Source of the DNA: Umezawaea endophytica
Lineage (GTDB): Bacteria; Actinomycetota; Actinomycetes; Mycobacteriales; Pseudonocardiaceae
Direction: 5' to 3'
DNA length: 64,000 bases
Assembly: GCF_025061645.1 (NCBI RefSeq)
Contig: NZ_JANYMP010000013.1
Span: 62,001-126,000 of the forward strand
This document shows positions 1 through 64,000 of the stretch, piece by piece. The stretch's first letter is position 1. Each line of letters opens with the position of its first letter. Below the pieces are notes generated by a model. It was given only the letters and a program-made list of their open reading frames with translations, did no database searches and had not been told where the DNA came from. A program made the position numbers and the translations under genes.

Positions 1-78
1 TGCGTCGGGCGGGCCGCCGTCGAGCTGCCAGTGCGGGGTCTCCAGCGCGTCGTCGCGCGGATCGGGCTCGGCGGTCAC
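1..78 (-). CDS. Partial gene downstream of lanM (5' end only)
   Basis: A GTG at 78-76 overlaps the lanM stop codon in a GTGA arrangement, so this gene is probably translationally coupled to lanM. Only 26 residues are inside the window, starting MTAEPDPRDDALETPHWQLD. That is too short to identify a family. By position it should be part of the lanthipeptide operon, for example a second modification enzyme, protease or transporter, but that is inference from context only. Confidence 0.55.
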   Translation of the reverse strand, partial: MTAEPDPRDDALETPHWQLDGGPPDA

Positions 79-2945
79 GAGTCCGCCCCACCGAGCAGCA
101 GCACCGACGGCAGGTCGCACTCGGGGTGCATGCGGAGCAACTGGTAGGCCACACCGCCGGAACCGGACATCAGGCTCGGCGAGTACACCTCGCGCGCCAG
201 CCCGGTCGTCACGCCGTGCTCCTCGACCCCGCCGAGCACCACCGCGTCCAGGCTCTCCCGGTCGTGGCCGGGAGCCGCGCCCGATTCCCGGCACGCCGAG
301 GTGGTGAGCAGCTCCCACACCCCCAGGTCGCCGTGGCACAGGGTGTGCGTCCAGCCGAACCCGTCGCGCGGCGCGCTCGCCACGGCCCGGCGCAGCACGT
401 CGGCGTGCCGGTCGGCGGCCGACGGGCGGTCCCTGGCCAGCAGGTCGGCCGCGGCCAGCCCGACGCCGACCGCGCCGTGGCACCACGCGGCCACCAGCGA
501 CGTCGGCTCACGGGGGTCGCGCCAGCCCTCGCGGTCGGCGTCGTACCAGGTCTCCTCGAACGCGGCCGCCGCGTCGGACAGCACGGCGAACCTGTGCTCG
601 CCGGTGGCGACGGCGAGCCGGGCGAGCGCCCAGCCGATGCCGGTGGACCCGTGCGCGAAGCCGCCGATCCCTCCCGACCAGTTCGCCACCGACCAGGAGG
701 CCTGGCCTGGCGCGGGCCGCAGCGCGTCGGCGACCAGCTTGTCGCCGACCCGCACGGCGAGGTCCGTCCAGCGGTCGTCACCGGTGCGCTCGGCCAGCAG
801 GAGCAGCGGCACGATCGCGCCCGCGTGGCCGACGACGAGGTCGGGACCCTCGCTCGCGTCGATCGCGGCGGGGAGCTGGTCGGCCAGGAACAGGGCGTCG
901 TCCAGGGAGTCCACGCCGAGGCGGTCCAGCGTCAGCCAGCACCACACCTGCGAGCCCAGCCCGATGTACCCACCGGCCGGATCGGGGCGGCGACGGGTGT
1001 GGGTGGCCTGCTCCGCCCACCACCGCTGGGTGAGGCGGGCCGTCCACAGCGTCCCGTCGAGCACGTCCGCGACGCCGTCGACGGTGTCGGCCCGGCCCGC
1101 CGCGACCTCGTGCAGGTACCCCGCCAGCAGCACGGCGACGCCGAGCGTGCCGCCGTACAGGTCCGGGGTGAGGGGCGTGGTCTGCCAGCCGTCGCGGTCC
1201 AGGACCGGCGCGAACCACGTGACCGTGCCGTCCCGGCCGCGCACCGACTCGGCCCGCACCTCGCGGACGAGGTTCGCGGCCAGCGCCCGGCGCCGCTCGT
1301 CCAGCTTCGACGGGTCCGGCCGCGGCAGGGTCATCCGGCCGAGGTCGGGTTCGGTGCCCTGGTTCAGGTACGCGCTGACCAGGGCGGCCCGCGTGACCCG
1401 GCGTTCCAGGCCGAAGTCGGCCTCGCGCCACCGCCGCAGCGCCGCCGCGACCTGGTCGACCCGCGGCCCGCACACCGTGCCCGCGGGGGTGTGCAGCCAG
1501 CCCTCGGCGGGGGTCGTGGTGAAGACCGGGATGTCACCGTCGAGCAGGTCGGCGACCTCGGCGGCGTGCACGGCCGCCTCGGCGGGGCCCCTGGTGTTCA
1601 TCGAGTGCCTGGCCAGCAGCGCCACGGCCTTGCGCTCGGCCGCGACGTGGTCGTGCAGGCCCACCGGGTGCCACAGCATCCTGGCGAGCTCGGTGTAGGA
1701 CTCGGAGTCGCGGACGACGACCCGGACCACGCAGTGCGCGAACCCCGCGAGCAGCGGCTCCAACTCGCCCGCGTGGTCCAGCGCGGAGATCCGCGAGGCC
1801 ATCTCGTCGAAGCCGGCGAGCACTCCGCCCCAGTGCCGCCCGAGCTGGGGGCTCTCAGCAGGAAGGTTCTGCGTCGGCCGGAGCTGCTGCGGCACGATCT
1901 CGATCCGCGCCTCGTCGGTGCCCGCGCCCACCAGCTCGGGCAGCCCGACGTCGGGCTGCTGGTCGGGCAGCATCCCCATGGCCGACCCGTCCACGCCCCG
2001 CCAGCCGAGGCCCGCGCCCCGTCCGGGCAGCAGCCCGGTCCGCAGCACGGTGCCGGTCAACTGCTCGGCGACCAGGTCGGTGGCCTCGCCCGCGCCGGTC
2101 GGCGGGTGCGGCGGCAGCGGCGTGAACACGCTCTCGCAGTCCACGACCACCGGGACCGGGCCGCAGGCGATGATGTTCTCCGCGTGCAGGTCGGTGCCCG
2201 ACACCAGCCTCATCACCGCGAGCCAGTGGCCGAGACCGCGGTAGAACGCGGTCAGCTCGCCCTCGTCCGCGCAGTACCGGTGGGCGACGTGCTCCGCCCA
2301 GCCGTAGGAGTCGCGGACCAGGGCCCTCGGCACTCGGATCGGGGTCCGGTCCCCGGCCGTCAGCACCTCCAGCAGCGCCGCCAGCTCGGCGTCGACCTCC
2401 ATCGGCCGGGGCTTGTGGACCACGGTCCCGCCCGCGCACCGCAGCAGCGCGACCGTGTGGCCGCCGCGGTGGCTGTCACCGGCGCCGATGTCGACTGCCA
2501 GCAGCTCGCCGACGTCCCCGCCGACGAGGTCGCGGAGGTCGTCGCGGTCCGCGGCGAACCGGACGGCGAGCGCTAGCGCCGCGGCGCACCGGTTGTCGAC
2601 GACGACCCGCAGCCGGTCGAGCAGCGTCGGGTAGTGCTCGGTCAGGCCGGTCCAGAACGCGGGCCCGGACGCGGTGCGGACGAACTCCTCCCACCGCCCG
2701 GCCGGGTCGGGCGCGGTGAGCCGCCCGGTGACGCGGGCGGCGTTCAGCTCCAGGACGAGCAGCCGGTTCACCTTGCGCCGCACGGCGTCCAGCACGACCG
2801 CGCGGGTGGCCTCGACGAGCACGACCGCCTCCGCGCCGTCGAGGTCGGCGATCCCGGCCAGGCTGTCGGCCAGTCGGTCCAGCGCGGGGCCGATGAGGCC
2901 TTCCAGGGTTCGGTCGAGCGCGCCGACCTCGACGGTGGTCATCAC
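75..2945 (-). CDS. lanM: LanM-type bifunctional class II lanthionine synthetase
   Basis: This 956-residue protein dehydrates Ser/Thr in a precursor peptide and then cyclises Cys onto the dehydro residues. The N-terminal dehydratase half has the family motifs GDSHRGGHTV (about residue 157), VVHKPRPMEVD (about 174), GTDLHAENI (about 249) and VVDCESVF (about 265), which form the kinase-like phosphorylation and elimination site. The C-terminal LanC-like half carries WCHGAVG (Cys822) and TLCHGDLG (Cys870, His871), the expected zinc ligands, so both activities look intact. Length is typical for LanM. The start is GTG at 2945 or the ATG just after it; there is no clear ribosome site, and the gene follows the precursor stop by 6 bp, suggesting coupled translation. 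It overlaps the next gene by 4 bp. Confidence 0.95.
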   Translation of the reverse strand: MMTTVEVGALDRTLEGLIGPALDRLADSLAGIADLDGAEAVVLVEATRAVVLDAVRRKVNRLLVLELNAARVTGRLTAPDPAGRWEEFVRTASGPAFWTGLTEHYPTLLDRLRVVVDNRCAAALALAVRFAADRDDLRDLVGGDVGELLAVDIGAGDSHRGGHTVALLRCAGGTVVHKPRPMEVDAELAALLEVLTAGDRTPIRVPRALVRDSYGWAEHVAHRYCADEGELTAFYRGLGHWLAVMRLVSGTDLHAENIIACGPVPVVVDCESVFTPLPPHPPTGAGEATDLVAEQLTGTVLRTGLLPGRGAGLGWRGVDGSAMGMLPDQQPDVGLPELVGAGTDEARIEIVPQQLRPTQNLPAESPQLGRHWGGVLAGFDEMASRISALDHAGELEPLLAGFAHCVVRVVVRDSESYTELARMLWHPVGLHDHVAAERKAVALLARHSMNTRGPAEAAVHAAEVADLLDGDIPVFTTTPAEGWLHTPAGTVCGPRVDQVAAALRRWREADFGLERRVTRAALVSAYLNQGTEPDLGRMTLPRPDPSKLDERRRALAANLVREVRAESVRGRDGTVTWFAPVLDRDGWQTTPLTPDLYGGTLGVAVLLAGYLHEVAAGRADTVDGVADVLDGTLWTARLTQRWWAEQATHTRRRPDPAGGYIGLGSQVWCWLTLDRLGVDSLDDALFLADQLPAAIDASEGPDLVVGHAGAIVPLLLLAERTGDDRWTDLAVRVGDKLVADALRPAPGQASWSVANWSGGIGGFAHGSTGIGWALARLAVATGEHRFAVLSDAAAAFEETWYDADREGWRDPREPTSLVAAWCHGAVGVGLAAADLLARDRPSAADRHADVLRRAVASAPRDGFGWTHTLCHGDLGVWELLTTSACRESGAAPGHDRESLDAVVLGGVEEHGVTTGLAREVYSPSLMSGSGGVAYQLLRMHPECDLPSVLLLGGADS

Positions 2946-2951
2946 GGGTGG

Positions 2952-3137
2952 TCAGCAGCAGACGACCGGGCGTGACGCCGTGCACGCCGAACAACGGCTG
3001 CCGGGCGGGTTGCAGGCGACGATGTCGCCTTCGGCGAACTCACCGCTCGCGAACAGCGGACCCGCCGGGCTGTCGTCGAGACCGGCCCTCCAGCGGGCGA
3101 CGGTCTCCTCGGCTTCGAGCAGGGCTGTGGCGGTCAT
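2952..3137 (-). CDS. lanA: Class II lanthipeptide precursor (LanA), Cys-rich core
   Basis: A 61-residue ORF sits directly upstream of lanM and starts at ATG 3137 behind a strong AAAGGAG site at 3144-3150. Residues 1 to about 41 form an acidic leader (starts MTATALLEAEETVARW, later FASGEFAEGDIVA). The last 20 residues hold five Cys (42, 49, 52, 60, 61) and four Ser/Thr (47, 50, 53, 55), and the chain ends in CC. The leader has no double-glycine end; DIVA before Cys42 could be the processing site, but this is a guess. I do not recognise the core as a known lanthipeptide. The position between SARP and LanM genes and the Ser/Thr plus Cys content make the precursor role very likely. Confidence 0.88.
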   Translation of the reverse strand: MTATALLEAEETVARWRAGLDDSPAGPLFASGEFAEGDIVACNPPGSRCSACTASRPVVCC

Positions 3138-3166
3138 TCGGTTCTCCTTTCCTCGTGGGAGACGGG

Positions 3167-3201
3167 AGGGTAGGCACGCGGCGCATACACCGGCGCATAC
3201 A
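3167..3201 (-). promoter_or_regulatory. Putative lanA promoter with SARP-type direct repeats
   Basis: The 11-mer CGGCGCATACA occurs twice on the plus strand at 3179-3189 and 3191-3201, with a 12-bp period. On the lanA strand this reads as two copies of TGTATGCGCCG followed, after 6 bp, by TACCCT (3172-3167), a possible -10 element. Direct repeats just upstream of a -10 are the known binding arrangement for SARP regulators, although the usual period is 11 bp. The adjacent SARP is the obvious candidate to bind here. Confidence 0.5.
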
Positions 3202-3205
3202 GACC

Positions 3206-3952
3206 TCAGCCGTCCGCGCCCGTGTGCCGGATCGGGTCGAGCAGCTCCGCCGTCGCCGGGCTCGGCCGGACCCCCAGCTCGACGTCGAGCACCAGGGAGA
3301 GCTGCCGGTAGGCGTCCAGCGCCTCGCTCCGACGGCCGGTCGCGACGAGCGCGAGCAGCAACTGGTGCCACAGCCGCTCCCGCAGCGGGTGCTCGACCAC
3401 GAGCCCCTTGAGCACCGGGACGAGGTGGTGCTGGTGCCCGAGCGCGAGCCGGACGTCGACCAGTTCCTCCGTCGCGCACATCCGCAGGTCGTCCAGCACG
3501 ATCGCCCGCGACTGGAGGGCCGCAGGGACCGACACCCCCTCCATCAGGTCGCCGCGCCACAGCCTCAGCGCCTCGGCGAGCAGGCGCGCCGCGTCGACGT
3601 CCTCACCGCTCCCGCGTCGGTGGCGACCCTCGCGCACGAGGTGCTCGAACCACAGCGCGTCGACGCCGGTACGGCCGGTGACCAGCGCGTATCCGTCTTC
3701 CAGCGTCTCGATGCCCGGCCCGGCCGCGGACGGCAGGAGCCTGCGCAGCGCGGCGACGTGGGACCGCACGTTCGCCGCGGCGGACGCGGGCGGGTGGTCC
3801 GGCCACAGCCCGTCGATGATCCACTCGACGGGCAGCCGCCGGTTCGGGCGCAGCGCCATCATCCCCAGCAGCACGCGCGCCATGCGCCGGGCCGGGCGGA
3901 GCACGCCGCCACCCGCCCGGACCGAAGGCCGACCCAGGACGAGCACAGCCAT
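3206..3952 (-). CDS. SARP-family transcriptional activator
   Basis: A protein of about 248 residues with an N-terminal OmpR-type winged helix (residues about 5-90, including NVRSHVAALRRLLP) and a C-terminal bacterial transcriptional activation domain (about 95-240, including LRERLWHQLLLALVATGR). This is the small SARP architecture that activates antibiotic clusters. The ATG at 3952 is preferred over the one at 3958 because AAGGAG then has normal spacing. It lies upstream of lanA in the same direction and is separated from it by 68 bp holding direct repeats, so it is the likely cluster-specific activator. Confidence 0.9.
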   Translation of the reverse strand: MAVLVLGRPSVRAGGGVLRPARRMARVLLGMMALRPNRRLPVEWIIDGLWPDHPPASAAANVRSHVAALRRLLPSAAGPGIETLEDGYALVTGRTGVDALWFEHLVREGRHRRGSGEDVDAARLLAEALRLWRGDLMEGVSVPAALQSRAIVLDDLRMCATEELVDVRLALGHQHHLVPVLKGLVVEHPLRERLWHQLLLALVATGRRSEALDAYRQLSLVLDVELGVRPSPATAELLDPIRHTGADG

Positions 3953-3968
3953 CCCCATCTCCTTGTCA

Positions 3969-3981
3969 GTCCACTGTGGAC
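3969..3981. promoter_or_regulatory. Short palindrome in the SARP / 4159 divergent promoter region
   Basis: The sequence GTCCACTGTGGAC is a perfect 13-bp palindrome located just upstream of the SARP start in the 206-bp divergent intergenic region. It may be an operator. The same 13-mer also occurs inside the coding sequence near 13605, so it may equally be chance. The rest of the intergenic region (3982-4158) holds the plus-strand promoter and a GGAGGAACC ribosome site at 4150-4158. Confidence 0.25.
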
Positions 3982-4158
3982 ATAACCTCGCGTGCCCCTC
4001 ACGCTGCTATGAGAGCCCCCGGCGGCGGCAGATACAGCGTTTCCGAAACCCGCTCCGGGATCACGCGGAGGTTGCGAAGAACGCGAGCGGCGAAAATTGT
4101 CGGTGCTCGTGGTTACCCTCCGGCTCGTCACCTAGAAAACCGATTCGCAGGAGGAACC

Positions 4159-5013
4159 GTGGGCTGGCTCGACGCCGCGTCCGGGTACCAGGTGCGGCTC
4201 GCGGAGAACGGCAAAGTCCAGTGCCGCAACGGCAAGGGCAAGCTGCTCTCCTCGACGCCCGCGTCCATCAAGGACGATCCGCAGGTGGTGCAGTTGCGCC
4301 AACTCGCCGAGTGGCTGACACGCCACGAGGCAGAGTGCCTGTCCGCCGTGGACGGATGGATGGTCCGCTCACTGCCCGTGCCCACGACGTTGCTCACCGA
4401 GGTGTGGGCCGACGCCGCGTGGGCCGCCGCTCTGCGTGACCTCGTGGTCACGGCGGACGGCGAAACCGGGTTCCTGCGCGATGTCGACGCGGAGAAGGGC
4501 CTCGGCGTCGTCACCCTCGACGGCGACACCGTGCGGATGAAGCCCGAGGTGGTGTCGATTCCGCACCCGGTGCTGCTGGAGGACCTGGAGGAGCTGCGCG
4601 AGTTCGGCGCGGAGCTGGGCGTCGAGCAGAAGGCGCAGCAGCTCTTCCGCCAGACGTTCGCCCGGCCGGAGGCGCTCCCGGCGACCAAGAACTCGGTCGA
4701 CGACTACTCGGGCGGCAAGTTCGAGCAGCTCAACCACGCGCTCGGCCGGTGCCGCACGCTCGGCTACCCGGTGCGCGGCGGTGACGCGGTGTACTCCGCG
4801 TTCGAGGACGGGCGGGTCGTGGAGGCCCGCTACTGGATCGGCTCGGACTACCCCGAGGGCGAGACGTGGACCGGTGAACTGCGCTGGACGCTGGAGAACG
4901 GAACCACCGTCCCCCTGTCCGACGTCGGACCGGTCGCGTGGTCCGAGGGAATGCGCATGGCCTCGGCGATCCACGCCGGCCGCGTCGTCGAGGAAGCGGT
5001 GGTAGCACCATGA
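4159..5013 (+). CDS. Hypothetical protein, first gene of the MoxR-vWA locus
   Basis: A 284-residue protein starting at GTG 4159 behind a good AGGAGG site. It begins GWLDAASGYQVRLAENGKV. No signal peptide, membrane segment or known domain is recognised. The N-terminal third looks like a short repeat rich in charged residues; the C-terminal third has many Trp, Gly and Tyr residues (around YWIGSDYPEGETWTGELRW), as in beta-rich domains. Its stop overlaps the start of the next gene (ATGA), so it is probably made together with the 1611-residue protein. Its role is likely to be in the same complex, but nothing in the sequence gives a function. Confidence 0.8.
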   Translation: MGWLDAASGYQVRLAENGKVQCRNGKGKLLSSTPASIKDDPQVVQLRQLAEWLTRHEAECLSAVDGWMVRSLPVPTTLLTEVWADAAWAAALRDLVVTADGETGFLRDVDAEKGLGVVTLDGDTVRMKPEVVSIPHPVLLEDLEELREFGAELGVEQKAQQLFRQTFARPEALPATKNSVDDYSGGKFEQLNHALGRCRTLGYPVRGGDAVYSAFEDGRVVEARYWIGSDYPEGETWTGELRWTLENGTTVPLSDVGPVAWSEGMRMASAIHAGRVVEEAVVAP

Positions 5014-8000
5014 GCAAGGCACTGATCGCCGCCGGGGCCGTCCTGCCCGGCACCCGGGCCGCGGGGGAAGACCGCGACACCATCACCGCCCGGCACTACA
5101 CGCACCCCGGTCTCGGCGACCGCGTGGTCGTGCGGCTGGTGCCCGCCGTGCTCGGCCGCGCCGAAGACCTGACCAGCGAGTACCTCGGGTTCGGCGCTCC
5201 CGTGCGCACCGCGGAGGTGGGCACGGGCAGACGCAGCGCGCTCGGCTTCCCGGCGTGGGCGCTGGTGAACGACCCGGCCAACGCCCACCACGCGCTCAAC
5301 CTGGTGAAGGACGTCGAGCGCCTGGCCCGCACCGCCCGGTCGCGCGCCGGTGCCGCGAAGGACGGCTTCACCAGCCTGGGCGTGATGCTCGGCCGTTCCG
5401 CGCCGCACTTCCTGCCGACGTTCTACGAGCAGGCGGGCCGGATCTTCCTGGAGCACGGCAACCCGACGTACGCGGCGAGCATGTTCGGCAAGGCGAGGGA
5501 AGCGGAGGAGGTGCACGACCTCAAGGTCGACCCGGAGCGCACCCGTGACGTGTTCCTGGAGTTCGCGTTCGCCGGGGCGCTGACCGCGAAGGCCCTGTCG
5601 GCGCACGCCAAGGGGTTGGCGCGCAAGCACGACGGCGGCTCCGCGTACGAGCTGTTCCTGACCCTGTGCGTCGAGCGCACCCGAGGCGGCCTGCCGCCGT
5701 ACACCGGCATGCCGGAGGACCTGCGGCGGCTGGCGAAGGTGGCGAAGCTCGACGTCGCCGCCGAGGACGAGCGGCTGCTGCGCGCCATCCTGGACAGCTC
5801 CGCGGTCAACCGCGCGGGCGTCGGGTTCTGGAAGTCCTACCGCGACGCGTTGATCTCGCTGGCGAAGCGCGACACCGAGATCCGCCACCTGCTGCTGACG
5901 TTCGTGCCCGCCTCCGCGAGCGCGCTGGACACCTGGTTCGGCATCCTGGAGGCCTGCGGCGCCACCAGCGGTCTGACCGGGCCCGCTGGCGAGGTCCCGA
6001 CCGTGCCCGCCCAGTGGCTGTCGTCGGTGCTCGCGGTCCGCGCCTCGGAGTGGCGTTCCGTCGGCCGGTCGACCGTGCTGCTGGACCTGGTGGAGGCGAT
6101 GGCGGGCAGGCTCGCCGCGGACGCCGTGCCCGTCGCGGCGCTGCGCGGCTGGCGGCAGGGCGAACTCGACGTGCTGGACCTGCTCGCCGCCCACGACGTC
6201 CCGTTGGGCGCGCCCGACCGCGACGACCAGCAGTACGACGTCTCCGGCTGGCTGTCCGACGACCTCCCCGGCCGCCGCGACCTGACGGCGCTCGCCGCGT
6301 CCGAGGCGTTCTGCCCCGGCCTCGGCGGCGGGGTCGTCGCCCACCTCCGCTCCAGCGCCCGGCACGGCGTGGCCGACACCGAGGTGCTGCTGGGCGTGCT
6401 CGCCGTGCCCGGTCTGCGGACGGCGCTGCGCCACTGGGTCGCCGGTAGCGCCGCCAAGATCGCCGCCACCGGTCTGCCCGGCCTGGCGCACACGCTCGAA
6501 GCGCTGTCCGTGGTGCGGCTGCCCGAGGCGTTCGCGGACGTGCCGGAGGCGGCCGAGACGATCGCCGCCACCGACGTCGCCGCCGCGCTGCACACCACGC
6601 TGCGCACCGGCCTGTTCGACGAGATCGGCTGGCCCGCGCTGGAGGAGGCCTACGCCAAGCTGTCCTCCGCGGGCAACAAGGACGACGGCATCACCGTGTG
6701 CGGCGAGGGCTGGCCCGCGCTCGTGCTCAGCCGCGGCGGCACGTTCATCGTGGTCGGCCCGGACGGGATCCTCGCCGAGCACGTCTCGCGCGTCCCCGCC
6801 GACACGAAGGTCACCTGGTCGTCCACTCCCGTCGCGTCGTGGTTCGACGGCGTGCTCCTGGTGCGCTGGCGGACGTCCGAGGGTGAGCGGGCGTACTGGA
6901 GCGACGCCCCGGAGCGGATCTTCGCCCCCACGAGCGAGTACCGCGGGTACTACAACAACGACGTCGACGCCCCGTCGATCGCGCTGCCGGACGGCGCCCG
7001 GTTCAGCGGGCAGCGGGCCGTGCACCGCGGCGACACGCAGATCCCGAACCCGGTGAAGGCGTTCGGCGACGGCGTGACGGTGTGGACCGGGGCCCGGCAG
7101 AACCAGAAGTGGTGGTGGCACGAGGTCGACCCGGCCACCGGCGAACTGGGCCGCGCCAGCCTGCCGCGCTTCCTGGAGGAGTTCACCGAGGACGGCACCA
7201 AGCTCGCGCTGCAGACCTGCGACCTGCGTCCCGCGGCCGCGGGCACCGAGTCCAGCCCGCTCGGCGCGGCCAACGGCCTGCACGGCTGGCGGATGCGCGT
7301 GGAGGCCGACGGCTCCGCGCTCGGCGAGGGGATCGACGGCCGCCGGGTCCGGCTGCCCAAGTTGACCGGCTACCCCCAGGGCATCATCGGCCTGCCGGGC
7401 GGCGGGCGGCTCGTGTTCTCCGAGTCGTACCGGAGCGTCGACCTGAGGGACGACACCGGCCTGCTGCTGGGCAACCTGAACACCAGGGAGTCGCACGCGC
7501 CGTACGCGGCGGGCACCCCGTTCCTGGTCCCCGCGGCCTGGTGGCACTCGTTCAAGGTCCGCGACGAGGCCGGGTCGACGGCGCTGCGCGGGATCACCCG
7601 CCGTGCCGTGGACGACGTGCTCGCCGTCGCGCTGGCCGAGCTGGGCCGCGAGGACCACAAGGAGCGCTCGCTGCGCGGCAGGCTCTCGTCGCTGCTGCGC
7701 GGGGAGCGCGACGACCTCGCGCGCGCCGTCGTCAAGGCGCTGCCCGGTCTCACCCACCCCGGTCTGATCGCGGGCGTCCTGGACGTGGTCCGCCGGGCCG
7801 CCAAGCAGCTCCACACGTTCCGGAGCTTCGGCGAGGTCGCCGCGGCGGCGAAGACCGTCGACCTCGCCGCGCTGGCCCCGACCGGTCCCGTGGTGACGGA
7901 GGAGGACCTGAACTCCGCGCTCGGCTGGTTCGGCGGGTACCGGTCCGGCAACAACCACGGCGCCAAGGCGACCGCGCTGCCGGAGCTGGTCTCCGCGCTC

Positions 8001-9845
8001 GCGGGCGTCGCGGCCGAGTCGAAGCCCGCGGGTCGCGCGCTGCCCGAGTCGTCCACCCCGGACTGGTTCGACCACCTGCCGCACCTCGGCGCGCTGGCCC
8101 ACCGCGCGGCGTCGCCGCTCGTGCCGGAGGAGCACCGCACCGCGCTGGTGCTGCTGCTCCGGTCGCTCGCCGAGAGCGGCCTCGCCGACGGCACGGGCCA
8201 GTGGCGCACCGTCGGCGTGGTCGTGCCGAACGGCTCCGCCAAGCCGCTGCACCGCGTGGTGCCGGTGAGCGACGGGTTCATCGCCGTGTTCGAGGAGAAC
8301 TGGCGGCACTCCCAGCACAACCTGTTCGACGGTGTCCAGTTCAGCCGGACGCCGGGCAAGTTCGCCCTGCCGGACGGCTGGTTGCTGGAGACGTCGGAGG
8401 AGGTGCGCTCGCCGTTCGACACCGAGCGGATCACCCGGTTCCTGGAGGTGCTCGCCGAGCGCGGGCCCGCGCCGTGGTTCCCCGAGGCGGTGCCCGCGCT
8501 GGTCGAGCGCACCGGTCTGGGCAGCGCGGAGGCGACGGTGCTGCTGGCGGGGCTGCCCGGCGTCGACCGGTGGGACTCGAACTACCTCAGCACGGCCGAG
8601 CGGCGGTCGCTCGACCTGTCGGCGACCGGCGCGAAGGCCGCCAAGGAACGGCTCCGGCGGCTGGGCGGCGCCTACCGCCTCCGGCTGATCGCCGCCGCCG
8701 TGCCGGACGACCCGGCCGACCTGTGGACAACCGGCCCGGCCGTGGAGGCCGTCGCGGCGGTGTGGATCGCCGCGCACGGCGTCCGCTCGCCCGTGCCGGA
8801 CGACGTGCTGGTCGACGCCGCGAAGCTGCTGCCGCTGTCGCAGTCGGCCGAGTTCGTGACCGGTGTCGTCAACCCCGAGAGCACCACGTGGCTCACGACG
8901 GACGCCGACATGCGGCTGGACGGCACGGCCCTCCAGACCCAGCACACCGACGGGTTCACCGGGGCGACCCTCGTGGCCGTGCCGCAGGTGCTGCTGTGGC
9001 TGGCCCAGCGGCTCCCCGCGGGCTCGCCGCTGCGGGCCCGGCTGCCGGAGGCGCTGGACCTGGCCCGGCAGCGGGTCGCGAACCCGACGTTCGCCCTGGA
9101 GATGGGTAGCTGGCTGTCGCGGACCGACGTGGGCTCGCTGATCGGCGTCGAGATGCCTGACGCGGGTCAGGTCCTGCACCACCGCCCGTGGCTGACCGTG
9201 ATCGGCGTGTCGGACCAGTACTGCCGGGTCGTCGTGAGGCCCGGCCTGCTCGGCGCGGCGGACGGCGAACTGCTGGCGGCGCTGGTGGAGCTGACGTACG
9301 CGCACAACGTGTTCCAGTCCCTCCGCCTGCTGGCGGACGAGGGCCTCACCGCGGCGTGCTCCGCGACCGCGCCCGATGGCGTCGACCCGTCGACGTACTT
9401 CCAGGACCCGACGGTGTCGGTGCCCCACCTGGTGGCGGAGGCGGCGGCGAGGTTCGGCCTGGACGAGGACGCGGCGGCGCTGTACCTGCAACTGCTGGCG
9501 CTGCCCGACCCGACGGACTCGAACGTGGCGCGGTGGACCGGGTGGAAGCCCGCCAGGCTGAAGAAGGCCCGCGCCGCGCTCGGGGCGACCGACCTGGTGC
9601 TGACGGCGAAGCGCGCCAGGGCCGGGCGCTCGCTGTTCCTGCCCGGCGGGTGGCTGCCGCTCGGCTCGCCGCACCTGCCGGTCGAGTCGTGGAAGTCGCC
9701 GATGTTCGGCTTCACCACGAACCACCCCAACGGGCTGATCGCGCCCCGCGAACCCGTCGCCGCCCTGTTCGCCCGCGCGTGGCAGCGCGTGCTCGACGGC
9801 GACGCCCCCGCCTACGAAGAGCTCAAGACCGGAGGACGCAGGTGA
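5010..9845 (+). CDS. Very large uncharacterised protein of a MoxR-vWA operon (yehI-position)
   Basis: A 1611-residue protein starting at ATG 5010 inside the previous stop. There is no signal peptide or membrane segment, so it is cytosolic. Around residues 130-165 is a TPR-like helical stretch (AGRIFLEHGNPTYAASMFGK). The central part, about 540-830, is rich in Trp, Gly and short strands and could be a propeller-like domain. No catalytic motif was seen. In position and size it corresponds to the giant protein next to MoxR in yeh-type loci, for example the DUF4132 protein YehI of E. coli, but I could not see a clear DUF4132 signature, so the homology is an inference from order. It overlaps the moxR gene by 4 bp. 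Confidence 0.85.
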   Translation: MSKALIAAGAVLPGTRAAGEDRDTITARHYTHPGLGDRVVVRLVPAVLGRAEDLTSEYLGFGAPVRTAEVGTGRRSALGFPAWALVNDPANAHHALNLVKDVERLARTARSRAGAAKDGFTSLGVMLGRSAPHFLPTFYEQAGRIFLEHGNPTYAASMFGKAREAEEVHDLKVDPERTRDVFLEFAFAGALTAKALSAHAKGLARKHDGGSAYELFLTLCVERTRGGLPPYTGMPEDLRRLAKVAKLDVAAEDERLLRAILDSSAVNRAGVGFWKSYRDALISLAKRDTEIRHLLLTFVPASASALDTWFGILEACGATSGLTGPAGEVPTVPAQWLSSVLAVRASEWRSVGRSTVLLDLVEAMAGRLAADAVPVAALRGWRQGELDVLDLLAAHDVPLGAPDRDDQQYDVSGWLSDDLPGRRDLTALAASEAFCPGLGGGVVAHLRSSARHGVADTEVLLGVLAVPGLRTALRHWVAGSAAKIAATGLPGLAHTLEALSVVRLPEAFADVPEAAETIAATDVAAALHTTLRTGLFDEIGWPALEEAYAKLSSAGNKDDGITVCGEGWPALVLSRGGTFIVVGPDGILAEHVSRVPADTKVTWSSTPVASWFDGVLLVRWRTSEGERAYWSDAPERIFAPTSEYRGYYNNDVDAPSIALPDGARFSGQRAVHRGDTQIPNPVKAFGDGVTVWTGARQNQKWWWHEVDPATGELGRASLPRFLEEFTEDGTKLALQTCDLRPAAAGTESSPLGAANGLHGWRMRVEADGSALGEGIDGRRVRLPKLTGYPQGIIGLPGGGRLVFSESYRSVDLRDDTGLLLGNLNTRESHAPYAAGTPFLVPAAWWHSFKVRDEAGSTALRGITRRAVDDVLAVALAELGREDHKERSLRGRLSSLLRGERDDLARAVVKALPGLTHPGLIAGVLDVVRRAAKQLHTFRSFGEVAAAAKTVDLAALAPTGPVVTEEDLNSALGWFGGYRSGNNHGAKATALPELVSALAGVAAESKPAGRALPESSTPDWFDHLPHLGALAHRAASPLVPEEHRTALVLLLRSLAESGLADGTGQWRTVGVVVPNGSAKPLHRVVPVSDGFIAVFEENWRHSQHNLFDGVQFSRTPGKFALPDGWLLETSEEVRSPFDTERITRFLEVLAERGPAPWFPEAVPALVERTGLGSAEATVLLAGLPGVDRWDSNYLSTAERRSLDLSATGAKAAKERLRRLGGAYRLRLIAAAVPDDPADLWTTGPAVEAVAAVWIAAHGVRSPVPDDVLVDAAKLLPLSQSAEFVTGVVNPESTTWLTTDADMRLDGTALQTQHTDGFTGATLVAVPQVLLWLAQRLPAGSPLRARLPEALDLARQRVANPTFALEMGSWLSRTDVGSLIGVEMPDAGQVLHHRPWLTVIGVSDQYCRVVVRPGLLGAADGELLAALVELTYAHNVFQSLRLLADEGLTAACSATAPDGVDPSTYFQDPTVSVPHLVAEAAARFGLDEDAAALYLQLLALPDPTDSNVARWTGWKPARLKKARAALGATDLVLTAKRARAGRSLFLPGGWLPLGSPHLPVESWKSPMFGFTTNHPNGLIAPREPVAALFARAWQRVLDGDAPAYEELKTGGRR

Positions 9846-10993
9846 CCGCCGTCGCCCCCAGGCAGGTAGAACCGGCCGAGGACGCCCACCACGCCGAACT
9901 GGCGTTCCTCGCCGCGTACGACGACGGTCCCCGGCCGCCCGGCTGGCGGCTCACCCCGCGCGCCGTCGTCACGTACATCGTCGGCAGCGGCGACCCGTTG
10001 GCGCTGCCCAAGGGCGTCACGGTGGACGGCGTGCCGTCGCGCATGGTGATCAGCGCGAAGTTCGTCGGGGAGCGCGCGCTCGTGGAGCGGGCCGTCGTGA
10101 CGCTCGCGGGTGAACGCGGCCTGCTGCTCGTCGGCGAGCCCGGCACCGCGAAGTCGATGCTCTCGGAACTGCTGGCCGCCGCCGTGTGCGGCAGCAGCCA
10201 GTTGGTCGTGCAGGGCACGGCGGGCACGACCGAGGACCAGTTGCGGTACGGCTGGAACTACGCGCTGCTGCTGGCCGAGGGGCCCAGTCCGCGAGCGCTG
10301 GTCCCGTCGCCCGTGCTGACCGCGATGCGCACCGGCGGGGTCGTGCGGGTGGAGGAGGTCACCCGCTGCCTGCCGGAGGTCCAGGACGCGCTGGTGTCGA
10401 TCCTGTCGGACCGGCGGATCGCCGTGCCGGAGCTGTCCGGCACCGCGGACGCCACCGTGCACGCCTCGCCCGGCTTCACCGTGATCGCGACGGCGAACCT
10501 CCGCGACCGCGGTGTCTCGGAGATGTCCGCCGCCCTCAAGCGGCGCTTCAACTTCGAGGCGGTCGGCCCGATCGGCGACCTCAGCGCCGAGATCGCCCTG
10601 GTCCGCAGGCAGGCCAGTGCGGCGCTGGACCGGGTCAAGGCCCCGTTCGCGGTGGACGACGTGGTCCTGGAGGCGCTCGTCACCGCGTTCCGCGACCTCC
10701 GCAACGGCGTCTCGGAGGAGGGCTGGGCCGTGGAGCGCCCGTCGACCGTCATGAGCACCGCCGAGGCGGTCTCGGTCGCCACGTCGCTCGGGTTGGCGAG
10801 CACCTACTTCCCCGGCGACCGCGACCCGCTCTCCCTGCTGCCGGGCCACCTGCTGGGCGTCGTCCGCAAGGACGACCCCGGCGACGCCGCGAGGCTGCTC
10901 GGCTACTGGGACGGCGCCGTCCGCCGCCGAGCCGAGTCGGGCTCCCGCACCTGGCGCCGCATGTGGGAACTCCGTGACGTCCTCGACGCCTGA
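9842..10993 (+). CDS. MoxR-family AAA+ ATPase (YehL-like)
   Basis: A 383-residue AAA+ ATPase starting at GTG 9842, overlapping the previous gene (GTGA). The Walker A motif is GEPGTAKS (about residues 98-105), the Walker B is in GVVRVEEVTR, and sensor 1 is in VIATANLRDRG. A MoxR-type lid follows. MoxR ATPases work as hexameric chaperones together with vWA proteins to remodel or activate a partner. Here the partner is probably the vWA domain of the gene at 11278. The catalytic residues look intact. Confidence 0.93.
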   Translation: MTAVAPRQVEPAEDAHHAELAFLAAYDDGPRPPGWRLTPRAVVTYIVGSGDPLALPKGVTVDGVPSRMVISAKFVGERALVERAVVTLAGERGLLLVGEPGTAKSMLSELLAAAVCGSSQLVVQGTAGTTEDQLRYGWNYALLLAEGPSPRALVPSPVLTAMRTGGVVRVEEVTRCLPEVQDALVSILSDRRIAVPELSGTADATVHASPGFTVIATANLRDRGVSEMSAALKRRFNFEAVGPIGDLSAEIALVRRQASAALDRVKAPFAVDDVVLEALVTAFRDLRNGVSEEGWAVERPSTVMSTAEAVSVATSLGLASTYFPGDRDPLSLLPGHLLGVVRKDDPGDAARLLGYWDGAVRRRAESGSRTWRRMWELRDVLDA

Positions 10994-11004
10994 CACGTCA
11001 CCGC

Positions 11005-11043
11005 TGGTGGGCGGGGGGGGGGGGCCCCCCCGCCCCCCCACCA
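11005..11043. repeat. G12-C7-G-C7 homopolymer hairpin after moxR
   Basis: Twelve bases downstream of the moxR stop is a run of twelve G (11013-11024) followed by seven C, one G and seven C, flanked by TGGTGGG and CCACCA. It can form a very stable hairpin, or a G-quadruplex on one strand. There is no T-run, so it is not a classic terminator, but it may attenuate transcription between moxR and the next gene. Long G/C runs are also error-prone in sequencing, so the exact length should be treated with care. Confidence 0.6.
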
Positions 11044-11277
11044 CGGGCCCCACCCCACTCCCCAGCACGCCCGAGGTCCCCACATGCCCTACCCGCCCGA
11101 CCCCGGCCACCACGCCCCGTCTCGCACGCGGCACACGACACCGACCCGGCCGCGATCCGGAGCCACCCGCCTGAGCATCCGGATCTTTCCCTTGCTCGAT
11201 AGCACTTCCGCGTCGTCCGACCGCTCCCGGCTCGGCTTCGTGGCCGAGCCGCTCCCCACCCAGCCCGAGGTGCTCAC

Positions 11278-14200
11278 GTGACCTCCACCCCGCTCGCCAC
11301 CGATCCCGCGGTGGTCGACCGGCTCGCCGACCACCGCGTCCCGCACCTGATCGGCGTCCGCCACCACTCCCCGGCGCTGGCCGCCCTGATGCCCGCCATG
11401 CTGGAGGCCGCCGACCCCGAGGTGCTGCTGGTCGAACTCCCGGAAGAGCTGGGGTCGTGGTTGCCCCACCTGGCCGATCCCGGTCTGACGGCGCCGGTCG
11501 CGCTGTCCGGCGCGGCCCGTGACGGTGGCAGTCTGGCGTTCTACCCGTTCGCCGACTTCTCCCCCGAACTGGCAGCGGTGCGCTGGGCGCACCGCAACGG
11601 CGTCGAGGTCCGTCCCTGCGACCTGCCGCTGGCGTTGCGCGGCACCGGTCACACCCGTGGTGGAGCCGGGCCGTCGCCGTTGACGGACGCGTTGCGCCGC
11701 ACCATCAGCGGTCGGGACGGCGAGGACCTGTGGGACCGGCTGGTGGAGGCGGCGGCGCCCGGTCAGACCGCCGAGGCCGTGCGGCGCGCGGCGCTGCTGG
11801 TCGGCTGGGCGATGCGCAGCGACGCGGCTGGTACCGCCATCGATCCGTACGACCTGCGCCGGGAAGCCTGGATGCGGCGGGCGGTCGCGCGTGTGGACGG
11901 CAGGCGCTGTGCGGCGGTGGTCGGGTCGTTCCACGCGGCCGCCCTGCTGGACGGGCCGGAGGCCGACCCGGTCGAGGAGGTCCCGACGAGCGACGACGTG
12001 GTCACCTCGCTGGTGCCGTACGGGTTCGCGCTGCTGGACGAGCGGTCCGGCTACCCGGCGGGCATCCGCGACCCCGAGTGGCAGCAGGCGGTGCTGGAGG
12101 CGGAGGGTGATCCGGCGGCCGTGGAAGCCGCCGCGGCGGCGGTGATCGTGCGGATCTGTTCCCGTGTCAGGGAACTGGGTCATCCCGCCGGTCCCGGCGA
12201 GGCCCGCGAGACGCTGCGCCTGGCCGTCGACCTGGCCCGGCTGCGCGGTCTTCCCGCTCCCGGCCGGGGTGAGGTCGTGGAAGCGGTGCAGACCGTCCTG
12301 ACGCACGCCGAACCGCTGGGCCGAGGCCGGGTCGTGGCCCGCGCGGCGGGTGACGTCCTGGTGGGCCACCGGACCGGCGTCCTGGCCCCCGGCACCCCGC
12401 GCTCGGGCCTCGCGCCCGCCGTGGAGGCGCTGTTGGCCGACCTCAGGCTCCCCGGACCGGGCAGCCGCGAACCGGCGGTGCTCAGGCTCGACCCGCTGCG
12501 GTCCACTTTGGACGCCCGCCGCGAAGTCGCGCTGCGCCAACTCTCCGTCCTCGGTGTGACGTACGCCGAGTCCACCGCGACCACGGGCGTCGGCGGCGGT
12601 GACGCGCTCACCACCCGCTGGACGGCGACGTGGACCCCGTCGACCGCCGCGACCCTGCCGGTCGCGGGCCTGTGGGGCGCGACCCTGCCGCTGGCGGCAT
12701 CGGGCAGGCTGCGCGCCCGCCGGGCCGAACGGGAGGGCAAGGGCGGTCACACGCCCGCCGACGTGCTGGCCGACCTCGCCGCCGCGGCCGGGTGCGGTCT
12801 GCCGGACCTGGTCGGCGACCTGCTGGCCGACGCCGCGACCGTGCTCCCGGCCTCCGGCACCCTGCCGGACCTGCTGGCCGCGCTGGACCTGCTCGACCGC
12901 CTGCGCGCGGGCCACCTGCCCGGCACCCCCGGCACCGTCCTGGACGCCCATCCCCTGCTGGTGCGGGAGTTGGAGACCGCGGCCGTCGCGCAGCTCGACG
13001 GCCTGGCGGGGTCCGAGAACGTCGCGGACGCGCACGCGCTGGTCGAACTGGGCCAGCGCCACGACCAGCACGGCACCGGCCTGCGGCTGGCCGCGACCCT
13101 GAAGCGGCTGGCCGACGACGCGTCGCCGCTGATCGCGGGGGCGGCGGGCGCGACGCGCGTGCTGCTCGACCTCATCCCGCCGGAGGAGCTGGGCGAACGC
13201 GTGGCGTCGTGGATCGACAACGCGACCACGCCGGACCGCCGCGGCGTCCTGCGCCAGGGCCTGACCGGTGTGCTGGCGGCAGCGGCGTCTCTCCTGGAGA
13301 CACCGGAGACCCTGGCACCGCTGCTGGACCGCGTGGAGAACCTGGCCGACCGCGGTTTCCTCGACCGGCTGCCCGCGCTGCGCGGCGCGTTCACGTCGAT
13401 CGGCCCCACCGCGCGGGCCCGTGTCCTCGCCGTGGTCGAGGAGCGCACGGGCGACCGCGTCGAGGCGACCGGCGCCCCGGACCCGGAACTGCTGGCGATG
13501 TGGCTGAACGCCGAGCACGCCGCGCTGGCCACCCTGCGCGAGCACGGGCTGAGCCGTCCGGAAAGCCCTGTCCCACAAGTGGAATCGCCGCACGACGAGC
13601 CCAAGTCCACTGTGGACAAAGCCGAGGCGGGCTCGCTCCCCGCCGCCATCCGCTGGCGGCTGGTGCTCGGCGCCCGAGGCGACCGGCCGCAGGGCGGGGC
13701 CCGGTACGCGGCGGCCCTCGACGAGCTGTATGGCCAGGACCGGGGTGAGGGCGCGCTGCGCGGTGACGCGGGCGCCGACCGCTCCGATCCCTTCCCCGAC
13801 GTGCGGGAGTGGTCGGAGGAGCTGCGCGACCTGTTCGGCGACCACGTCCGCGAGGAGGTGCTGGCGGCCGCCGCCGAGGGCGGCAGGCTGGAGGCCGCGC
13901 TGGAGATCGACCCCGGCTCGGTGCGCCCGTCCGTCGAACTCCTCCGCAGCGTCCTGTCGCTGGCGGGCGGCCTGTCCGAGGCGTCGCTGGCCCGCCTGCG
14001 CCCGCTCGTGGCGAGGCTGGTGAGGGAGCTGACCGCGCAACTCGCCACACGGGTGCGCCCGGCGCTGACCGGGATGCAACTCCCGACGCCGACCCGCAGA
14101 CCGGGCGGAAAGCTGGACCTCCCGCGCACCCTGCGGGCGAACCTCGCCACCGCCCGCCGGGACTCCACCGGCCGGGTCGTGGTCGTGCCGGAGCGGCCGG

Positions 14201-14727
14201 TGTTCCGCACCCGCGGCCGGAAGTCGAGCGACTGGCGGCTGGTGCTCGTGGTGGACGTGTCCGGCTCGATGGAGGCGTCCACGGTGTGGTCGGCGCTCAC
14301 GGCGGCGGTGTTCGCCGGGGTGCCGTCGCTGTCGACGCACTTCCTCGCGTTCTCCACCGAGGTCGTGGACCTGACGGACCGGGTGTCCGACCCGCTGTCG
14401 CTGCTGCTGGAGGTGCGGGTCGGCGGTGGCACGCACATCGCGGGCGCGCTGCGGCACGCCCGTTCCCTCGTGACCGTTCCGGAAAGGACGATGGTGGTGC
14501 TGGTCAGCGACTTCGAGGAGGGCGGCCCGCTGGCGCCGCTCGTCGCGCAGGTGCGGGAGTTGGTGACCTCGGGCGTGACGGTGCTGGGCTGCGCGAGCCT
14601 CGACGACAGCGGCAACGCCCGCTACTCGACGTCGGTCGCGGGCTCGCTGGTCGCGGCCGGGATGCCGGTGGCGGCCCTCAGCCCGCAGGCGCTGGCCCGC
14701 TGGGTGGGCGAGAAGGTGCGCGGATGA
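11278..14727 (+). CDS. DUF5682-like / vWA fusion protein (YehM + YehP-like)
   Basis: A 1149-residue protein from GTG 11278. The N-terminal part starts with the DUF5682-type pattern (HLIGVRHHSPAL, then EVLLVELPEEL at about residues 22-55). The C-terminal 190 residues are a von Willebrand A domain with an intact metal site: DVSGSMEAS near residue 991, a Thr in GGGTHIAGAL near 1051 and Asp in VSDFEEGG near 1077. In E. coli the two parts are separate genes (yehM and yehP); here they are fused in one frame. It probably binds the MoxR ATPase through the vWA domain. A 284-bp gap separates it from moxR, and it overlaps the SWIM gene by 4 bp. Confidence 0.88.
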   Translation: MTSTPLATDPAVVDRLADHRVPHLIGVRHHSPALAALMPAMLEAADPEVLLVELPEELGSWLPHLADPGLTAPVALSGAARDGGSLAFYPFADFSPELAAVRWAHRNGVEVRPCDLPLALRGTGHTRGGAGPSPLTDALRRTISGRDGEDLWDRLVEAAAPGQTAEAVRRAALLVGWAMRSDAAGTAIDPYDLRREAWMRRAVARVDGRRCAAVVGSFHAAALLDGPEADPVEEVPTSDDVVTSLVPYGFALLDERSGYPAGIRDPEWQQAVLEAEGDPAAVEAAAAAVIVRICSRVRELGHPAGPGEARETLRLAVDLARLRGLPAPGRGEVVEAVQTVLTHAEPLGRGRVVARAAGDVLVGHRTGVLAPGTPRSGLAPAVEALLADLRLPGPGSREPAVLRLDPLRSTLDARREVALRQLSVLGVTYAESTATTGVGGGDALTTRWTATWTPSTAATLPVAGLWGATLPLAASGRLRARRAEREGKGGHTPADVLADLAAAAGCGLPDLVGDLLADAATVLPASGTLPDLLAALDLLDRLRAGHLPGTPGTVLDAHPLLVRELETAAVAQLDGLAGSENVADAHALVELGQRHDQHGTGLRLAATLKRLADDASPLIAGAAGATRVLLDLIPPEELGERVASWIDNATTPDRRGVLRQGLTGVLAAAASLLETPETLAPLLDRVENLADRGFLDRLPALRGAFTSIGPTARARVLAVVEERTGDRVEATGAPDPELLAMWLNAEHAALATLREHGLSRPESPVPQVESPHDEPKSTVDKAEAGSLPAAIRWRLVLGARGDRPQGGARYAAALDELYGQDRGEGALRGDAGADRSDPFPDVREWSEELRDLFGDHVREEVLAAAAEGGRLEAALEIDPGSVRPSVELLRSVLSLAGGLSEASLARLRPLVARLVRELTAQLATRVRPALTGMQLPTPTRRPGGKLDLPRTLRANLATARRDSTGRVVVVPERPVFRTRGRKSSDWRLVLVVDVSGSMEASTVWSALTAAVFAGVPSLSTHFLAFSTEVVDLTDRVSDPLSLLLEVRVGGGTHIAGALRHARSLVTVPERTMVVLVSDFEEGGPLAPLVAQVRELVTSGVTVLGCASLDDSGNARYSTSVAGSLVAAGMPVAALSPQALARWVGEKVRG

Positions 14728-16469
14728 TCCCCGTCGCACCCGCGGTCGTGGCGGACGTGCTCGACGCGCTCCCGCCCCGCCTGCGCAAACGGGTCGACAC
14801 GGCGCTGGACCGCGCCGCCGGGTGGGAGGTGACCGTCGACGGCGACACGGCCACCGCCGTGCTCGACGGCGACACGACCCTCACCTGGACGCTGCACGGC
14901 GGCGCCCTCACCTCGGCGGCCGACCTGGTGTGCAGTTGCCTGCTCGCGCCGAAGTGCCTGCACCGCGGCATCGCCGTCGCCGCGGCCGACATCGCCGAAG
15001 AAGGCGTCAGCGAGGAGACCACCGCCGAAGGGGGCGCTCAGGAGACCACCGTCGTCGTCGCCCCGACGGCGGAGGTCCGCGAGGACGAGCGCACGGCCGC
15101 GACCGCGCTGTGGAACGCGTGCTCGACGGTGCTGCGCAGCGGCGCGACCGGCAGCGGCGCCGTCGTGCGGGCCGAACTCCTGCGGGCGGTGCACGTCGCA
15201 CGGGTCGCGGGCCTGCACCGCGCGTCGGCGGGCGGCCTGCGCATCGCCGCCGCGCTCGCCGCGGCCCGCGCGGGCGACTCGTCGTTCGACCGCGAGGTGC
15301 TCACCGCCGAACTGGTCGACCTCCTGCTGCTGTGCCACGACCTGCGCGCGGGCACGGCCACGGCGGACCCGGCCGAACTGCGCGGCACGGCCCGCCGCGA
15401 GTACTCCCCCGTCGGCGCGTTGCGCCTGTACGGCCTGTGCACCGAGACCGTCCTGACCACGTCCGGCTACAGCGGTGTCGTCACGCACCTCGTGGACGAC
15501 TCGGGGGTGCTCTGGACCGTCCCGGCGATCATGCCGGGCGGCTCGGAGCGGATCGCCGCCGCCGCGAGCGGGGCCGTGGCGATCGGCGAGTCCGGTCTCA
15601 GCCAGCGCGACCTCGGCCGAGGGGGGCTCCTGCTGTCCGGCGGGACGGCGTCACCGGACCGCAGGCTCGGCGCGGGCAAGGCCGTGCGGGCGGTCGCCGC
15701 GTCCGGCACGCCGTGGACCAGCGCACCGCTGGCGCCCCTGTGGGCGCAGCCGCTGGCCGAGCAGGTGGCCCGCGCGTTCCACGCCGACACCAGACCCGCG
15801 ACGCACCGCCCGGCGGGCGCCGACCTGGTGTTCCTCGACGGTGCCGTGCAGGGCGCCGCCAGTGGCGCGCTGCGCGTGACCAGCGGGAACGCCCACCTGG
15901 ACCTGGTCGGCGATGGCAGCCGGGCGCGGGAGAACCTGCGGGTGCTCGCGGGCGCGGGCGGCCTGCGGCTCCAGGTCGTCGCCCGGCTCCTCCCGGACCG
16001 GCCCGGCACGGCCGTGGCGCTGGCGGTCTCCGGCGAGGACCTGGCGCTGCCCGCCGACCTGCGCCACCACGTGGACCTGGGGCTGGACCGGATCCAGCGC
16101 TCGCACGTGGCGGGCGACAGCACCCGCGAACTGCCTCAACGCCCGGAGCCGACCGGCCGGGTCCCGCAGCCGGTCCGGCCGCTGGAGAACGTGCTGCACC
16201 GGGTGGCGCTCGGCGGTCGCGCCGTGGCCGCCATCGCGTCGGCGAACCGCGACGTGGCGACCCTGACCCGCACCGGCCTCACCACCACCGCGGGCCTCCT
16301 CGCCGACCTGGCGGGCACGTCCCGCGACCGGGAACGCGACGCGTTCGGCCGGGTCATCCGCGACGCGGGCGACGCCTTCCCGTTCGCCTGGCTACGGGCG
16401 GGCGTCCACGTCCGCGAGTTCACCAGGGCCGCCGCCCGCCACGCCTGGCTGGAGGTGGTCGGCTCCTGA
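14724..16469 (+). CDS. SWIM zinc-finger protein (YehQ-like)
   Basis: A 581-residue protein starting at ATG 14724 within the preceding stop. Near residue 70 is a zinc-finger pattern CSCLLAPKCLH, close to the SWIM consensus CxCx(n)CxH although the middle spacer is only five residues. SWIM fingers bind nucleic acid or protein partners. The rest is an Ala/Leu-rich helical chain with no known catalytic motif. A SWIM protein as the last gene after MoxR and vWA matches the yehL-yehM-yehP-yehQ order. Its 3' end overlaps the convergent gene at 16392 by 78 bp. Confidence 0.87.
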   Translation: MIPVAPAVVADVLDALPPRLRKRVDTALDRAAGWEVTVDGDTATAVLDGDTTLTWTLHGGALTSAADLVCSCLLAPKCLHRGIAVAAADIAEEGVSEETTAEGGAQETTVVVAPTAEVREDERTAATALWNACSTVLRSGATGSGAVVRAELLRAVHVARVAGLHRASAGGLRIAAALAAARAGDSSFDREVLTAELVDLLLLCHDLRAGTATADPAELRGTARREYSPVGALRLYGLCTETVLTTSGYSGVVTHLVDDSGVLWTVPAIMPGGSERIAAAASGAVAIGESGLSQRDLGRGGLLLSGGTASPDRRLGAGKAVRAVAASGTPWTSAPLAPLWAQPLAEQVARAFHADTRPATHRPAGADLVFLDGAVQGAASGALRVTSGNAHLDLVGDGSRARENLRVLAGAGGLRLQVVARLLPDRPGTAVALAVSGEDLALPADLRHHVDLGLDRIQRSHVAGDSTRELPQRPEPTGRVPQPVRPLENVLHRVALGGRAVAAIASANRDVATLTRTGLTTTAGLLADLAGTSRDRERDAFGRVIRDAGDAFPFAWLRAGVHVREFTRAAARHAWLEVVGS

Positions 16470-17426
16470 GATCACCAACGGCGCCGAGACGGGCCTCATC
16501 GTCGAGGTGAACTCCAGCCCGGCCGGGACCACCGCGCGGCCGACGACCCGGCCCGCGGTGATCCCCACCCGGTCGAGGCCGCTCCCGAACGAGCCGTCGA
16601 GGTGCAGGACCTCGGCGGCCAGCGTCAGGTCGGTCAGGTTCGGCACGCGCCGCGGTACCTGCTCGAACCCCCAGGGGGTCGGCGGCAGGTCGGTCAGGCT
16701 CAGGCTCCGCACCTGCGGGCACGTCGCGTCGCCGGCCACGCTGAACGCCGCGCCACGGGCGACGCGCACCCGGAGCGTGCGCAGCGCGGGCATCCGGGCG
16801 AACGGGGCCAGGGCGTCGGGGCCGAACGCGCAGGCGCGGTGCTCCACGACGGCGAGGGCGGGCAGGGTGGGCAGCCCGGCCACGACGGCGGCGTCGAGAT
16901 CCGCTGTCACCAGGTCGAGGAAGACCACCTCACCGGCGAACGTGGCGAGCCGGTCGACGTCCGCCCGCGTCCAGCACTCGGCGCGGTGGTGGACGCTGAA
17001 CCGCCGCTCACCACCGGGCGGCAGGGTCGGGCCGACGGGGTGGAACGGCGCCAGGTCGGGGTTCGGCCCGTAGGACGACCGCCCGTCGGCGGTGAAGCGC
17101 CCCGCGGCGACGACCTCGACCACGGTCCGGTCACCGGTCTCGTCGACCACCGCGAGGTTGATCCACTCGGGGACCGCCCCGTCGCGCCACAGCGTGTCGA
17201 CGACGGTGTCCGCGTCCACCGAGCGCAGGGCGAACGCCAGCGCCTCGGAGCCGTCCTCGGGGTACACCAGCCCACCCGGCCGCGGCGGGTTCCCGTCGTA
17301 CGAGCTGTTCAGCCGGACCCGGAACACCCGGTCGGCGGGCAGCGCCTCCACCAGGAACTTCGCCGCGGAGGCGACGCAGCGGTCGGTCGCCTCCGCGAAA
17401 CGGGCTTCGAAGGCTCCCCTGTCCAC
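16392..17426 (-). CDS. Hypothetical protein with leucine-rich-repeat-like C-terminal half
   Basis: A 344-residue protein starting MDRGAFEARFAEATDRC. The second half has spaced Leu/Val patterns (ALAVVEHRACAF, ALRTLRVRVARG, QVRSLSLTDLPP, NLTDLTLAAEVL) that resemble leucine-rich repeats. No signal peptide or catalytic motif is seen. The last 26 codons overlap the SWIM gene on the opposite strand. The stop could be late because of this overlap, but codon use looks coding up to near the end. Function is unknown. Confidence 0.75.
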   Translation of the reverse strand: MDRGAFEARFAEATDRCVASAAKFLVEALPADRVFRVRLNSSYDGNPPRPGGLVYPEDGSEALAFALRSVDADTVVDTLWRDGAVPEWINLAVVDETGDRTVVEVVAAGRFTADGRSSYGPNPDLAPFHPVGPTLPPGGERRFSVHHRAECWTRADVDRLATFAGEVVFLDLVTADLDAAVVAGLPTLPALAVVEHRACAFGPDALAPFARMPALRTLRVRVARGAAFSVAGDATCPQVRSLSLTDLPPTPWGFEQVPRRVPNLTDLTLAAEVLHLDGSFGSGLDRVGITAGRVVGRAVVPAGLEFTSTMRPVSAPLVISGADHLQPGVAGGGPGELADVDARP

Positions 17427-17456
17427 CCGCGAACGGTAGTGGACGGGGAGCGGCCG

Positions 17457-17849
17457 TCAGAAGTGGTCGGCCTCGGTCAGTTCGCGTTCGAACGCGTCCG
17501 CCTTCGCCACGACCAACTGGAGGGGCCGGTCGAACTCCTCCAGGACGCTCAGGTCCTCCAGGGGCACGGTGTGCTTGAGCAGGGCCACGCCGTCGACCAC
17601 CGCCGCTCCGCCCACCAGCGCCTCGCCCGACAGGTCGAGCAGCCTGCGCAGGTCGATCTTGTCCGCCCGGCCGACCGGCGAGGAGATCTCCAGCCAGGCA
17701 GCGCCGTCGGCGTCGGGCACGTGGTGCACCGACACCTGCTGGGTGCGGTCGTCCGCCAGGTCGAGGCGGAAGCGCAACCAGCTCTCCGTCTCCTCCAGCA
17801 CCTCGTACCGCAGCCGCACAAAGTTGATCACTTCGGTCCAGGTGGTCAC
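17457..17849 (-). CDS. Small hypothetical protein, YbjN/secretion-chaperone-like
   Basis: A 130-residue protein. GTG 17849 (MTTWTEVINFVRLRYEVLEE) is preferred as start because the N-terminal extension upstream of it is Arg-rich and not coding-like. The pattern of an N-terminal helix followed by strands and an acidic helix is like the small YbjN / type III chaperone-like fold seen in many actinomycetes, but this is a weak resemblance. It lies 30 bp downstream of the 17426 gene start on the same strand, so they may or may not share a transcript. Confidence 0.72.
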   Translation of the reverse strand: MTTWTEVINFVRLRYEVLEETESWLRFRLDLADDRTQQVSVHHVPDADGAAWLEISSPVGRADKIDLRRLLDLSGEALVGGAAVVDGVALLKHTVPLEDLSVLEEFDRPLQLVVAKADAFERELTEADHF

Positions 17850-18171
17850 CGTGTTTGTCGCCTCTCGCCCTGACCGGTCCTCACGTGGGCGAAAGCATCT
17901 CACGGCCACCAGGCGGAAGCCCGGCGGTCCGGGAACATCGGCAGGTCGAATCCGTCCGCGCCACGGGGTCGCACCGTGAGCGAGACGTCGGTCACGGTGC
18001 GCGCACGCACTCGGCGAATCGGCCTCCCACCGGCATGTCTACCGGCCGCGGACCACGCTTCGCGGGACGATTCCCACCGGCGCGGGGCGCACTTCCCCGG
18101 CTGACTAGGGTGGTCCCGGTCCGTGCTGAGCCCGCGCACCGGACGACCAAGAACCTCGGGAGGCCCTCACC
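17850..18171 (+). promoter_or_regulatory. Intergenic region with the dnaE promoter
   Basis: This 322-bp gap lies between the divergent 17849 gene and dnaE. I see no coding ORF. A TAGGGT at about 18107-18112 could be the -10 box for dnaE, and GGGAGG at 18158-18163 is its ribosome site. No repeat or operator stands out. Confidence 0.35.
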
Positions 18172-21100
18172 GTGTCCGGCGATTCGTTCGTCCACCTGCA
18201 CGTCCACACCGAGTACTCGATGCTCGACGGCGCGGCGAAGGTGGCCCCGCTGTTCGAGGAGGCTCAGCGGCTGGGCATGCCCGCGGTCGGCATGACGGAC
18301 CACGGCAACATGTACGGGGCCGACGAGTTCTACCAGACGGCCACGAAGTTCGGGATCAAGCCGATCATCGGCATCGAGGCCTACGTGGCGCCGCACAACC
18401 GCCTGCACAAGAAGCCGGTGTTCTGGGGCGACCCCGGTCAGCGCTCCGACGACCTCGCCGGTGCGGGCGCGTACACCCACATGACGATGCTCGCGGGCAA
18501 CGCGACAGGCCTGCGGAACCTGTTCAAGCTGCACACGCGGGCCAGCATGGAGGGCTACTACCGCAAGCCCCGGATGGACCGCGAGCTGATCGCCGAGCAC
18601 GCCGAGGGCATCATCGCCACGACCGGCTGCCCGTCCGGCGAGGTGCAGACCCGGCTGCGGCTCGGCCACGAGGCCGAGGCGATCCAGGCCGCCTCGGACT
18701 ACCGCGACATCTTCGGCGCCGAGAACTTCTACCTCGAACTCATGGACCACGGCCTGAGCATCGAGCGGCGGGTCCGCGAGGGCCTGCTCATGATCGGCAA
18801 GAAGCTCGGCATCCCGCCGCTGGCGACGAACGACAGCCACTACGTGACCAAGGAGCAGGCGAGCACGCACGAGGCGCTGCTCTGCGTGCAGTCCGGCAAG
18901 ATGCTGTCCGACCCGGCGCGGTTCAAGTTCGACGGCGACGGCTACTACCTGAAGTCGGCGCAGGACATGCGCGAGCTGTGGGACGCCGAGGTGCCGGGCG
19001 CGACGGACTCGACCCTGGTGATCGCCGAGCGCGTCGAGTCGTACGAGGACGTCTGGGCCCACCACGACCGCATCCCGAACTTCGACGTCCCCGACGGCGA
19101 GACGCAGGAGTCGTGGTTCCGCCACGAGGTGATGGCCGGTCTGGAGCGCCGGTTCCCGAACGGCATCCCGGACGGCTACGTCGAGCGCGCCGAGTTCGAG
19201 CTCAAGGTCATCATCGACAAGGGCTTCCCCGCGTACTTCCTCATCGTCGGCGACCTCATCCGCCACGCGCGCGACATCGGCATCCGGGTCGGCCCCGGCC
19301 GCGGGTCCGCCGCGGGCGCGCTGGTCGCGTACGCGATGGGCATCACGAACATCGACCCGATCCCCCACGGCCTGCTGTTCGAGCGGTTCCTGAACCCCGA
19401 GCGCACCGCCATGCCCGACATCGACATCGACTTCGACGACCGCCGTCGGGGCGAGATGATCAGGTACGCGTCGGACAAGTACGGCAACGACCGGGTCGCC
19501 CAGGTGATCACGTTCGGCACCATTAAGACCAAGGCGGCGCTGAAGGACTCGGCGCGCGTGCACTTCGGCCAGCCGGGCTTCGGCATCGCCGACCGCATCT
19601 CCAAGGCGCTGCCGCCACCGATCATGGCGAAGGACATCCCGCTCTACGGCATCGTCGACAAGAGCCACCCGCGCTACGGCGAGGCCGCCGAGGTCCGGGC
19701 GCTGGTCGAGACCGACGAGCAGGTCAAGACGATCTTCGACACGGCTCGCGGCCTGGAGGGCCTGATCCGCAACGCGGGCGTCCACGCCTGCGCGGTGATC
19801 ATGTCGCGCGACCCGCTGTCGGACTCCGTGCCGCTGTGGATGCGCGACGACGGCTCCATCATCACCGGCTGGGACTACCCGTCCTGCGAGAACATCGGCC
19901 TGTTGAAGATGGACTTCCTCGGCCTGCGCAACCTCACGGTCATGGGCGACGCCATCGACAACATCGAGGCGAACCGGGGCAAGGAGACCATCCCGGACTT
20001 CGACAACCTCGCGCTGGACGACCCCGAGACCTACGCGCTGCTCAGCCGCGGTGACACGCTCGGCGTGTTCCAGCTCGACGGCGGGCCCATGCGCGACCTG
20101 CTGCGCCGGATGCAGCCGACGGCGTTCGAGGACATCGTCGCGGTCGGCGCGCTGTACCGCCCCGGTCCGATGGGCATGAACGCGCACAACGACTACGCGG
20201 ACCGCAAGAACGGCCGCCAGGAGGTGACGCCGATCCACCCGGAGCTGGCGGAGCCCCTGAAGGACATCCTGGGCGAGACCTACGGTCTGATCGTCTACCA
20301 GGAACAGATCATGTTCATCGCCCAGAAGGTCGCGAACTACTCGATGGGTCGAGCGGACGTGCTCCGCAAGGCGATGGGCAAGAAGAAGGCCGAGGTGCTG
20401 GCCAAGGAGTTCGAGGGCTTCCGCGACGGCATGCGGAACCACGAGCTGAAGTTCTCCGACGAGGCCATCAAAGCCCTGTGGGACACCATCCTCCCGTTCG
20501 CGGGCTACGCGTTCAACAAGTCGCACGCCGCCGCGTACGGGCTGATCTCGTACTGGACCGCCTACCTCAAGGCGAACTTCCGCGCGGAGTACATGGCCGC
20601 GCTGCTGACCTCGGTGGCGGACAACAAGGACAAGTCGGCCGTCTACCTCGCCGAGTGCCGCCGCCTGGGCATCAAGGTGCTGCCGCCGGACGTCAACGAG
20701 TCCGCGCTGCGCTTCGGTGCGGTCGGCACGGACATCCGCTTCGGCCTGGGCGCCATCCGCAACGTCGGCGCGAACGTGGTCGACTCGATCGTCGCCACCC
20801 GGCAGAAACGCGGCTCCTACGGGTCGTTCACGGACTTCATGGACAAGTCCGAACTGGTGGTGTGCAACAAGAGGGTCGTCGAGTCGCTGATCAAGGCGGG
20901 CGCGTTCGACTCGTTCGACCACACGCGACTCTCGCTGATCCAGGTGCACGAGGACGCGGTCGACATCGTCGTCCCGATCAAGCGCAAGGAGGCGGACGGC
21001 CAGTTCGACCTCTTCGGCGGCGGTGACGACGACGGCGAGAAGGACGACGACAGCTCGGCACTGGCGCACCTCAAGATCAGCACCGAGGAGTGGCCGCGCA

Positions 21101-21735
21101 AGCAGATGCTCTCGCTGGAGAAGGAGATGCTGGGCCTGTACGTGTCGGCCCACCCGCTGGACGGCACCGAGCGGATCCTGCGCAAGTACGCGCCGCGCCC
21201 GATCGCCGTCGTGCTGGACGACCCGCCCAAGGAGGGCGAGCTGATCGTCTCCGGGATGATCTCCGCGATGGAGCGCCGGGTCAACAAGAACGGCGAGCCG
21301 TGGGCGATCGTGACGATCGAGGACCTGGACGCGGCCGTGGAGGTCCTGTTCTTCCCCAAGTCGTACTCCGTCCTCTACGGCGACCTGGAACTCGACTCGG
21401 CGGTGTGCGTCAAGGGCCGGGTGAACTGGCGCGAGGACAAGATGTCCATCTTCGGCAGCGACGTCGTGCCGCTGGACATCTCCGACGCCGAGAACAACCC
21501 CGGTGTCGCCCCGCCGATCGTCCTGGGCCTGAGCACCAAGACCCTGACGCCGGAACTGGTCGAGGAGCTGAAGCAGACGCTCGCCTCGCACACGGGCGAC
21601 GTGCCGGTGCACCTCAACGTGCAGCGCCGCGACCGCACCAAGGAGCTGTACGTGGTGGACAACTTCCGCGTGGCCACCACGCCGTCCTTCTTCGGTGACC
21701 TCAAGACGCTGCCGGGTGTCCTGATCGAACGCTAG
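18172..21735 (+). CDS. dnaE: DNA polymerase III alpha subunit (replicative)
   Basis: An 1187-residue C-family polymerase, the catalytic core of the replisome. The N-terminal PHP domain begins [15 protein letters not shown] with the usual His residues. The palm carries GPGRGSAAG (about 380) and [11 protein letters not shown] (about 417), which holds the catalytic aspartates. The tail has the OB-fold and tau-binding regions. Length equals mycobacterial DnaE1 (about 1184 residues), so this is the essential actinobacterial replicative polymerase rather than the DnaE2 mutasome enzyme. No intein is present. The start is GTG 18172 behind GGGAGG. It ends in a strong terminator and is a good chromosomal anchor. 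Confidence 0.97.
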
Positions 21736-21743
21736 CCCCGGTC

Positions 21744-21780
21744 GAAGGCGCCGCACCCGAGGTCGGGGTGCGGCGCCTTC
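21744..21780 (+). terminator. Rho-independent terminator of dnaE
   Basis: A perfect 15-bp stem (21744-21758 with 21766-21780) and 7-base loop lies 8 bp after the dnaE stop, followed by GTCGTTTT. It isolates dnaE from the J-domain operon downstream. Confidence 0.9.
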
Positions 21781-21829
21781 GTCGTTTTCGGACGATCCAG
21801 CGGCGTGGGTCACACCGTCGACAAAATAG

Positions 21830-21864
21830 TTGCACCCTGGGTTTGAGTTACATAGACTCAAACC
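21830..21864 (+). promoter_or_regulatory. HspR/HAIR-type operator and leaderless promoter
   Basis: Two 9-bp arms GGTTTGAGT (21840-21848) and ACTCAAACC (21856-21864) are separated by 7 bp. The core TTGAGT-N7-ACTCAA matches the HspR-associated inverted repeat (CTTGAGT-N7-ACTCAAG) except for the outermost base of each arm, changed symmetrically. It overlaps a -35 TTGCAC (21830-21835) and a -10 TAGACT (21853-21858) with 17-bp spacing. The predicted transcription start is at the ATG (21865), so the mRNA would be leaderless. A repressor bound here would cover the -10 box. Confidence 0.82.
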
Positions 21865-22875
21865 ATGTTCACGAGGGCAGAGGCGCTGGAGCGGGTGGAG
21901 TCGGCCGGATCGGCCGCGGGGCTCTTCGGGCCTCCCACCGGCGATCCGGCCAAGCGCAAGGAGGCGCGGCGGCTGTACCGGGCGCTGGCCTCGGTCCTGC
22001 ACCCGGACGTGACCGGTGCGGGGGACGTGCGGGCGCACGCGGCGTCCGCGGAACTGACCAGGATGCACCACGAGTGGACGCACGGGACGACCGTCGAGCT
22101 GCGCACCGCGACCGGCACCTACCGGATCGGCGAACCGTTCGCCGTCGGCAGCGTGGCGAACGTGTACGAGTCCGACGGCCCGCACGTGGTCAAGGTGGTG
22201 CGCAACCCGGCGCTGAACCCGTTGCTGCACGGCGAGTGGGACGCGCTGCGGGCGTTGGAGCGGTTCACCAACCAGAACCGCTGGCTCCAGCCCTACTACC
22301 CGCGACTGCTCGACACCTCCGGTGATGTCGGCCGGGGCGAGCGGGCGTTCACGGTGCTCGACCCGCTGGTCGACGGGTTCGTGACGCTGGCCGACGTGCG
22401 GCGGGCGTTCCCGCACGGGCTGGACGGGCGCGACTACGCGTGGATGCACCGCAGGCTGCTCAAGGCACTGGCCGGAGCGCACCGGATCGGCCTGGTGCAC
22501 GGGGCCGTCACCGCCGAGAACGTGCTGGTGCACCCCGAGAAGCACGGGATCGTGCTGGCCGGGTGGTCGTTCGCCGTCGAGGCGGGACAACGGCTCCTCG
22601 CCACCAGCAAGACCATCACCTACCCGCCGGAGGTCCACACCGGACAGCCGGTCACCACCGCCACCGACGTCCACATGGCGCACACGCTGATGCTGGACCT
22701 GCTGGCGCCGAACGAGAAGCGGCAGATCACGTTCGCCCGCGGGTGCGTCCAGGACCGGCCGTCCCGACGACCGGACGCCGTCGACCTGCTCGGCGAGTAC
22801 GACGACCTGCTCGAAGACCTCTACGGCAAGCGGGTTTTCCGCCCGTTCGCCCTCCCGAACCAGACAGGAGCCTGA
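21865..22875 (+). CDS. J-domain / pseudokinase fusion protein
   Basis: A 336-residue protein. The N-terminus is a short J-domain with RRLYRALASVLHPDVTG, giving the DnaK-binding HPD at residues 46-48. Residues about 85-300 are a protein-kinase-like fold: a glycine-loop-like GEPFAVGSVANVYES, a Lys in HVVKVVRN, and HGAVTAENVLVH in place of the catalytic loop. The usual catalytic Asp of the loop is absent (HGAV) and the DFG position reads GWS, so it is probably a pseudokinase used for binding rather than phosphotransfer. The transcript appears leaderless with a HAIR operator, which fits a DnaK co-chaperone. It is followed after 2 bp by the vWA gene. Confidence 0.85.
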   Translation: MFTRAEALERVESAGSAAGLFGPPTGDPAKRKEARRLYRALASVLHPDVTGAGDVRAHAASAELTRMHHEWTHGTTVELRTATGTYRIGEPFAVGSVANVYESDGPHVVKVVRNPALNPLLHGEWDALRALERFTNQNRWLQPYYPRLLDTSGDVGRGERAFTVLDPLVDGFVTLADVRRAFPHGLDGRDYAWMHRRLLKALAGAHRIGLVHGAVTAENVLVHPEKHGIVLAGWSFAVEAGQRLLATSKTITYPPEVHTGQPVTTATDVHMAHTLMLDLLAPNEKRQITFARGCVQDRPSRRPDAVDLLGEYDDLLEDLYGKRVFRPFALPNQTGA

Positions 22876-22877
22876 CC

Positions 22878-23864
22878 ATGGGACACGGACGTTGGGACGA
22901 CAACGCCTACGCGGCGGCCAAGACCTTCCGCGCGGCCAAGGGGATCGCCGACTTCGGCTACACCGCGGCGACGAAGGGCAAGCCGTCGTCGAGCTGGAAG
23001 GCCGCTCCCTCGATGGACCCGCTGAACGTGGCGGCCCGCGAGTGCCGCGACTCACCGGACCACGCCGACTCGACGCCGATCGCGGTGCTGTTCGACGTGA
23101 CCGGGTCGATGGGCAGCGTCCCGAAGATCATGCAGGGCAAGCTCGGCAAGCTGCACGGCCTGTTGCAGCGCAAGGGCTACCTGGCCGACCCGCAGCTCAT
23201 GTTCGGCGGGATCGGTGACGCCGACAGCGACCGCGTGCCGCTCCAGGTCGGCCAGTTCGAGTCGGACAACCGGATGGACGACCAGCTCCGCGACATCTTC
23301 CTGGAGGGCAACGGGGGCGGGCAGAAGAGCGAGTCCTACGAGCTGGCCGCGTACTTCGTGGCCCGGCACGTGGTCACCGACGCGTGGCAGAAGCGCGGCC
23401 GCAAGGGTTACCTGTTCCTCATCGGCGACGAGCTGAACAAGCCCCGGCTGGAGGCGCGGCACATCCGCCGGATCATCGGCGACGACATCGCGCAGGACAT
23501 CGACCCCGTGTCGGTGTACCGCGAACTGGCCCGCAAGTGGAACGTCTACTTCATCCTGCCCAACCAGTCGTCGTACTACAACGACGACGCGATCGGCGAG
23601 CACTGGCGCCAGATCCTCGGCCAGAACTTCCTCAAGCTGGACGACCCCGGCGCGGTGTGCGAGCTGATCGCGGCGACGATCGGCGTGGAGGAGCGCGTGG
23701 TCGACCTGGACCAGGCGCTGGTGGACCTGGCCGAGATCGGGTCGGTCGCCGAGAGCAGGGCGGTCGGCAAGGCGCTGGTCTCGGTCGGTGCGAACGCGAG
23801 GTCGCTGACGAAGTCGGCCGCCCCGCTGGGCATCGACGGCCCCGACGACGTGGCGCTGAGCTGA
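22878..23864 (+). CDS. vWA-like protein in the J-domain operon
   Basis: A 328-residue protein starting at ATG 22878, 2 bp after the previous stop. Residues about 66-250 look like a von Willebrand A fold: IAVLFDVTGSMGSVP is a MIDAS-type metal site (about residues 68-82) and GYLFLIGDELN is the later strand. No signal peptide or membrane segment is seen, so it is cytosolic. vWA proteins usually act as adaptors that bind a partner through the metal site. Here the partner could be the J-domain pseudokinase. The exact family is not recognised. Confidence 0.83.
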   Translation: MGHGRWDDNAYAAAKTFRAAKGIADFGYTAATKGKPSSSWKAAPSMDPLNVAARECRDSPDHADSTPIAVLFDVTGSMGSVPKIMQGKLGKLHGLLQRKGYLADPQLMFGGIGDADSDRVPLQVGQFESDNRMDDQLRDIFLEGNGGGQKSESYELAAYFVARHVVTDAWQKRGRKGYLFLIGDELNKPRLEARHIRRIIGDDIAQDIDPVSVYRELARKWNVYFILPNQSSYYNDDAIGEHWRQILGQNFLKLDDPGAVCELIAATIGVEERVVDLDQALVDLAEIGSVAESRAVGKALVSVGANARSLTKSAAPLGIDGPDDVALS

Positions 23865-23865
23865 C

Positions 23866-25128
23866 GTGAGCACCGGGGAGCACGTGGTCGTCGTCGGGTT
23901 GGGGTTCGGCGACGAGGGCAAGGGAGCGGTGGTCGACGCGCTGTGCGCGGACGGCTCGGTGTCGACGGTGGTGCGGTTCAACGGGGGTGCCCAGGCCGCG
24001 CACAACGTGGTCGTGGGCGGGAAGCACCACACGTTCAGCCAGTTCGGGTCCGGCACGCTCGCGGGTGTGCCGACCTGGCTGTCCCGCCACGTGCTGGTGG
24101 AGCCGATCGCGCTGGCGGCGGAGTCGCGGGAGCTGGCGGCGCTCGGCGTCGACGACCCGTTGGGGCTGGTGTCGATCGACGCCGACGCGCTGCTCACGAC
24201 CCCGTTCCACGTCGCCGCGAACCGGGCGAGGGAGGACGCCAGGGGTGTCGACCGGCACGGGTCGTGCGGCAAGGGGATCGGCGAGACGGCCTGGTACGCG
24301 CTGCTCGCCGAGCGGGGGGCCGCGCCGGGCGACGTGGTGGAGGGCCAGGAGGTGCCGGGCCCGCCCGGCCCGGCACCGACGGTGGGCGACTGCGCGAACC
24401 CGGTCGCGTTGCGGCGCAAGCTCGACGTGCTCGCCCGGTGCTACGAGCCGCTGATCGGGGACGGCGTCGCCGTCGACGACCTGGTGGTGCTCTACCGGGC
24501 GTTCGCGGACGCCGTGCGGATCACGACCGGTGACGAGGCGGGTCGGCTGGCCGACGCCGGACGGCTGGTCTTCGAGGGCGCGCAAGGGGTTCTCCTCGAC
24601 GAGACGCACGGCTTCCACCCGCACACCACGTGGTCCACGGTCACGCCGCGCAACGCGAGGGCGCTGCTCGCGGGCCGGGCCGCGCGGGTGCTGGGCGTGA
24701 CGCGGACCTACCAGACGCGGCACGGCGCGGGCCCGCTGCCGACCGAGGACCGCGGTGTCGCGGACCGGTTCGCCGAACGCCACAACGGCACCGGCGAGTA
24801 CCAGGGCGCGTGGCGGGCGGGCCACCTGGACACCGTGCTGCTGCGGTACGCCGTGGCCGCGTGCGGCGGCGTCGACGGCCTCGCCGTGACGCACCTGGAC
24901 GCGCGGGACCTGATGGCCGCCACGTCCTACCGGACCGCCGCGGGCGGGCTCACCGAACTGGGGCCCCGCCCGGACCTCACGGAGTTCGTGGCGGGCTGCG
25001 AGCCGGTCCTGGAGGCGCTGGCCGACCCGGTGGGGTCGCTGGAGGACCTGCTCGGCGTCCCGGTGCTCGTCACCGGCTCGGGCCCCGCCCGGACCGACTA
25101 CGCCGTGCGGACCCCGGTCCGCCACTGA
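23866..25128 (+). CDS. Divergent adenylosuccinate synthetase (PurA) paralogue
   Basis: A 420-residue protein that keeps the PurA P-loop GFGDEGKG with catalytic Asp16, a His46 in GGAQAAHNVVV (equivalent to the NAGH motif), FEGAQGVLLDETHGF and RHGAGPLPTED. It departs at sites that bind IMP and aspartate in true PurA: the SSNTTAGG-type loop reads TWSTVTPRNA, the arginine-rich loop after GEYQ reads GAWRAGHL, and the TKLD base-specificity motif reads THLD. It therefore probably ligates a different base, nucleotide or amino acid. GTG 23866 starts 1 bp after the previous stop. A housekeeping PurA should exist elsewhere in the genome. Confidence 0.85.
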   Translation: MSTGEHVVVVGLGFGDEGKGAVVDALCADGSVSTVVRFNGGAQAAHNVVVGGKHHTFSQFGSGTLAGVPTWLSRHVLVEPIALAAESRELAALGVDDPLGLVSIDADALLTTPFHVAANRAREDARGVDRHGSCGKGIGETAWYALLAERGAAPGDVVEGQEVPGPPGPAPTVGDCANPVALRRKLDVLARCYEPLIGDGVAVDDLVVLYRAFADAVRITTGDEAGRLADAGRLVFEGAQGVLLDETHGFHPHTTWSTVTPRNARALLAGRAARVLGVTRTYQTRHGAGPLPTEDRGVADRFAERHNGTGEYQGAWRAGHLDTVLLRYAVAACGGVDGLAVTHLDARDLMAATSYRTAAGGLTELGPRPDLTEFVAGCEPVLEALADPVGSLEDLLGVPVLVTGSGPARTDYAVRTPVRH

Positions 25129-25147
25129 GGTGCGGGAGAATCCCACC

Positions 25148-25783
25148 ATGATCGAGTCGACGCTGGTCTCGGTGGACGTGGTCGTGCTGCGGTTCGACCA
25201 GACCGCGCGCGCGGTGCTCCTGGGGGTAGCACCGCGCGCGCTGGCCCCGTTCGCGGGCGACCTGGCACTGCCGGGTGTGCTGCTGGGCAAGGGCGAACGC
25301 TTGCGCGACGCGTCCCGGCGGGCCGTCACCGGCAAGCTGGGCGTGCCGGACGGGGCCGTGACCGCGACCGGCCAGCTCGCGATGTTCGACGAGCCGTCCC
25401 GCGACCCCCGCGGCCCGACGCTGTCGATCGCCCTGTGGGCCACCGTCGACCCCGCCCGCCTGGACGACGGCGGCCCCACGTGGACGCCGCTGGCCACCGT
25501 GCCGCCCCTGGCGTTCGACCACAACAGGATCGTCGCGGACTGCCGTCCCCTGCTGGCCGACAAGCTGTGGCGCGACACGGCGTTCACCGCCGGTCTGCTG
25601 GGCCAGGAGTTCACCACCGCGCAAGCGCTCGACGTCACCGAGTCCCTCACCGGCGACCGGCCCTACCCGGCCAACCTCGGCCGCACGATGGACCGCGTCC
25701 CCGGCCTCGAACGCACCGCCCAGCACGCCGCCGCCCTGCCGAAGGGCGGCCGTCCGCCGCTGGTGTGGCGGTGGAACCCCTAG
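25148..25783 (+). CDS. NrtR-like NUDIX protein with degenerate NUDIX box
   Basis: A 211-residue protein starting at ATG 25148 behind GGGAGA. The N-terminal half is a NUDIX fold (VSVDVVVLRFDQ at the start). The box region reads GKGERLRDASRRAVTGKLG; the first Glu is kept, but the REUXEE core is replaced by RRAVTGK, so hydrolysis is unlikely. The C-terminal half (about residue 140 on) resembles the winged helix of NrtR regulators. NrtR proteins sense ADP-ribose and control NAD genes, so this may be a nucleotide-sensing regulator of the operon. It follows the PurA-like gene by 19 bp. Confidence 0.78.
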   Translation: MIESTLVSVDVVVLRFDQTARAVLLGVAPRALAPFAGDLALPGVLLGKGERLRDASRRAVTGKLGVPDGAVTATGQLAMFDEPSRDPRGPTLSIALWATVDPARLDDGGPTWTPLATVPPLAFDHNRIVADCRPLLADKLWRDTAFTAGLLGQEFTTAQALDVTESLTGDRPYPANLGRTMDRVPGLERTAQHAAALPKGGRPPLVWRWNP

Positions 25784-25817
25784 CCCGGTTCAAGATCCGC
25801 GAGCCGTCGGCGCCCGT

Positions 25818-25823
25818 TAGGAT
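25818..25823 (+). promoter_or_regulatory. Possible -10 box before the SLATT gene
   Basis: TAGGAT at 25818-25823 lies in the 83-bp gap before the DUF4231 gene. No -35 with good spacing is seen. A GGAAGG ribosome site is at about 25854-25859. The gene may thus have its own promoter besides read-through. Confidence 0.3.
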
Positions 25824-25866
25824 CCCGAGCGAGTTCCCAGCGACGTCCCGTCAGGAAGGCGCGCGA

Positions 25867-26769
25867 ATGGCCACACCGGTCGAAGGCCTGGAAGACGCCC
25901 ACCTGCCGGGGTTGTTCGACTCGGCGGACAGGACGTCGCTGCTGGGGCAGAAGCAGTACGGGCGCACCGTGAAGCTCAGCCTCGTCTTCGCCGTCGTCGC
26001 CGCGGCCACGGGGATCTTCTCCTGGAAGGTCGGCGCGACCGGGATCGACTTCGCCGCGATCGGCACCGCGGCCGCGCTGGTCGCCATCCTCCTGCTCGAG
26101 GTCACGGTGAACTCCAGCAGGCCCGAGGACCGCTGGTACGACGGCCGCGCGCTCGCCGAGTCCGCCAAGAGCCTCGCGTGGCGCTTCAGCGTCGGCGCCC
26201 TCCCGTTCCCGATGGGGGAAGACGAGGCCAAGGCCGAGCAGCGGTTCGTCGACCAGGTGTCGCGCCTGCTCGAAGACGCCCCGACGACGGCCATACCGCC
26301 GTCGGACCGGCCGGTGATCACCGAGCGGATGTCGGCGATCCGGGCGAGCGACCTGGCCACCCGCAAGGCCGTCTACCTGGAGTCCCGGATCGCCGACCAG
26401 CAGAGGTGGTACTCCGGCAAGGCCGCGTTCAACGGCAAGCGCGCGGGCCAGTACCGGGTGGCGCTGGTCGTCATCGAACTGCTGGGCATCGGCGCGGCAC
26501 TGGCGAAGGCGTTCGGCTACGTCAGCCTGGACCTCGCGGGGGTCGTCGCCGCGGTCATCGCCGCGGGGACGGCGTGGATGAACCTCAAGCAGTTCTCCAC
26601 CCTCGCCCGCGCCTACTCGTTCGCGGCGGCGGAACTGACCATCGCCCGCGCCCGCCTCGAACGCGTCGAGGACGAGGCGACGTGGTCCGCCGAGGTCGCC
26701 GATTCGGAGGAAGCCGTGAGCCGGGAGCACACCATGTGGCGCGCCTCCCGGTCACGGGCGTCGAGCTAG
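25867..26769 (+). CDS. DUF4231 / SLATT-type membrane protein
   Basis: A 300-residue protein starting at ATG 25867. It has two N-terminal membrane segments (about 40-60 and 65-85), then the DUF4231 pattern WYDGRALAESAKSLAWRFSV, a cytosolic helical part, and two more membrane segments (about 195-215 and 222-242), then a charged C-terminal helix. DUF4231 belongs to the SLATT group of small membrane effectors that are predicted to form pores when a linked nucleotide-signal sensor is triggered. Its position after a PurA-like and a NUDIX-like gene suits that role. It ends 18 bp inside the convergent phosphotransferase gene. Confidence 0.83.
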   Translation: MATPVEGLEDAHLPGLFDSADRTSLLGQKQYGRTVKLSLVFAVVAAATGIFSWKVGATGIDFAAIGTAAALVAILLLEVTVNSSRPEDRWYDGRALAESAKSLAWRFSVGALPFPMGEDEAKAEQRFVDQVSRLLEDAPTTAIPPSDRPVITERMSAIRASDLATRKAVYLESRIADQQRWYSGKAAFNGKRAGQYRVALVVIELLGIGAALAKAFGYVSLDLAGVVAAVIAAGTAWMNLKQFSTLARAYSFAAAELTIARARLERVEDEATWSAEVADSEEAVSREHTMWRASRSRASS

Positions 26770-27654
26770 CCACTCCTCGACCTGGCGGGCGTACTGCGGC
26801 GCCCATTCCGGGGACCAGCGCAGGAAGTAGACGTGCATGGACAGCGCGTGCAGCACGTGCCCGAGGTCGATCCGCCACTCCCAGTCGTCCGGCACCGGGC
26901 ACGCCGCCGCGTAGAACTCCAGGAAGACGGCCCGGCCCGCCGGGAACGCGTCGAAGACGTGCTCGTCGAGCTTGCCGAAGTCGCGGAACCGGTCCGCGTG
27001 CACCGCGTGCTCGAAGTCCAGGACGCAGGTGATCCGCCCATCGCGCACCAGCAGGTTCGGCAGCCACAGGTCGCCGTGCACCAGCGCCGGGACGCTCGCC
27101 GAGTCGTCCAGCCGCGCCACCGCCGCCGTGATCGCGGTCCGCACGGCCGCGCCGTCGCCGAACGCGTCGGTTCGACCGAGCAGCGACCCCACCTCCGCCT
27201 CGACCGACTCCCGCAGCGTCGCCGCGCCACCATCGCCGAACGTCGACCCCTTGATGCCGTGCACCAGCCCGACGACGTCGCCGAGGTCCCGGCACAGCAC
27301 CTTCCGCCGCTCCTCGTCGAGCGACTCCCACACGTCCCCCGCCGCGTCGCCCTCCTGGAACTCCTGGACGAGCACGGGCCCGTCGACCGCCGGGTCGTGC
27401 TCCACCAGACGCCGGTACCGCACCACGGGGACTCCGTGCTCGGCGGCCAGCCGCGTGGTGGCGACCAACCGCCGGAAGTGCTCGGGGTCCCGGTTCCGCA
27501 GCGGCACCTTGACCAGCAGCGCGCCCTGGTCCGTGTCCGCGACCCACTGGTCGCTCGTGTACCCCGCGTCGAGCGGCCGCAACGCCTCCACGCGCACGTC
27601 GGGACACGCCCGTTCCAGTACCTGCCGGATCGTGGTCTCGGTCTCCGCCGCCAT
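26752..27654 (-). CDS. Aminoglycoside-phosphotransferase-family kinase
   Basis: A 300-residue APH-fold protein starting MAAETETTIRQVL. The catalytic loop is HGDLWLPNLLV (about 195-205) and the metal motif is DFEHAV. The Lys near residue 50 (GALLVKVPLRN) completes the ATP site, so it looks active. The family phosphorylates antibiotics, sugars or other small molecules; the substrate cannot be read from the sequence. It converges on and overlaps the SLATT gene by 18 bp and is probably not part of that operon. Confidence 0.85.
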   Translation of the reverse strand: MAAETETTIRQVLERACPDVRVEALRPLDAGYTSDQWVADTDQGALLVKVPLRNRDPEHFRRLVATTRLAAEHGVPVVRYRRLVEHDPAVDGPVLVQEFQEGDAAGDVWESLDEERRKVLCRDLGDVVGLVHGIKGSTFGDGGAATLRESVEAEVGSLLGRTDAFGDGAAVRTAITAAVARLDDSASVPALVHGDLWLPNLLVRDGRITCVLDFEHAVHADRFRDFGKLDEHVFDAFPAGRAVFLEFYAAACPVPDDWEWRIDLGHVLHALSMHVYFLRWSPEWAPQYARQVEEWLARRP

Positions 27655-27908
27655 CGTTCGGGATCCCCCTCCTGCGCCGGGGATCGACCCTACCGGCGAA
27701 GGCTTCGGCTTCCCGCACAGCGGTGATCGGCGTCCGCTTCACCCGCCTGGCAAGGGGTTTTCCCGCCGCGCACGGCCGACAGGACGTCCCGCCGCGGCGC
27801 CGGGTGGTCCGACTGGCCCCTGGCGAGATCCGCGAATCCCCTGCCACGCTCTGGTGCCGCCGCGACCGAAGACCCGTGCAGATTCGTCCGCCCACTGGAG
27901 GAATTCAC

Positions 27909-29477
27909 ATGACGTCATCCCCTGCCCACCGGCGATTAGCCGTTCTCGGCGCCGCCGTCCTCACGCTGTCCGTCGTCACCGCGGGCCCCGCTTCCGCGGC
28001 CCCGGAGGGCACGGTCGGCCAGGCGGTCGGCGCGACCGCGGTGCCGGACCGGTACGTGGTGGTGCTCAAGGACACCGCCACCGCGAAGTCCGAGACCCGG
28101 CAGACCGCGGACGGGCTCGCGAAGCGCTACGGCGGCACGGTCCAGGTGACGTGGCGGCACGCGCTGCGGGGGTTCGCGATCAGCACGAGCGCGGCGAACG
28201 CGCGCAAGCTCGCCGCCGACCCGGCCGTCGCGTCGGTCAGCCAGGACGCGGAGGTGCACGCGGTCGACACCCAGCCGAACCCGCCGTCGTGGGGCCTGGA
28301 CCGGATCGACCAGCGGGACCTGCCGCTGAACGCCAGCTTCACCTACCCGACGACCGCGGCGAACGTGCGCGCGTACATCATCGACACCGGCATCCGCACG
28401 ACGCACAGCACGTTCGGCGGGCGGGCGACCTGGGGTTTCAACGCGGTCGACACGAACAACACCGACTGCAACGGCCACGGCACGCACGTCGCGGGCACCG
28501 TCGGCGGCGCCGAGTACGGCGTGGCGAAGTCGGTGCGGCTGGTCGCGGTCAAGGTGTTGAACTGCGCGGGTTCCGGCACGTTCGCCCAGGTGATCACCGG
28601 CGTCGACTGGGTCACCGCCAACGCCGTGAAGCCCGCCGTCGCGAACATGAGCCTCGGGGGCACCGCCTCCGCCGCCACCGCGCCGCTGGAAGCGGCCGTC
28701 CGCGCGTCCATCGCCAGCGGCGTCACCTACGCCGTCGCGTCGGGCAACTCCAACTCCAACGCCTGCGGGTTCAGCCCCGCGCTGGTCGCCGAGGCGATCA
28801 CGGTCAACGCCTCCGACATCACCGACCGGCGGGCGTCGTTCTCCAACTACGGCACCTGCACCGACCTGTTCGCGCCGGGCGTGAACATCACGTCGGCGTG
28901 GATCGGCAGCGACAGCGCCACGAACACCATCAGCGGCACGTCGATGGCCAGCCCGCACACGGCCGGCGTCGCGGCCGTCTACCTGGCCACCCACCCCGGT
29001 GACACACCCGCGGCCGTGCAGAGCGCGCTGATCGCGGACTCGACGCCCGACCGGATCACCGATCCCGGCCCCGGCTCGCCGAACCGCCTGCTGTACCTGG
29101 GTTCCGGCCCCGGCGGTCCGTCCACCGTGGACGTCTCGCGCTACTACAACGGCCGCGACCACCTGACCTCGACCACGGGCGCCCCCGGCGGCTACACCCG
29201 TGAGGGCAGCCTCGGCCGCGCGTACTCGACGCAGGTCGCGGGCACCCACCCGCTCTACCAGTGCCGCGTCGGCTCCGACTACTTCACCTCGGTCGACGCG
29301 GGGTGCGAGGGTCAGGTCGGGGCGGGCGTGATCGGGTACTTCCTCGACAGCGCCACGGACACGAGCGGCCCGATCCGCCGCTGCATCGTGCACGGCAGCG
29401 GTGACCACATGGACTCCAGCGACCTCAACTGCGAGGGCCAGATCATCGAGGGCATCCTCGGCTACACCCTGCGCTGA
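27909..29477 (+). CDS. Secreted subtilisin-like serine protease (S8)
   Basis: A 522-residue exported protease. A signal peptide (MTSSPAHRRLAVLGAAVL then ASAAP) is followed by an I9-type propeptide (about 45-120) and the S8 domain with Asp in IIDTGI (about 158), His in GHGTHVAG (about 192) and Ser in GTSMAS (about 345). The last 110 residues are an extra domain with two similar segments, each having Cys, SD or SSD and CEGQ, ending in GY. The start is ATG 27909 after GGAGGAATTCAC. It ends in a bidirectional terminator. Confidence 0.95.
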   Translation: MTSSPAHRRLAVLGAAVLTLSVVTAGPASAAPEGTVGQAVGATAVPDRYVVVLKDTATAKSETRQTADGLAKRYGGTVQVTWRHALRGFAISTSAANARKLAADPAVASVSQDAEVHAVDTQPNPPSWGLDRIDQRDLPLNASFTYPTTAANVRAYIIDTGIRTTHSTFGGRATWGFNAVDTNNTDCNGHGTHVAGTVGGAEYGVAKSVRLVAVKVLNCAGSGTFAQVITGVDWVTANAVKPAVANMSLGGTASAATAPLEAAVRASIASGVTYAVASGNSNSNACGFSPALVAEAITVNASDITDRRASFSNYGTCTDLFAPGVNITSAWIGSDSATNTISGTSMASPHTAGVAAVYLATHPGDTPAAVQSALIADSTPDRITDPGPGSPNRLLYLGSGPGGPSTVDVSRYYNGRDHLTSTTGAPGGYTREGSLGRAYSTQVAGTHPLYQCRVGSDYFTSVDAGCEGQVGAGVIGYFLDSATDTSGPIRRCIVHGSGDHMDSSDLNCEGQIIEGILGYTLR

Positions 29478-29486
29478 CCCCTTCGG

Positions 29487-29522
29487 ACACCGTGGGCGGG
29501 TTTCGGGGCCCGCCCACGGTGT
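29487..29522. terminator. Bidirectional terminator between S8 protease and the PH-like operon
   Basis: A perfect 14-bp stem (29487-29500 with 29509-29522) with an 8-base loop lies between two convergent genes. It lacks a long T-run but is very stable and probably serves both. Confidence 0.75.
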
Positions 29523-30127
29523 CAGAGGTTGGCGTAGGCCGTGACGACCGACTGCTCGGCGTTGGCGTCGCGGAAGTCGAACGCCGAACCGTCGGTGAAC
29601 TCGACGCGCACGAACCACTCCGGCCTGACCTGCCTGCCCAGCGGCACGGCGCGGAACCTCGCGGTCACCGGCGACTCCCACCACGTGACCAGCGGTGGCG
29701 TTTCCCGGCCCTGGCCGAGGATCCGCACCCGGCCCCGCAGTCCGGCCACCGGCGCGGGTTCGGTGAACGCTCCCTCGACGACGAGCGCGAGGCGTCGGTT
29801 GCTCAGCAGCAGCCAGCACTCGTCCCGACCGACGGCGAAGAGGTCCGCCCAGGTACCCGCGGTCGCGGAACCCGTCGCCCAGCCCCACATCGCCGGGTCG
29901 TGCACCCACTCGTCCCGCCGGAACCGGCCGCTGCCAACGGCTTCCGTCGGCAGCGGCCAGTCCGGTTCCGGCACGACGACGGAGGGAACCCGTCCACCGG
30001 GCTGGTGCGGCGCCCCGGTCGCGGAACCGACGTGCCCCTGGGCGTTGACCGCCCAGACGATCTGCTCGCCCGCGCCCGCCCAGTGCTTCTGGGCGATCTC
30101 GGCCAGCTTCGTCCTGCTCTTCGGCAC
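29522..30127 (-). CDS. Hypothetical PH-like protein, last gene of ESX-substrate-like operon
   Basis: A 201-residue protein starting at GTG 30127 (VPKSRTKLAEIAQKHW). The phrase CWLLLSNRRLALVVEG is typical of bacterial PH-like (YokE-type) domains, where LTxRRL marks the central strand. There is no signal peptide. It follows the 222-residue protein by 7 bp, which shares a similar motif. The pair may sit at the membrane or act with the ESX-like substrate above, but no function is known. Confidence 0.75.
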   Translation of the reverse strand: MPKSRTKLAEIAQKHWAGAGEQIVWAVNAQGHVGSATGAPHQPGGRVPSVVVPEPDWPLPTEAVGSGRFRRDEWVHDPAMWGWATGSATAGTWADLFAVGRDECWLLLSNRRLALVVEGAFTEPAPVAGLRGRVRILGQGRETPPLVTWWESPVTARFRAVPLGRQVRPEWFVRVEFTDGSAFDFRDANAEQSVVTAYANL

Positions 30128-30134
30128 TGACCCC

Positions 30135-30803
30135 TCACCTCTGGCCGTTGGCCATGTCGAGCAGCCGCCGCGCGTGCTCGGGCTCGGGCCCACCGACGAA
30201 CTCCACACCCGACCCGTCCGCCAACGTCACCCTGAGCACGTGCACCGTCCGGGTGGAGTAGTCGTACGGCAACTTGCGCTCCGCCGTGGTGACCGACGCG
30301 ATCATCCCGCGCGGCGCCTCCACGACCGGCACGACGTCAACCGTCTCGATCGGACGGTGCGCGGGGTACGGGCTCCTGCCGGCCAACGAGTCCCGCGCGT
30401 TCTTGGCGAACCCCTTGACCTGATCGAAGAAGGACCCCTCCGGTTCGGGCTCCGGCAGCTCTTCGACGGTCCTCACCCAGGCGAGCCGACGCTGGGTCAG
30501 CACGCACCACAGCAGAGCGGTGTCAGGCAGGTCCGCGAACACCGAGGCGGAGCCGAACACCACGAGCGACGGCGCCGATTGCCCCTGCTCGCGCGGACCA
30601 CCGGCCGCCACCGCCGCGGTCGCCGTTCCCAACGCCCGCAACGCCTTCCCGCCCAGCCCGCGTTCGGTCTTGCCGAACCAGTCCAGCCCGGCGACGTCGA
30701 ACCCGATGCCCGCGCGACCGCTCGACGCGCACAGCAGCACGTCCTCGTCCGGCAGGCACCAGGACGTCCGCAGCGCGAGGACGCCGTCGAGCTTGGGCGT
30801 CAC
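30135..30803 (-). CDS. Hypothetical PH-like protein in ESX-substrate-like operon
   Basis: A 222-residue protein starting at GTG 30803, which overlaps the stop of the WXG-like gene (GTGA). It contains WCVLTQRRLAWVRT, a PH-like strand motif shared with the gene downstream, and a C-terminal half rich in strands. No catalytic motif is seen. Coupled translation with the WXG-like gene suggests a shared complex. Confidence 0.75.
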   Translation of the reverse strand: MTPKLDGVLALRTSWCLPDEDVLLCASSGRAGIGFDVAGLDWFGKTERGLGGKALRALGTATAAVAAGGPREQGQSAPSLVVFGSASVFADLPDTALLWCVLTQRRLAWVRTVEELPEPEPEGSFFDQVKGFAKNARDSLAGRSPYPAHRPIETVDVVPVVEAPRGMIASVTTAERKLPYDYSTRTVHVLRVTLADGSGVEFVGGPEPEHARRLLDMANGQR

Positions 30804-31939
30804 CAGTCGAACCCGCGGTCCTGGGCGGCTCGGCGCTCCTCTTCGGACGGTGCGTTGCGAGCGGCCTGGTCGGCGGCCTGCGCGCCGAACTTGATCCCGC
30901 CGTCCACCGCCGTGTCCGCGCCCGCGCTGAAGACCGCGCCACCGACCCTGGTCTGCCCGCCCAGCGCGCCGGTCAGCACGGTCTGGGCGATGTTGCCCGC
31001 CAGCGCGCCCTCGCCCGTCACGCCCTGCATGAACCGGTTGGCCGTGGTCGAGGCGAGCGTCGTGCCGTCCGCCCTGGTCACGATGTTGACCAGCGGGTTG
31101 GCCCCGAGCTGCCTGCCCGCGAACTGCTGGGCCATGTTGCCGCCGCGCAGGGTGTTCATCCGCTGGATGACCTGGCGCAGCGGGCCGCGCACGACGCGTT
31201 CCAGCAGCTTCTCCAGCTTCTGCACCAGCTTGAACAACTGCATCTGCAACTTGCTCACCCGCATGGTGATCCGCATGCCCGTGCTGCCGACCTGCACCGT
31301 CGTCGTCGCGCCCGCCGCGGCGACGGAGCCGCCCGCCGTGATCCACGACGCGGCCAGCGCCGCCAGCCACTGGACGATCAAGCCGATGATCAGCTCGGTG
31401 AGGATCTGGATCACGAACTCGACGAACATGTCGAACAGCTCGGCGATCATGTCGAGGGTCTGCTTCAGCCCCCGGACGTCCTCGGCGAGCGCGGACACAC
31501 CGCCGCTGAACTCGCCGACCTGCTTGCGGAACGCGTCACCCGCCTCGCCGACCCACAGCCCGGCCGTGGCCTCGCCGCGCTTCGCCTCGGACTCCGCGAC
31601 CCCGTCCAGCCACTGGGCGACCTCCTCCCAGCCCTGACCGGTCGCGCGCATCTGCTCCGGGTCGCCGATCGCCCACTCGGCCAGCTCGATCAGCGGGCTC
31701 AGCACGATGGACACCAGGAAGCCCAGCCCGTTGTCCATCAGGGCCTGGCCGGGGCTCGCCAGCGTCTGGAGGAGTTCCAGCCTGCCGGAGACCGTGGCCG
31801 CCGTCATCTGCGGCGCGGTCGTGGCGTCGGCGAGGTCCTGCATCGCGCCGACGCCGGAGCTGCCGCGGCCCGCGGCCTGCTCGAACCAGTTCTTCCGGTC
31901 GCCGTCGTTGAGGTCGGCGAACGTGCCGGGGGCGCTCAC
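30800..31939 (-). CDS. Large WXG100-like protein with hydrophobic middle
   Basis: A 379-residue protein starting at GTG 31939 that overlaps the upstream stop (GTGA). The N-terminal 160 residues are helical with a WVGEAGDAF motif (about 125-133), like the WXG turn of ESX (type VII) substrates. Around 165-205 is a long hydrophobic region. The C-terminal part is Gly/Ala-rich and has no toxin domain I can recognise. Membrane-associated ESX substrates of this kind are usually secreted, but no ESX secretion genes are in the window. Confidence 0.78.
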   Translation of the reverse strand: MSAPGTFADLNDGDRKNWFEQAAGRGSSGVGAMQDLADATTAPQMTAATVSGRLELLQTLASPGQALMDNGLGFLVSIVLSPLIELAEWAIGDPEQMRATGQGWEEVAQWLDGVAESEAKRGEATAGLWVGEAGDAFRKQVGEFSGGVSALAEDVRGLKQTLDMIAELFDMFVEFVIQILTELIIGLIVQWLAALAASWITAGGSVAAAGATTTVQVGSTGMRITMRVSKLQMQLFKLVQKLEKLLERVVRGPLRQVIQRMNTLRGGNMAQQFAGRQLGANPLVNIVTRADGTTLASTTANRFMQGVTGEGALAGNIAQTVLTGALGGQTRVGGAVFSAGADTAVDGGIKFGAQAADQAARNAPSEEERRAAQDRGFDW

Positions 31940-32250
31940 TTCCCGCCACCGATCTGGCCAAACGCGTCGGCCACACCGGTGTCGATCCCGCGGTACACCT
32001 CGAAGCTCGCGTCGAGCTGTTCGCCGGTCTGCTTGAGGAAGTCCCTGGCGTCGTTGGCCAGCGTCCGGCACTCGTCGAGGCTGGAGAAGTAACCGCTGCT
32101 CAGCCCGACCGCGTCCCCGATGGGCCCGAAGCACTGGTCGTCCACCCGCGCCTGCTCCAGCAGGCCCGCCAGAGCCCCGAACTTCTCCGCCAGGCTGTCG
32201 CTGCCACGGGCGAAGGCGGTCAGCGCCTCCGGCATCACCTGGAAAGTCAC
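31936..32250 (-). CDS. EspC-like small ESX-associated protein
   Basis: A 104-residue helical protein starting MTFQVMPEALTAFARGSDSL. The pattern of an N-terminal V.PE.L..FA....L and a central FGPIGDAVGLSSGY segment fits the EspC/ESX-1 secretion-associated family (excreted virulence factor EspC-like). It is 9 bp downstream of the YbaB gene and overlaps the WXG-like gene by 4 bp, so the three are likely made together. Confidence 0.83.
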   Translation of the reverse strand: MTFQVMPEALTAFARGSDSLAEKFGALAGLLEQARVDDQCFGPIGDAVGLSSGYFSSLDECRTLANDARDFLKQTGEQLDASFEVYRGIDTGVADAFGQIGGGK

Positions 32251-32260
32251 GTGCGTCCCC

Positions 32261-32710
32261 CTAGGACAAGAACGAGTTGGGCGGTTCCTCGTCTCCGACG
32301 TCGATCTTCGGTGGACGGTTCCCCTGAGGTGGCGCGGCCGGGGCGGGCGCGGCGGACGGCATGATCGGCTCGACGCCGGAGGCCGCCATGCCCTGCTTGA
32401 ACTCCGCGAGCCGGTCCCCCAGGATCGGCGCGACGGCGGCGTCGAGCTGCTGCGCGGCGTTCTGCGTGGCCAGCCGGATCGCGTCGAGGATCTCCTGCTG
32501 CAACGCCACGTGCGACCGGTCCATCGCGCCGGGCAGCAACTGGAGCCCCAGCACCGCCCCGGACGGCGCGGTCGTCACCGTGACGGACCCGTCCCGGTTC
32601 CGGCCGGTCCCCCGCAGGTCCTTCATCACCTGCTGGAGCTCGGCGGCCTTGCCCGCCTGCTCCTGGAAGGACTTCATCATGCTCTGCAACCGCTCTTGCC
32701 GGTCGACCAC
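32261..32710 (-). CDS. YbaB/EbfC-family nucleoid-associated protein
   Basis: A 149-residue protein. GTG 32710 (VVDRQERLQSMMKSF) is preferred because GGGGTGAG lies at normal spacing; GTG 32719 is possible. Residues about 5-100 show the YbaB fold: a long helix, strands with SVTVTTAPSGAVLGLQL, then a C-terminal helix. The tail is Pro/Ala-rich. YbaB proteins bind DNA; in actinomycetes they are often encoded beside EspC and WXG-type genes, as here. It is the first gene of the five-gene operon. Confidence 0.82.
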   Translation of the reverse strand: MVDRQERLQSMMKSFQEQAGKAAELQQVMKDLRGTGRNRDGSVTVTTAPSGAVLGLQLLPGAMDRSHVALQQEILDAIRLATQNAAQQLDAAVAPILGDRLAEFKQGMAASGVEPIMPSAAPAPAAPPQGNRPPKIDVGDEEPPNSFLS

Positions 32711-32838
32711 GCAACTCACCCCAAGAAGATCGACTCTGGTCGGTGCCAACACCGTACAACGAGGCCACGCCCGTCCGTGGCGGTTCACCTCACACCACCC
32801 CGACCGAACCGCCGAGCCCGCTGAACCGTATTGAAGGC

Positions 32839-34362
32839 ATGAGCCCCGTCACACGCCGCACCCTGCTCGTCGGCGGCCTGGCCCTGACGACGCTGAGCGC
32901 GGCGTCGTCACGCCCGGTGGACCCGTTCACGCTCGGCGTGGCCTCGGGCGACCCGACGCCCGACAGCGTGCTCCTGTGGACCCGCCTGGCCCCCGTTCCA
33001 CTGGCCGAGGACGGCTCGGGCGGCATGCCGCCACGACCGGTGGAGGTCGCGTGGGAACTCGCGCACGACGACCGGTTCCGCCACATCGCCCGACGCGGCA
33101 CCGAGTGGGCCAGACCGGAACTGGGCCACAGCGTCCACGTGGACGTCACCGGCCTCTCCCCCGGCCGCGAGTACTTCTACCGCTTCGCCACCAACAACCA
33201 CCTCTCCCGCACCGGCCGCACCCGCACGACACCACAACCGTGGACCCTGACCACCCCGCTGACCATGGCCTTCGCCTCGTGCGCCCAGTACGAACACGGC
33301 TACTTCACCGCGTACCGACGACTGGCCGAGGACGAACCGGACCTGGTGCTGCACCTGGGCGACTACCAGTACGAGTACGAATCGGGCGTCCACGTGGCCC
33401 CCAACGGCAACGTCCGCGGCGTGGAAGGCCCCAGAACCGTCACCTTGGCCAACTACCGCCAGCGCTACGCGCAGTACAAATCGGACGCCGACCTCCAAGC
33501 GGCACACGCGGTGGCCCCGTGGTCGGTCGTCTGGGACGACCACGAGATCGACGACAACTGGGCAGGCGAGATCTACGGAAAGCCGGAGAAGCCACAACCC
33601 GACTTCATGACGAGGCGCAAGGCCGCTTTCCAGGCCTACTACGAGAACATGCCGATCCGCCAAGCACCACGAGGCGTGGGCCTACAGCTCTACCGACGCG
33701 TCCACTGGGGCCAACTGGCCACCTTCCACATGCTGGACACCCGCCAGTACCGCGACGACCAGGCGTGCGGCGACGGCATAAAACCCTGCGACGAACGCCT
33801 GAACCCCACCAGGACCATCCTCGGACCAGACCAGGAATCCTGGCTGCTCAAGGGTTTCCAGGACTCGACAGCAAGATGGGACGTACTGGGCCAACAGGTG
33901 TTCTTCTCCCAGTACGACCACACCAGCGGCCCCGTACAGGAAACCAACCTCGACGCCTGGGACGGCTACGCAGCAGACCGCGACCGCGTGGTCACCGGCT
34001 TCAAGGACACCAGGAACGCGGTAGTACTGACCGGCGACGTACACGCCTCCTGGGGAGTCGACATCAAGGAACGATGGGACGACCCAACTTCAAGAACAGT
34101 AGCCACCGAGCTAGCAGGAAGCTCCATCACCTCAGGCGGCGACGGCTCAGAGGACTACCCGGAAACACCACAGTGGCTAGCAGAAAACCCACACATCAAG
34201 TACTTCAACAACCGCAGAGGCTACGTACGAACACACCTAACCCCCACCACCTTCCAAGCAGACTTCAGAGGCCTGAACCACGTCTCCACCCCCGGCGCAA
34301 CAGCAACCACCAAAGCAACTTTCCTAATAGAAGACCGCAACCCAGGCCTAAACCGCCTTTAA
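32839..34362 (+). CDS. phoD: PhoD-type alkaline phosphatase / phosphodiesterase, Tat-exported
   Basis: A 507-residue protein from ATG 32839. The N-terminus has a twin-arginine signal (VTRRTLLVGGLALTT). Metal-binding motifs are HLGDYQYEY (about 170), WDDHEIDDNW (about 233) and GDVHASW (about 395), as in Bacillus PhoD, which uses iron and calcium to cleave phosphodiesters outside the cell. Codon use changes along the gene: the last third has many A-ending codons (GTA, CTA, GCA, CCA), unlike its neighbours. Confidence 0.92.
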   Translation: MSPVTRRTLLVGGLALTTLSAASSRPVDPFTLGVASGDPTPDSVLLWTRLAPVPLAEDGSGGMPPRPVEVAWELAHDDRFRHIARRGTEWARPELGHSVHVDVTGLSPGREYFYRFATNNHLSRTGRTRTTPQPWTLTTPLTMAFASCAQYEHGYFTAYRRLAEDEPDLVLHLGDYQYEYESGVHVAPNGNVRGVEGPRTVTLANYRQRYAQYKSDADLQAAHAVAPWSVVWDDHEIDDNWAGEIYGKPEKPQPDFMTRRKAAFQAYYENMPIRQAPRGVGLQLYRRVHWGQLATFHMLDTRQYRDDQACGDGIKPCDERLNPTRTILGPDQESWLLKGFQDSTARWDVLGQQVFFSQYDHTSGPVQETNLDAWDGYAADRDRVVTGFKDTRNAVVLTGDVHASWGVDIKERWDDPTSRTVATELAGSSITSGGDGSEDYPETPQWLAENPHIKYFNNRRGYVRTHLTPTTFQADFRGLNHVSTPGATATTKATFLIEDRNPGLNRL

Positions 34363-34372
34363 AGCAACCCGC

Positions 34373-34420
34373 ACCCCACCCACCGCCACGACCCCACCCA
34401 CCGCCACGACCCCACCCACC
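34373..34420. repeat. 18-bp tandem repeat (about 2.7 copies)
   Basis: The unit ACCCCACCCACCGCCACG is present at 34373-34390 and 34391-34408, with a partial third copy at 34409-34420, just after the phoD stop. It is non-coding, C-rich and lies in the 259-bp convergent gap. Confidence 0.85.
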
Positions 34421-34465
34421 CGACCCGACACACAACTCCCCCGCCGCCCCGATCCGAAGCGCCCT

Positions 34466-34524
34466 CATCGCCGAACTTGTTTGTCAAGGCATCTTTCCCG
34501 CCTTGACAAACAAGTTCGGCGATG
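34466..34524. terminator. 24-bp perfect inverted repeat between convergent genes
   Basis: Arms at 34466-34489 and 34501-34524 are exact reverse complements with an 11-bp spacer. The arms are much more AT-rich than their surroundings and contain TTGACA on each strand. Its position between two convergent genes fits a bidirectional terminator, although the long unbroken arms and their base content could also mean a small mobile or regulatory element. Confidence 0.7.
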
Positions 34525-34621
34525 GAGACAATCGCGCGAGCGGGGTGTCGGGGGCCCACCCCCAACACACCCCCCGATGCGAAGCGAGCCACCCCCACCG
34601 CGCCGCAGCCACCCCCCACCG

Positions 34622-36697
34622 TCACCTCGCCGCAGCCTCCCTCCCCACCGGCTCCGGATGCCCCAGATACGTCAACCACCCCCGCACCACCCGATGCAAA
34701 GCCTCAGCCCCCACGATCTCCCCAGGCGCGGGCAAATCCGCCGGGTACACCAAGAACCCCCGCGACTGCCCCCCTCCCAACCCCCCGTGCGACCCCACGT
34801 GCACCTCAAACGGTGAAGCATCATCCGTAACCGCGCTATACCGCGAATTGATCAACAAATCCGGACAGTGCAAGAACCCATCAGTCCTCCGGATCAACGC
34901 AGCCGCGTGTTCCCCATACCCAGCAAGCGGATCCTCCCCCCGAACCTCCCCACTCTCCAGCCACAACACCCCATCCCGCCCCAACACCACCGGCCCATCA
35001 CCACTCCTGACCAATACAAACCCCACCCCAGGATGATCGACCAGAGCTGGCAACAACTCCGGGAACTCCGCCTCGACGGTCTCCAACCCCACCCGCCCGC
35101 CATGCTCGGTGAACGACACCATCGCCACATGCCCGGACACCACCACGACAACCCCCGGAGCCACCCTCGCCACCGCCCCAGGACCCCCCTCCGGAGTCCG
35201 ATGACGATCAGACGTCCCAGCCCTCACCCGCAACGCCCGACCGATCGGCCCACCAGCCTCCGCCAAGGCAGCGTCCAACTGCCACCCATTGGCCGGCCCC
35301 GCCTTCTCCCGACCTTCCCGCCCCTCCCCACCCCCAGACGCCCCACCACACAACCGCCCCACCAACGCCTCAACCGACTCCCCGAACCGATCCGCGAACG
35401 CCCACCCCTGCGTAACCCCGTGATCCGACAACACCACCAACCGGTACCTCCGAGGCGCCAACCGAGCCGCGCGGTGCAACCTCCCGATCTGCTGGTCGAT
35501 CGCCCGCACCACCGCCAACGCGTCGTACCGCTCGATCCCCGTGTGGTGCGCGACCTCGTCGTACCCGAGGAAGTCCGCGTACACCACCGGCCGCCCGGCC
35601 AACATGTCCCCGATGATCGACGACACCACCAGGTCCCGCGTGATCACCGTCGTCGCGGCACGGGCGAACGGGTACACCCCACCGCGCTTCACCCTGGGCC
35701 GCACCCCGGCCCGCCGCTGCCGCACCGAGGCCGTCACCTCCCGCAGGACGTCCACGACAGCGGCTCCGACGGTCCGCACCAGGTTCACCGGGTTGGCGAA
35801 GTACACGTAGTACCCGGCCGCGTTGCGCGACCGCCCCCGCCGAGCGGGCGTGAGCAGCGGCACCGCGCTCATCGTCATGCTGGTGTGGTCGGCGTCCCCG
35901 GTGAACAGCCCGCTGCGCGCGGCCCCTCCCCCGGCCAGCAGCCCGCGCCCGTCCGAGTGCCGCCTCTCGATCTCCGCCGCGTCGGCCGGGTGCGCGCACG
36001 CCATCACGTGGTCGCGGTCCTTCTCGTACCAGCGGAACCCGAGGATGTCCTCGTTCGACCCGTGCAGCAGCCCGCACACGCTCGCCCCGGTCTGCGAACT
36101 CCAGTCGCAGTGCCAGTCCGTCACCACGTGGCTGCCCTCGACCAGCCACCCGGCCATCGTGGGCAGGTCCCCGTCGCGCACGGCCCGGCGCACCGTGTCG
36201 TACCCGAGCCCGTCGATCTGGAGCAGCAACACTCCCGGCGGTTCGGACTCGTCACCGCCGCCCGCCCGGCGGAACCGCCGCGCGGCCCGGCGGAAGAACA
36301 ACTCGTCCTCGTCGATCGCCAGCACGCTGCTCACCAGCGCGCCGACGGCCGACACCGCCACCACGACCAGCACGGCCGTGCGCAGGTTCGCGACCACCAC
36401 CCCCGGCACCACGAACGACAGCGCCAACAGTCCCGCGCCCAGCAGCAGGAACGACCCGATCCCCAGCGTGAACACCGCGACCGGCAGCGCCACGCGCAGC
36501 ACCAGCGGCCACACGACCGCGCTCAGCACGCCGTAGAGCAGCGCGAACACTGTCGGCTGCCACCACTCCGGCAGCGCGAAGTCGGCGAGCATCCCGTCCA
36601 GCACGTGCAGCACGACGGCGACGAGCACCCACACCAGGAACAGCCGCGCGACGACCCGTCCGCCCCGCAGCAGCCGTCCGCTCTCCTCCTCCGTCAC
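34622..36697 (-). CDS. Membrane-anchored type I phosphodiesterase / alkaline-phosphatase-family protein
   Basis: A 691-residue protein from GTG 36697. The first 150 residues carry about four membrane segments like the PF04020 (phage-holin-like) group (LVWVLVAVVLHVLDGML, VFALLYGVLSAVVWPLVL, LGIGSFLLLGAGLLAL). Then a phosphodiesterase domain has LLLQIDGLGYDT with Asp and the Thr nucleophile region, SSQTGASVCGLL, YADFLGYDEVAHHTG and VLSDHG, the expected metal ligands. It probably acts outside the membrane on a phosphoester, perhaps of lipid or wall polymers. It overlaps the dedA-like gene by 4 bp. The 3' third is G/T-biased at third positions. Confidence 0.85.
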   Translation of the reverse strand: MTEEESGRLLRGGRVVARLFLVWVLVAVVLHVLDGMLADFALPEWWQPTVFALLYGVLSAVVWPLVLRVALPVAVFTLGIGSFLLLGAGLLALSFVVPGVVVANLRTAVLVVVAVSAVGALVSSVLAIDEDELFFRRAARRFRRAGGGDESEPPGVLLLQIDGLGYDTVRRAVRDGDLPTMAGWLVEGSHVVTDWHCDWSSQTGASVCGLLHGSNEDILGFRWYEKDRDHVMACAHPADAAEIERRHSDGRGLLAGGGAARSGLFTGDADHTSMTMSAVPLLTPARRGRSRNAAGYYVYFANPVNLVRTVGAAVVDVLREVTASVRQRRAGVRPRVKRGGVYPFARAATTVITRDLVVSSIIGDMLAGRPVVYADFLGYDEVAHHTGIERYDALAVVRAIDQQIGRLHRAARLAPRRYRLVVLSDHGVTQGWAFADRFGESVEALVGRLCGGASGGGEGREGREKAGPANGWQLDAALAEAGGPIGRALRVRAGTSDRHRTPEGGPGAVARVAPGVVVVVSGHVAMVSFTEHGGRVGLETVEAEFPELLPALVDHPGVGFVLVRSGDGPVVLGRDGVLWLESGEVRGEDPLAGYGEHAAALIRRTDGFLHCPDLLINSRYSAVTDDASPFEVHVGSHGGLGGGQSRGFLVYPADLPAPGEIVGAEALHRVVRGWLTYLGHPEPVGREAAAR

Positions 36698-37284
36698 GAC
36701 GGCCTCCGCTCTCGGCGTTTCGCGACCAGCGCCGACACGGCGGTGACGACGAGCACCAGGACGGTCGCGATCACCGTGGCCACGACGGGGTGGTCGAACA
36801 GGCCGCCGCTGACCACGCCGAGCGCCGAGTAGGCCACCGACCACAGCAGGCACGCCCCGGCCGCTGCGGGCACCAGGCGGCGCCACGGGTAGCCGAGCGC
36901 GCCCGCGGCCAGCAGCGCCGGGATGCGGCCCGCGGGCACCATCCGGCCGATCACGACCACCTGCCACCCGCGCGCGGCGAACTTCTCGCGCGCCGACTCC
37001 AGCCTCTCCGCCGACTGGCGCCGGGAGAACCAGCGCACCACCGCCGTCCGCCCACCGCTAGCGGCCGCGAACGTCACCAGGTCGCCGATCAGCGAGCCGA
37101 TGGTCGCCACCAGCACCACCCACACCAGGTCCAGCCGGTCCGTGCTCGTGGCGATGGCCGCGGCGGCCCCCACCACCGCACCCGTCGGCACGACCGGCAC
37201 CACCGATCCCAGCAGCACCCCGCCGAACAGCACCGGGTACCCGATGCTCGACGGGTCGGCCCAGTCCACCGCCAGCGCGGTCAC
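36694..37284 (-). CDS. DedA/VTT-domain membrane protein
   Basis: A 196-residue protein with about five hydrophobic segments and the DedA/VTT pattern (GDLVTFAAASGG, then WQVVVIGRMVPAGRIPALLAAG). DedA proteins move or flip lipid carriers across the membrane. It overlaps the MBL gene upstream and the phosphodiesterase downstream by 4 bp each, so the three are one operon, fitting a lipid or envelope task. Confidence 0.85.
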   Translation of the reverse strand: MTALAVDWADPSSIGYPVLFGGVLLGSVVPVVPTGAVVGAAAAIATSTDRLDLVWVVLVATIGSLIGDLVTFAAASGGRTAVVRWFSRRQSAERLESAREKFAARGWQVVVIGRMVPAGRIPALLAAGALGYPWRRLVPAAAGACLLWSVAYSALGVVSGGLFDHPVVATVIATVLVLVVTAVSALVAKRRERRPS

Positions 37285-38099
37285 CCGACCTCACCCCGGC
37301 GCAACGCCACGTCCGTCCCCGGCTCGGTGACCAGCACCCGAGTGGCCGAGCCCGCCTCACGCACCGCGGCGGCGAACTCCCGCGGCGGATCCACCAGCAG
37401 CCGCCTCATCCGCGCACCGACCCGGCCGGGCGCCTTCACCAGCCCCGGCAGCGCCAACGTCCCCCAGTGCACCGGCACGGCGACCCGCGGCCGCAGCACC
37501 CGCACCGCCTCGGCCGCCCGTTCCGGCGTGAGGTGCCCAGGCCCCAGCGTCGGCCCCCACCCCCACACCGGCAGCAGGGCGACGTCCACGTCGGCCAGCG
37601 CGCTCATCCCGTCGAACAGGTCCGTGTCCCCGGCCGCGTACACCCGCACCCCGCCGCCCTCGATGACGTGCCCCATGGCCACCGCCTGCGGCCCGCGCGT
37701 CGACCGCGGCCCCCACCGATGCCCGGAGTGCTCGGCCGCCACTCCAACGACCCGCAGGTCCCCGTCCACCAACTCCTCACCGGGCGCCAACTCCTCCACC
37801 CGCCGAATCCCCCTGGCCCGCAACCACGCCCCGGCCCCGCGCGGCACGACCACCCGGACATGACCACCCAGCAGCCGCAACGACGGCAGGTGCAGGTGAT
37901 CACCGTGCAGGTGCGACAACAGCACCAGGTCGACGTCCGCCCGATCACCGGCGGTGCACGACGGAGCCACCCGACTCAACACCGACACCCGATCGGTCAA
38001 CACCGGATCGGTGAGCACCACCCGCCCGGCCAACTCCACGCGCACGGTGGAGTGCCCGACGAACCGCAGACCAAGACCGTTCACGCCCGCCAGTATCAC
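37281..38099 (-). CDS. MBL-fold hydrolase (UlaG / NAPE-PLD-like)
   Basis: A 272-residue protein with the zinc motif SHLHGDHLH (about 62-70), VGHSTVRVEL near the start, an Asp in AAGDTDLF, and VPVHWGTLAL near the end. This is the beta-lactamase-fold group that contains NAPE-phospholipase D and UlaG. The start is GTG 38099 or 38084; neither has a strong ribosome site. It heads the operon with the DedA and phosphodiesterase genes, which suggests phospholipid turnover. Confidence 0.85.
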   Translation of the reverse strand: MILAGVNGLGLRFVGHSTVRVELAGRVVLTDPVLTDRVSVLSRVAPSCTAGDRADVDLVLLSHLHGDHLHLPSLRLLGGHVRVVVPRGAGAWLRARGIRRVEELAPGEELVDGDLRVVGVAAEHSGHRWGPRSTRGPQAVAMGHVIEGGGVRVYAAGDTDLFDGMSALADVDVALLPVWGWGPTLGPGHLTPERAAEAVRVLRPRVAVPVHWGTLALPGLVKAPGRVGARMRRLLVDPPREFAAAVREAGSATRVLVTEPGTDVALRRGEVG

Positions 38100-38145
38100 C
38101 GCCGCCGACGATCACGGCCGGGCGTGACGACCACGGGGACTCGGC

Positions 38146-38622
38146 TCACATGCGGTCGGCGCCCTTCCTGATCGCGGTGCGGATGCGGGAGTACGTGCCG
38201 CAGCGGCAGATGTTGCGGAGGCCGTCGAGGTCGGCGTCGGTGATCTGCCTGCCCTCGGCCTTGGTCTTGCGGACCAGTGCCACGGCGGCCATGATCTGGC
38301 CCGGCTGGCAGTAGCCGCACTGCGACACGTCCTCCTCCAGCCACGCCTCCTGCATCGGGTGCAGGTCGCGGCCGACGGTCGCGGGCAGGCCCTCGATGGT
38401 GGTGATCTCGTCGGATTCCTTGATCTTCGAGACGGGCACCGAGCAGGGGTTGAAGGCCTTGCCGTTGATGTGGGACGTGCAGGACTTGCAGACGTTCAGG
38501 CCGCAGCCGTACTTCGGGCCGGTGACGCCGAGGATGTCGCGCAGCACCCACAGGAGCCGCACGTCGTCGGCGACCTCCACCGTCACCCTGCTGCCGTTGA
38601 GAACGAAAGTGTGCTGTGACAA
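38146..38622 (-). CDS. iorA: Isoquinoline 1-oxidoreductase-type (2Fe-2S) subunit
   Basis: A 158-residue protein with two iron-sulfur motifs: GCGLNVCKSCTSHINGKAFNPC (plant-ferredoxin type; Cys about 40-60) and QCGYCQPGQ with ICRCGTY (four-helix domain). It carries electrons from the molybdopterin subunit. It lies 11 bp downstream of iorB, so the order is B then A, the reverse of the first-described iorAB operon. No FAD subunit is adjacent, as usual for this type. Confidence 0.92.
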   Translation of the reverse strand: MSQHTFVLNGSRVTVEVADDVRLLWVLRDILGVTGPKYGCGLNVCKSCTSHINGKAFNPCSVPVSKIKESDEITTIEGLPATVGRDLHPMQEAWLEEDVSQCGYCQPGQIMAAVALVRKTKAEGRQITDADLDGLRNICRCGTYSRIRTAIRKGADRM

Positions 38623-38633
38623 GGGAAGGCTCC

Positions 38634-40958
38634 TCAGAACGCGCTGTCGAGGCCGTTGGTCGGCGAGGCGGGCGTTGACGGCTGGAGCGGGAACGGCTCG
38701 AAGCCGAGTTCGCCGTGGTTGATCGGGAACGTGGTCGGCGTCGTGCCGGTCGCCCTGGCGTACGCGCAGGCGACGGCGGCGAACGACGGCGCCACGGCGA
38801 TCTCACCGGCGCCGCTGGGGGTCCCGGTCGTCGGCGGCAGGACGACCACCCGCACGTCCGGCGGTGTGTTCCACTGCCGGGTGTAGAAGTAGTTGTCCCA
38901 GCTACCTTCCAGCGGGATGCCGTCCTTGATGTGCAGGCTCGACGTGAGCGCCAGTGCGATGCCGTCGTTGAGCCCGCCGATCATCTGCGCCTCCAGCCCG
39001 CGCGGGTTGAGCGGCAGGCCCGCGTCGATCACGATCGTCGCCTTCGTGACGCGCGGACCCGTGACGCCGTCGGAGATAGGCCGGTTCACGGTCTCCGGGC
39101 GGCAGTCGACCTCCACGAGCACCGCGACCGCGCCGCGGTACTCGGCGTGCAGCCCGATCCCCTGCGCCACTCCCTTCGGCAGCGGCCGCCCCCACCGGCC
39201 TTCGACGACGACCTCCTCCATCACCGCGCGCAGCCGGTCGTCCTTGAGGAACTCGCGGCGGAACGCGACGGGGTCCTTGCCCAGCTTCGCCGCCAGCTTG
39301 TCGACGACCAGCTCCTGCGCGCAGACCACGTTCGGCGAGTAGATGTTGCGCATGCTGCCGGTGTTGAACTTCAGCGGGATCTCGTTGAGCAACTGCGTGA
39401 CGACGCCGAAGTTGTACGGCACGGACTGGCTGAGCAGGAAGATCGTCTGGGCGAAGGTGTAGTTGCCCGCGATCGGCAGCTCCGCGGCGGTCGACGTGAT
39501 CATCTCGCCGAGGCCGTGGCTGAAGCTGGTCTCCGAGCTGGTGTGCCGCTGCTCGTAGGTCAGCACGTTGCCCAGCAGGTGCGTGGCGCGCACCCGTGAC
39601 ACGCACATCGGGTGCGCGCGGCCCTGGCGGAAGTCGTCGGTGCGGGACCACGACAGCTTGACCGGCTTGCCCATCTTCTGCGAGATCTCCGCGGCCTCCG
39701 CGGCGACGTCGTGGAACAGGTGCCTGCCGAACGAGCCGCCGCCGGTCACGACGTGGACGACGACCTTGTCCACGGGCAGGCCGAGCTGCCGCGCGATGTC
39801 CTGCCGCGCGATGTCCTGCCGCGCGTCGATCGGGACCTTCAGCGTGGACCAGATCTCCGCGCGGTCGGGCCGCACGTCGGCGATGGCGTTGTCCGGTTCC
39901 AGCGGCGCGTTGCTGGCGAACGCGAAGGTGAACTCAGCCTCCACGGACAGCGCGCCCAGCGGTGGCACGGCGAGCGGCAGCCGCGCCTTCCTCAGCTTCG
40001 CGAGCACGGTCGCGTCCGACTCGCCGTCGACCGTGCCTGGGTTCCAGTCCACGTCCAGCGCCCGCAGCCCGTCGACGCACTGGCCGAACGTCTCGCCGCG
40101 CACGGCGACCCCGTACCTGATCACGGCGACGTCGGTGATGCCCGGCATCGCCTTGACGGCGTCCGCGTTGCGCACGGCCCTCACCGTGCCGTTGATCGTC
40201 GGCGGCCTGCGCACCATGCAGGGCTTGGCGCCCGGCACCTGGATGTCCATGCCGAACCGCTTGCGGCCGGTGACGATGTCGAGCGCGTCGATCCGGTTCT
40301 GCGGCTTGCCGAGCACCCGGAAGTCCTCGACGGCCTTGAGGGACACGGAGACCTGGACCGTGCGGTCGCTCGCCGCGACTTTCGCCAGCGAGCCGTAGGT
40401 CGCGGACTTCCCGCTGCGGTGCGAGAGCACGCCGTCCCGCGTGGCGACCTCGTCCTCCGGCACGTCCCACCGCGCGGCGGCCGTGCGGACGAGCTGCTGC
40501 CGGGCGAGGGCGGACGCGGTCCGGACGGGGGTGAAGATGCTCCGTACCGAGTTGGAGCCGCCGGTGAGCTGGTTCATCAGCAGTTCGGGGCGGGCGTCGG
40601 CGAGGGTGATCCGCACCTTGTCGATCGGCAGGTCCAGTTCCTCGGCGATCATCATGGCGACCGCGGTAGTGATGCCCTGGCCGACTTCGGTGCGGTGCAG
40701 CGCGAACGACGCCGTGCCGTCCTCGTCGACCTGCACGCTGATCAGTCCGGACGTGGGCAGCGCGGCCAGGTTTTGCAGGTCGCCGAGGTCGAAGAGGTCC
40801 TCGGGCTGGGGCAGCGACGGGATGGACGCCTCGGCCTCGTCGGCGCCGAGGGCGGCGTCGGCCCACGTCACCCCGACGGCGAGCGTCGGGGCGGCGAGCA
40901 GGTAGCCGAGGAAGCGGCGGCGGGTCGGGTCTTCCGGCGAACGACGGTGTTCGGCCAT
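38634..40958 (-). CDS. iorB: Isoquinoline 1-oxidoreductase-type molybdopterin subunit, Tat-exported
   Basis: A 774-residue protein from ATG 40958 with a Tat signal (PTRRRFLGYLLAAPTLAVGV). The xanthine-dehydrogenase-type molybdopterin fold is seen in GGGSFGRHLF, GVAQGIGLHAEYRG and GAGEIAVAPS; the last holds the catalytic Glu. Export and the small two-subunit form agree with aldehyde or N-heterocycle oxidation outside the membrane. A tandem duplication of 15 bp (39786-39815) repeats QDIAR. Upstream it diverges from furA. No XdhC-like maturation gene is next to it. Confidence 0.92.
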   Translation of the reverse strand: MAEHRRSPEDPTRRRFLGYLLAAPTLAVGVTWADAALGADEAEASIPSLPQPEDLFDLGDLQNLAALPTSGLISVQVDEDGTASFALHRTEVGQGITTAVAMMIAEELDLPIDKVRITLADARPELLMNQLTGGSNSVRSIFTPVRTASALARQQLVRTAAARWDVPEDEVATRDGVLSHRSGKSATYGSLAKVAASDRTVQVSVSLKAVEDFRVLGKPQNRIDALDIVTGRKRFGMDIQVPGAKPCMVRRPPTINGTVRAVRNADAVKAMPGITDVAVIRYGVAVRGETFGQCVDGLRALDVDWNPGTVDGESDATVLAKLRKARLPLAVPPLGALSVEAEFTFAFASNAPLEPDNAIADVRPDRAEIWSTLKVPIDARQDIARQDIARQLGLPVDKVVVHVVTGGGSFGRHLFHDVAAEAAEISQKMGKPVKLSWSRTDDFRQGRAHPMCVSRVRATHLLGNVLTYEQRHTSSETSFSHGLGEMITSTAAELPIAGNYTFAQTIFLLSQSVPYNFGVVTQLLNEIPLKFNTGSMRNIYSPNVVCAQELVVDKLAAKLGKDPVAFRREFLKDDRLRAVMEEVVVEGRWGRPLPKGVAQGIGLHAEYRGAVAVLVEVDCRPETVNRPISDGVTGPRVTKATIVIDAGLPLNPRGLEAQMIGGLNDGIALALTSSLHIKDGIPLEGSWDNYFYTRQWNTPPDVRVVVLPPTTGTPSGAGEIAVAPSFAAVACAYARATGTTPTTFPINHGELGFEPFPLQPSTPASPTNGLDSAF
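39786..39815 (-). repeat. 15-bp tandem duplication inside iorB
   Basis: CTGCCGCGCGATGTC occurs twice head to tail, at 39786-39800 and 39801-39815, followed by a partial third copy. It keeps the frame and adds five residues (QDIAR) to a helix before the GLPVDKVVVHV strand. Confidence 0.85.
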
Positions 40959-41129
40959 GGGTGTTCCTCGCAGGCGCACTCTGAGTGGTGGTGTGGTGGC
41001 GTAGCGCAGTTCGAGCCCGGAGTGTGCCACGTCACATCCCCCAGGAGAAGGAACGCCTGCCTGCTTCTGGCCTACCGCCGCCGTGCCGGGTGCGCGGCGG
41101 TCGCCCGGCCGAACACCCGATGACCTGGA

Positions 41130-41150
41130 TTCTTGATTGATTCCAGAAAG
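41130..41150 (+). promoter_or_regulatory. Putative FurA operator / furA promoter
   Basis: The AT-rich stretch TTCTTGATTGATTCCAGAAA (41130-41149) lies 20 bp before the furA start and contains TTCT/AGAA arms. It is like the AT-rich element upstream of mycobacterial furA-katG, from memory of that system. FurA would repress itself and katG from here until oxidised. Confidence 0.6.
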
Positions 41151-41168
41151 CAGGGCAGACTCCGGGGC

Positions 41169-41597
41169 GTGCCATCGCCAACGGACTTCGAGCGCCTGCT
41201 GCGAGGGGCCGCCCTGCGCGTGACCCGCCCTCGGCTCGCGGTGCTGTCCGCTGTGCACGACCACCCGCACGCCGACACGGATTCGATCATCGGTATCGTT
41301 CGTGAAGGACTCGGCGGGGTGTCCCACCAGGCCGTTTACGACGTCCTGCGGGCCCTGACCACGGCAGGCCTGCTGCGCCGCATCGAGCCCCAGGGCTCCG
41401 TGGCGCGCTACGAGGCGCGTGTCGGGGACAACCACCACCACGTCGTGTGCCGGTCGTGCGGCGCCATCGCCGACGTCGACTGCGCCGTCGGCGAAGCCCC
41501 CTGCCTGACCGCTTCCGACGACCACGGCTTCCTGGTCGAGGAGGCCGAGGTCATCTACTGGGGCCTGTGCCCCGAGTGCACCACCACTGCCGGTTAG
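41169..41597 (+). CDS. furA: FurA-type peroxide-sensing repressor
   Basis: A 142-residue Fur-family protein from GTG 41169. It has the winged helix (RVTRPRLAVLSAV, then VSHQAVYDVLRALTTAGLLRRI) and the metal-binding part NHHHVVCRSCGAIADVDC with a second CPEC pair for structural zinc. The katG gene starts 24 bp after its stop, the normal furA-katG pair. The longer TTG start at 41133 is not preferred since it would run through the operator. Confidence 0.92.
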   Translation: MPSPTDFERLLRGAALRVTRPRLAVLSAVHDHPHADTDSIIGIVREGLGGVSHQAVYDVLRALTTAGLLRRIEPQGSVARYEARVGDNHHHVVCRSCGAIADVDCAVGEAPCLTASDDHGFLVEEAEVIYWGLCPECTTTAG

Positions 41598-43856
<2,259 letters not shown>

Positions 43857-43861
43857 TCCCC

Positions 43862-43891
43862 CGAGGTGGCCGGGTCGCCCCGGCCACCTCG
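43862..43891 (+). terminator. katG terminator hairpin
   Basis: A perfect 13-bp stem (43862-43874 with 43879-43891) with a 4-base loop starts 6 bp after the katG stop. There is no T-run, but the stem is very stable. Confidence 0.75.
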
Positions 43892-43895
43892 ACCC

Positions 43896-43992
43896 CCGTG
43901 GAGCAGCGGGCACGCCCGTCTAGATAATTGCCGTCGCTAGACATGTCTAGCGACGTGCGACATGCTAGACAGGCGTGCCCACCACTCCACGG
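43896..43992. promoter_or_regulatory. Nested palindrome of about 97 bp before a small HTH gene
   Basis: Outer arms of 28 bp (43896-43923 and 43965-43992) match at 24 of 28 positions. Inside is a perfect 24-bp palindrome (43932-43955) with nearly the same centre (43943.5 against 43944). The element GTCTAG/CTAGAC appears four times, at 43918, 43938, 43945 and 43965. The right outer arm includes part of the GGAGG ribosome site of the gene at 44000. It looks like a multi-site operator or a large RNA hairpin. Confidence 0.8.
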
Positions 43993-43999
43993 AGGAACA

Positions 44000-44254
44000 A
44001 TGCCCCGCGACAACGCCGCGCCCGTCACCCCGGACCTGCTCACCGCGGTCACCGCGTTGGCCGAGGCCGAGCGGAACCTGACGGCTCAGCTCGACGCGCT
44101 GGCCGTCGCCAGGACGGTCCGCCACGACGCCCACGCCCACCGCGACGCCCTGATCCACGCCGAACTGGACCGCAACGTCCCCGTCGTGGAGCTGTGCAAG
44201 GTGACGGGCCTGACCCGCGCCCGGATCTACCAGATCCGCGAGAACCGCCCCTGA
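44000..44254 (+). CDS. Small HTH-type protein
   Basis: An 84-residue protein from ATG 44000 behind GGAGG. The first half is a helical region (LTAVTALAEAERNLTAQLDAL). The end has a helix-turn-helix pattern VPVVELCKVTGLTRARIYQI, much like small resolvase- or sigma-type HTH. The upstream nested palindrome with repeated CTAGAC is an obvious candidate site for it. Its stop is 4 bp from the convergent TetR gene. Confidence 0.75.
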   Translation: MPRDNAAPVTPDLLTAVTALAEAERNLTAQLDALAVARTVRHDAHAHRDALIHAELDRNVPVVELCKVTGLTRARIYQIRENRP

Positions 44255-44258
44255 CGGC

Positions 44259-44852
44259 TCACCCGGCGGGAGGCGGGCACTCGGCGGCCAGCGCGGCGTC
44301 GACGTGGTCGTGGGCGGCGGCCGTCGTGAGCGCTCCGGTGAGCCACCGGTTGCTCAGCCCCTCGACCAGCGCGGTGAGCCGTTCCGCGGTCGAGTGGGGG
44401 TCGACGCCGGGGCGGATACCGCCGTCGGCCAGCCCACGGGTGATGCCGTCCGCGACAGCGGTGTTCCAGTGCTCGGTCGCGGTCCTCGCGATGGCGCGGA
44501 GGTCGGCTTCGAACACGGCCGACGCGCGGAACTCGTTCCACACCGCGGAGTTGTCCCGCACCTCGTCGGTGTCCTGGAACTCGCCGACCAACTCGTACCG
44601 CAACCGCTCCCTGCCGGTCAGTCCCGGCGGCGCGGTCGTGTACTCGTCGGCGCGGTCGCTGACGAACCGCATCGTCGCGGCCAGCAGGCCCGCCCGGCTG
44701 CCGAAGTAGTGGTACAGCAACGTGGTCGACACCCCGGCCCGGTCCGCGACCTCGTCCACCCGCAGGCCGCGCACGCCTCGCCGCGCGATGACGTGGCAGG
44801 TCGCGCGCAGCAGCGACGCCTTCCGCTCGGCGGGGCTCATCCGGGTCCTCAC
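44259..44852 (-). CDS. TetR-family regulator next to agmatine deiminase
   Basis: A 197-residue TetR protein with HTH VDEVADRAGVSTTLLYHYFGSR (about 32-53, split here as VDEVADRAGVS then TTLLYHYFGS). The GTG start at 44852 overlaps the stop of the agmatine deiminase gene (GTGA), so they form an operon. It probably represses that operon through the TTACTGAA/TTCAGTAA operator upstream; its ligand may be a polyamine or agmatine, by inference. Confidence 0.88.
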   Translation of the reverse strand: MRTRMSPAERKASLLRATCHVIARRGVRGLRVDEVADRAGVSTTLLYHYFGSRAGLLAATMRFVSDRADEYTTAPPGLTGRERLRYELVGEFQDTDEVRDNSAVWNEFRASAVFEADLRAIARTATEHWNTAVADGITRGLADGGIRPGVDPHSTAERLTALVEGLSNRWLTGALTTAAAHDHVDAALAAECPPPAG

Positions 44853-45859
44853 GCGACGGGCTCCTGCTGGGTCGCGCAGTGGATCCCGCCCCCGCCCTCG
44901 GCCAGCACGTCGATCCGCACCTGCACGACCGCCCGTCCGGGGTGGAGCGCCCCCAGCACGTCGGCGGCGTCCCGATCCGCCGCGACATCACCGAAAGCGG
45001 GCGCGATGACGGCGCCGTTGACCACGTAGTAGTTGATGTAGGAGGCGAGGAAGTCGTCCCCGCGCGGACCGAGCGCGTCCAGGTCCGGGTCGACGAGGTC
45101 GACCACGTCGAGTCCGTGGGCGGCGCAGACCTCCTTCATCGCCAGGTGGAGCGCGGTGTCCTCCGGCCTCGCCCACGGCCCCGGATCGGCGAGCACCACG
45201 GCACCGGGACCGGTGAACCGGACGAAGCCGTCGATGTGCCCGTCGGTGATGTCGGCCCCGCGAACGCCGGGGAACCAGATCACCTCCGAGACGCCCAGCA
45301 GGGCCTTCAGGTCGGCTTCCAGCTCGGCACGGGTCCGGCCGGGGTTGCGGTTGTCGTTGACGATCGAGCTCTCGGTGGCGATCAGCGCGCCCCGGCCGTC
45401 GACCTCCAGGCTGCCGCCCTCGGTCACCAGCGGCGCGACGATCCGCGGAACTCCTTGGTGCTCAAGGATTCGACGCGCGACCCGGCCGTCGGCGCGACAC
45501 GCCTGCTTGCCGCCCCACCCGGTGAAGTTGGTGTCCACCCCCGCCAAGCCACCGGGCGTGCGCACGAACGTCGGCCCGGTGTCCCGCATCCACAGGTCGT
45601 CGACCGGGATCGGCAGCACCTCGACCGCGCCACCGCACACCCGACGCGCGCCGCTCACGTCCGCCGGGTCGACCACGAGCACGACCGGCTCGAAGTCGGC
45701 GACCGCCCGCGCGATCCCGGCGACGTCCCGCCGCACGGCGGCCAGGTCGGCTCCCCACGGCCCGCTCCGCGACGGCCACGCCATGAAGGTACGGGCGTGC
45801 GGCTCACCTTCCGCGGGCATCCACGACGGCACGTCCGGCCCGAGGCCCTGGGGCACCAC
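44849..45859 (-). CDS. aguA: Agmatine deiminase (peptidyl-arginine-deiminase family)
   Basis: A 336-residue protein of the guanidine-modifying superfamily. It has WMRDTGPTF (about 90), GGSLEVDGRG (about 148), DGHIDGFVRF (about 205) and the C-terminal GGGGIHCATQQEP with the catalytic Cys. It converts agmatine to N-carbamoyl-putrescine, or a related guanidine substrate. GTG 45859 and GTG 45856 are both possible starts; GGAGG at 45862-45866 fits the second better. Confidence 0.9.
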   Translation of the reverse strand: MVPQGLGPDVPSWMPAEGEPHARTFMAWPSRSGPWGADLAAVRRDVAGIARAVADFEPVVLVVDPADVSGARRVCGGAVEVLPIPVDDLWMRDTGPTFVRTPGGLAGVDTNFTGWGGKQACRADGRVARRILEHQGVPRIVAPLVTEGGSLEVDGRGALIATESSIVNDNRNPGRTRAELEADLKALLGVSEVIWFPGVRGADITDGHIDGFVRFTGPGAVVLADPGPWARPEDTALHLAMKEVCAAHGLDVVDLVDPDLDALGPRGDDFLASYINYYVVNGAVIAPAFGDVAADRDAADVLGALHPGRAVVQVRIDVLAEGGGGIHCATQQEPVA

Positions 45860-45871
45860 TACCTCCGTTGT

Positions 45872-45889
45872 TTACTGAATTTTCAGTAA
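45872..45889. promoter_or_regulatory. TetR-type operator TTACTGAA-TT-TTCAGTAA
   Basis: Two exact 8-bp inverted arms (45872-45879 and 45882-45889) lie 13 bp upstream of the agmatine deiminase start. The AT-rich palindrome stands out in a 72% G+C background and is the likely site for the TetR encoded at the end of the same operon. Confidence 0.72.
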
Positions 45890-45963
45890 GTAAGGCCACC
45901 GTACGGCATCCGCGGGAGCCCGTCCCCCTGCGGCGAGGACCTGGCAGGCACCGGCTATGAGCC

Positions 45964-46022
45964 TTGTCACACCACGCGCGGCCCTATAACGTGACCCCGT
46001 GCCGCTCGACTGAAACGTTTCA
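45964..46022 (+). promoter_or_regulatory. Promoter and LacI-type operator of the rhamnosidase gene
   Basis: TTGTCA (45964-45969) and TATAAC (45985-45990) make a possible promoter with 15-bp spacing. Twenty bases after the -10 is the perfect 12-bp palindrome TGAAACGTTTCA (46011-46022), with a central CG as in LacI-family operators of carbohydrate genes. A repressor there would block transcription. No LacI gene is within the window. Confidence 0.7.
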
Positions 46023-46060
46023 ATCCATCGGACGGCGCGCCACGACGGAGGAGAAGTGCG

Positions 46061-49000
46061 ATGCGATCTCGGGTGGCTGGAGCACTGGTCGTGCTGGCGG
46101 TCGTGCTGACCGCACCGGTGCTGGCGACGGCTCCGGGCCTGGCCACCGGTGGTCACGTCGGCAGGTCCACCGGGCTGGAGGTCGGGCACCTCGCGGTCGA
46201 GCACCAGGAGAACCCCCTCGGCGTCGACGCGGCCGTGCCCCGGTTGAGCTGGGTGTCGAAATCGGACGACGTCGGCGCGCGGCAGTCGGCGTACCAGGTG
46301 CAGGTGTCGTCGTCGCCGAACGGCGGCGGCGACGTGTGGGACAGCGGCCGGGTGTCGTCGGCGAAGTCGTTCGACGTCGAGTACGCCGGGCCCGACCTGC
46401 GCTCGCGCACCCGGTACCACTGGCGCGTCCGCGTCTGGGACGCGAACCGGCGGGCGTCGGCGTGGAGCGGGGCGGCCTGGTTCGAGACCGCTTTCCTGAA
46501 GCAGCAGGACTTCCACGGCGACTGGATCGGCGCACGCGCGGAGCGGGCCACCGTCTCGCTCCAGGGCGCGAACTGGATCTGGTACCCCCAGGGCAATCCC
46601 GCCGAGTCCGCCCCGGTCGGCACCCGGTACTTCCGGCGGACGTTCGACCTGCCCGCCAACGCCGTCGTCACCGCGGCGAACTTCCAGCTCACCGCCGACG
46701 ACAGCTTCTCCCTCCACGTCAACGGAACGGACGCCGCGCGCTCGCCGCAGGTCAACGACTCGTGGCGGTCGGCTGTCGACGTCGACCTCACGGCCGCACT
46801 GCGGCCGGGGCGCAACACCATCGCCGTCCAGGCCGCCAACGCCCAACCCGGCCCGTCCGGGCTCGTCGGCAAGCTCCACGTCGAACTCTCGGGCGCGAAC
46901 CCGGTCGACATCGTCACCGACGCCGCGTGGAAGTCGTCCGAAGTGGACGAAGCGGGGTGGCGGCAGGCGGACTTCGACGACTCGGCGTGGCCACCGGCAC
47001 TGGTCGCCGCGGCGTACGGATCGGGCCCCTGGGGGAACTCCGTCACGACGGCGCCTCCGGCGGAACCGCTGCTGCGCAAAGACTTCACGGCGGTGAAGCG
47101 GATCAGGTCCGCCCGCGCCTACGTCATCGGCCTCGGCTACTACAAGCTCTACCTCAACGGCAGGCGGGTGGGTGACCACGAGCTCGACCCGGCGTTCACC
47201 GTCTACGACAAGACCGGCCTCTACGCGACGTACGACGTGACCAAGGAGCTGCGGGCCGGGGGCAACGCGATCGGCGTGAGCCTGGGTCGCGGCTACTACG
47301 CCATGACGAACCCGGACGAGTGGCTGACCTCGCCGTGGAGCGGCGAGCCGAAGCTGAAGCTCCAACTCGACATCACCTACGTGGACGGCACGAGCGCACA
47401 GGTCGTCAGCGACGGGAGCTGGAAGACCGCCGACGGCCCCACCACGTCGGAATCGCTGTGGTTCGGCGAGACCCACGACGCCCGCCTCGACCAGCCGGGC
47501 TGGAACCGGGCCGGGTTCGACGACTCCGCCTGGCGCCCCGCCCGGCTCGTCCCCGCGCTCGCGGGTGAGCTGAAGGCCCAGTCGTTCCCGCCGATCAAGG
47601 TCACCGACACGCTGAAAGCCGGGAAGGTCACCACCCCCGCCACCGGAACGACGGTCCACGACTACGGCACCCCGACGGCGGGGTGGGCGGGCGTCGCCGT
47701 GAACGGCCCGGCGGGCTCGCAGGTGACGATCACCTACGGCGAGAAGCTGAAGGCCGACGGCACGGTCGACAACGTCGGCGGCTTCGGCATGCAGCTCCAG
47801 AAGTACACCTACGTCCTGAAGGGCGGCGGCCCGGAGTCGTTCACGCCGAGCTACACCTACGCCGGGTTCCAGTACGTCCAGGTCACCGCGCCCGCGGAGG
47901 TCGCCGTCACGTCGGTGACCGCGCAGCGCGTCCACACGGCGGTCGCCAAGACCGGTGACTTCACCAGTTCGAGCGACCTGCTCAACCGCTACCACGTCGC
48001 GCAGGCGAACACGATCCTCAACAACCTGCACTCGGTGCCGACCGACACCCCGATGTACGAGAAGCGGCCCTACACCGCCGACGGCCTGCTGGCCGCCGAC
48101 TCGGCCATCGCGAGCTTCGACATGCGGGACTTCTACGAGAACTGGATGCGCGCCCACCGGGACGACCAGACGCCCGAGGGGAACATCGGCCAGACCGTGC
48201 CGGGGACCGTGGGGGCGAAGGAGGTCGTCGACCCGGTGTGGACCGCGAGCTTCGTGCTCGTCAACCGCGACCTCTACTGGTACTACGGCGACATCCGGCC
48301 GCTGCGGGACAACTACGAGTCGATGAAGGCGTGGCTCGGGTTCTTCGAGGGGAAGATCGCGGGCACCGGCTACGTCTACACCGGCGGCAGCTACGCCGAC
48401 TGGCTCTCACCGGGTTTCGCCATGCCACCCGAGGGCGCGCGGCTCGCGGGCACGGCGTACCTCCACAAGACCACCACGGCGATGGCGGAGATCGCCCGCG
48501 CCCTCGGGCGCGACGCCGACGCGACGCGCTTCGACGGCTTGGCCACCACGATCGCCAACGCCTTCAACGCCACGTTCTTCGACGCGGCGAAGGGCGCGTA
48601 CTACGACGACCCCGCGGCGGGGTACCGCCAGACCTCCAACCTGCTGCCGCTGAGCCTCGGCATCGTCCGGGAGGAGAACCACGCCGCCGTGGTCGCGAAC
48701 CTCGTCGCCGACGTCAACGGCCGTGGCGTCCACCTGAACACCGGCGCGCTGGGCACCAAGCTCATCCTCCCGGTCCTCACCGACACCGGGAACTCCGACC
48801 TCGCCTACCGCGTCGCGACGAACCCGACGTACCCCGGCTGGGGCCACTGGTTCCAGGCCCTGGGCGCCACCACCATGTGGGAGGAGTGGCCCGCCGGGTC
48901 GCGTTCCCGGCAGCACGCTTTCATGGGCACCGTCGACGACTGGCTGTACCAGCGCGTCGCGGGCATCGAGCCCGCGGCACCGGGCTACACCGCGGTCAAG

Positions 49001-49267
49001 GTCCAGCCCTTCCCCGTCGGCGACCTGAAGCGCGCCTCCGCCGAGGTCACGTCCCCGCTGGGCCAGGTGCGCTCGTCGTGGACCCGTGACAGGGGCCTGT
49101 TCACCTTGCGGGTGACCATTCCCGTCGGCGCGACGGGCGAGGTCCTCGTGCCGGTCCGCGACGGGCAGCGGGTCACCGCTCCGGCCGGTGCGGCGTTCGT
49201 CGAGAAGCAGAACGGCTACGCCGCCTACCGGGTGGGCTCCGGGTCCTACGAGTTCAAGTCCTCTTAG
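46061..49267 (+). CDS. Secreted GH78 alpha-L-rhamnosidase
   Basis: A 1068-residue exported enzyme from ATG 46061 behind GGAGGAG, with a signal peptide (LVVLAVVLTAPVLATAP). Domain order fits GH78: an N-terminal fibronectin-like part (to about 150), a jelly-roll accessory domain (WIWYPQGNP, DDSFSLHVNG), the rhamnosidase N domain, and an alpha/alpha barrel near 650-930. The barrel holds MYEKRPYTADG with the acid residues and HWFQALGATTMWEEWPAGS. It removes terminal rhamnose from plant glycosides or polysaccharides. A LacI-type operator controls it. Confidence 0.92.
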   Translation: MRSRVAGALVVLAVVLTAPVLATAPGLATGGHVGRSTGLEVGHLAVEHQENPLGVDAAVPRLSWVSKSDDVGARQSAYQVQVSSSPNGGGDVWDSGRVSSAKSFDVEYAGPDLRSRTRYHWRVRVWDANRRASAWSGAAWFETAFLKQQDFHGDWIGARAERATVSLQGANWIWYPQGNPAESAPVGTRYFRRTFDLPANAVVTAANFQLTADDSFSLHVNGTDAARSPQVNDSWRSAVDVDLTAALRPGRNTIAVQAANAQPGPSGLVGKLHVELSGANPVDIVTDAAWKSSEVDEAGWRQADFDDSAWPPALVAAAYGSGPWGNSVTTAPPAEPLLRKDFTAVKRIRSARAYVIGLGYYKLYLNGRRVGDHELDPAFTVYDKTGLYATYDVTKELRAGGNAIGVSLGRGYYAMTNPDEWLTSPWSGEPKLKLQLDITYVDGTSAQVVSDGSWKTADGPTTSESLWFGETHDARLDQPGWNRAGFDDSAWRPARLVPALAGELKAQSFPPIKVTDTLKAGKVTTPATGTTVHDYGTPTAGWAGVAVNGPAGSQVTITYGEKLKADGTVDNVGGFGMQLQKYTYVLKGGGPESFTPSYTYAGFQYVQVTAPAEVAVTSVTAQRVHTAVAKTGDFTSSSDLLNRYHVAQANTILNNLHSVPTDTPMYEKRPYTADGLLAADSAIASFDMRDFYENWMRAHRDDQTPEGNIGQTVPGTVGAKEVVDPVWTASFVLVNRDLYWYYGDIRPLRDNYESMKAWLGFFEGKIAGTGYVYTGGSYADWLSPGFAMPPEGARLAGTAYLHKTTTAMAEIARALGRDADATRFDGLATTIANAFNATFFDAAKGAYYDDPAAGYRQTSNLLPLSLGIVREENHAAVVANLVADVNGRGVHLNTGALGTKLILPVLTDTGNSDLAYRVATNPTYPGWGHWFQALGATTMWEEWPAGSRSRQHAFMGTVDDWLYQRVAGIEPAAPGYTAVKVQPFPVGDLKRASAEVTSPLGQVRSSWTRDRGLFTLRVTIPVGATGEVLVPVRDGQRVTAPAGAAFVEKQNGYAAYRVGSGSYEFKSS

Positions 49268-49887
49268 GACACCCGCTCGGCGGCGGCCATCGCGACCAGT
49301 GCCGAGGACCGCGCTTCCTCCACCGCGAGGGGATTGGCCCCCGCGGTGAGGACGACGAGCGTCCCCTCGTAGAGCAGGTGCAGGTGAGCACCAAGGGCGG
49401 CGTCGCCCGCGAGGGTGTCGAACAGGGTGCGCATCCACGCCTTCTCGGCGCGGATGACGGGCACGGCCGGGTGGTCGCCGTCGCCGAGTTCGGCGTAGGC
49501 GTTGACGAAGGCGCACCCGCGCCGCTGCGTCCCCATCCACGTCCGCACCACGTCGAAGACCAGCAGCACCTGCTCGCCGCGGTCCGCCGCGTCCGCGTCG
49601 GCGAGCCGGGCCAGCAGGTGCTCGCGCCACCGGTGGGCCCGCCGCAGCAGGTACAGCGCGACGAGGGTGTCCTTGGAGCCGAACCTGTCGTAGAGGGTCT
49701 TCTTGGTGGTCCCGGCGGTCTCGGCGATCAGGTCCACGCCGACGGCGCGCACCCCGCGGTCGTAGAACAGGTCGCTGGCCGCGTCCAGCAGCCGCGTGCC
49801 CGCGTCGGTCATCGCGGGCAGCGGCCGCAACACCGGGCGCAGCGCGGCGGGCGTGGTCTCGTCGAGCGTGGTCGGCATCAACGGCAC
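49264..49887 (-). CDS. TetR-family regulator divergent from DMT exporter
   Basis: A 207-residue protein. GTG 49887 fits the GGAGGA ribosome site best; ATG 49878 is possible. The HTH is VDLIAETAGTTKKTLYDRFG (about 53-72). The C-terminal half has GCAFVNAYAELGD, typical for the group near efflux genes. It is divergent from the EamA exporter with a shared operator and probably represses it. Its stop overlaps the rhamnosidase stop by 4 bp. Confidence 0.88.
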   Translation of the reverse strand: MPLMPTTLDETTPAALRPVLRPLPAMTDAGTRLLDAASDLFYDRGVRAVGVDLIAETAGTTKKTLYDRFGSKDTLVALYLLRRAHRWREHLLARLADADAADRGEQVLLVFDVVRTWMGTQRRGCAFVNAYAELGDGDHPAVPVIRAEKAWMRTLFDTLAGDAALGAHLHLLYEGTLVVLTAGANPLAVEEARSSALVAMAAAERVS

Positions 49888-49918
49888 GGGTCCTCCTCGG
49901 TCGGTGCACTGCGAGTAT

Positions 49919-49933
49919 ACCAACCGGTATGGT
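49919..49933. promoter_or_regulatory. Operator between TetR and DMT exporter genes
   Basis: ACCAACCGGTATGGT is a near-palindrome (ACCA...TGGT around CCGG) in the 58-bp gap between divergent genes. It would overlap promoters in both directions. Confidence 0.6.
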
Positions 49934-49945
49934 TACCTGGCGGCC

Positions 49946-50878
49946 ATGGACACGACACCCCGAGGACGAGGGACCGCCCCGCTGCGCGGTGCCGCCCTGG
50001 TCGTGGTGTGGAGCTCGGGCTTCATCGGCGCCGAGCTGGGCGCCCGGCACGCCCCACCGGACACCCTGCTGACCTGGCGCTGCCTGGCGACGGCCGTCGT
50101 CCTGCTCCCCTGGGCGGTGCGCGCGGCCACCCGCCTGAGCCGACGGGACTGGCTGCGCCAAGCCGTGTTGGCCCTGCTGTGCCAGTGCTTCTACCTGGGA
50201 GGCGTCTTCTGGGCCGCCGCCGCGGGGGTCCCCGCGGGCACGTCCGCCCTGATCGCCTCCCTGCAACCCGCCCTGGTGCTCACCGCCGCCGTCCTGCTCG
50301 ACTCGCGGCGGGTGCGGCCGGTCCACCTCGCGGGCCTGGCACTCGGCACGACCGGCGTCGCACTGACCGCGGCCGGGGACCTCAGCTCGGGGGTCACCGC
50401 CGCGGCGCTGTTCCTCCCGCTGGCGGCCATGCTGTCCCTGACCGCCGGAACGCTGCTGCGCGAGCGCTGGCCCACCCCACCCCTGATGCAGACCCTGGCC
50501 GTCCAGTCCGCCTTCACCGCGGTCTTCTTCACCACCGGCACGGCCGCGGCGGGCCACCTCGCTCCCCCACCGACCACCGGCTTCTGGACGGCGGTGGCCT
50601 GGGCGACCGTGGCGGGCATCGGCAGCTACGGCCTCTACTACCTGGTCACCACCCACGACGGGGCGACCCGCGCCAGCACCCTCCTCTACCTGACCCCGGC
50701 CGCCACCGCCCTGTGGGCGGCACCGATGTTCACCCAGCCCGTCCGCACCACGACGGTGGTCGGCCTGCTCATCAGCGCGGTCGCGGTCACCCTCCTCCGC
50801 ACGCCCCCGTCCGGACGGGAGGAGGCGGGTGGACCAGACCCGGTTCGTCCTGGGCGCGCCGCGGGAACGGGCGCCTGA
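49946..50878 (+). CDS. EamA/DMT-superfamily exporter
   Basis: A 310-residue membrane protein from ATG 49946 with ten hydrophobic segments in two EamA repeats (for example LVVVWSSGFIGAELGARH and VAGIGSYGLYYLV). This family exports amino acids and other small metabolites. The substrate is unknown. The C-terminal tail is short, charged and disordered. It is divergent from a TetR gene that probably controls it. Confidence 0.88.
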   Translation: MDTTPRGRGTAPLRGAALVVVWSSGFIGAELGARHAPPDTLLTWRCLATAVVLLPWAVRAATRLSRRDWLRQAVLALLCQCFYLGGVFWAAAAGVPAGTSALIASLQPALVLTAAVLLDSRRVRPVHLAGLALGTTGVALTAAGDLSSGVTAAALFLPLAAMLSLTAGTLLRERWPTPPLMQTLAVQSAFTAVFFTTGTAAAGHLAPPPTTGFWTAVAWATVAGIGSYGLYYLVTTHDGATRASTLLYLTPAATALWAAPMFTQPVRTTTVVGLLISAVAVTLLRTPPSGREEAGGPDPVRPGRAAGTGA

Positions 50879-50884
50879 CCGTCC

Positions 50885-51493
50885 TCAGGAGAGCGGCCAA
50901 GTGCTCAGGGCGGCGTCGGCCATGTCCTGGAGTTCGTCGCGGCCGACCCCACTGGCGGCTTGCACGGCGATGCCGAACGACAACGTGGTGATGTAGCGGG
51001 CGAGCAGCGCCGGACTGGCCCCCGGAGGCAGGTCGCCCTCGTCGACGGCCCGTTGGAACCGCTCGCGGATGCTGGAGAAACCGTTGTCGCGCCAGGCGAT
51101 CAGGACGTCCCGGACCTCACTCCCGGAGTCGCTGGTGGCCAGGGCGCCCTGGACGCCGAGGCACCCGTGGGGATTCGCCGGGAGCGTGGTGGTCCGCACG
51201 GTGCCCGCCAGGATCGCGGTGGCGACGCCGAGCGAGGTCGACTCCTCCAGCGCTTCGGCCAGGTACGCGCTGGGGCCCTCGGTGTAGCGCTCCAGCACCT
51301 TGCGGAACAACGCCTCCTTGTTGCCGAAGGTCGCGTACATGCTGGTGGTGGAGATGCCCATCGCCTCGGTCAGCGCGGCCAGGCTCGCGCCCTCGTAGCC
51401 GTGCTGCCAGAACACCAGCATGGCGCGCTCGAGGGCCTCGTCGGCGTCGAACCCCCGCGGTCGACCGGTCGGACGGCGCTGGTTGGTCTCCAC
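50885..51493 (-). CDS. TetR/AcrR-family regulator
   Basis: A 202-residue protein from GTG 51493. HTH: LAALTEAMGISTTSMYATFG (about 40-59), with GYEGASL before it. The C-terminal half includes HGCLGVQGALATSD, typical for TetR regulators beside oxidoreductases. It is convergent with the exporter gene. The region next to its start has no intact target gene. Confidence 0.87.
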   Translation of the reverse strand: METNQRRPTGRPRGFDADEALERAMLVFWQHGYEGASLAALTEAMGISTTSMYATFGNKEALFRKVLERYTEGPSAYLAEALEESTSLGVATAILAGTVRTTTLPANPHGCLGVQGALATSDSGSEVRDVLIAWRDNGFSSIRERFQRAVDEGDLPPGASPALLARYITTLSFGIAVQAASGVGRDELQDMADAALSTWPLS

Positions 51494-51616
51494 GCCGTCA
51501 GCCTACGCTTCCGCAGCGATCGATGCGGAACGTGCTGCCGAGCGCCGTGCGGCCGGTGGCACGCACGTGGTCGTCACCGAAGAGCGCTCCGACGCCCTCT
51601 TCGACATCGACGAACA
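51494..51616 (+). pseudogene. Possible remnant of an alcohol-dehydrogenase-like gene
   Basis: In one plus-strand frame the segment AAGGTHVVVTEERSDALFDI (about 51545-51605) looks like part of a zinc-type dehydrogenase Rossmann region, with no start, no upstream domain and no active site. TetR genes like the neighbour often control such oxidoreductases. The match is short and by eye only. Confidence 0.2.
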
Positions 51617-52681
51617 TCAGCCCCGCGGCCGGTACGAGTCGTTGACGGCCACGACTGCGGCGCCGCCGCCCGCGGTCCCACCGCCGGGGACGTAGATCGT
51701 GTCGCCCACGGCCACGGCCGCGGTGCCGTGGCGGGGAACGGGCATCGGGGCGAGCCGCTGCCAGCGGTCGTGAGCGGTGTCGTAGGCCTCGTTCTCGGCG
51801 AACACGCTGCCCGACCCCGGCGCGGGGTTGCCCTCGCCGCCGAGCGCGTAGATCTTCGTGCCGACGACGGCGGTCGCGATGCCCCCGCGGGCGGTGGGCA
51901 TCGGCGCGCGTTCGGTCCACCGGCGGGTGGCCAGGTCGAGCGCGTAGACGGTGTCCCGGACGTTGACCTGACCGCGGTCCCGGCCGCCGAGCACGTAGAG
52001 GGCACCACCGATGACGGCGCCGCCGACGTGGTCCCTGGCCTGGGGCAGGCTGGGCAGGGTCTCCCAGCGGCCGGTCAGCACGTCGTAGGACGACACGGTG
52101 TCGACCGTGTCCTGCACACCGCCGGGTCCGGGGGTCAGCGTGCGCATCCCGCCCGCCAGGTAGATCTTCGTCCCCCGCGTGCCCACGGCGGCGCTGCCCC
52201 TCTCGGTGCCCTCGGGCATCGGCGGGAGCGCGGTCCACCTGTCCGTCGCGGGGTGGTAGACGAAGCTGTCGCGGGCGGCCTGCCACGACGCGCCGCCGCC
52301 CAGTCCACCGAGGACGTAGATCCGGCCGCGGATGGTGGCGACGTTGGGGTGGTTCAGGACGACCGGCAGCGGTGCCGCCTCCGACCACGTGCCGCGCCGG
52401 GTGTCGTAGACCTCGACCCGGTCGGTCGTGGTGACCCCGCCCGCGGCGTCGGGGACGATGCCGCCCAGGACGTAGACCTTGCCGTTGACGGCGGTGACGC
52501 TGTGCTCCTGCCGGGGCCCGGTCCCGATCGGCGCCAGCCCGCGCCAGCCGTCGGTGTACGTCGGCGTGGTGACGACCGGACCGCTCACCGGCGGCGCGAC
52601 CGGGTGGTCCGGATGGGCGTGTGCGGTCCCGGACGCCATCAGCAGGGCGATGGCGAGGGGCAGGACTGGTCGCAGTCGCAT
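51617..52681 (-). CDS. Secreted kelch-repeat protein
   Basis: A 354-residue exported protein; ATG 52681 has GGAGG at the best spacing. A signal peptide (LPLAIALLMASGTAHA) precedes about six kelch repeats of about 48 residues, each with a YVLGG or YALGG strand and a later W (for example KVYVLGGIVPD, RIYVLGGLGGG, KIYLAGGMRT, ALYVLGGRDRG, KIYALGGEGN). This is a beta-propeller that binds proteins or sugars outside the cell. Divergent from a LysR gene. Confidence 0.92.
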   Translation of the reverse strand: MRLRPVLPLAIALLMASGTAHAHPDHPVAPPVSGPVVTTPTYTDGWRGLAPIGTGPRQEHSVTAVNGKVYVLGGIVPDAAGGVTTTDRVEVYDTRRGTWSEAAPLPVVLNHPNVATIRGRIYVLGGLGGGASWQAARDSFVYHPATDRWTALPPMPEGTERGSAAVGTRGTKIYLAGGMRTLTPGPGGVQDTVDTVSSYDVLTGRWETLPSLPQARDHVGGAVIGGALYVLGGRDRGQVNVRDTVYALDLATRRWTERAPMPTARGGIATAVVGTKIYALGGEGNPAPGSGSVFAENEAYDTAHDRWQRLAPMPVPRHGTAAVAVGDTIYVPGGGTAGGGAAVVAVNDSYRPRG

Positions 52682-52762
52682 CATGTCCTCCAGTGAGTGG
52701 ATCAACGCGTCCAGCCTGTCGCGAACCCCGCTATCCGTCCAATGCATACTGGTTACGTGAAT

Positions 52763-52779
52763 TATGCGCCGCACGCATA
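52763..52779. promoter_or_regulatory. Possible LysR-type box (TATGCG-N5-CGCATA)
   Basis: A 17-bp inverted repeat lies 19 bp upstream of the lysR start, with a further GCATACT at 52744. The position between divergent kelch and lysR genes and the T-N11-A form fit a LysR-type site. Confidence 0.6.
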
Positions 52780-52798
52780 CTCGGCGTAGCCTGGAATC

Positions 52799-53731
52799 GT
52801 GACCGACCTGCGCAACGCCGACCTGAACCTGCTCACCGCGCTGGCGGTGCTGCTGGAGGAGCGGCACGTCTCGCGCGCGGCCAACCGCCTCCACCTCAGC
52901 CAGCCCGCGATGAGCCGCACCCTGCACCGGCTGCGCGACACGTTCGGCGACGAGCTGCTCGTCCGCACCCGCCACGGCTACGAACCCACCGTGCGCGGCC
53001 ACCAGCTCCAGTGGGAACTGGCCGACCTCCTGCCGCGCCTGGAAACCCTGTTGCGGGGCAACGGGTTCGACCCGGCGACCGCCACCGCCGCGTTCCACGT
53101 CCACTGCACGGACTACGCGACCAGCGTCCTCGGACCCGCGGTATTCCAACGGGTCTCTCGTGAAGCGCCGCGGATCTCGTTGACCGTCGAGCCGCTGAGC
53201 GACCGCTCCTTCGCGGACGTGGAGCAGGGCCGGGTCGGACTGGTGCTCTCCGGCGTGGTGGCTCCCGAGTCGCTGCACTGGGAGACCTTGTTCGAAGAGG
53301 ACTTCGTGTGCCTGCTCGCGCACGACCACCCCGCGACGGGCGACCGCCTCACGCTCGCCGACTTCGGCCGCTACCCCCACGTGGTCGTCGTGGTGCTCGA
53401 CGGCGAGCAGACGATGGTGGACCGGCGGCTCGCCGAACTGGGGCGGCGCAGGTTCGCGGGGCTGCGCGTGCCGTACTTCTCCGCCGCGCCCGCGGCCCTG
53501 CCGGGCACGGACCTCGTCGCCACCCTGCCGAGACGGGGTGCCGCGCCCTACCTCGACGACCCGGCGTACCGCGTGGTCGAGGCACCGGTGGAGATCCAGC
53601 CGTTCCCGTACGGCATCGCCTGGCACCCGCGCGTCGACGGCGACCCCGCGCACCAGTGGCTCAGGAAGGTCCTGCGCGACGCCGCCGCGGAGACCACGCG
53701 GACGAAGCCCGCGCCGAGGCGACCGAGCTGA
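52799..53731 (+). CDS. LysR-family transcriptional regulator
   Basis: A 310-residue protein from GTG 52799. The HTH is at about 20-45 (RHVSRAANRLHLSQPAMSRT), with a C-terminal effector-binding domain from about 95. It starts LRNADLNLLTALAVLLEE, as in NodD/PcpR-type LysR proteins. The divergent gene encodes the kelch protein, its likely target. The effector is unknown. Confidence 0.92.
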   Translation: MTDLRNADLNLLTALAVLLEERHVSRAANRLHLSQPAMSRTLHRLRDTFGDELLVRTRHGYEPTVRGHQLQWELADLLPRLETLLRGNGFDPATATAAFHVHCTDYATSVLGPAVFQRVSREAPRISLTVEPLSDRSFADVEQGRVGLVLSGVVAPESLHWETLFEEDFVCLLAHDHPATGDRLTLADFGRYPHVVVVVLDGEQTMVDRRLAELGRRRFAGLRVPYFSAAPAALPGTDLVATLPRRGAAPYLDDPAYRVVEAPVEIQPFPYGIAWHPRVDGDPAHQWLRKVLRDAAAETTRTKPAPRRPS

Positions 53732-53817
53732 CCCCGACGCTACCGAGATCGAGGCCGCCCGCGCACGCCCGACGCCGTGGAGCCCGGAAATCGCGCCCGA
53801 TCCGTTGCCGGGCAAGG

Positions 53818-53852
53818 AAAAAGCAGGAGCCCCCGTGATCGGGGACTCCTGC
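53818..53852 (-). terminator. Rho-independent terminator of the lysin-like gene
   Basis: On the minus strand a stem GCAGGAG + CCCC with one mismatch and a 6-base loop (53823-53852) is followed by TTTTT (53822-53818). This is a classic form, about 60 bp after the stop of the minus-strand gene. Confidence 0.85.
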
Positions 53853-53911
53853 CGGTGGTCGGTCGAGCGGGCCGTCGTCACGGAGGTTCCCGTGACGCGG
53901 CGCGCCGTTCC

Positions 53912-54778
53912 TCAGTCGCGGGCCAGTCTCACCGCGACCGCGTCCACGATCGCGTCCGCCTTCTCCTGGTTCTCCTCGCCCAACTCCTCGCGCACGGCCA
54001 CGCGCAGCTCCGCCACGGCCTGCTGCGCGATCATCTTCGCCTGCGTCGAGGAGTTCGCCTTGACGGCGTCGTCCACGATCCGGCGGAGCTCTTCCGCGGA
54101 CACGTCCTTGTCCGCGGTCACGACCGCCGCGAGCGCGTCGAGCTTCGCCAGCAGCGCGGCCGTGTTGGCGGCGCTCTGCGCGGCGTACTCGTTGCTCCAC
54201 GTCAGCCACTGGCCTGCGGAGAAGGTCACGCCCTCGTGGTTCGTGATCTGGTCGTTGAAGCTCACGTCGTCTCCGTTCGAGTTGTCGACACCGGGCCAGT
54301 AGTCGAGCACGGCGCTGAGGTCGTAGTGCTGGCCCGTCTCCCAGGGGCCCGCGGGCTTGCCGGGCACGGCGCCGGGGTGGGCGTACTGCTTCGCGACAGC
54401 GCCGTCCGGGACCGCCACGACGCCGTCGTAGTGCGCCACCCACCAGTGCGGGTGCGGGACGCCGGCGCGGTCGAACTCGGCCCTCGTGGGGCCCCAGTCG
54501 TTGTGCTGGTTCACGTACACGGTCGGATCGATGCCCGCGTTGCGCGCGGCCACCACCAGGGGGACCACGTTGCGCGGCGGCCAGATGCAGCCGACCTCGA
54601 CGTCGAACACCTCCGCCACGTGCGTCGCCCCGATCGCCGAGATCCGCACCCGGACCGAGTTGGGGAAGCGGGCCCAGTCCGCCGAGGACCAGGCGAAGCG
54701 CCCGTCCACGTAGCCCGCGACCATCTCGGCGTCGGTCGGGATGGCGCCGGCGCTCACGGAGTCGTACATCCTGCGCAT
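53912..54778 (-). CDS. Glycoside-hydrolase-like (DUF1906/GH25-like) protein, lysin-like
   Basis: A 288-residue protein starting at ATG 54778 (MRRMYDSVSAGAIPTDAE). Residues 1-165 are similar to the TIM-barrel glycoside-hydrolase-like domain of actinophage lysins and Rv2525c-type proteins (VAGYVDGRFAWSSADW, VFDVEVGCIWPP, WWVAHYDG, DLSAVLDYWPGVD). The family often has an acidic residue after DVEVG where this has Cys, so activity is uncertain. Residues about 195-288 form a helical tail with no known domain. No signal peptide is seen. It could be a lone phage-derived gene; no other phage genes are near. Confidence 0.72.
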   Translation of the reverse strand: MRRMYDSVSAGAIPTDAEMVAGYVDGRFAWSSADWARFPNSVRVRISAIGATHVAEVFDVEVGCIWPPRNVVPLVVAARNAGIDPTVYVNQHNDWGPTRAEFDRAGVPHPHWWVAHYDGVVAVPDGAVAKQYAHPGAVPGKPAGPWETGQHYDLSAVLDYWPGVDNSNGDDVSFNDQITNHEGVTFSAGQWLTWSNEYAAQSAANTAALLAKLDALAAVVTADKDVSAEELRRIVDDAVKANSSTQAKMIAQQAVAELRVAVREELGEENQEKADAIVDAVAVRLARD

Positions 54779-55302
54779 GTGTCACTCCTCGGATCTTGGT
54801 CGGCCTCATCGGCGGCGTGGAGAACTGGTGGACCACCCGCACGAGTGCGGTGACAGAGAACGGAACCAGCGCGCACTATTGCGGTCCCCGTCCGAAGTGG
54901 ACATCAACGACCTCGATTCTCGTTGGTGGGCAACACGGGTTCTCATCGGATCCGCGCACAGCGCGTTACCAGTGGCGCCACGCCGGGAGCGCGGCCGACC
55001 GCTGCTGGACCGCGACCCGCATCCGAGCGATCAGGGCGCCGTCGTCGACCACCAGGGTCCCGCGGCGACCGGCCCGCCTGCCGAGCCGCAGCCCCTGGCG
55101 TAGCTGACGATCACCTCCTGGGTACCAGGACGTGGCCGAAGTAGCCAGCGGTCTACAACAAGTCGCTGGTGGGGAATGCCCTCGCGATCAGCTCCGGAAA
55201 CTTGACGGGAGCTTGAGGAACGGCGGAGGGAGGCCAGAGGTCCGTCTCGGATGCTCATTCCAACGCACCGCGACAGGCGAGGCAGACCGACAAGGACACA
55301 GC
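54779..55302. other. Intergenic region of 524 bp without a clear gene
   Basis: Short ORFs occur in several frames but none has coding-like codon use or a good start. It should hold the divergent promoters for the lysin-like gene and the TasA-like operon. TTGACG (about 55202) and TTGAGG (about 55213) are candidate -35 boxes for the latter. No repeat stands out. Confidence 0.4.
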
Positions 55303-55965
55303 ATGGCGAACCACGCCCTCCCCGCTCCCCGCCGCCGCCGTTCCGCCTGGCGGCCGGTCGCGTTCGCCGCCATCGCGGTGGCCGCCGTCGTCGCGGTCGG
55401 AGGCGGTGTCTGGGCCACCCTCAGCGCCACGACGGCCAACGGGACGCCCGAGCAGGTGACCACCGGCACGCTGAAGCTGACGATGGCGGCCAACGGCTCC
55501 GGGTTCGACCAAGCCATCGCCAACATGGCGCCCGGCGACACCGTCAACCGGTACGTCGACCTCACCAGCGGCGGCACGCTGGACGCGCAGGCGCTGACGC
55601 TCCAGGTAGCGGCGACCGGCTCGGCCAACCTGGTCACCGACGGCGCCACCACGAAGGCGCTGCGGGTCACCGTGCGGCAGTGCACGAACGGCACGTGGAC
55701 CCCCGCGACCGGCGTGTGCGGCGGAACCCCGACGACGCTGCTGGCCGCGACCCCGCTCAGCACCCTGACGGGCGCGCAGTCGCTGATCCCCGGCGTGGTG
55801 GCCGCGGGCACCGTGCAGCGCCTCCAGATCTCGGTGCAGTTGCCCGACCAGACCGAGACCACGGTCAACGGCGTCCGGCCCGCCGCGACGATCCAGGGGC
55901 TGACCGCGAACCTGACCTACACCTTCGCCGAGGCCCAGCGCACGGCCACCACCACCAACTCCTGA
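55303..55965 (+). CDS. TasA/CalY-like secreted protein 1
   Basis: A 220-residue protein from ATG 55303. A long signal region (RRRRSAWRPVAFAAIAVAAV, cleavage likely near TLSATTA) is followed by a camelysin/TasA-like beta domain (GTLKLTMAANGSG, MAPGDTVNRYVDLTSGG). TasA-like proteins form fibres or surface layers and need an SipW-type peptidase, which is encoded two genes on. The chain ends RTATTTNS, identical to the end of the next protein. Confidence 0.8.
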   Translation: MANHALPAPRRRRSAWRPVAFAAIAVAAVVAVGGGVWATLSATTANGTPEQVTTGTLKLTMAANGSGFDQAIANMAPGDTVNRYVDLTSGGTLDAQALTLQVAATGSANLVTDGATTKALRVTVRQCTNGTWTPATGVCGGTPTTLLAATPLSTLTGAQSLIPGVVAAGTVQRLQISVQLPDQTETTVNGVRPAATIQGLTANLTYTFAEAQRTATTTNS

Positions 55966-55991
55966 TCGACGAGCCCAGGGGGAGCAGGCAG

Positions 55992-56540
55992 ATGTCGAAG
56001 CGGGTCGCGGTGGTGATCGGGACGGCCGTCGCGCTGGCCGCGGCCGTCCCCGGCGCCGCCGCCGCGGGCACCGGCGCGGCGAGCGCGGGCGCCCCGGTCG
56101 GCTCCGGCAGCCTCTCCTGGTCCGCGGTGCTGGTCGACAGCGCCGGCGTCGCCCAGACCGGCAAGCCGCTCACGGCGGCGTGGACGGCGCTGGGTGACCG
56201 CGCGCCGCGGTTCGGCAGCGTCCGCAACACCGGCACGGCGGCGCTGACCGGCCAGACCTACACCGCGTCGGTCAGCGGCCTGCTGCCGAGCCCGGTCCGG
56301 GTGGACGCGTGCGTCGGCGCCGCGTGGAACACGGCCGCGAACACCTGCGCCGGGACGGTGACCACCCTGGTGCTCTCCTCGGCGGGAACCGCGTCTCCTG
56401 CCACGGCCCTAGCGGTCGGCGGCCAGCTCGGCATCCGCGTCAGCCTCACGGGAGGCCTCAGCGGCAACACCAACGCCACCATCGGCGTCTCCGTCGCCAA
56501 CAACGCGCACATCCGCACCGCCACCACCACCAACTCCTAG
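55992..56540 (+). CDS. TasA-operon secreted protein 2
   Basis: A 182-residue protein from ATG 55992 behind GGGGAG. A signal peptide (MSKRVAVVIGTAVALAAA, AAAAG) precedes a Thr/Ala/Gly-rich beta region (FGSVRNTGTAALTGQTYTAS) with two Cys pairs' worth of residues near 105-120. It is unlike protein 1 except for the shared end RTATTTNS. It is 26 bp after protein 1 and 10 bp before the peptidase gene, so likely a co-fibre or anchor protein. Confidence 0.75.
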   Translation: MSKRVAVVIGTAVALAAAVPGAAAAGTGAASAGAPVGSGSLSWSAVLVDSAGVAQTGKPLTAAWTALGDRAPRFGSVRNTGTAALTGQTYTASVSGLLPSPVRVDACVGAAWNTAANTCAGTVTTLVLSSAGTASPATALAVGGQLGIRVSLTGGLSGNTNATIGVSVANNAHIRTATTTNS

Positions 56541-56550
56541 GAGACCCGAA

Positions 56551-57069
56551 ATGGCCGGAGCACACGCCGCGACCGAACGCCGCACGTCGAGGCGCCTACC
56601 CGGTGTCGTCCTCGCGGTGCTCGCGCTGGCCGCGGTCGCGGGTGCCGTGCTCGTCGTCGGCTTCCGGGTCGGTTTCGCGCCGGTGCTCTCGCCGAGCATG
56701 TCCCCCGCGTTCGATCCGGGAGCCCTGCTCGTCACCCGTCCGATCGATGCTCGATCGGTTGAAGTTGGCGACGTCGTGGTGCTGCCCCGACCGGACGCCC
56801 CCGGCGAGCGGTTCGCGCACCGGGTCGTCGAGGTGGACCTGTCCCGCGCCGAGCCGCTGCTGCGCACCAAGGGTGACAACAACACCGCCGCCGACCCCCA
56901 GCAACTGCGCATCACCTCGGAGACCGTGCCCGTCGTGCTCGCCGACGTGCCGTGGATCGGCCGGGTCGCGCTGCTGGGCCAGTACGCCTGGCTCAAGGTC
57001 GCGCTGATCGTGTTCGCGGGCCTGTGCGTGCTCGTGGCGGCGAAACGAGCGCTCCGGGACCGGCGGTGA
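56551..57069 (+). CDS. SipW-type signal peptidase I
   Basis: A 172-residue membrane protease with an N-terminal segment (VVLAVLALAAVAGAVLVVGF), the nucleophile motif SPSMSPAF (about 49-56), FAHRVVEV with His in place of the usual Lys general base, GDNN and a C-terminal membrane segment. The Ser-His pair marks the SipW/archaeal-eukaryotic type. It should process the two secreted proteins upstream. Confidence 0.9.
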   Translation: MAGAHAATERRTSRRLPGVVLAVLALAAVAGAVLVVGFRVGFAPVLSPSMSPAFDPGALLVTRPIDARSVEVGDVVVLPRPDAPGERFAHRVVEVDLSRAEPLLRTKGDNNTAADPQQLRITSETVPVVLADVPWIGRVALLGQYAWLKVALIVFAGLCVLVAAKRALRDRR

Positions 57070-57119
57070 CCGGTTCCGCGGCCGAGCCGAGGTCGGGAGG
57101 TCTGGGCAGAATCCCGTCC

Positions 57120-57818
57120 ATGGCGAGGGTACTGGTCGTGGAGGACACGGAGAGCATCCGCGAGATCGTCGAGATGGCGCTCACCGATGCCTGCTTCGAC
57201 GTGCGCTCCGCGGGCGACGGCGACAGCGCGCTGCTGGAACTGCGCGCCTGGCAGCCGGACGTGGTGGTCCTGGACCTCAACATCCCCGGCCCGAACGGGC
57301 TGGAGGTGTGCTCGCGGCTGCGCGACTTCTCCAACGCCTACGTGCTGATGCTGACGGCCAGGGTGGACGAGGTCGACAAGCTCGTCGGGCTCTCCACCGG
57401 CGCCGACGACTACCTGACCAAGCCGTTCTCGCCCCGCGAGCTGGTGGCCAGGATCCAGGCCATGCTGCGCAGGCCGAAGGCCCTGGGCGCCACCCCGGCC
57501 GCGCCGGTCCCGACCGAACGGGTCGTCGGACCGGTGCGGCTGGACGTGCAGGCGCACGAGGTCACGGTGGACGGCGCGCACGTCGAGCTGACCAAGCTGG
57601 AGTTCGCGCTGCTGGACCTGCTGACCGAGAACGTGCGCCTGGTCCGCACCCGCGACCAGCTCCGACGGCGCGCGTGGGGTGAGCCGTGGCTCGCCGACGA
57701 CCACGCGGTGGACGTGCACCTGTCCAACCTGCGGCGCAAGCTCGCGAGCGCGGGCGCGACCGGGTTCATCGCCACCGTGCGCGGCGTCGGCTACCGGGTG
57801 AACCGGGACGCGTTGTGA
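57120..57818 (+). CDS. OmpR-family response regulator
   Basis: A 232-residue protein from ATG 57120. The receiver has VEDTES near the start, the phospho-acceptor Asp in VVVLDLNIPG (about 53) and Lys in LTKPFSP (about 103). The C-terminal winged helix ends AVDVHLSNLRRKL, then VRGVGYRVN. It overlaps the next gene by 4 bp and faces the histidine kinase gene. It lies 50 bp after the peptidase gene and may or may not share its transcript. Confidence 0.93.
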   Translation: MARVLVVEDTESIREIVEMALTDACFDVRSAGDGDSALLELRAWQPDVVVLDLNIPGPNGLEVCSRLRDFSNAYVLMLTARVDEVDKLVGLSTGADDYLTKPFSPRELVARIQAMLRRPKALGATPAAPVPTERVVGPVRLDVQAHEVTVDGAHVELTKLEFALLDLLTENVRLVRTRDQLRRRAWGEPWLADDHAVDVHLSNLRRKLASAGATGFIATVRGVGYRVNRDAL

Positions 57819-58183
57819 AGACCCTGCTGGTCGTGGACGACGACCCGGACGTGCTGGAGGTGCTCAGCCTGTCGCTGGGCTTCCGGGACGGCTGGCTTGT
57901 CGAGACGGCAGGCGGTGGGGAGGAGGCGCTGCGCCGGTGCCTGACCGGAGGGGTCGACGCGGTGCTGCTGGACGTGGAGATGCCGGGGCTGGACGGCCGC
58001 CGCACCCTCCGCGCGCTGCGGGAGGCCGCGCAGCTCGGCGCGCTGCCGGTGGTGTTCATCACCGCCGCGCCGGACCTGGAGTCGGAGCTGCGGGAGCTGG
58101 GCGCGCTGGCCGTGCTGAGCAAGCCGTTCGACCCGCTGCGGATCGCCGACGACCTGGCCCTCGTGCTGGACTGGGTGGCCTAG
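57815..58183 (+). CDS. Single-domain (CheY-like) response regulator
   Basis: A 122-residue receiver without an output domain, from GTG 57815 overlapping the OmpR gene (GTGA). Asp pair in VVDDDPD, phospho-acceptor in AVLLDVEMPG (about 53), Lys in LSKPFDP. It may relay or buffer phosphate between the kinase and the OmpR regulator. Confidence 0.92.
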   Translation: MKTLLVVDDDPDVLEVLSLSLGFRDGWLVETAGGGEEALRRCLTGGVDAVLLDVEMPGLDGRRTLRALREAAQLGALPVVFITAAPDLESELRELGALAVLSKPFDPLRIADDLALVLDWVA

Positions 58184-58187
58184 GCGG

Positions 58188-59383
58188 CTACCACCACGGC
58201 CGGTCCGTGTCGGGTCCGGCCACCGGCAGCACCACGGTGAACGTGCTGCCCTCCCCCACCGTCGAGCGGACCCCGACGCTGCCGCCGTGGGCCTCGGCGA
58301 TGCCGCGGGTGATCGACAGCCCGAGCCCGACGCCGTTCGCGCTCGCGCCTTCGAGCTGCACGAACGGCTCGAAGATGCGGTCGACGTCGTGCTGCGGCAC
58401 CCCCGGTCCCGGACCGACACCTCGACGCGGTCGTCCGCGCGGGTGCAGCAGACCGAGACGGTGCTGCCCGCGGGCGCGAACTTCACCGCGTTGGCCAGCA
58501 GGTTCGTGAACACCTGCACCAGCTTGTCGAGGTCGCCGCGAACGGCGCACGACACGCACTCGGCCTCCAGCGCCACCCCGGCCCCGTCGGCGACGCCCTC
58601 CACGGCGTGCACCGCGTTCTCGACCGCCTCGCCCACCTCCACGTCGGCCAGCGTGAGCCGCAGACCGCTCTGCACCCTGGTCAGGTCCAGCACGTCGTTG
58701 GACAGCCTGATGAGCCGGTCGGTGTTCTTCGCCGCGATCGTCACCAGCCGCTCCACGCGCTGGTCGAGCGTCCCGAACCGCCCCGAGCCCACCAGCTCCA
58801 GCGACCCGTGGATCGACGTCAGCGGGGTGCGCAGCTCGTGGCTGATCACCGAGATGAACTCGGCGCGCACGTCCCGCGCCTGCGCGCTGTCCCGGTGGGC
58901 CGCGGCCACGGCGTACTCCACCTCGACCCAACTCCCCAGGTCGCGCAGCCGCTGCCTGCCCTCGACACCGAGTTCCCGCGGCCTCCGGTCGACCAGGCAC
59001 AGCGTCCCCACCCGGTGCCCAGACGGCCCCCTGACCGGCTGGCCCGCGTAGAACCGGATGTGCGGCGGGCCCTGCACCATCGGGTTGTCGGTGAAGCGCG
59101 GGTCACACGTGGCGTCCGGGACCTCCATCAGGTCCGCGCTCTCGATCGCCTTGGAGCAGAAGGACTCGCTGCGCGGCCCCCCGCGGGCGTCCAGGCCCAG
59201 CCGCGACTTGAACCACTGCCGGTCGAGGTCCACCAGCGACACCAGCACGATCGGCACGTCGAACAGGTGCTGGGCCAGCCTGGTGATCCGGTCGAACCGC
59301 TCCTCGGCGGGTGTGTCCAGCAGCTTCGACGACCGCACGGCGGCCGTGCGCTCCAACTCCGCGTCCCACGCCGTCCTGACCAC
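58188..59383 (-). pseudogene. GAF-type sensor histidine kinase gene with frameshift
   Basis: The gene starts at about GTG 59383 (VVRTAWDAELERTAAVR). It encodes a GAF domain (about 15-165), HisKA with SVISHELRTPLTS (His about 192), and the first part of the ATPase domain (LLANAVKFAPAGS). At about 58400-58406 the frame is lost at VRDRG. The other frame continues at once with VPQHDVDRIFEPF, GVGLGLSITRGIAEAHGG and ends PDTDRPWW at 58188. The break sits at one copy of CCGGGGG; a second tandem copy would restore DRGPGVP in frame. So a 7-bp repeat unit was probably lost, or the sequence has an error. It faces the two regulators. Confidence 0.85.
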
Positions 59384-59516
59384 GACGCGCACCTCCCGGA
59401 TCGCGCTCGGCCGCGACACCCGATGCCCGCAGACCGCCCGCGACCGCGCTCACGCCGTGATCGCGCGGCAGGCCGCAAACCACACCTTCGGGTGACTTCA
59501 CCACCCGTGCGCCTCG

Positions 59517-60740
59517 TCAGGTCGATCGCCAGTTGAACGGGTTCCTGGTGAGCGCCAGCAGGACAGCGCTGGCCACGCCCAGCGCGCCCGCGGTGAGCAG
59601 GACGCCGGTGGTGCCGACGAGGGTGGCGGTGGTGCCCGCCAGGGCGGTGAAGACGATGATGCAGATGTCCTGGCCGCTGCGGGTGAAGCCGATGACGCGG
59701 CCGTGGAGGTGCGGTGGGGCGCCCTCGTGCAGGTTCGTCATCAGGATGATGTTGAGGATGTTCCACGCCCAGCCGCCCGCGGCGCGCAGGATCGCGGCGA
59801 GGGCGAGCCAGGGGACGGTGGGCAGGAGGCCCATCGCCAGCCCGATGACGGCGAGGCAGAGGACGGTGGACCACTTCGCCGAGACCCGCCTGCCGAGCAG
59901 GCCGACGGTGAAGCCGCCGAGGATGGCGCCGACGGCGGTGAAGGTGTTGATGATCCCGTAGCCGCGCGGGCCCGCGTGCAGGATTTCCGTGGCGTAGACG
60001 ACCACGAGGGTGTTGCCCGTGCCGACGATGATGCCGATGACGCACTGCACCAGGAAGGACGTCCGGACGGCGGGCGTGCGCCGGGCGTAGGCGAGGATGC
60101 CGGTCGCCGGGGCGGTGCCCGACTCGTCGTCCGCCCTCCGCCCGTGGACCCGGCTGTGCGCGGGCAGGGCGGCGAACGTGGCCGCGGCGGAGAGGACGAA
60201 CGTGGCGGCGTTGATCAGGTAGGCCTCGCGGGTGTGGCCGAGGGCGACCATGGTGCCGCCGAGGAACGGTCCGGCGAGCTGGCCGAGCCTGCGGCTGGAC
60301 ATGACCACGGCGTTGGCCCGCAGCAGCGCGACCGGCTCGGCGAGCGGGACGCAGGCCTGCTGCCCGACCAGCAGCGCCCGCCCGCTGAGCCCGACCACCA
60401 GCGAGAGCGCGGCGACGGCCGGAAGCGCTGTGGCGTAGGCGAAGACGACGACGAGGGCCGCGGTGACGAGGTTGCCGAGGACGAGCCAGGCCCGTGCGGG
60501 GAGCCGGTCGATCAGCGTGCCGCCGAGCACCGCGCCGACCAGGTTGCCGATGCTGAAGGCGACGAGGACGAAGCCGACGGTGCGCGCGGACCCGGTCGAC
60601 ACGTACAGGCCCGCGGTGAACGCCACGAGGAACAGCACGTCGCCGAACTCGGACAGGCCCGCACCGACGGCGAGCGCAGCCAGGCGGGAGTTGACGCCCC
60701 TGCGGGTCCGCCGGGTGGTCGGCGCGTCAGGCGTTGTCAT
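59517..60740 (-). CDS. MFS transporter of the LanB-like cluster
   Basis: A 407-residue membrane protein from ATG 60740 behind GGAG, with about twelve hydrophobic segments and MFS-type loops (GNLVGAVLGGTLIDRLPAR, VVMSSRRLGQLAGPFLGG). It starts 18 bp after the LanB-like stop on the same strand, so it is probably the exporter for the RiPP-like product or gives self-protection. Confidence 0.88.
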   Translation of the reverse strand: MTTPDAPTTRRTRRGVNSRLAALAVGAGLSEFGDVLFLVAFTAGLYVSTGSARTVGFVLVAFSIGNLVGAVLGGTLIDRLPARAWLVLGNLVTAALVVVFAYATALPAVAALSLVVGLSGRALLVGQQACVPLAEPVALLRANAVVMSSRRLGQLAGPFLGGTMVALGHTREAYLINAATFVLSAAATFAALPAHSRVHGRRADDESGTAPATGILAYARRTPAVRTSFLVQCVIGIIVGTGNTLVVVYATEILHAGPRGYGIINTFTAVGAILGGFTVGLLGRRVSAKWSTVLCLAVIGLAMGLLPTVPWLALAAILRAAGGWAWNILNIILMTNLHEGAPPHLHGRVIGFTRSGQDICIIVFTALAGTTATLVGTTGVLLTAGALGVASAVLLALTRNPFNWRST

Positions 60741-60758
60741 GACGGGACTCCTGACCGG

Positions 60759-63077
60759 CTAGGTGGCCTGCCGCGTGTAACCGAACCTCAGCTCGCATGA
60801 ACGCCTCTCCTCGTCGACGGCAAGCCACCAATTCTGCCGTTCGGGCAGCATCTCGGTGAACAGGGCTCCCCCGCCCCGACGTCGCCAGGTCTTGAGCAGG
60901 GCCCACACCAGGTGGACGCTGTCGAAGTCGACGTAGGTGACCTTCGTTTCGCCGTCCACCTTCACGTAGACCCGCTTCGGCAGTCCCGACTCGCGCGCGA
61001 GTCGGCGCGCGGCGGCGAACTCGCCCGCGCTCCAAGCCTGGTGCGCGAACAGGTCGCTCCAGTCGTCGAACCGGAGGCGCCACGCGCGGCGCTGCACGAC
61101 GGTCCTGCCGTACTCGACCCGTGGCAGGTGGCGGACGCCGTCCGGCATGGGGAGCGCGAACTCGCGGGACGGGAACGCGAACGGCCGCAGCGCGCTCCGG
61201 CGCTCCGGGAAACCCACGGGGGCCGACGCGGTGGTCAGCCGCAGGTACCGGCGGAGCTGCGGGGAGTGCAGGCGCAGCCGTCCGCCGACCCGGCGCACGT
61301 GCAGATCGGCGAGCTGGAGGGTGGGCTGGTGCCCGCGCAGCGCGCTGCGGCCCTGGACCTCGACGTGGGGGATGGGCAGGTGCACCTGGACGTTGGTCTT
61401 GCGGTCGTGGGACCGCACGAGTTCCGCGACCAGTTCGTCGGCCTCCGCGGCCGCGGCGTACCCGCTCCCGGCGTACTCGACCACGGCCTCCCGTTCGGCG
61501 TCGTCCTGGAACACGGACAGCGCGCAGTGGCTCAGGAGTTCGCGCTGGACCTGGAGTTCACCGAGGACGAGCCGGTAGTCGCCGGAGCGGATCGCGTCGA
61601 CGCTCGGCGAATCGATCATGAGGTCCACGTTGAGGACGGCGCCGCTGGAGGACACGCCGCCGAGTTCGTCGACCAGGCGCCTCACGTCGTCGGGGGACAA
61701 CGTGACGCGGTCGGCCGATCCGCTGTTCCCGAGGACGGCCGCGAGGAACTCCCGTTGGTAGGCGAGGATTTCGTCGTCGGCATCGTCGAACGCGGCGTCG
61801 AGGACGTCGGTGTCGTCGACCCACGCGCGCGCGTAGTCGAGGAACGGAACGCTGGTGGCCGCACCGAACCGGTGGTCGAACCACCGCTCGGCGGCCCGCG
61901 AGGTCAGCCGGTGGTCGCGTTCGGTGGGCAGCCACAGCAGGTCCCACAGCGGCCCGAGTTCACTCAGGTCCTCGCGGAGTCGCCCGCCGATCGTGAAGGT
62001 GTCGAAGGGTTTGCGGGAGTCTTCGTAGAGGAGGCTGCGGTCGGTGTAGAACCGGCCCGCTCCCCGCGTGGCGGGGTGACCGGTGAAGCGGGTGAACGCC
62101 TCCCCCATCGTGGTGAGCAACTCCTGGCGGCGCGCCAGGTCCGCGGTCTCGAAGTCGGCGCGGTCGCGCTCAAACCCGTCGAGCACCGTCAGCACCTCGT
62201 GATCACCGGTTCCGGCCAGCAGGTCGCGCAGGTGGCGCAGCGGATCGCTGATCCCCGTCGGCACGTCCAGGCCGTGCGTGACGACCTCGCGGTCGAGCAG
62301 CTCCCGCAGTGCCGAGTCGAAGCCGGAGTGACCATGGGCGGTGAAGCGGACCCGCAGCGCCGCGACCGCGGTGTTGCCGTCGACGAGGTCGAACAACGCG
62401 GTCGCGGCGGGGGAAACCAGGGTCGGGTCGGTGGCGGGCGACCACCGCCCTCCGCCGAGCAGCACCCCCGTGACCCGGCCGTCGCGGATTCGGAGGGTGG
62501 GGACGCGCCGGGGCCGCGCGGCGTCGAGGACACCCGGCCGCGTCGCGAACGCGTCGGCCAGTGCGGCGACCGCCCAGTGGGTCAGGAAGGTACGGCGGCG
62601 CAGAGGGTCCGAACCCGGTTCGACGGTGATGTTGGGCGCGTCCTCGTCCGCCAGCCGGGCCCAGGTGCTGGGGCCGAAGAAGCTCGCGCTGTCGTTCTTC
62701 ATGCAGAAGCGCTGGAGGTAGTTCGCGATCGTGATGGCGGCCTGCCGGTCGTTGCCGCTGCGCCGGGCGTGCCCGTCCAACCAGCCGCTGAGCGCGGGGA
62801 AACCCGCCTGGTTGGACAGGAAGACGGCCTCGCGGAAGCGCGGGTCGGCACCGAGCAGGCGCAGTCGACGGCTCGCCTCGCGGACCCGCTCGTCGAACGC
62901 CGCCTCGCTCTCGCCGTCGACGGGCGACTCGACCGGGTGCGCGGACCGGATGAGGTCCGAGGGGAAGCCGGTCATCCGCAACAGGAAAATGGTGCTGACG
63001 CGCCACCGGTCGCGCTCGATCCAGGGTTTCGCGCGGGGGTCCACGTCGTCGACGTCGAGTGCTCGTGCCGGCCTCAT
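60759..63077 (-). CDS. LanB-like lantibiotic dehydratase
   Basis: A 772-residue protein from ATG 63077. The region YLQRFCMKNDSASFFGP (about 120-136) is the KND..FFGP signature of the actinobacterial LanB-like group, and the protein shows the usual length for the glutamylation domain, with no clear SpaB_C elimination domain. LanB enzymes use glutamyl-tRNA to dehydrate Ser/Thr; related PEARL enzymes instead add amino acids to a peptide. The start overlaps the aminotransferase stop (ATGA). No precursor peptide is seen inside the window. Confidence 0.82.
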   Translation of the reverse strand: MRPARALDVDDVDPRAKPWIERDRWRVSTIFLLRMTGFPSDLIRSAHPVESPVDGESEAAFDERVREASRRLRLLGADPRFREAVFLSNQAGFPALSGWLDGHARRSGNDRQAAITIANYLQRFCMKNDSASFFGPSTWARLADEDAPNITVEPGSDPLRRRTFLTHWAVAALADAFATRPGVLDAARPRRVPTLRIRDGRVTGVLLGGGRWSPATDPTLVSPAATALFDLVDGNTAVAALRVRFTAHGHSGFDSALRELLDREVVTHGLDVPTGISDPLRHLRDLLAGTGDHEVLTVLDGFERDRADFETADLARRQELLTTMGEAFTRFTGHPATRGAGRFYTDRSLLYEDSRKPFDTFTIGGRLREDLSELGPLWDLLWLPTERDHRLTSRAAERWFDHRFGAATSVPFLDYARAWVDDTDVLDAAFDDADDEILAYQREFLAAVLGNSGSADRVTLSPDDVRRLVDELGGVSSSGAVLNVDLMIDSPSVDAIRSGDYRLVLGELQVQRELLSHCALSVFQDDAEREAVVEYAGSGYAAAAEADELVAELVRSHDRKTNVQVHLPIPHVEVQGRSALRGHQPTLQLADLHVRRVGGRLRLHSPQLRRYLRLTTASAPVGFPERRSALRPFAFPSREFALPMPDGVRHLPRVEYGRTVVQRRAWRLRFDDWSDLFAHQAWSAGEFAAARRLARESGLPKRVYVKVDGETKVTYVDFDSVHLVWALLKTWRRRGGGALFTEMLPERQNWWLAVDEERRSCELRFGYTRQAT

Positions 63078-64000
63078 CGTCGCCCCTCCAGCAGGTCGGC
63101 CGCGGTGTCGAGGGCGGTGCGCAGCCGCCGCAGCATCTCGCGGAGGTCGTCGGGCGCGGTCACCAGCGGGGGCGCCACCGTCAGGTGCGCGGCGGGAACG
63201 CCGTGGACGAGGCAGGCGCCGGGGAGCACCACCACACCAGCGTCCAGTGCGAGGTCGGCGACGGTCCGGGCCCACGTCCCGGCCGTGCCGGTGGACGGTC
63301 CGGGGACGCGCAGCTCCACCGCCGCGAGCAGGCCTTCCGACCTGACGTCGCGGACGGCGGGGCAGTCGCGCAGCCCGGCCAGCTCGCGGGCCAGGTCGAC
63401 GCCCAGGTCCCGGACGTGGTCCCGGAGGCCGGGTTCGGTCAGTCGGCGCACCGCGGTCAGCGCGACGGCGACCCCGATGGGATGGCTGTTGTAGTTGTGG
63501 CCCAACAGGTTCGCGCCGGGCGGGAGCGCCGCGACCACCTCGCCGGAGGCGAGCGTGGCGCTGATGGGCGAGTAGCCCACCCCCAGGCCCTTGCCCACGC
63601 AGACCAGGTCGGGGCGCAGGCCGACGAGCGTGGACGCGAACGGCGGCCCCACCCGGCCCAGCGCGGTGGTGACCTCGTCGGCGATGACCAGGAACCGGTG
63701 GCGGCGGCGGAGGTCGTGCAGCGCGGCGACGAACTCGGCGGGCACCCGCCTGCACCCCGCGGCGTGCGCCGCGATCGGTTCGACGACCACCGCCGCGACG
63801 GTTCCGCCCTCGGGGCCGACGAGGAGGGCCTCCAGCGCCTCGACGGCGCGGGTGGCGCAGTCGTCCTCGCCGTGCGGGTCCGCCTGCCGGTGGGGGCAGA
63901 ACGGCGTGGGCACGGACAACCGGTGCAGCAGTAGGCCTTCGAACGGCTCCAGCGCCGCGGAGGCGCCGGTGCAGGTGAGCGCTCCGGGCGTGGAACCGTG
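63074..64000 (-). CDS. Class III PLP aminotransferase (partial, 5' end outside)
   Basis: At least 309 residues, open at the window edge. Motifs: GSTPGAL near the edge, VVVEPIAAHAAGC, VIADEVTTALGRVG (the Asp that holds the PLP ring) and CVGKGLGVGYSPISATLAS with the catalytic Lys. It belongs to the omega-aminotransferase group. Overlap by 4 bp with the LanB-like gene means it is part of that cluster, perhaps making an amino donor or a modified residue. Confidence 0.88.
   Translation of the reverse strand, partial: HGSTPGALTCTGASAALEPFEGLLLHRLSVPTPFCPHRQADPHGEDDCATRAVEALEALLVGPEGGTVAAVVVEPIAAHAAGCRRVPAEFVAALHDLRRRHRFLVIADEVTTALGRVGPPFASTLVGLRPDLVCVGKGLGVGYSPISATLASGEVVAALPPGANLLGHNYNSHPIGVAVALTAVRRLTEPGLRDHVRDLGVDLARELAGLRDCPAVRDVRSEGLLAAVELRVPGPSTGTAGTWARTVADLALDAGVVVLPGACLVHGVPAAHLTVAPPLVTAPDDLREMLRRLRTALDTAADLLEGRR

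Follow-up and report, generated by a model that had tools for sequence, protein, structure and literature searches.

Genes 1 to 4 of a five-gene run in Umezawaea endophytica, lying in the 64,000-nucleotide stretch of DNA analyzed here (the window), almost certainly form a unit that is conserved in scattered actinobacteria, as judged from sequence comparison, and this unit has apparently remained undescribed so far. On balance we favor its reading as a four-gene, probably self-repressed cassette that would combine a nucleotide-released regulator, a ligase and a pair of adaptors.

A four-gene unit and its downstream neighbor

The five ORFs, read directly, follow one another on the plus strand in the order 1 to 5 with intergenic gaps of 2, 1, 19 and 83 bp, which reproduced the tight order and spacing given in the original prediction. 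The features of the locus are as follows.

21830..21835, plus strand: putative -35 element TTGCAC of a predicted promoter, read directly, 17 bp from the -10 element
21841..21863, no strand assigned: operator palindrome GTTTGAGT-N7-ACTCAAAC, proposed box of the NrtR-like regulator
21853..21858, plus strand: putative -10 element TAGACT, read directly, within the palindrome
21865..22875, plus strand: gene 1, J-domain and pseudokinase; retains HPD and the VAIK Lys, with Ala in place of the HRD Asp and Gly in place of the DFG Asp
22878..23864, plus strand: gene 2, vWA-like protein in which DVTGSM and IGDE resemble a MIDAS; phrog_2971, of unknown function
23866..25128, plus strand: gene 3, PurA-like ligase; phrog_1211; retains the P-loop and the catalytic Asp and His, with changes in the aspartate loop and the IMP-phosphate site
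25148..25783, plus strand: gene 4, NrtR/AraR-type regulator by profile comparison, Nudix domain with degenerate box and C-terminal winged helix
25867..26769, plus strand: gene 5, SLATT_3 + SLATT_1 protein (Pfam), neighbor outside the conserved unit

Among 120 loci carrying the vWA-like gene, a PurA-like gene was found nearby in 119, a NUDIX gene in 116 and the J-kinase gene in 88. Since genes 1 to 4 stayed together in related genomes, in the same order as in the window or in a rotated one, the lack of a conserved neighborhood, which the original prediction had named as its own refutation, was not observed. The locus sets of 80, 120 and 129 used here share members, contig ends truncate some of the loci, and the sets include a few duplicate contigs (e.g. 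L116 equals L001). At 32 of the 120 bacterial loci and 13 of the 52 viral ones, some of them cut, no J-kinase was found, and it is therefore not obligatory. As for gene 5, matches to both SLATT_3 and SLATT_1 bore out its identity. No SLATT relative was linked at the 80, 120 or 129 related loci (overlapping sets), two same-genus genomes included, and gene 5 is therefore a local neighbor; it was rejected as a part of the cassette, and its supposed role as the pore-forming effector of the system is not sustained. Of the predicted five-gene operon, the conserved neighborhood of genes 1 to 4 stands and the membership of gene 5 does not.

The chromosomal place of the cassette varied between genomes, plasmid copies also occurred, and no linkage to dnaE was found at the 129 related loci. 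Its distribution was patchy (41 of 394 genomes of the class, 19 of 120 of the family); in a phylum-wide sample, a profile that included phage sequences matched 2 of 396 genomes, that of the window among them. The gene set is unusual, and a search of the titles and abstract openings of the open-licence literature found no description of it, in agreement with the earlier statement that no described system holds this set; the string 'adenylosuccin-' was absent from the main text of the closest papers on related systems.

Proteins of the unit

The assignment of gene 1 to a J-domain pseudokinase holds. In the window protein itself the kinase and DnaJ matches were below threshold; across the family, Pfam kinase and DnaJ were each matched in 20 of 37 members at E<=0.01. 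The HPD motif was kept in most bacterial rows (H 91, P 91 and D 92 of 94) and viral rows (H 32, P 35 and D 33 of 41), and the HRD Asp was lost: none of the 94 bacterial rows had it, and 3 of the 41 viral ones did. PADLOC returned weak kinase matches alone.

The proposed vWA adaptor was borne out in its motif, the MIDAS-like residues being near-invariant across the family, and not in its profile: the window protein had no Pfam, NCBIfam or PADLOC match, Pfam vWA matched none of 43 family members, and a PDB search with the family gave a single, unrelated match at chance level (E 0.35). Comparison by hhalign with eight vWA proteins of the same genome (two of ten loci lacked a usable motif) aligned just the MIDAS strand, weakly (P 0.0013, probability 18%), with P values of 0.44 and 0.63 for two control profiles. 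One phage vWA-like gene is split by an intein directly ahead of FIGDE; inteins tend to favor functional sites.

Gene 3 matched Pfam Adenylsucc_synt with an E-value of 3.5e-60, yet scored far below the NCBIfam cut-offs for purA (130.6 bits, cut-off 395.55) and PurZ (160.6 bits, cut-off 402), in keeping with its earlier description as a divergent, PurA-like nucleotide ligase. Residue roles (P-loop, catalytic Asp and His, GTP-base Asp) follow those of PurA, whose catalytic pair is Asp13 and His41 in E. coli numbering. Equivalents of this Asp and His were present in all 124 bacterial rows and in 50 of 52 and 52 of 52 viral rows, respectively. Val->His and Thr->Gln replacements occurred in 176 of 176 rows, Asn->Gln and the loss of the aspartate-loop arginines were near-invariant, and no Arg of the family aligned with loop arginines R303 and R305. 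A second PurA-type gene, 36% identical to the PurA-like one, lies elsewhere in the genome.

Described before as a sensor-like NUDIX protein, the product of gene 4 does have a Nudix domain; comparison of the family profile shows it to be in fact a predicted NrtR/AraR-type regulator, Nudix plus winged helix. The window protein alone scored below threshold; the family profile gave strong PDB matches to AraR (5bs6, E 5.1e-39) and NrtR (3gz5/3gz6, E 2e-33), the latter spanning positions 3-214 of 218. The catalytic REx2EE box was found in none of the 81 proteins whose gene follows the PurA-like gene, as in the window, and in 26 of 35 from the NUDIX-first arrangement. The NUDIX-first loci carried a different winged helix (by eye, on a 25-row alignment) and a different array, TTCTCA/TGAGAA, at the operon; by eye, regulator and box thus appear to differ together between the two arrangements. 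The nucleotide-type signal put forward earlier may reasonably fit an NrtR-like sensor.

The operator palindrome and its regulator

Of the 38 Pseudonocardiaceae loci (L001-L038), 29 have a TTGC at about the -35 place, as counted by eye, and with 6 nt between the -10 element and the ATG, the transcript may be leaderless. The palindrome noticed before gene 1 is real. Its perfect core, TTGAGT-N7-ACTCAA at 21843-21861, ends 3 bp before the ATG of gene 1, was the sole match in the window at <=2 mismatches (shuffled windows held a mean of 0.25 matches, with at least one in 23 of 100 shuffles) and occurs as an exact copy nowhere else in the 11.0-Mb genome. The full box was found in 12 of 120 family genomes, as one copy per genome, in each case roughly 1 kb ahead of the vWA-like gene and before the cassette operon; none of the 101 family genomes that gave no match to the vWA profile had it, and its reversed control occurred in none of the 120. 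The exact box was missing from 7 of the 19 operon-bearing family genomes, and the named Amycolatopsis loci had an asymmetric form of it. At 85 loci led by the J-kinase or vWA-like gene, 8-N7-8 arms with at least 7/8 matches and <=60 bp from the first gene were present in 68 (shuffles: mean 1.26, maximum 5 of 85); spacer 7 was not uniquely favored, spacers 5 and 9 scoring 59/85 and 61/85 since one and the same palindrome also scores when read in other frames. Boxes of Nocardia operons read GTTTTAGT-N7-ACTAAAAC, and those of Rhodococcus and Tsukamurella plasmid loci were at the same place. According to excerpts of PMC6800001, the NrtR of M. smegmatis is an auto-repressor released by ADP-ribose, and its palindrome is GTTTTCGA-N7-TCGAAAAC.

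The core palindrome also matches the minimal HspR consensus as quoted in a passage of PMC2687793, and HspR had been proposed as the switch of the operon. At <=1 mismatch to the core, this genome has four sites, at the operon, at dnaK, at clpB and before a leucine-rich-repeat gene, and a reversed control pattern gave three at the same level; DnaK and ClpB were recognized solely via short signature motifs, and the ClpB of L169, whose recognition differed between two motif expressions, was left out of the counts. The HAIR-like form TTGAG-N9-CTCAA was present at 26 of 86 operon loci led by the J-kinase or vWA-like gene and at 0 of 35 led by NUDIX, and Nocardia and other families had the palindrome without it. 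Eight operon-bearing genomes were searched for HAIR-like sites: two had one at the operon, the other six had at least one elsewhere and none at the operon, and in four of these six a site and a DnaK signature lay together within one 3-kb stretch. Bare pattern counts in these genomes were no higher than those of the reversed control, which equaled or exceeded them in 4 of 8; the pattern by itself therefore has little power, and the location of sites was relied on instead of their number. The outer flank T...A was present at both operon sites and absent from all 17 other HAIR-like sites (19 of the 22 HAIR-like places in the eight genomes were examined, 17 of 20 non-operon ones). The claim for HspR as the switch is thus not upheld, the HAIR form not being kept at orthologous promoters and the outer flank differing from other HAIR-like sites. 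Site conservation, flank and genome-wide uniqueness all speak against HspR control, which was judged unlikely; the operon is probably under NrtR-type control, and the palindrome is more likely the operator of the operon's own NrtR-like regulator than a HAIR. HspR may still bind there, as the core is a perfect one for it. A perfect HAIR can be the box of another regulator, which is a warning for HAIR-based calls.

A triad shared with phages, its possible role and related systems

The J-kinase/vWA-like/PurA-like triad was found in 36 of 52 viral contigs, some of which may be misassigned, and is present in Bixzunavirus mycobacteriophages; Rhizobium and Vibrio phage stretches held the vWA-like/PurA-like pair alone, the J-kinase not being found there. 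These sequences leave little doubt that the triad is common to bacteria and to phages, its other main home. Bacterial rows were placed among viral ones in the PurA-like tree, and only two of six host/virus switches were forced by well-supported branches (bootstrap unsettled, the outgroup being a long branch). The triad was probably acquired by bacteria from phages, the regulator being a bacterial addition. The three families occur together in actinobacteria, on proteobacterial plasmids and in phages, by which phrog_2971, phrog_3043 and phrog_1211 gain a joint context; the switch is offered for testing.

It can be envisaged that the NrtR-like protein occupies the box, which covers the -10 element, and keeps the operon off until a nucleotide binds the degenerate Nudix domain and causes release; by analogy with known NrtRs, this ligand would be ADP-ribose or a related compound. 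The J-domain would recruit DnaK, the pseudokinase would serve as a scaffold and the vWA-like protein might bind a peptide through metal, both proteins together presenting or remodeling a protein client. The PurA-like enzyme would still use GTP to activate a 6-oxopurine; its acceptor pocket being rebuilt, the purine may be joined to something other than free aspartate. Such a ligase-plus-adaptor mechanism is tentative. A more specific form of it, a new protein-modifying machine that joins the GTP-activated 6-oxopurine nucleotide to a protein amine, with the client delivered by J-pseudokinase, vWA-like protein and DnaK, used by phages in infection and captured by bacteria under a nucleotide-released NrtR-type switch, seems improbable as it stands.

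A free small molecule is a possible, if uncertain, alternative product. The PurA-like enzyme would make a modified purine nucleotide, either a signal or a precursor (e.g. of phage nucleic acid), the regulator would sense it, and the vWA-like protein and J-kinase would merely assemble or stabilize the enzyme. This agrees with a PurA fold with altered pockets, with the name of phrog_1211 ('2-aminooxy adenylosuccinate synthetase', nucleotide metabolism) and with the NAD-salvage or nucleotide genes near some phage copies: NAMPT in 2 of 111 viral neighbor ORFs, and phosphoribosyltransferase-like and NMN adenylyltransferase/NUDIX genes in phage RHph_TM39. However, no biosynthetic partner recurred, no Pfam family occurring in more than 3 of these 111 ORFs (of 159, from 32 of the 52 viral contigs), and we judge the steady company of a MIDAS-bearing and a J-domain protein unusual for simple metabolism.

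Rather unlikely is a role in defense or superinfection exclusion, in which the triad would serve phages against competitors and would have been captured by bacteria for immunity. Patchy occurrence, variable site, plasmids and probable phage exchange would suit it, as would a logic like that of the Nudix-TF/vWA-chaperone conflict operons outlined in PMC9503650; however, without SLATT there is no evident toxic effector, and the commonest Pfam families flanking 34 bacterial loci were metabolic or housekeeping (25 of 150 families seen; this tally and the viral one each cover the 25 commonest). No PADLOC model matched more than 2 of 112 flanking ORFs at E<=1e-10 (112 of 128 picked, by a crude procedure), none of the four window proteins other than the J-kinase was matched, and a defense island was rejected. 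Very improbable, and the least likely of these alternatives, is HspR repression of all five genes as a stress or abortive-response operon in which SLATT would be the pore-forming effector. A leading J-domain gene, the perfect core, the dnaK and clpB sites and the SLATT gene on the same strand 83 bp downstream would suit it. Against it stand the dnaK-near sites persisting in four genomes without an operon HAIR, the lack of SLATT relatives at the 129 loci, and a regulator encoded in the operon itself, to which the layout of the box corresponds.

Several known systems share parts of the cassette. The PurA-like protein has in common with PurA and phage PurZ the fold, the GDxGKG P-loop and equivalents of the catalytic Asp and His and of the GTP-base Asp, but differs in its altered aspartate loop and IMP-phosphate site and in its sub-cut-off scores. 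Gene 4 shares the Nudix domain and winged helix over its full length with NrtR and AraR, but adjoins a chaperone/ligase cassette instead of NAD or arabinose genes; the 23-bp GTTT...AAAC box shares its layout with the box given for M. smegmatis NrtR in PMC6800001. The HspR regulon shares the core palindrome, whereas the cassette box differs in flank, drift between taxa and single-target behavior. According to PMC7159879 and PMC7824862, MoxR-vWA ternary conflict systems pair a vWA protein with a chaperone-type partner, and in Ter systems enzymes of nucleotide derivatives are linked with a vWA protein. Pfam matched neither MoxR AAA+ nor a Ter family in the five proteins, and the cassette has a proposed J-domain/DnaK link instead. 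A similar logic, which tempers the claim of newness, is that of the ARG-centric Nudix-TF conflict operons, proposed in PMC9503650 to be off by default and to combine a Nudix-HTH sensor, a nucleotide-related enzyme and a vWA chaperone. The cassette is alike in its Nudix-HTH sensor, nucleotide-related enzyme and vWA-like protein, but its five-protein neighborhood gave no ADP-ribosylglycohydrolase match in Pfam, and it holds instead a PurA-like enzyme and a J-pseudokinase, within a triad that is shared with phages.

Conserved gene set

The putative promoter elements and the open reading frames (ORFs) of the five genes in the window are as follows.

Features of the five genes and their upstream region
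21830: TTGCAC, read directly, 17 bp from TAGACT
21841-21863: palindrome GTTTGAGT-N7-ACTCAAAC, its 3' end one base before the first ATG
21853: TAGACT, within the palindrome, 6 nt to the ATG
21865-22875, + strand: ORF, gene 1, J-domain pseudokinase (J-kinase)
22878-23864, + strand: ORF, gene 2, vWA-like
23866-25128, + strand: ORF, gene 3, PurA-like
25148-25783, + strand: ORF, gene 4, NUDIX
25867-26769, + strand: ORF, gene 5, SLATT

The five genes in tight order of the original prediction were present as + strand ORFs from 21865 to 26769. Relatives of the vWA-like protein were found on 369 stretches of the genome collection, 80 of which were kept; among the Actinomycetes, 41 of 394 genomes carried one, with a single match per genome. 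At 120 loci (80 named and 40 sampled, including a few duplicates and some loci ended by contig edges), the vWA-like gene was accompanied by PurA-like (119), NUDIX (116) and J-kinase (88) genes. In Pseudonocardiaceae and part of the Nocardia, the genes run J-kinase, vWA, PurA-like, NUDIX; most other genomes fetched from the class start with NUDIX, followed by J-kinase, vWA and PurA-like. At many Nocardia loci the J-kinase was not found. Flanking genes belonged, for the commonest families, to ordinary ones. Gene 5, downstream of this four-gene cassette, combined Pfam SLATT_3 and SLATT_1 in one protein. No SLATT relative was found at the 120 loci, and neither a SLATT nor a dnaE relative was found beside the cassette when nine loci, two of them from the window's own genus, were added (129 loci). 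The expected co-occurrence of the five families was borne out for genes 1-4 and not for SLATT.

Regulator and proposed operator

The gene 4 protein of the window scored below the Pfam threshold for NUDIX. A profile built from 25 sequences and matched to PDB structures retrieved AraR (5bs6, E 5.1e-39) and NrtR (3gz5/3gz6, E 2e-33), the latter over positions 3-214 of 218; it also matched NadQ in the winged helix (7q91, E 6.8e-19). These matches bear out the Nudix-type family of what had been described as a sensor-like NUDIX protein, which by its sequence is a regulator. The catalytic REx2EE box was present in none of the 81 NUDIX proteins encoded after PurA-like, as in the window, and in 26 of the 35 encoded before vWA.

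TTGCAC and TAGACT look like a putative leaderless promoter whose -10 element would lie under an operator; a comparable layout was seen in many relatives (by eye, 29 of the 38 loci from Pseudonocardiaceae have TTGC). The NrtR palindrome of M. smegmatis, GTTTTCGA-N7-TCGAAAAC, was bound in gel shift (PMC6800001) and has the same 23-bp layout as that of the window, which recurred at many Nocardia loci as GTTTTAGT-N7-ACTAAAAC. Rhodococcus and Tsukamurella plasmids carried TTTTAGTC-N5-GACTAAAA and TTTCTAGTC-N5-GACTAGAAA at the ATG; the best palindromes of Agrobacterium, Rhizobium and Rhodovulum plasmids differed and were of uneven strength. Arms of the 8-N7-8 form, with at most one mismatch among the 8 positions and no farther than 60 bp from the first gene, were found at 68 of 85 loci (shuffled control: mean 1.26, maximum 5 loci), counts that are not independent since the loci are related. 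Spacers of 5 and 9 reached 59 and 61, since alternative frames of the same palindrome are counted too. Of 120 Pseudonocardiaceae genomes, 12 had the exact box, each as a single copy that in every case lay some 1 kb before the vWA-like gene; in seven others the gene was present and the exact box was not, and the box was absent from the 101 genomes where the gene was not found. At Nocardia loci including L078 and L080, the box at the ATG is preceded by a second palindrome, CTTTTTGT-N7-ACAAAAAG, which has the same 8-N7-8 layout and lies about 49 bp ahead of the J-kinase; this suggests paired operators.

The same palindrome had been interpreted as a HAIR site, with HspR as the switch. Of 86 loci that begin with J-kinase or vWA, 26 had the HAIR form TTGAG-N9-CTCAA, and none of the 35 NUDIX-led loci had it; one further locus, too short for scoring, was left out. 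Among eight operon-bearing genomes, in which totals of the bare HAIR pattern were no better than those of a reversed control, HAIR-like sites adjoined a DnaK or ClpB signature in six, including the only two with a HAIR-like site at the operon. Both operon sites had an outer T...A flank, which was seen at none of the 17 other sites examined. NUDIX-first loci showed instead a TTCTCA/TGAGAA array (28 of 35, loose expression), paired with a different-looking winged helix. Loss of the HAIR form, the flank, the single site per genome and the pairing of array and winged helix favour a dedicated, co-evolving regulator, which accounts for the box distribution better than HspR; HspR may still bind the window's site. 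Elsewhere in the window genome (L085, G000:C25:102785-102803), a HAIR-like TTGAGT-N7-GCTCAA lies about 65 bp before the ORF of a leucine-rich-repeat protein.

Proteins of the triad

The gene 1 protein of the window fell below Pfam thresholds for both kinase and DnaJ, each of which was matched by 20 of 37 proteins of its family; the family profile found kinases in the PDB (e.g. PknA, E 1.7e-11). The Asp of the J-domain HPD was kept in 92/94 bacterial and 33/41 viral rows, and the catalytic HRD Asp was present in 0/94 and 3/41, which upholds the assignment as a J-domain pseudokinase. The DFG Asp, Gly in the window, was kept in 33/94 and 30/41.

Gene 2, putatively of vWA fold, had no Pfam match; the MIDAS-like residues D73, T75, S77 and D184 were nearly invariant (among 126 bacterial rows, kept in 125, 125, 125 and 126; among 56 viral rows, in 55, 54, 55 and 55). 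In Mycobacterium phage CharlieB (L253:2501-4282), the vWA-like gene, annotated as HNH endonuclease (593-aa ORF), is interrupted in frame by an intein, about 253 aa long, directly ahead of the conserved FIGDE; two-piece vWA-like matches in several listed Mycobacterium phages are perhaps due to inteins too. One Pseudonocardiaceae copy (G448:C1:8616931-8617854) has an internal TGA and possibly represents a decaying cassette.

Gene 3 matched Pfam PurA-like (E 3.5e-60). Compared with the window genome's own PurA (E. coli numbering), the family keeps the P-loop together with the catalytic Asp and His; residues equivalent to Gln224 and Asp333 are likewise kept. Asn38 is replaced by Gln (124/124 bacterial, 50/52 viral rows), Val273 by His and Thr301 by Gln (both 176/176). 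No Arg aligned at the aspartate-loop positions R303 and R305, and the stretch of R143, which binds phosphate, was unconserved. From these kept and altered residues, the enzyme would retain GTP-driven 6-oxopurine activation and use a new acceptor.

Mobile elements, proposed mechanism and known systems

The vWA-like protein matched 21 of 72,556 plasmid records, including plasmids of Rhodococcus opacus, with all four cassette genes, and Agrobacterium vitis, where NUDIX is divergently oriented relative to the J-kinase, vWA and PurA-like genes. Of 50,697 phage records, 207 matched it as well, and Mycobacterium phages made up 188 of these. Sebata (Bixzunavirus) has the order kinase, vWA-like, small gene, PurA-like; Rhizobium and Vibrio phage stretches carried vWA-like and PurA-like, with no J-kinase detected. 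Among 52 IMG/VR viral contigs (36 above 100 kb, some near-duplicates), PurA-like was found on 49, J-kinase on 39, the triad of J-kinase, vWA-like and PurA-like on 36 and NUDIX on seven. Bacterial rows were grouped among viral ones in a PurA-like tree of 93 rows, with six label changes, at least two of them forced by well-supported branches; its bootstrap was unsettled and the canonical outgroup formed a long branch. This nesting makes transfer of the triad from phage to bacterium likely.

Comparison shows only which genes belong together, the family of the regulator, and the box; for the rest of the mechanism, we infer that a rise in nucleotide would free the box and the triad would be produced. 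The J-domain would then recruit DnaK, the vWA-like protein would grip a peptide, and the ligase would work on or close to this peptide client.

No paper describing the cassette gene set was found in a search of open-licence literature, and the set is unnamed in the portions consulted of PMC9503650, PMC7159879, PMC7824862 and PMC2687793. Those portions deal with the HspR regulon of S. coelicolor (PMC2687793), ADP-ribosylglycohydrolase operons, which combine Nudix-HTH repressors with vWA chaperones (PMC9503650), and MoxR-vWA and Ter systems (PMC7159879, PMC7824862). In Rhizobium phage RHph_TM39 (L176:1005-3269), the vWA-like/PurA-like pair is preceded, a few genes upstream, by genes whose annotations are dehalogenase hydrolase-like, phosphoribosyltransferase-like and NMN adenylyltransferase/NUDIX; they recall the nucleotide modules of Ter type.
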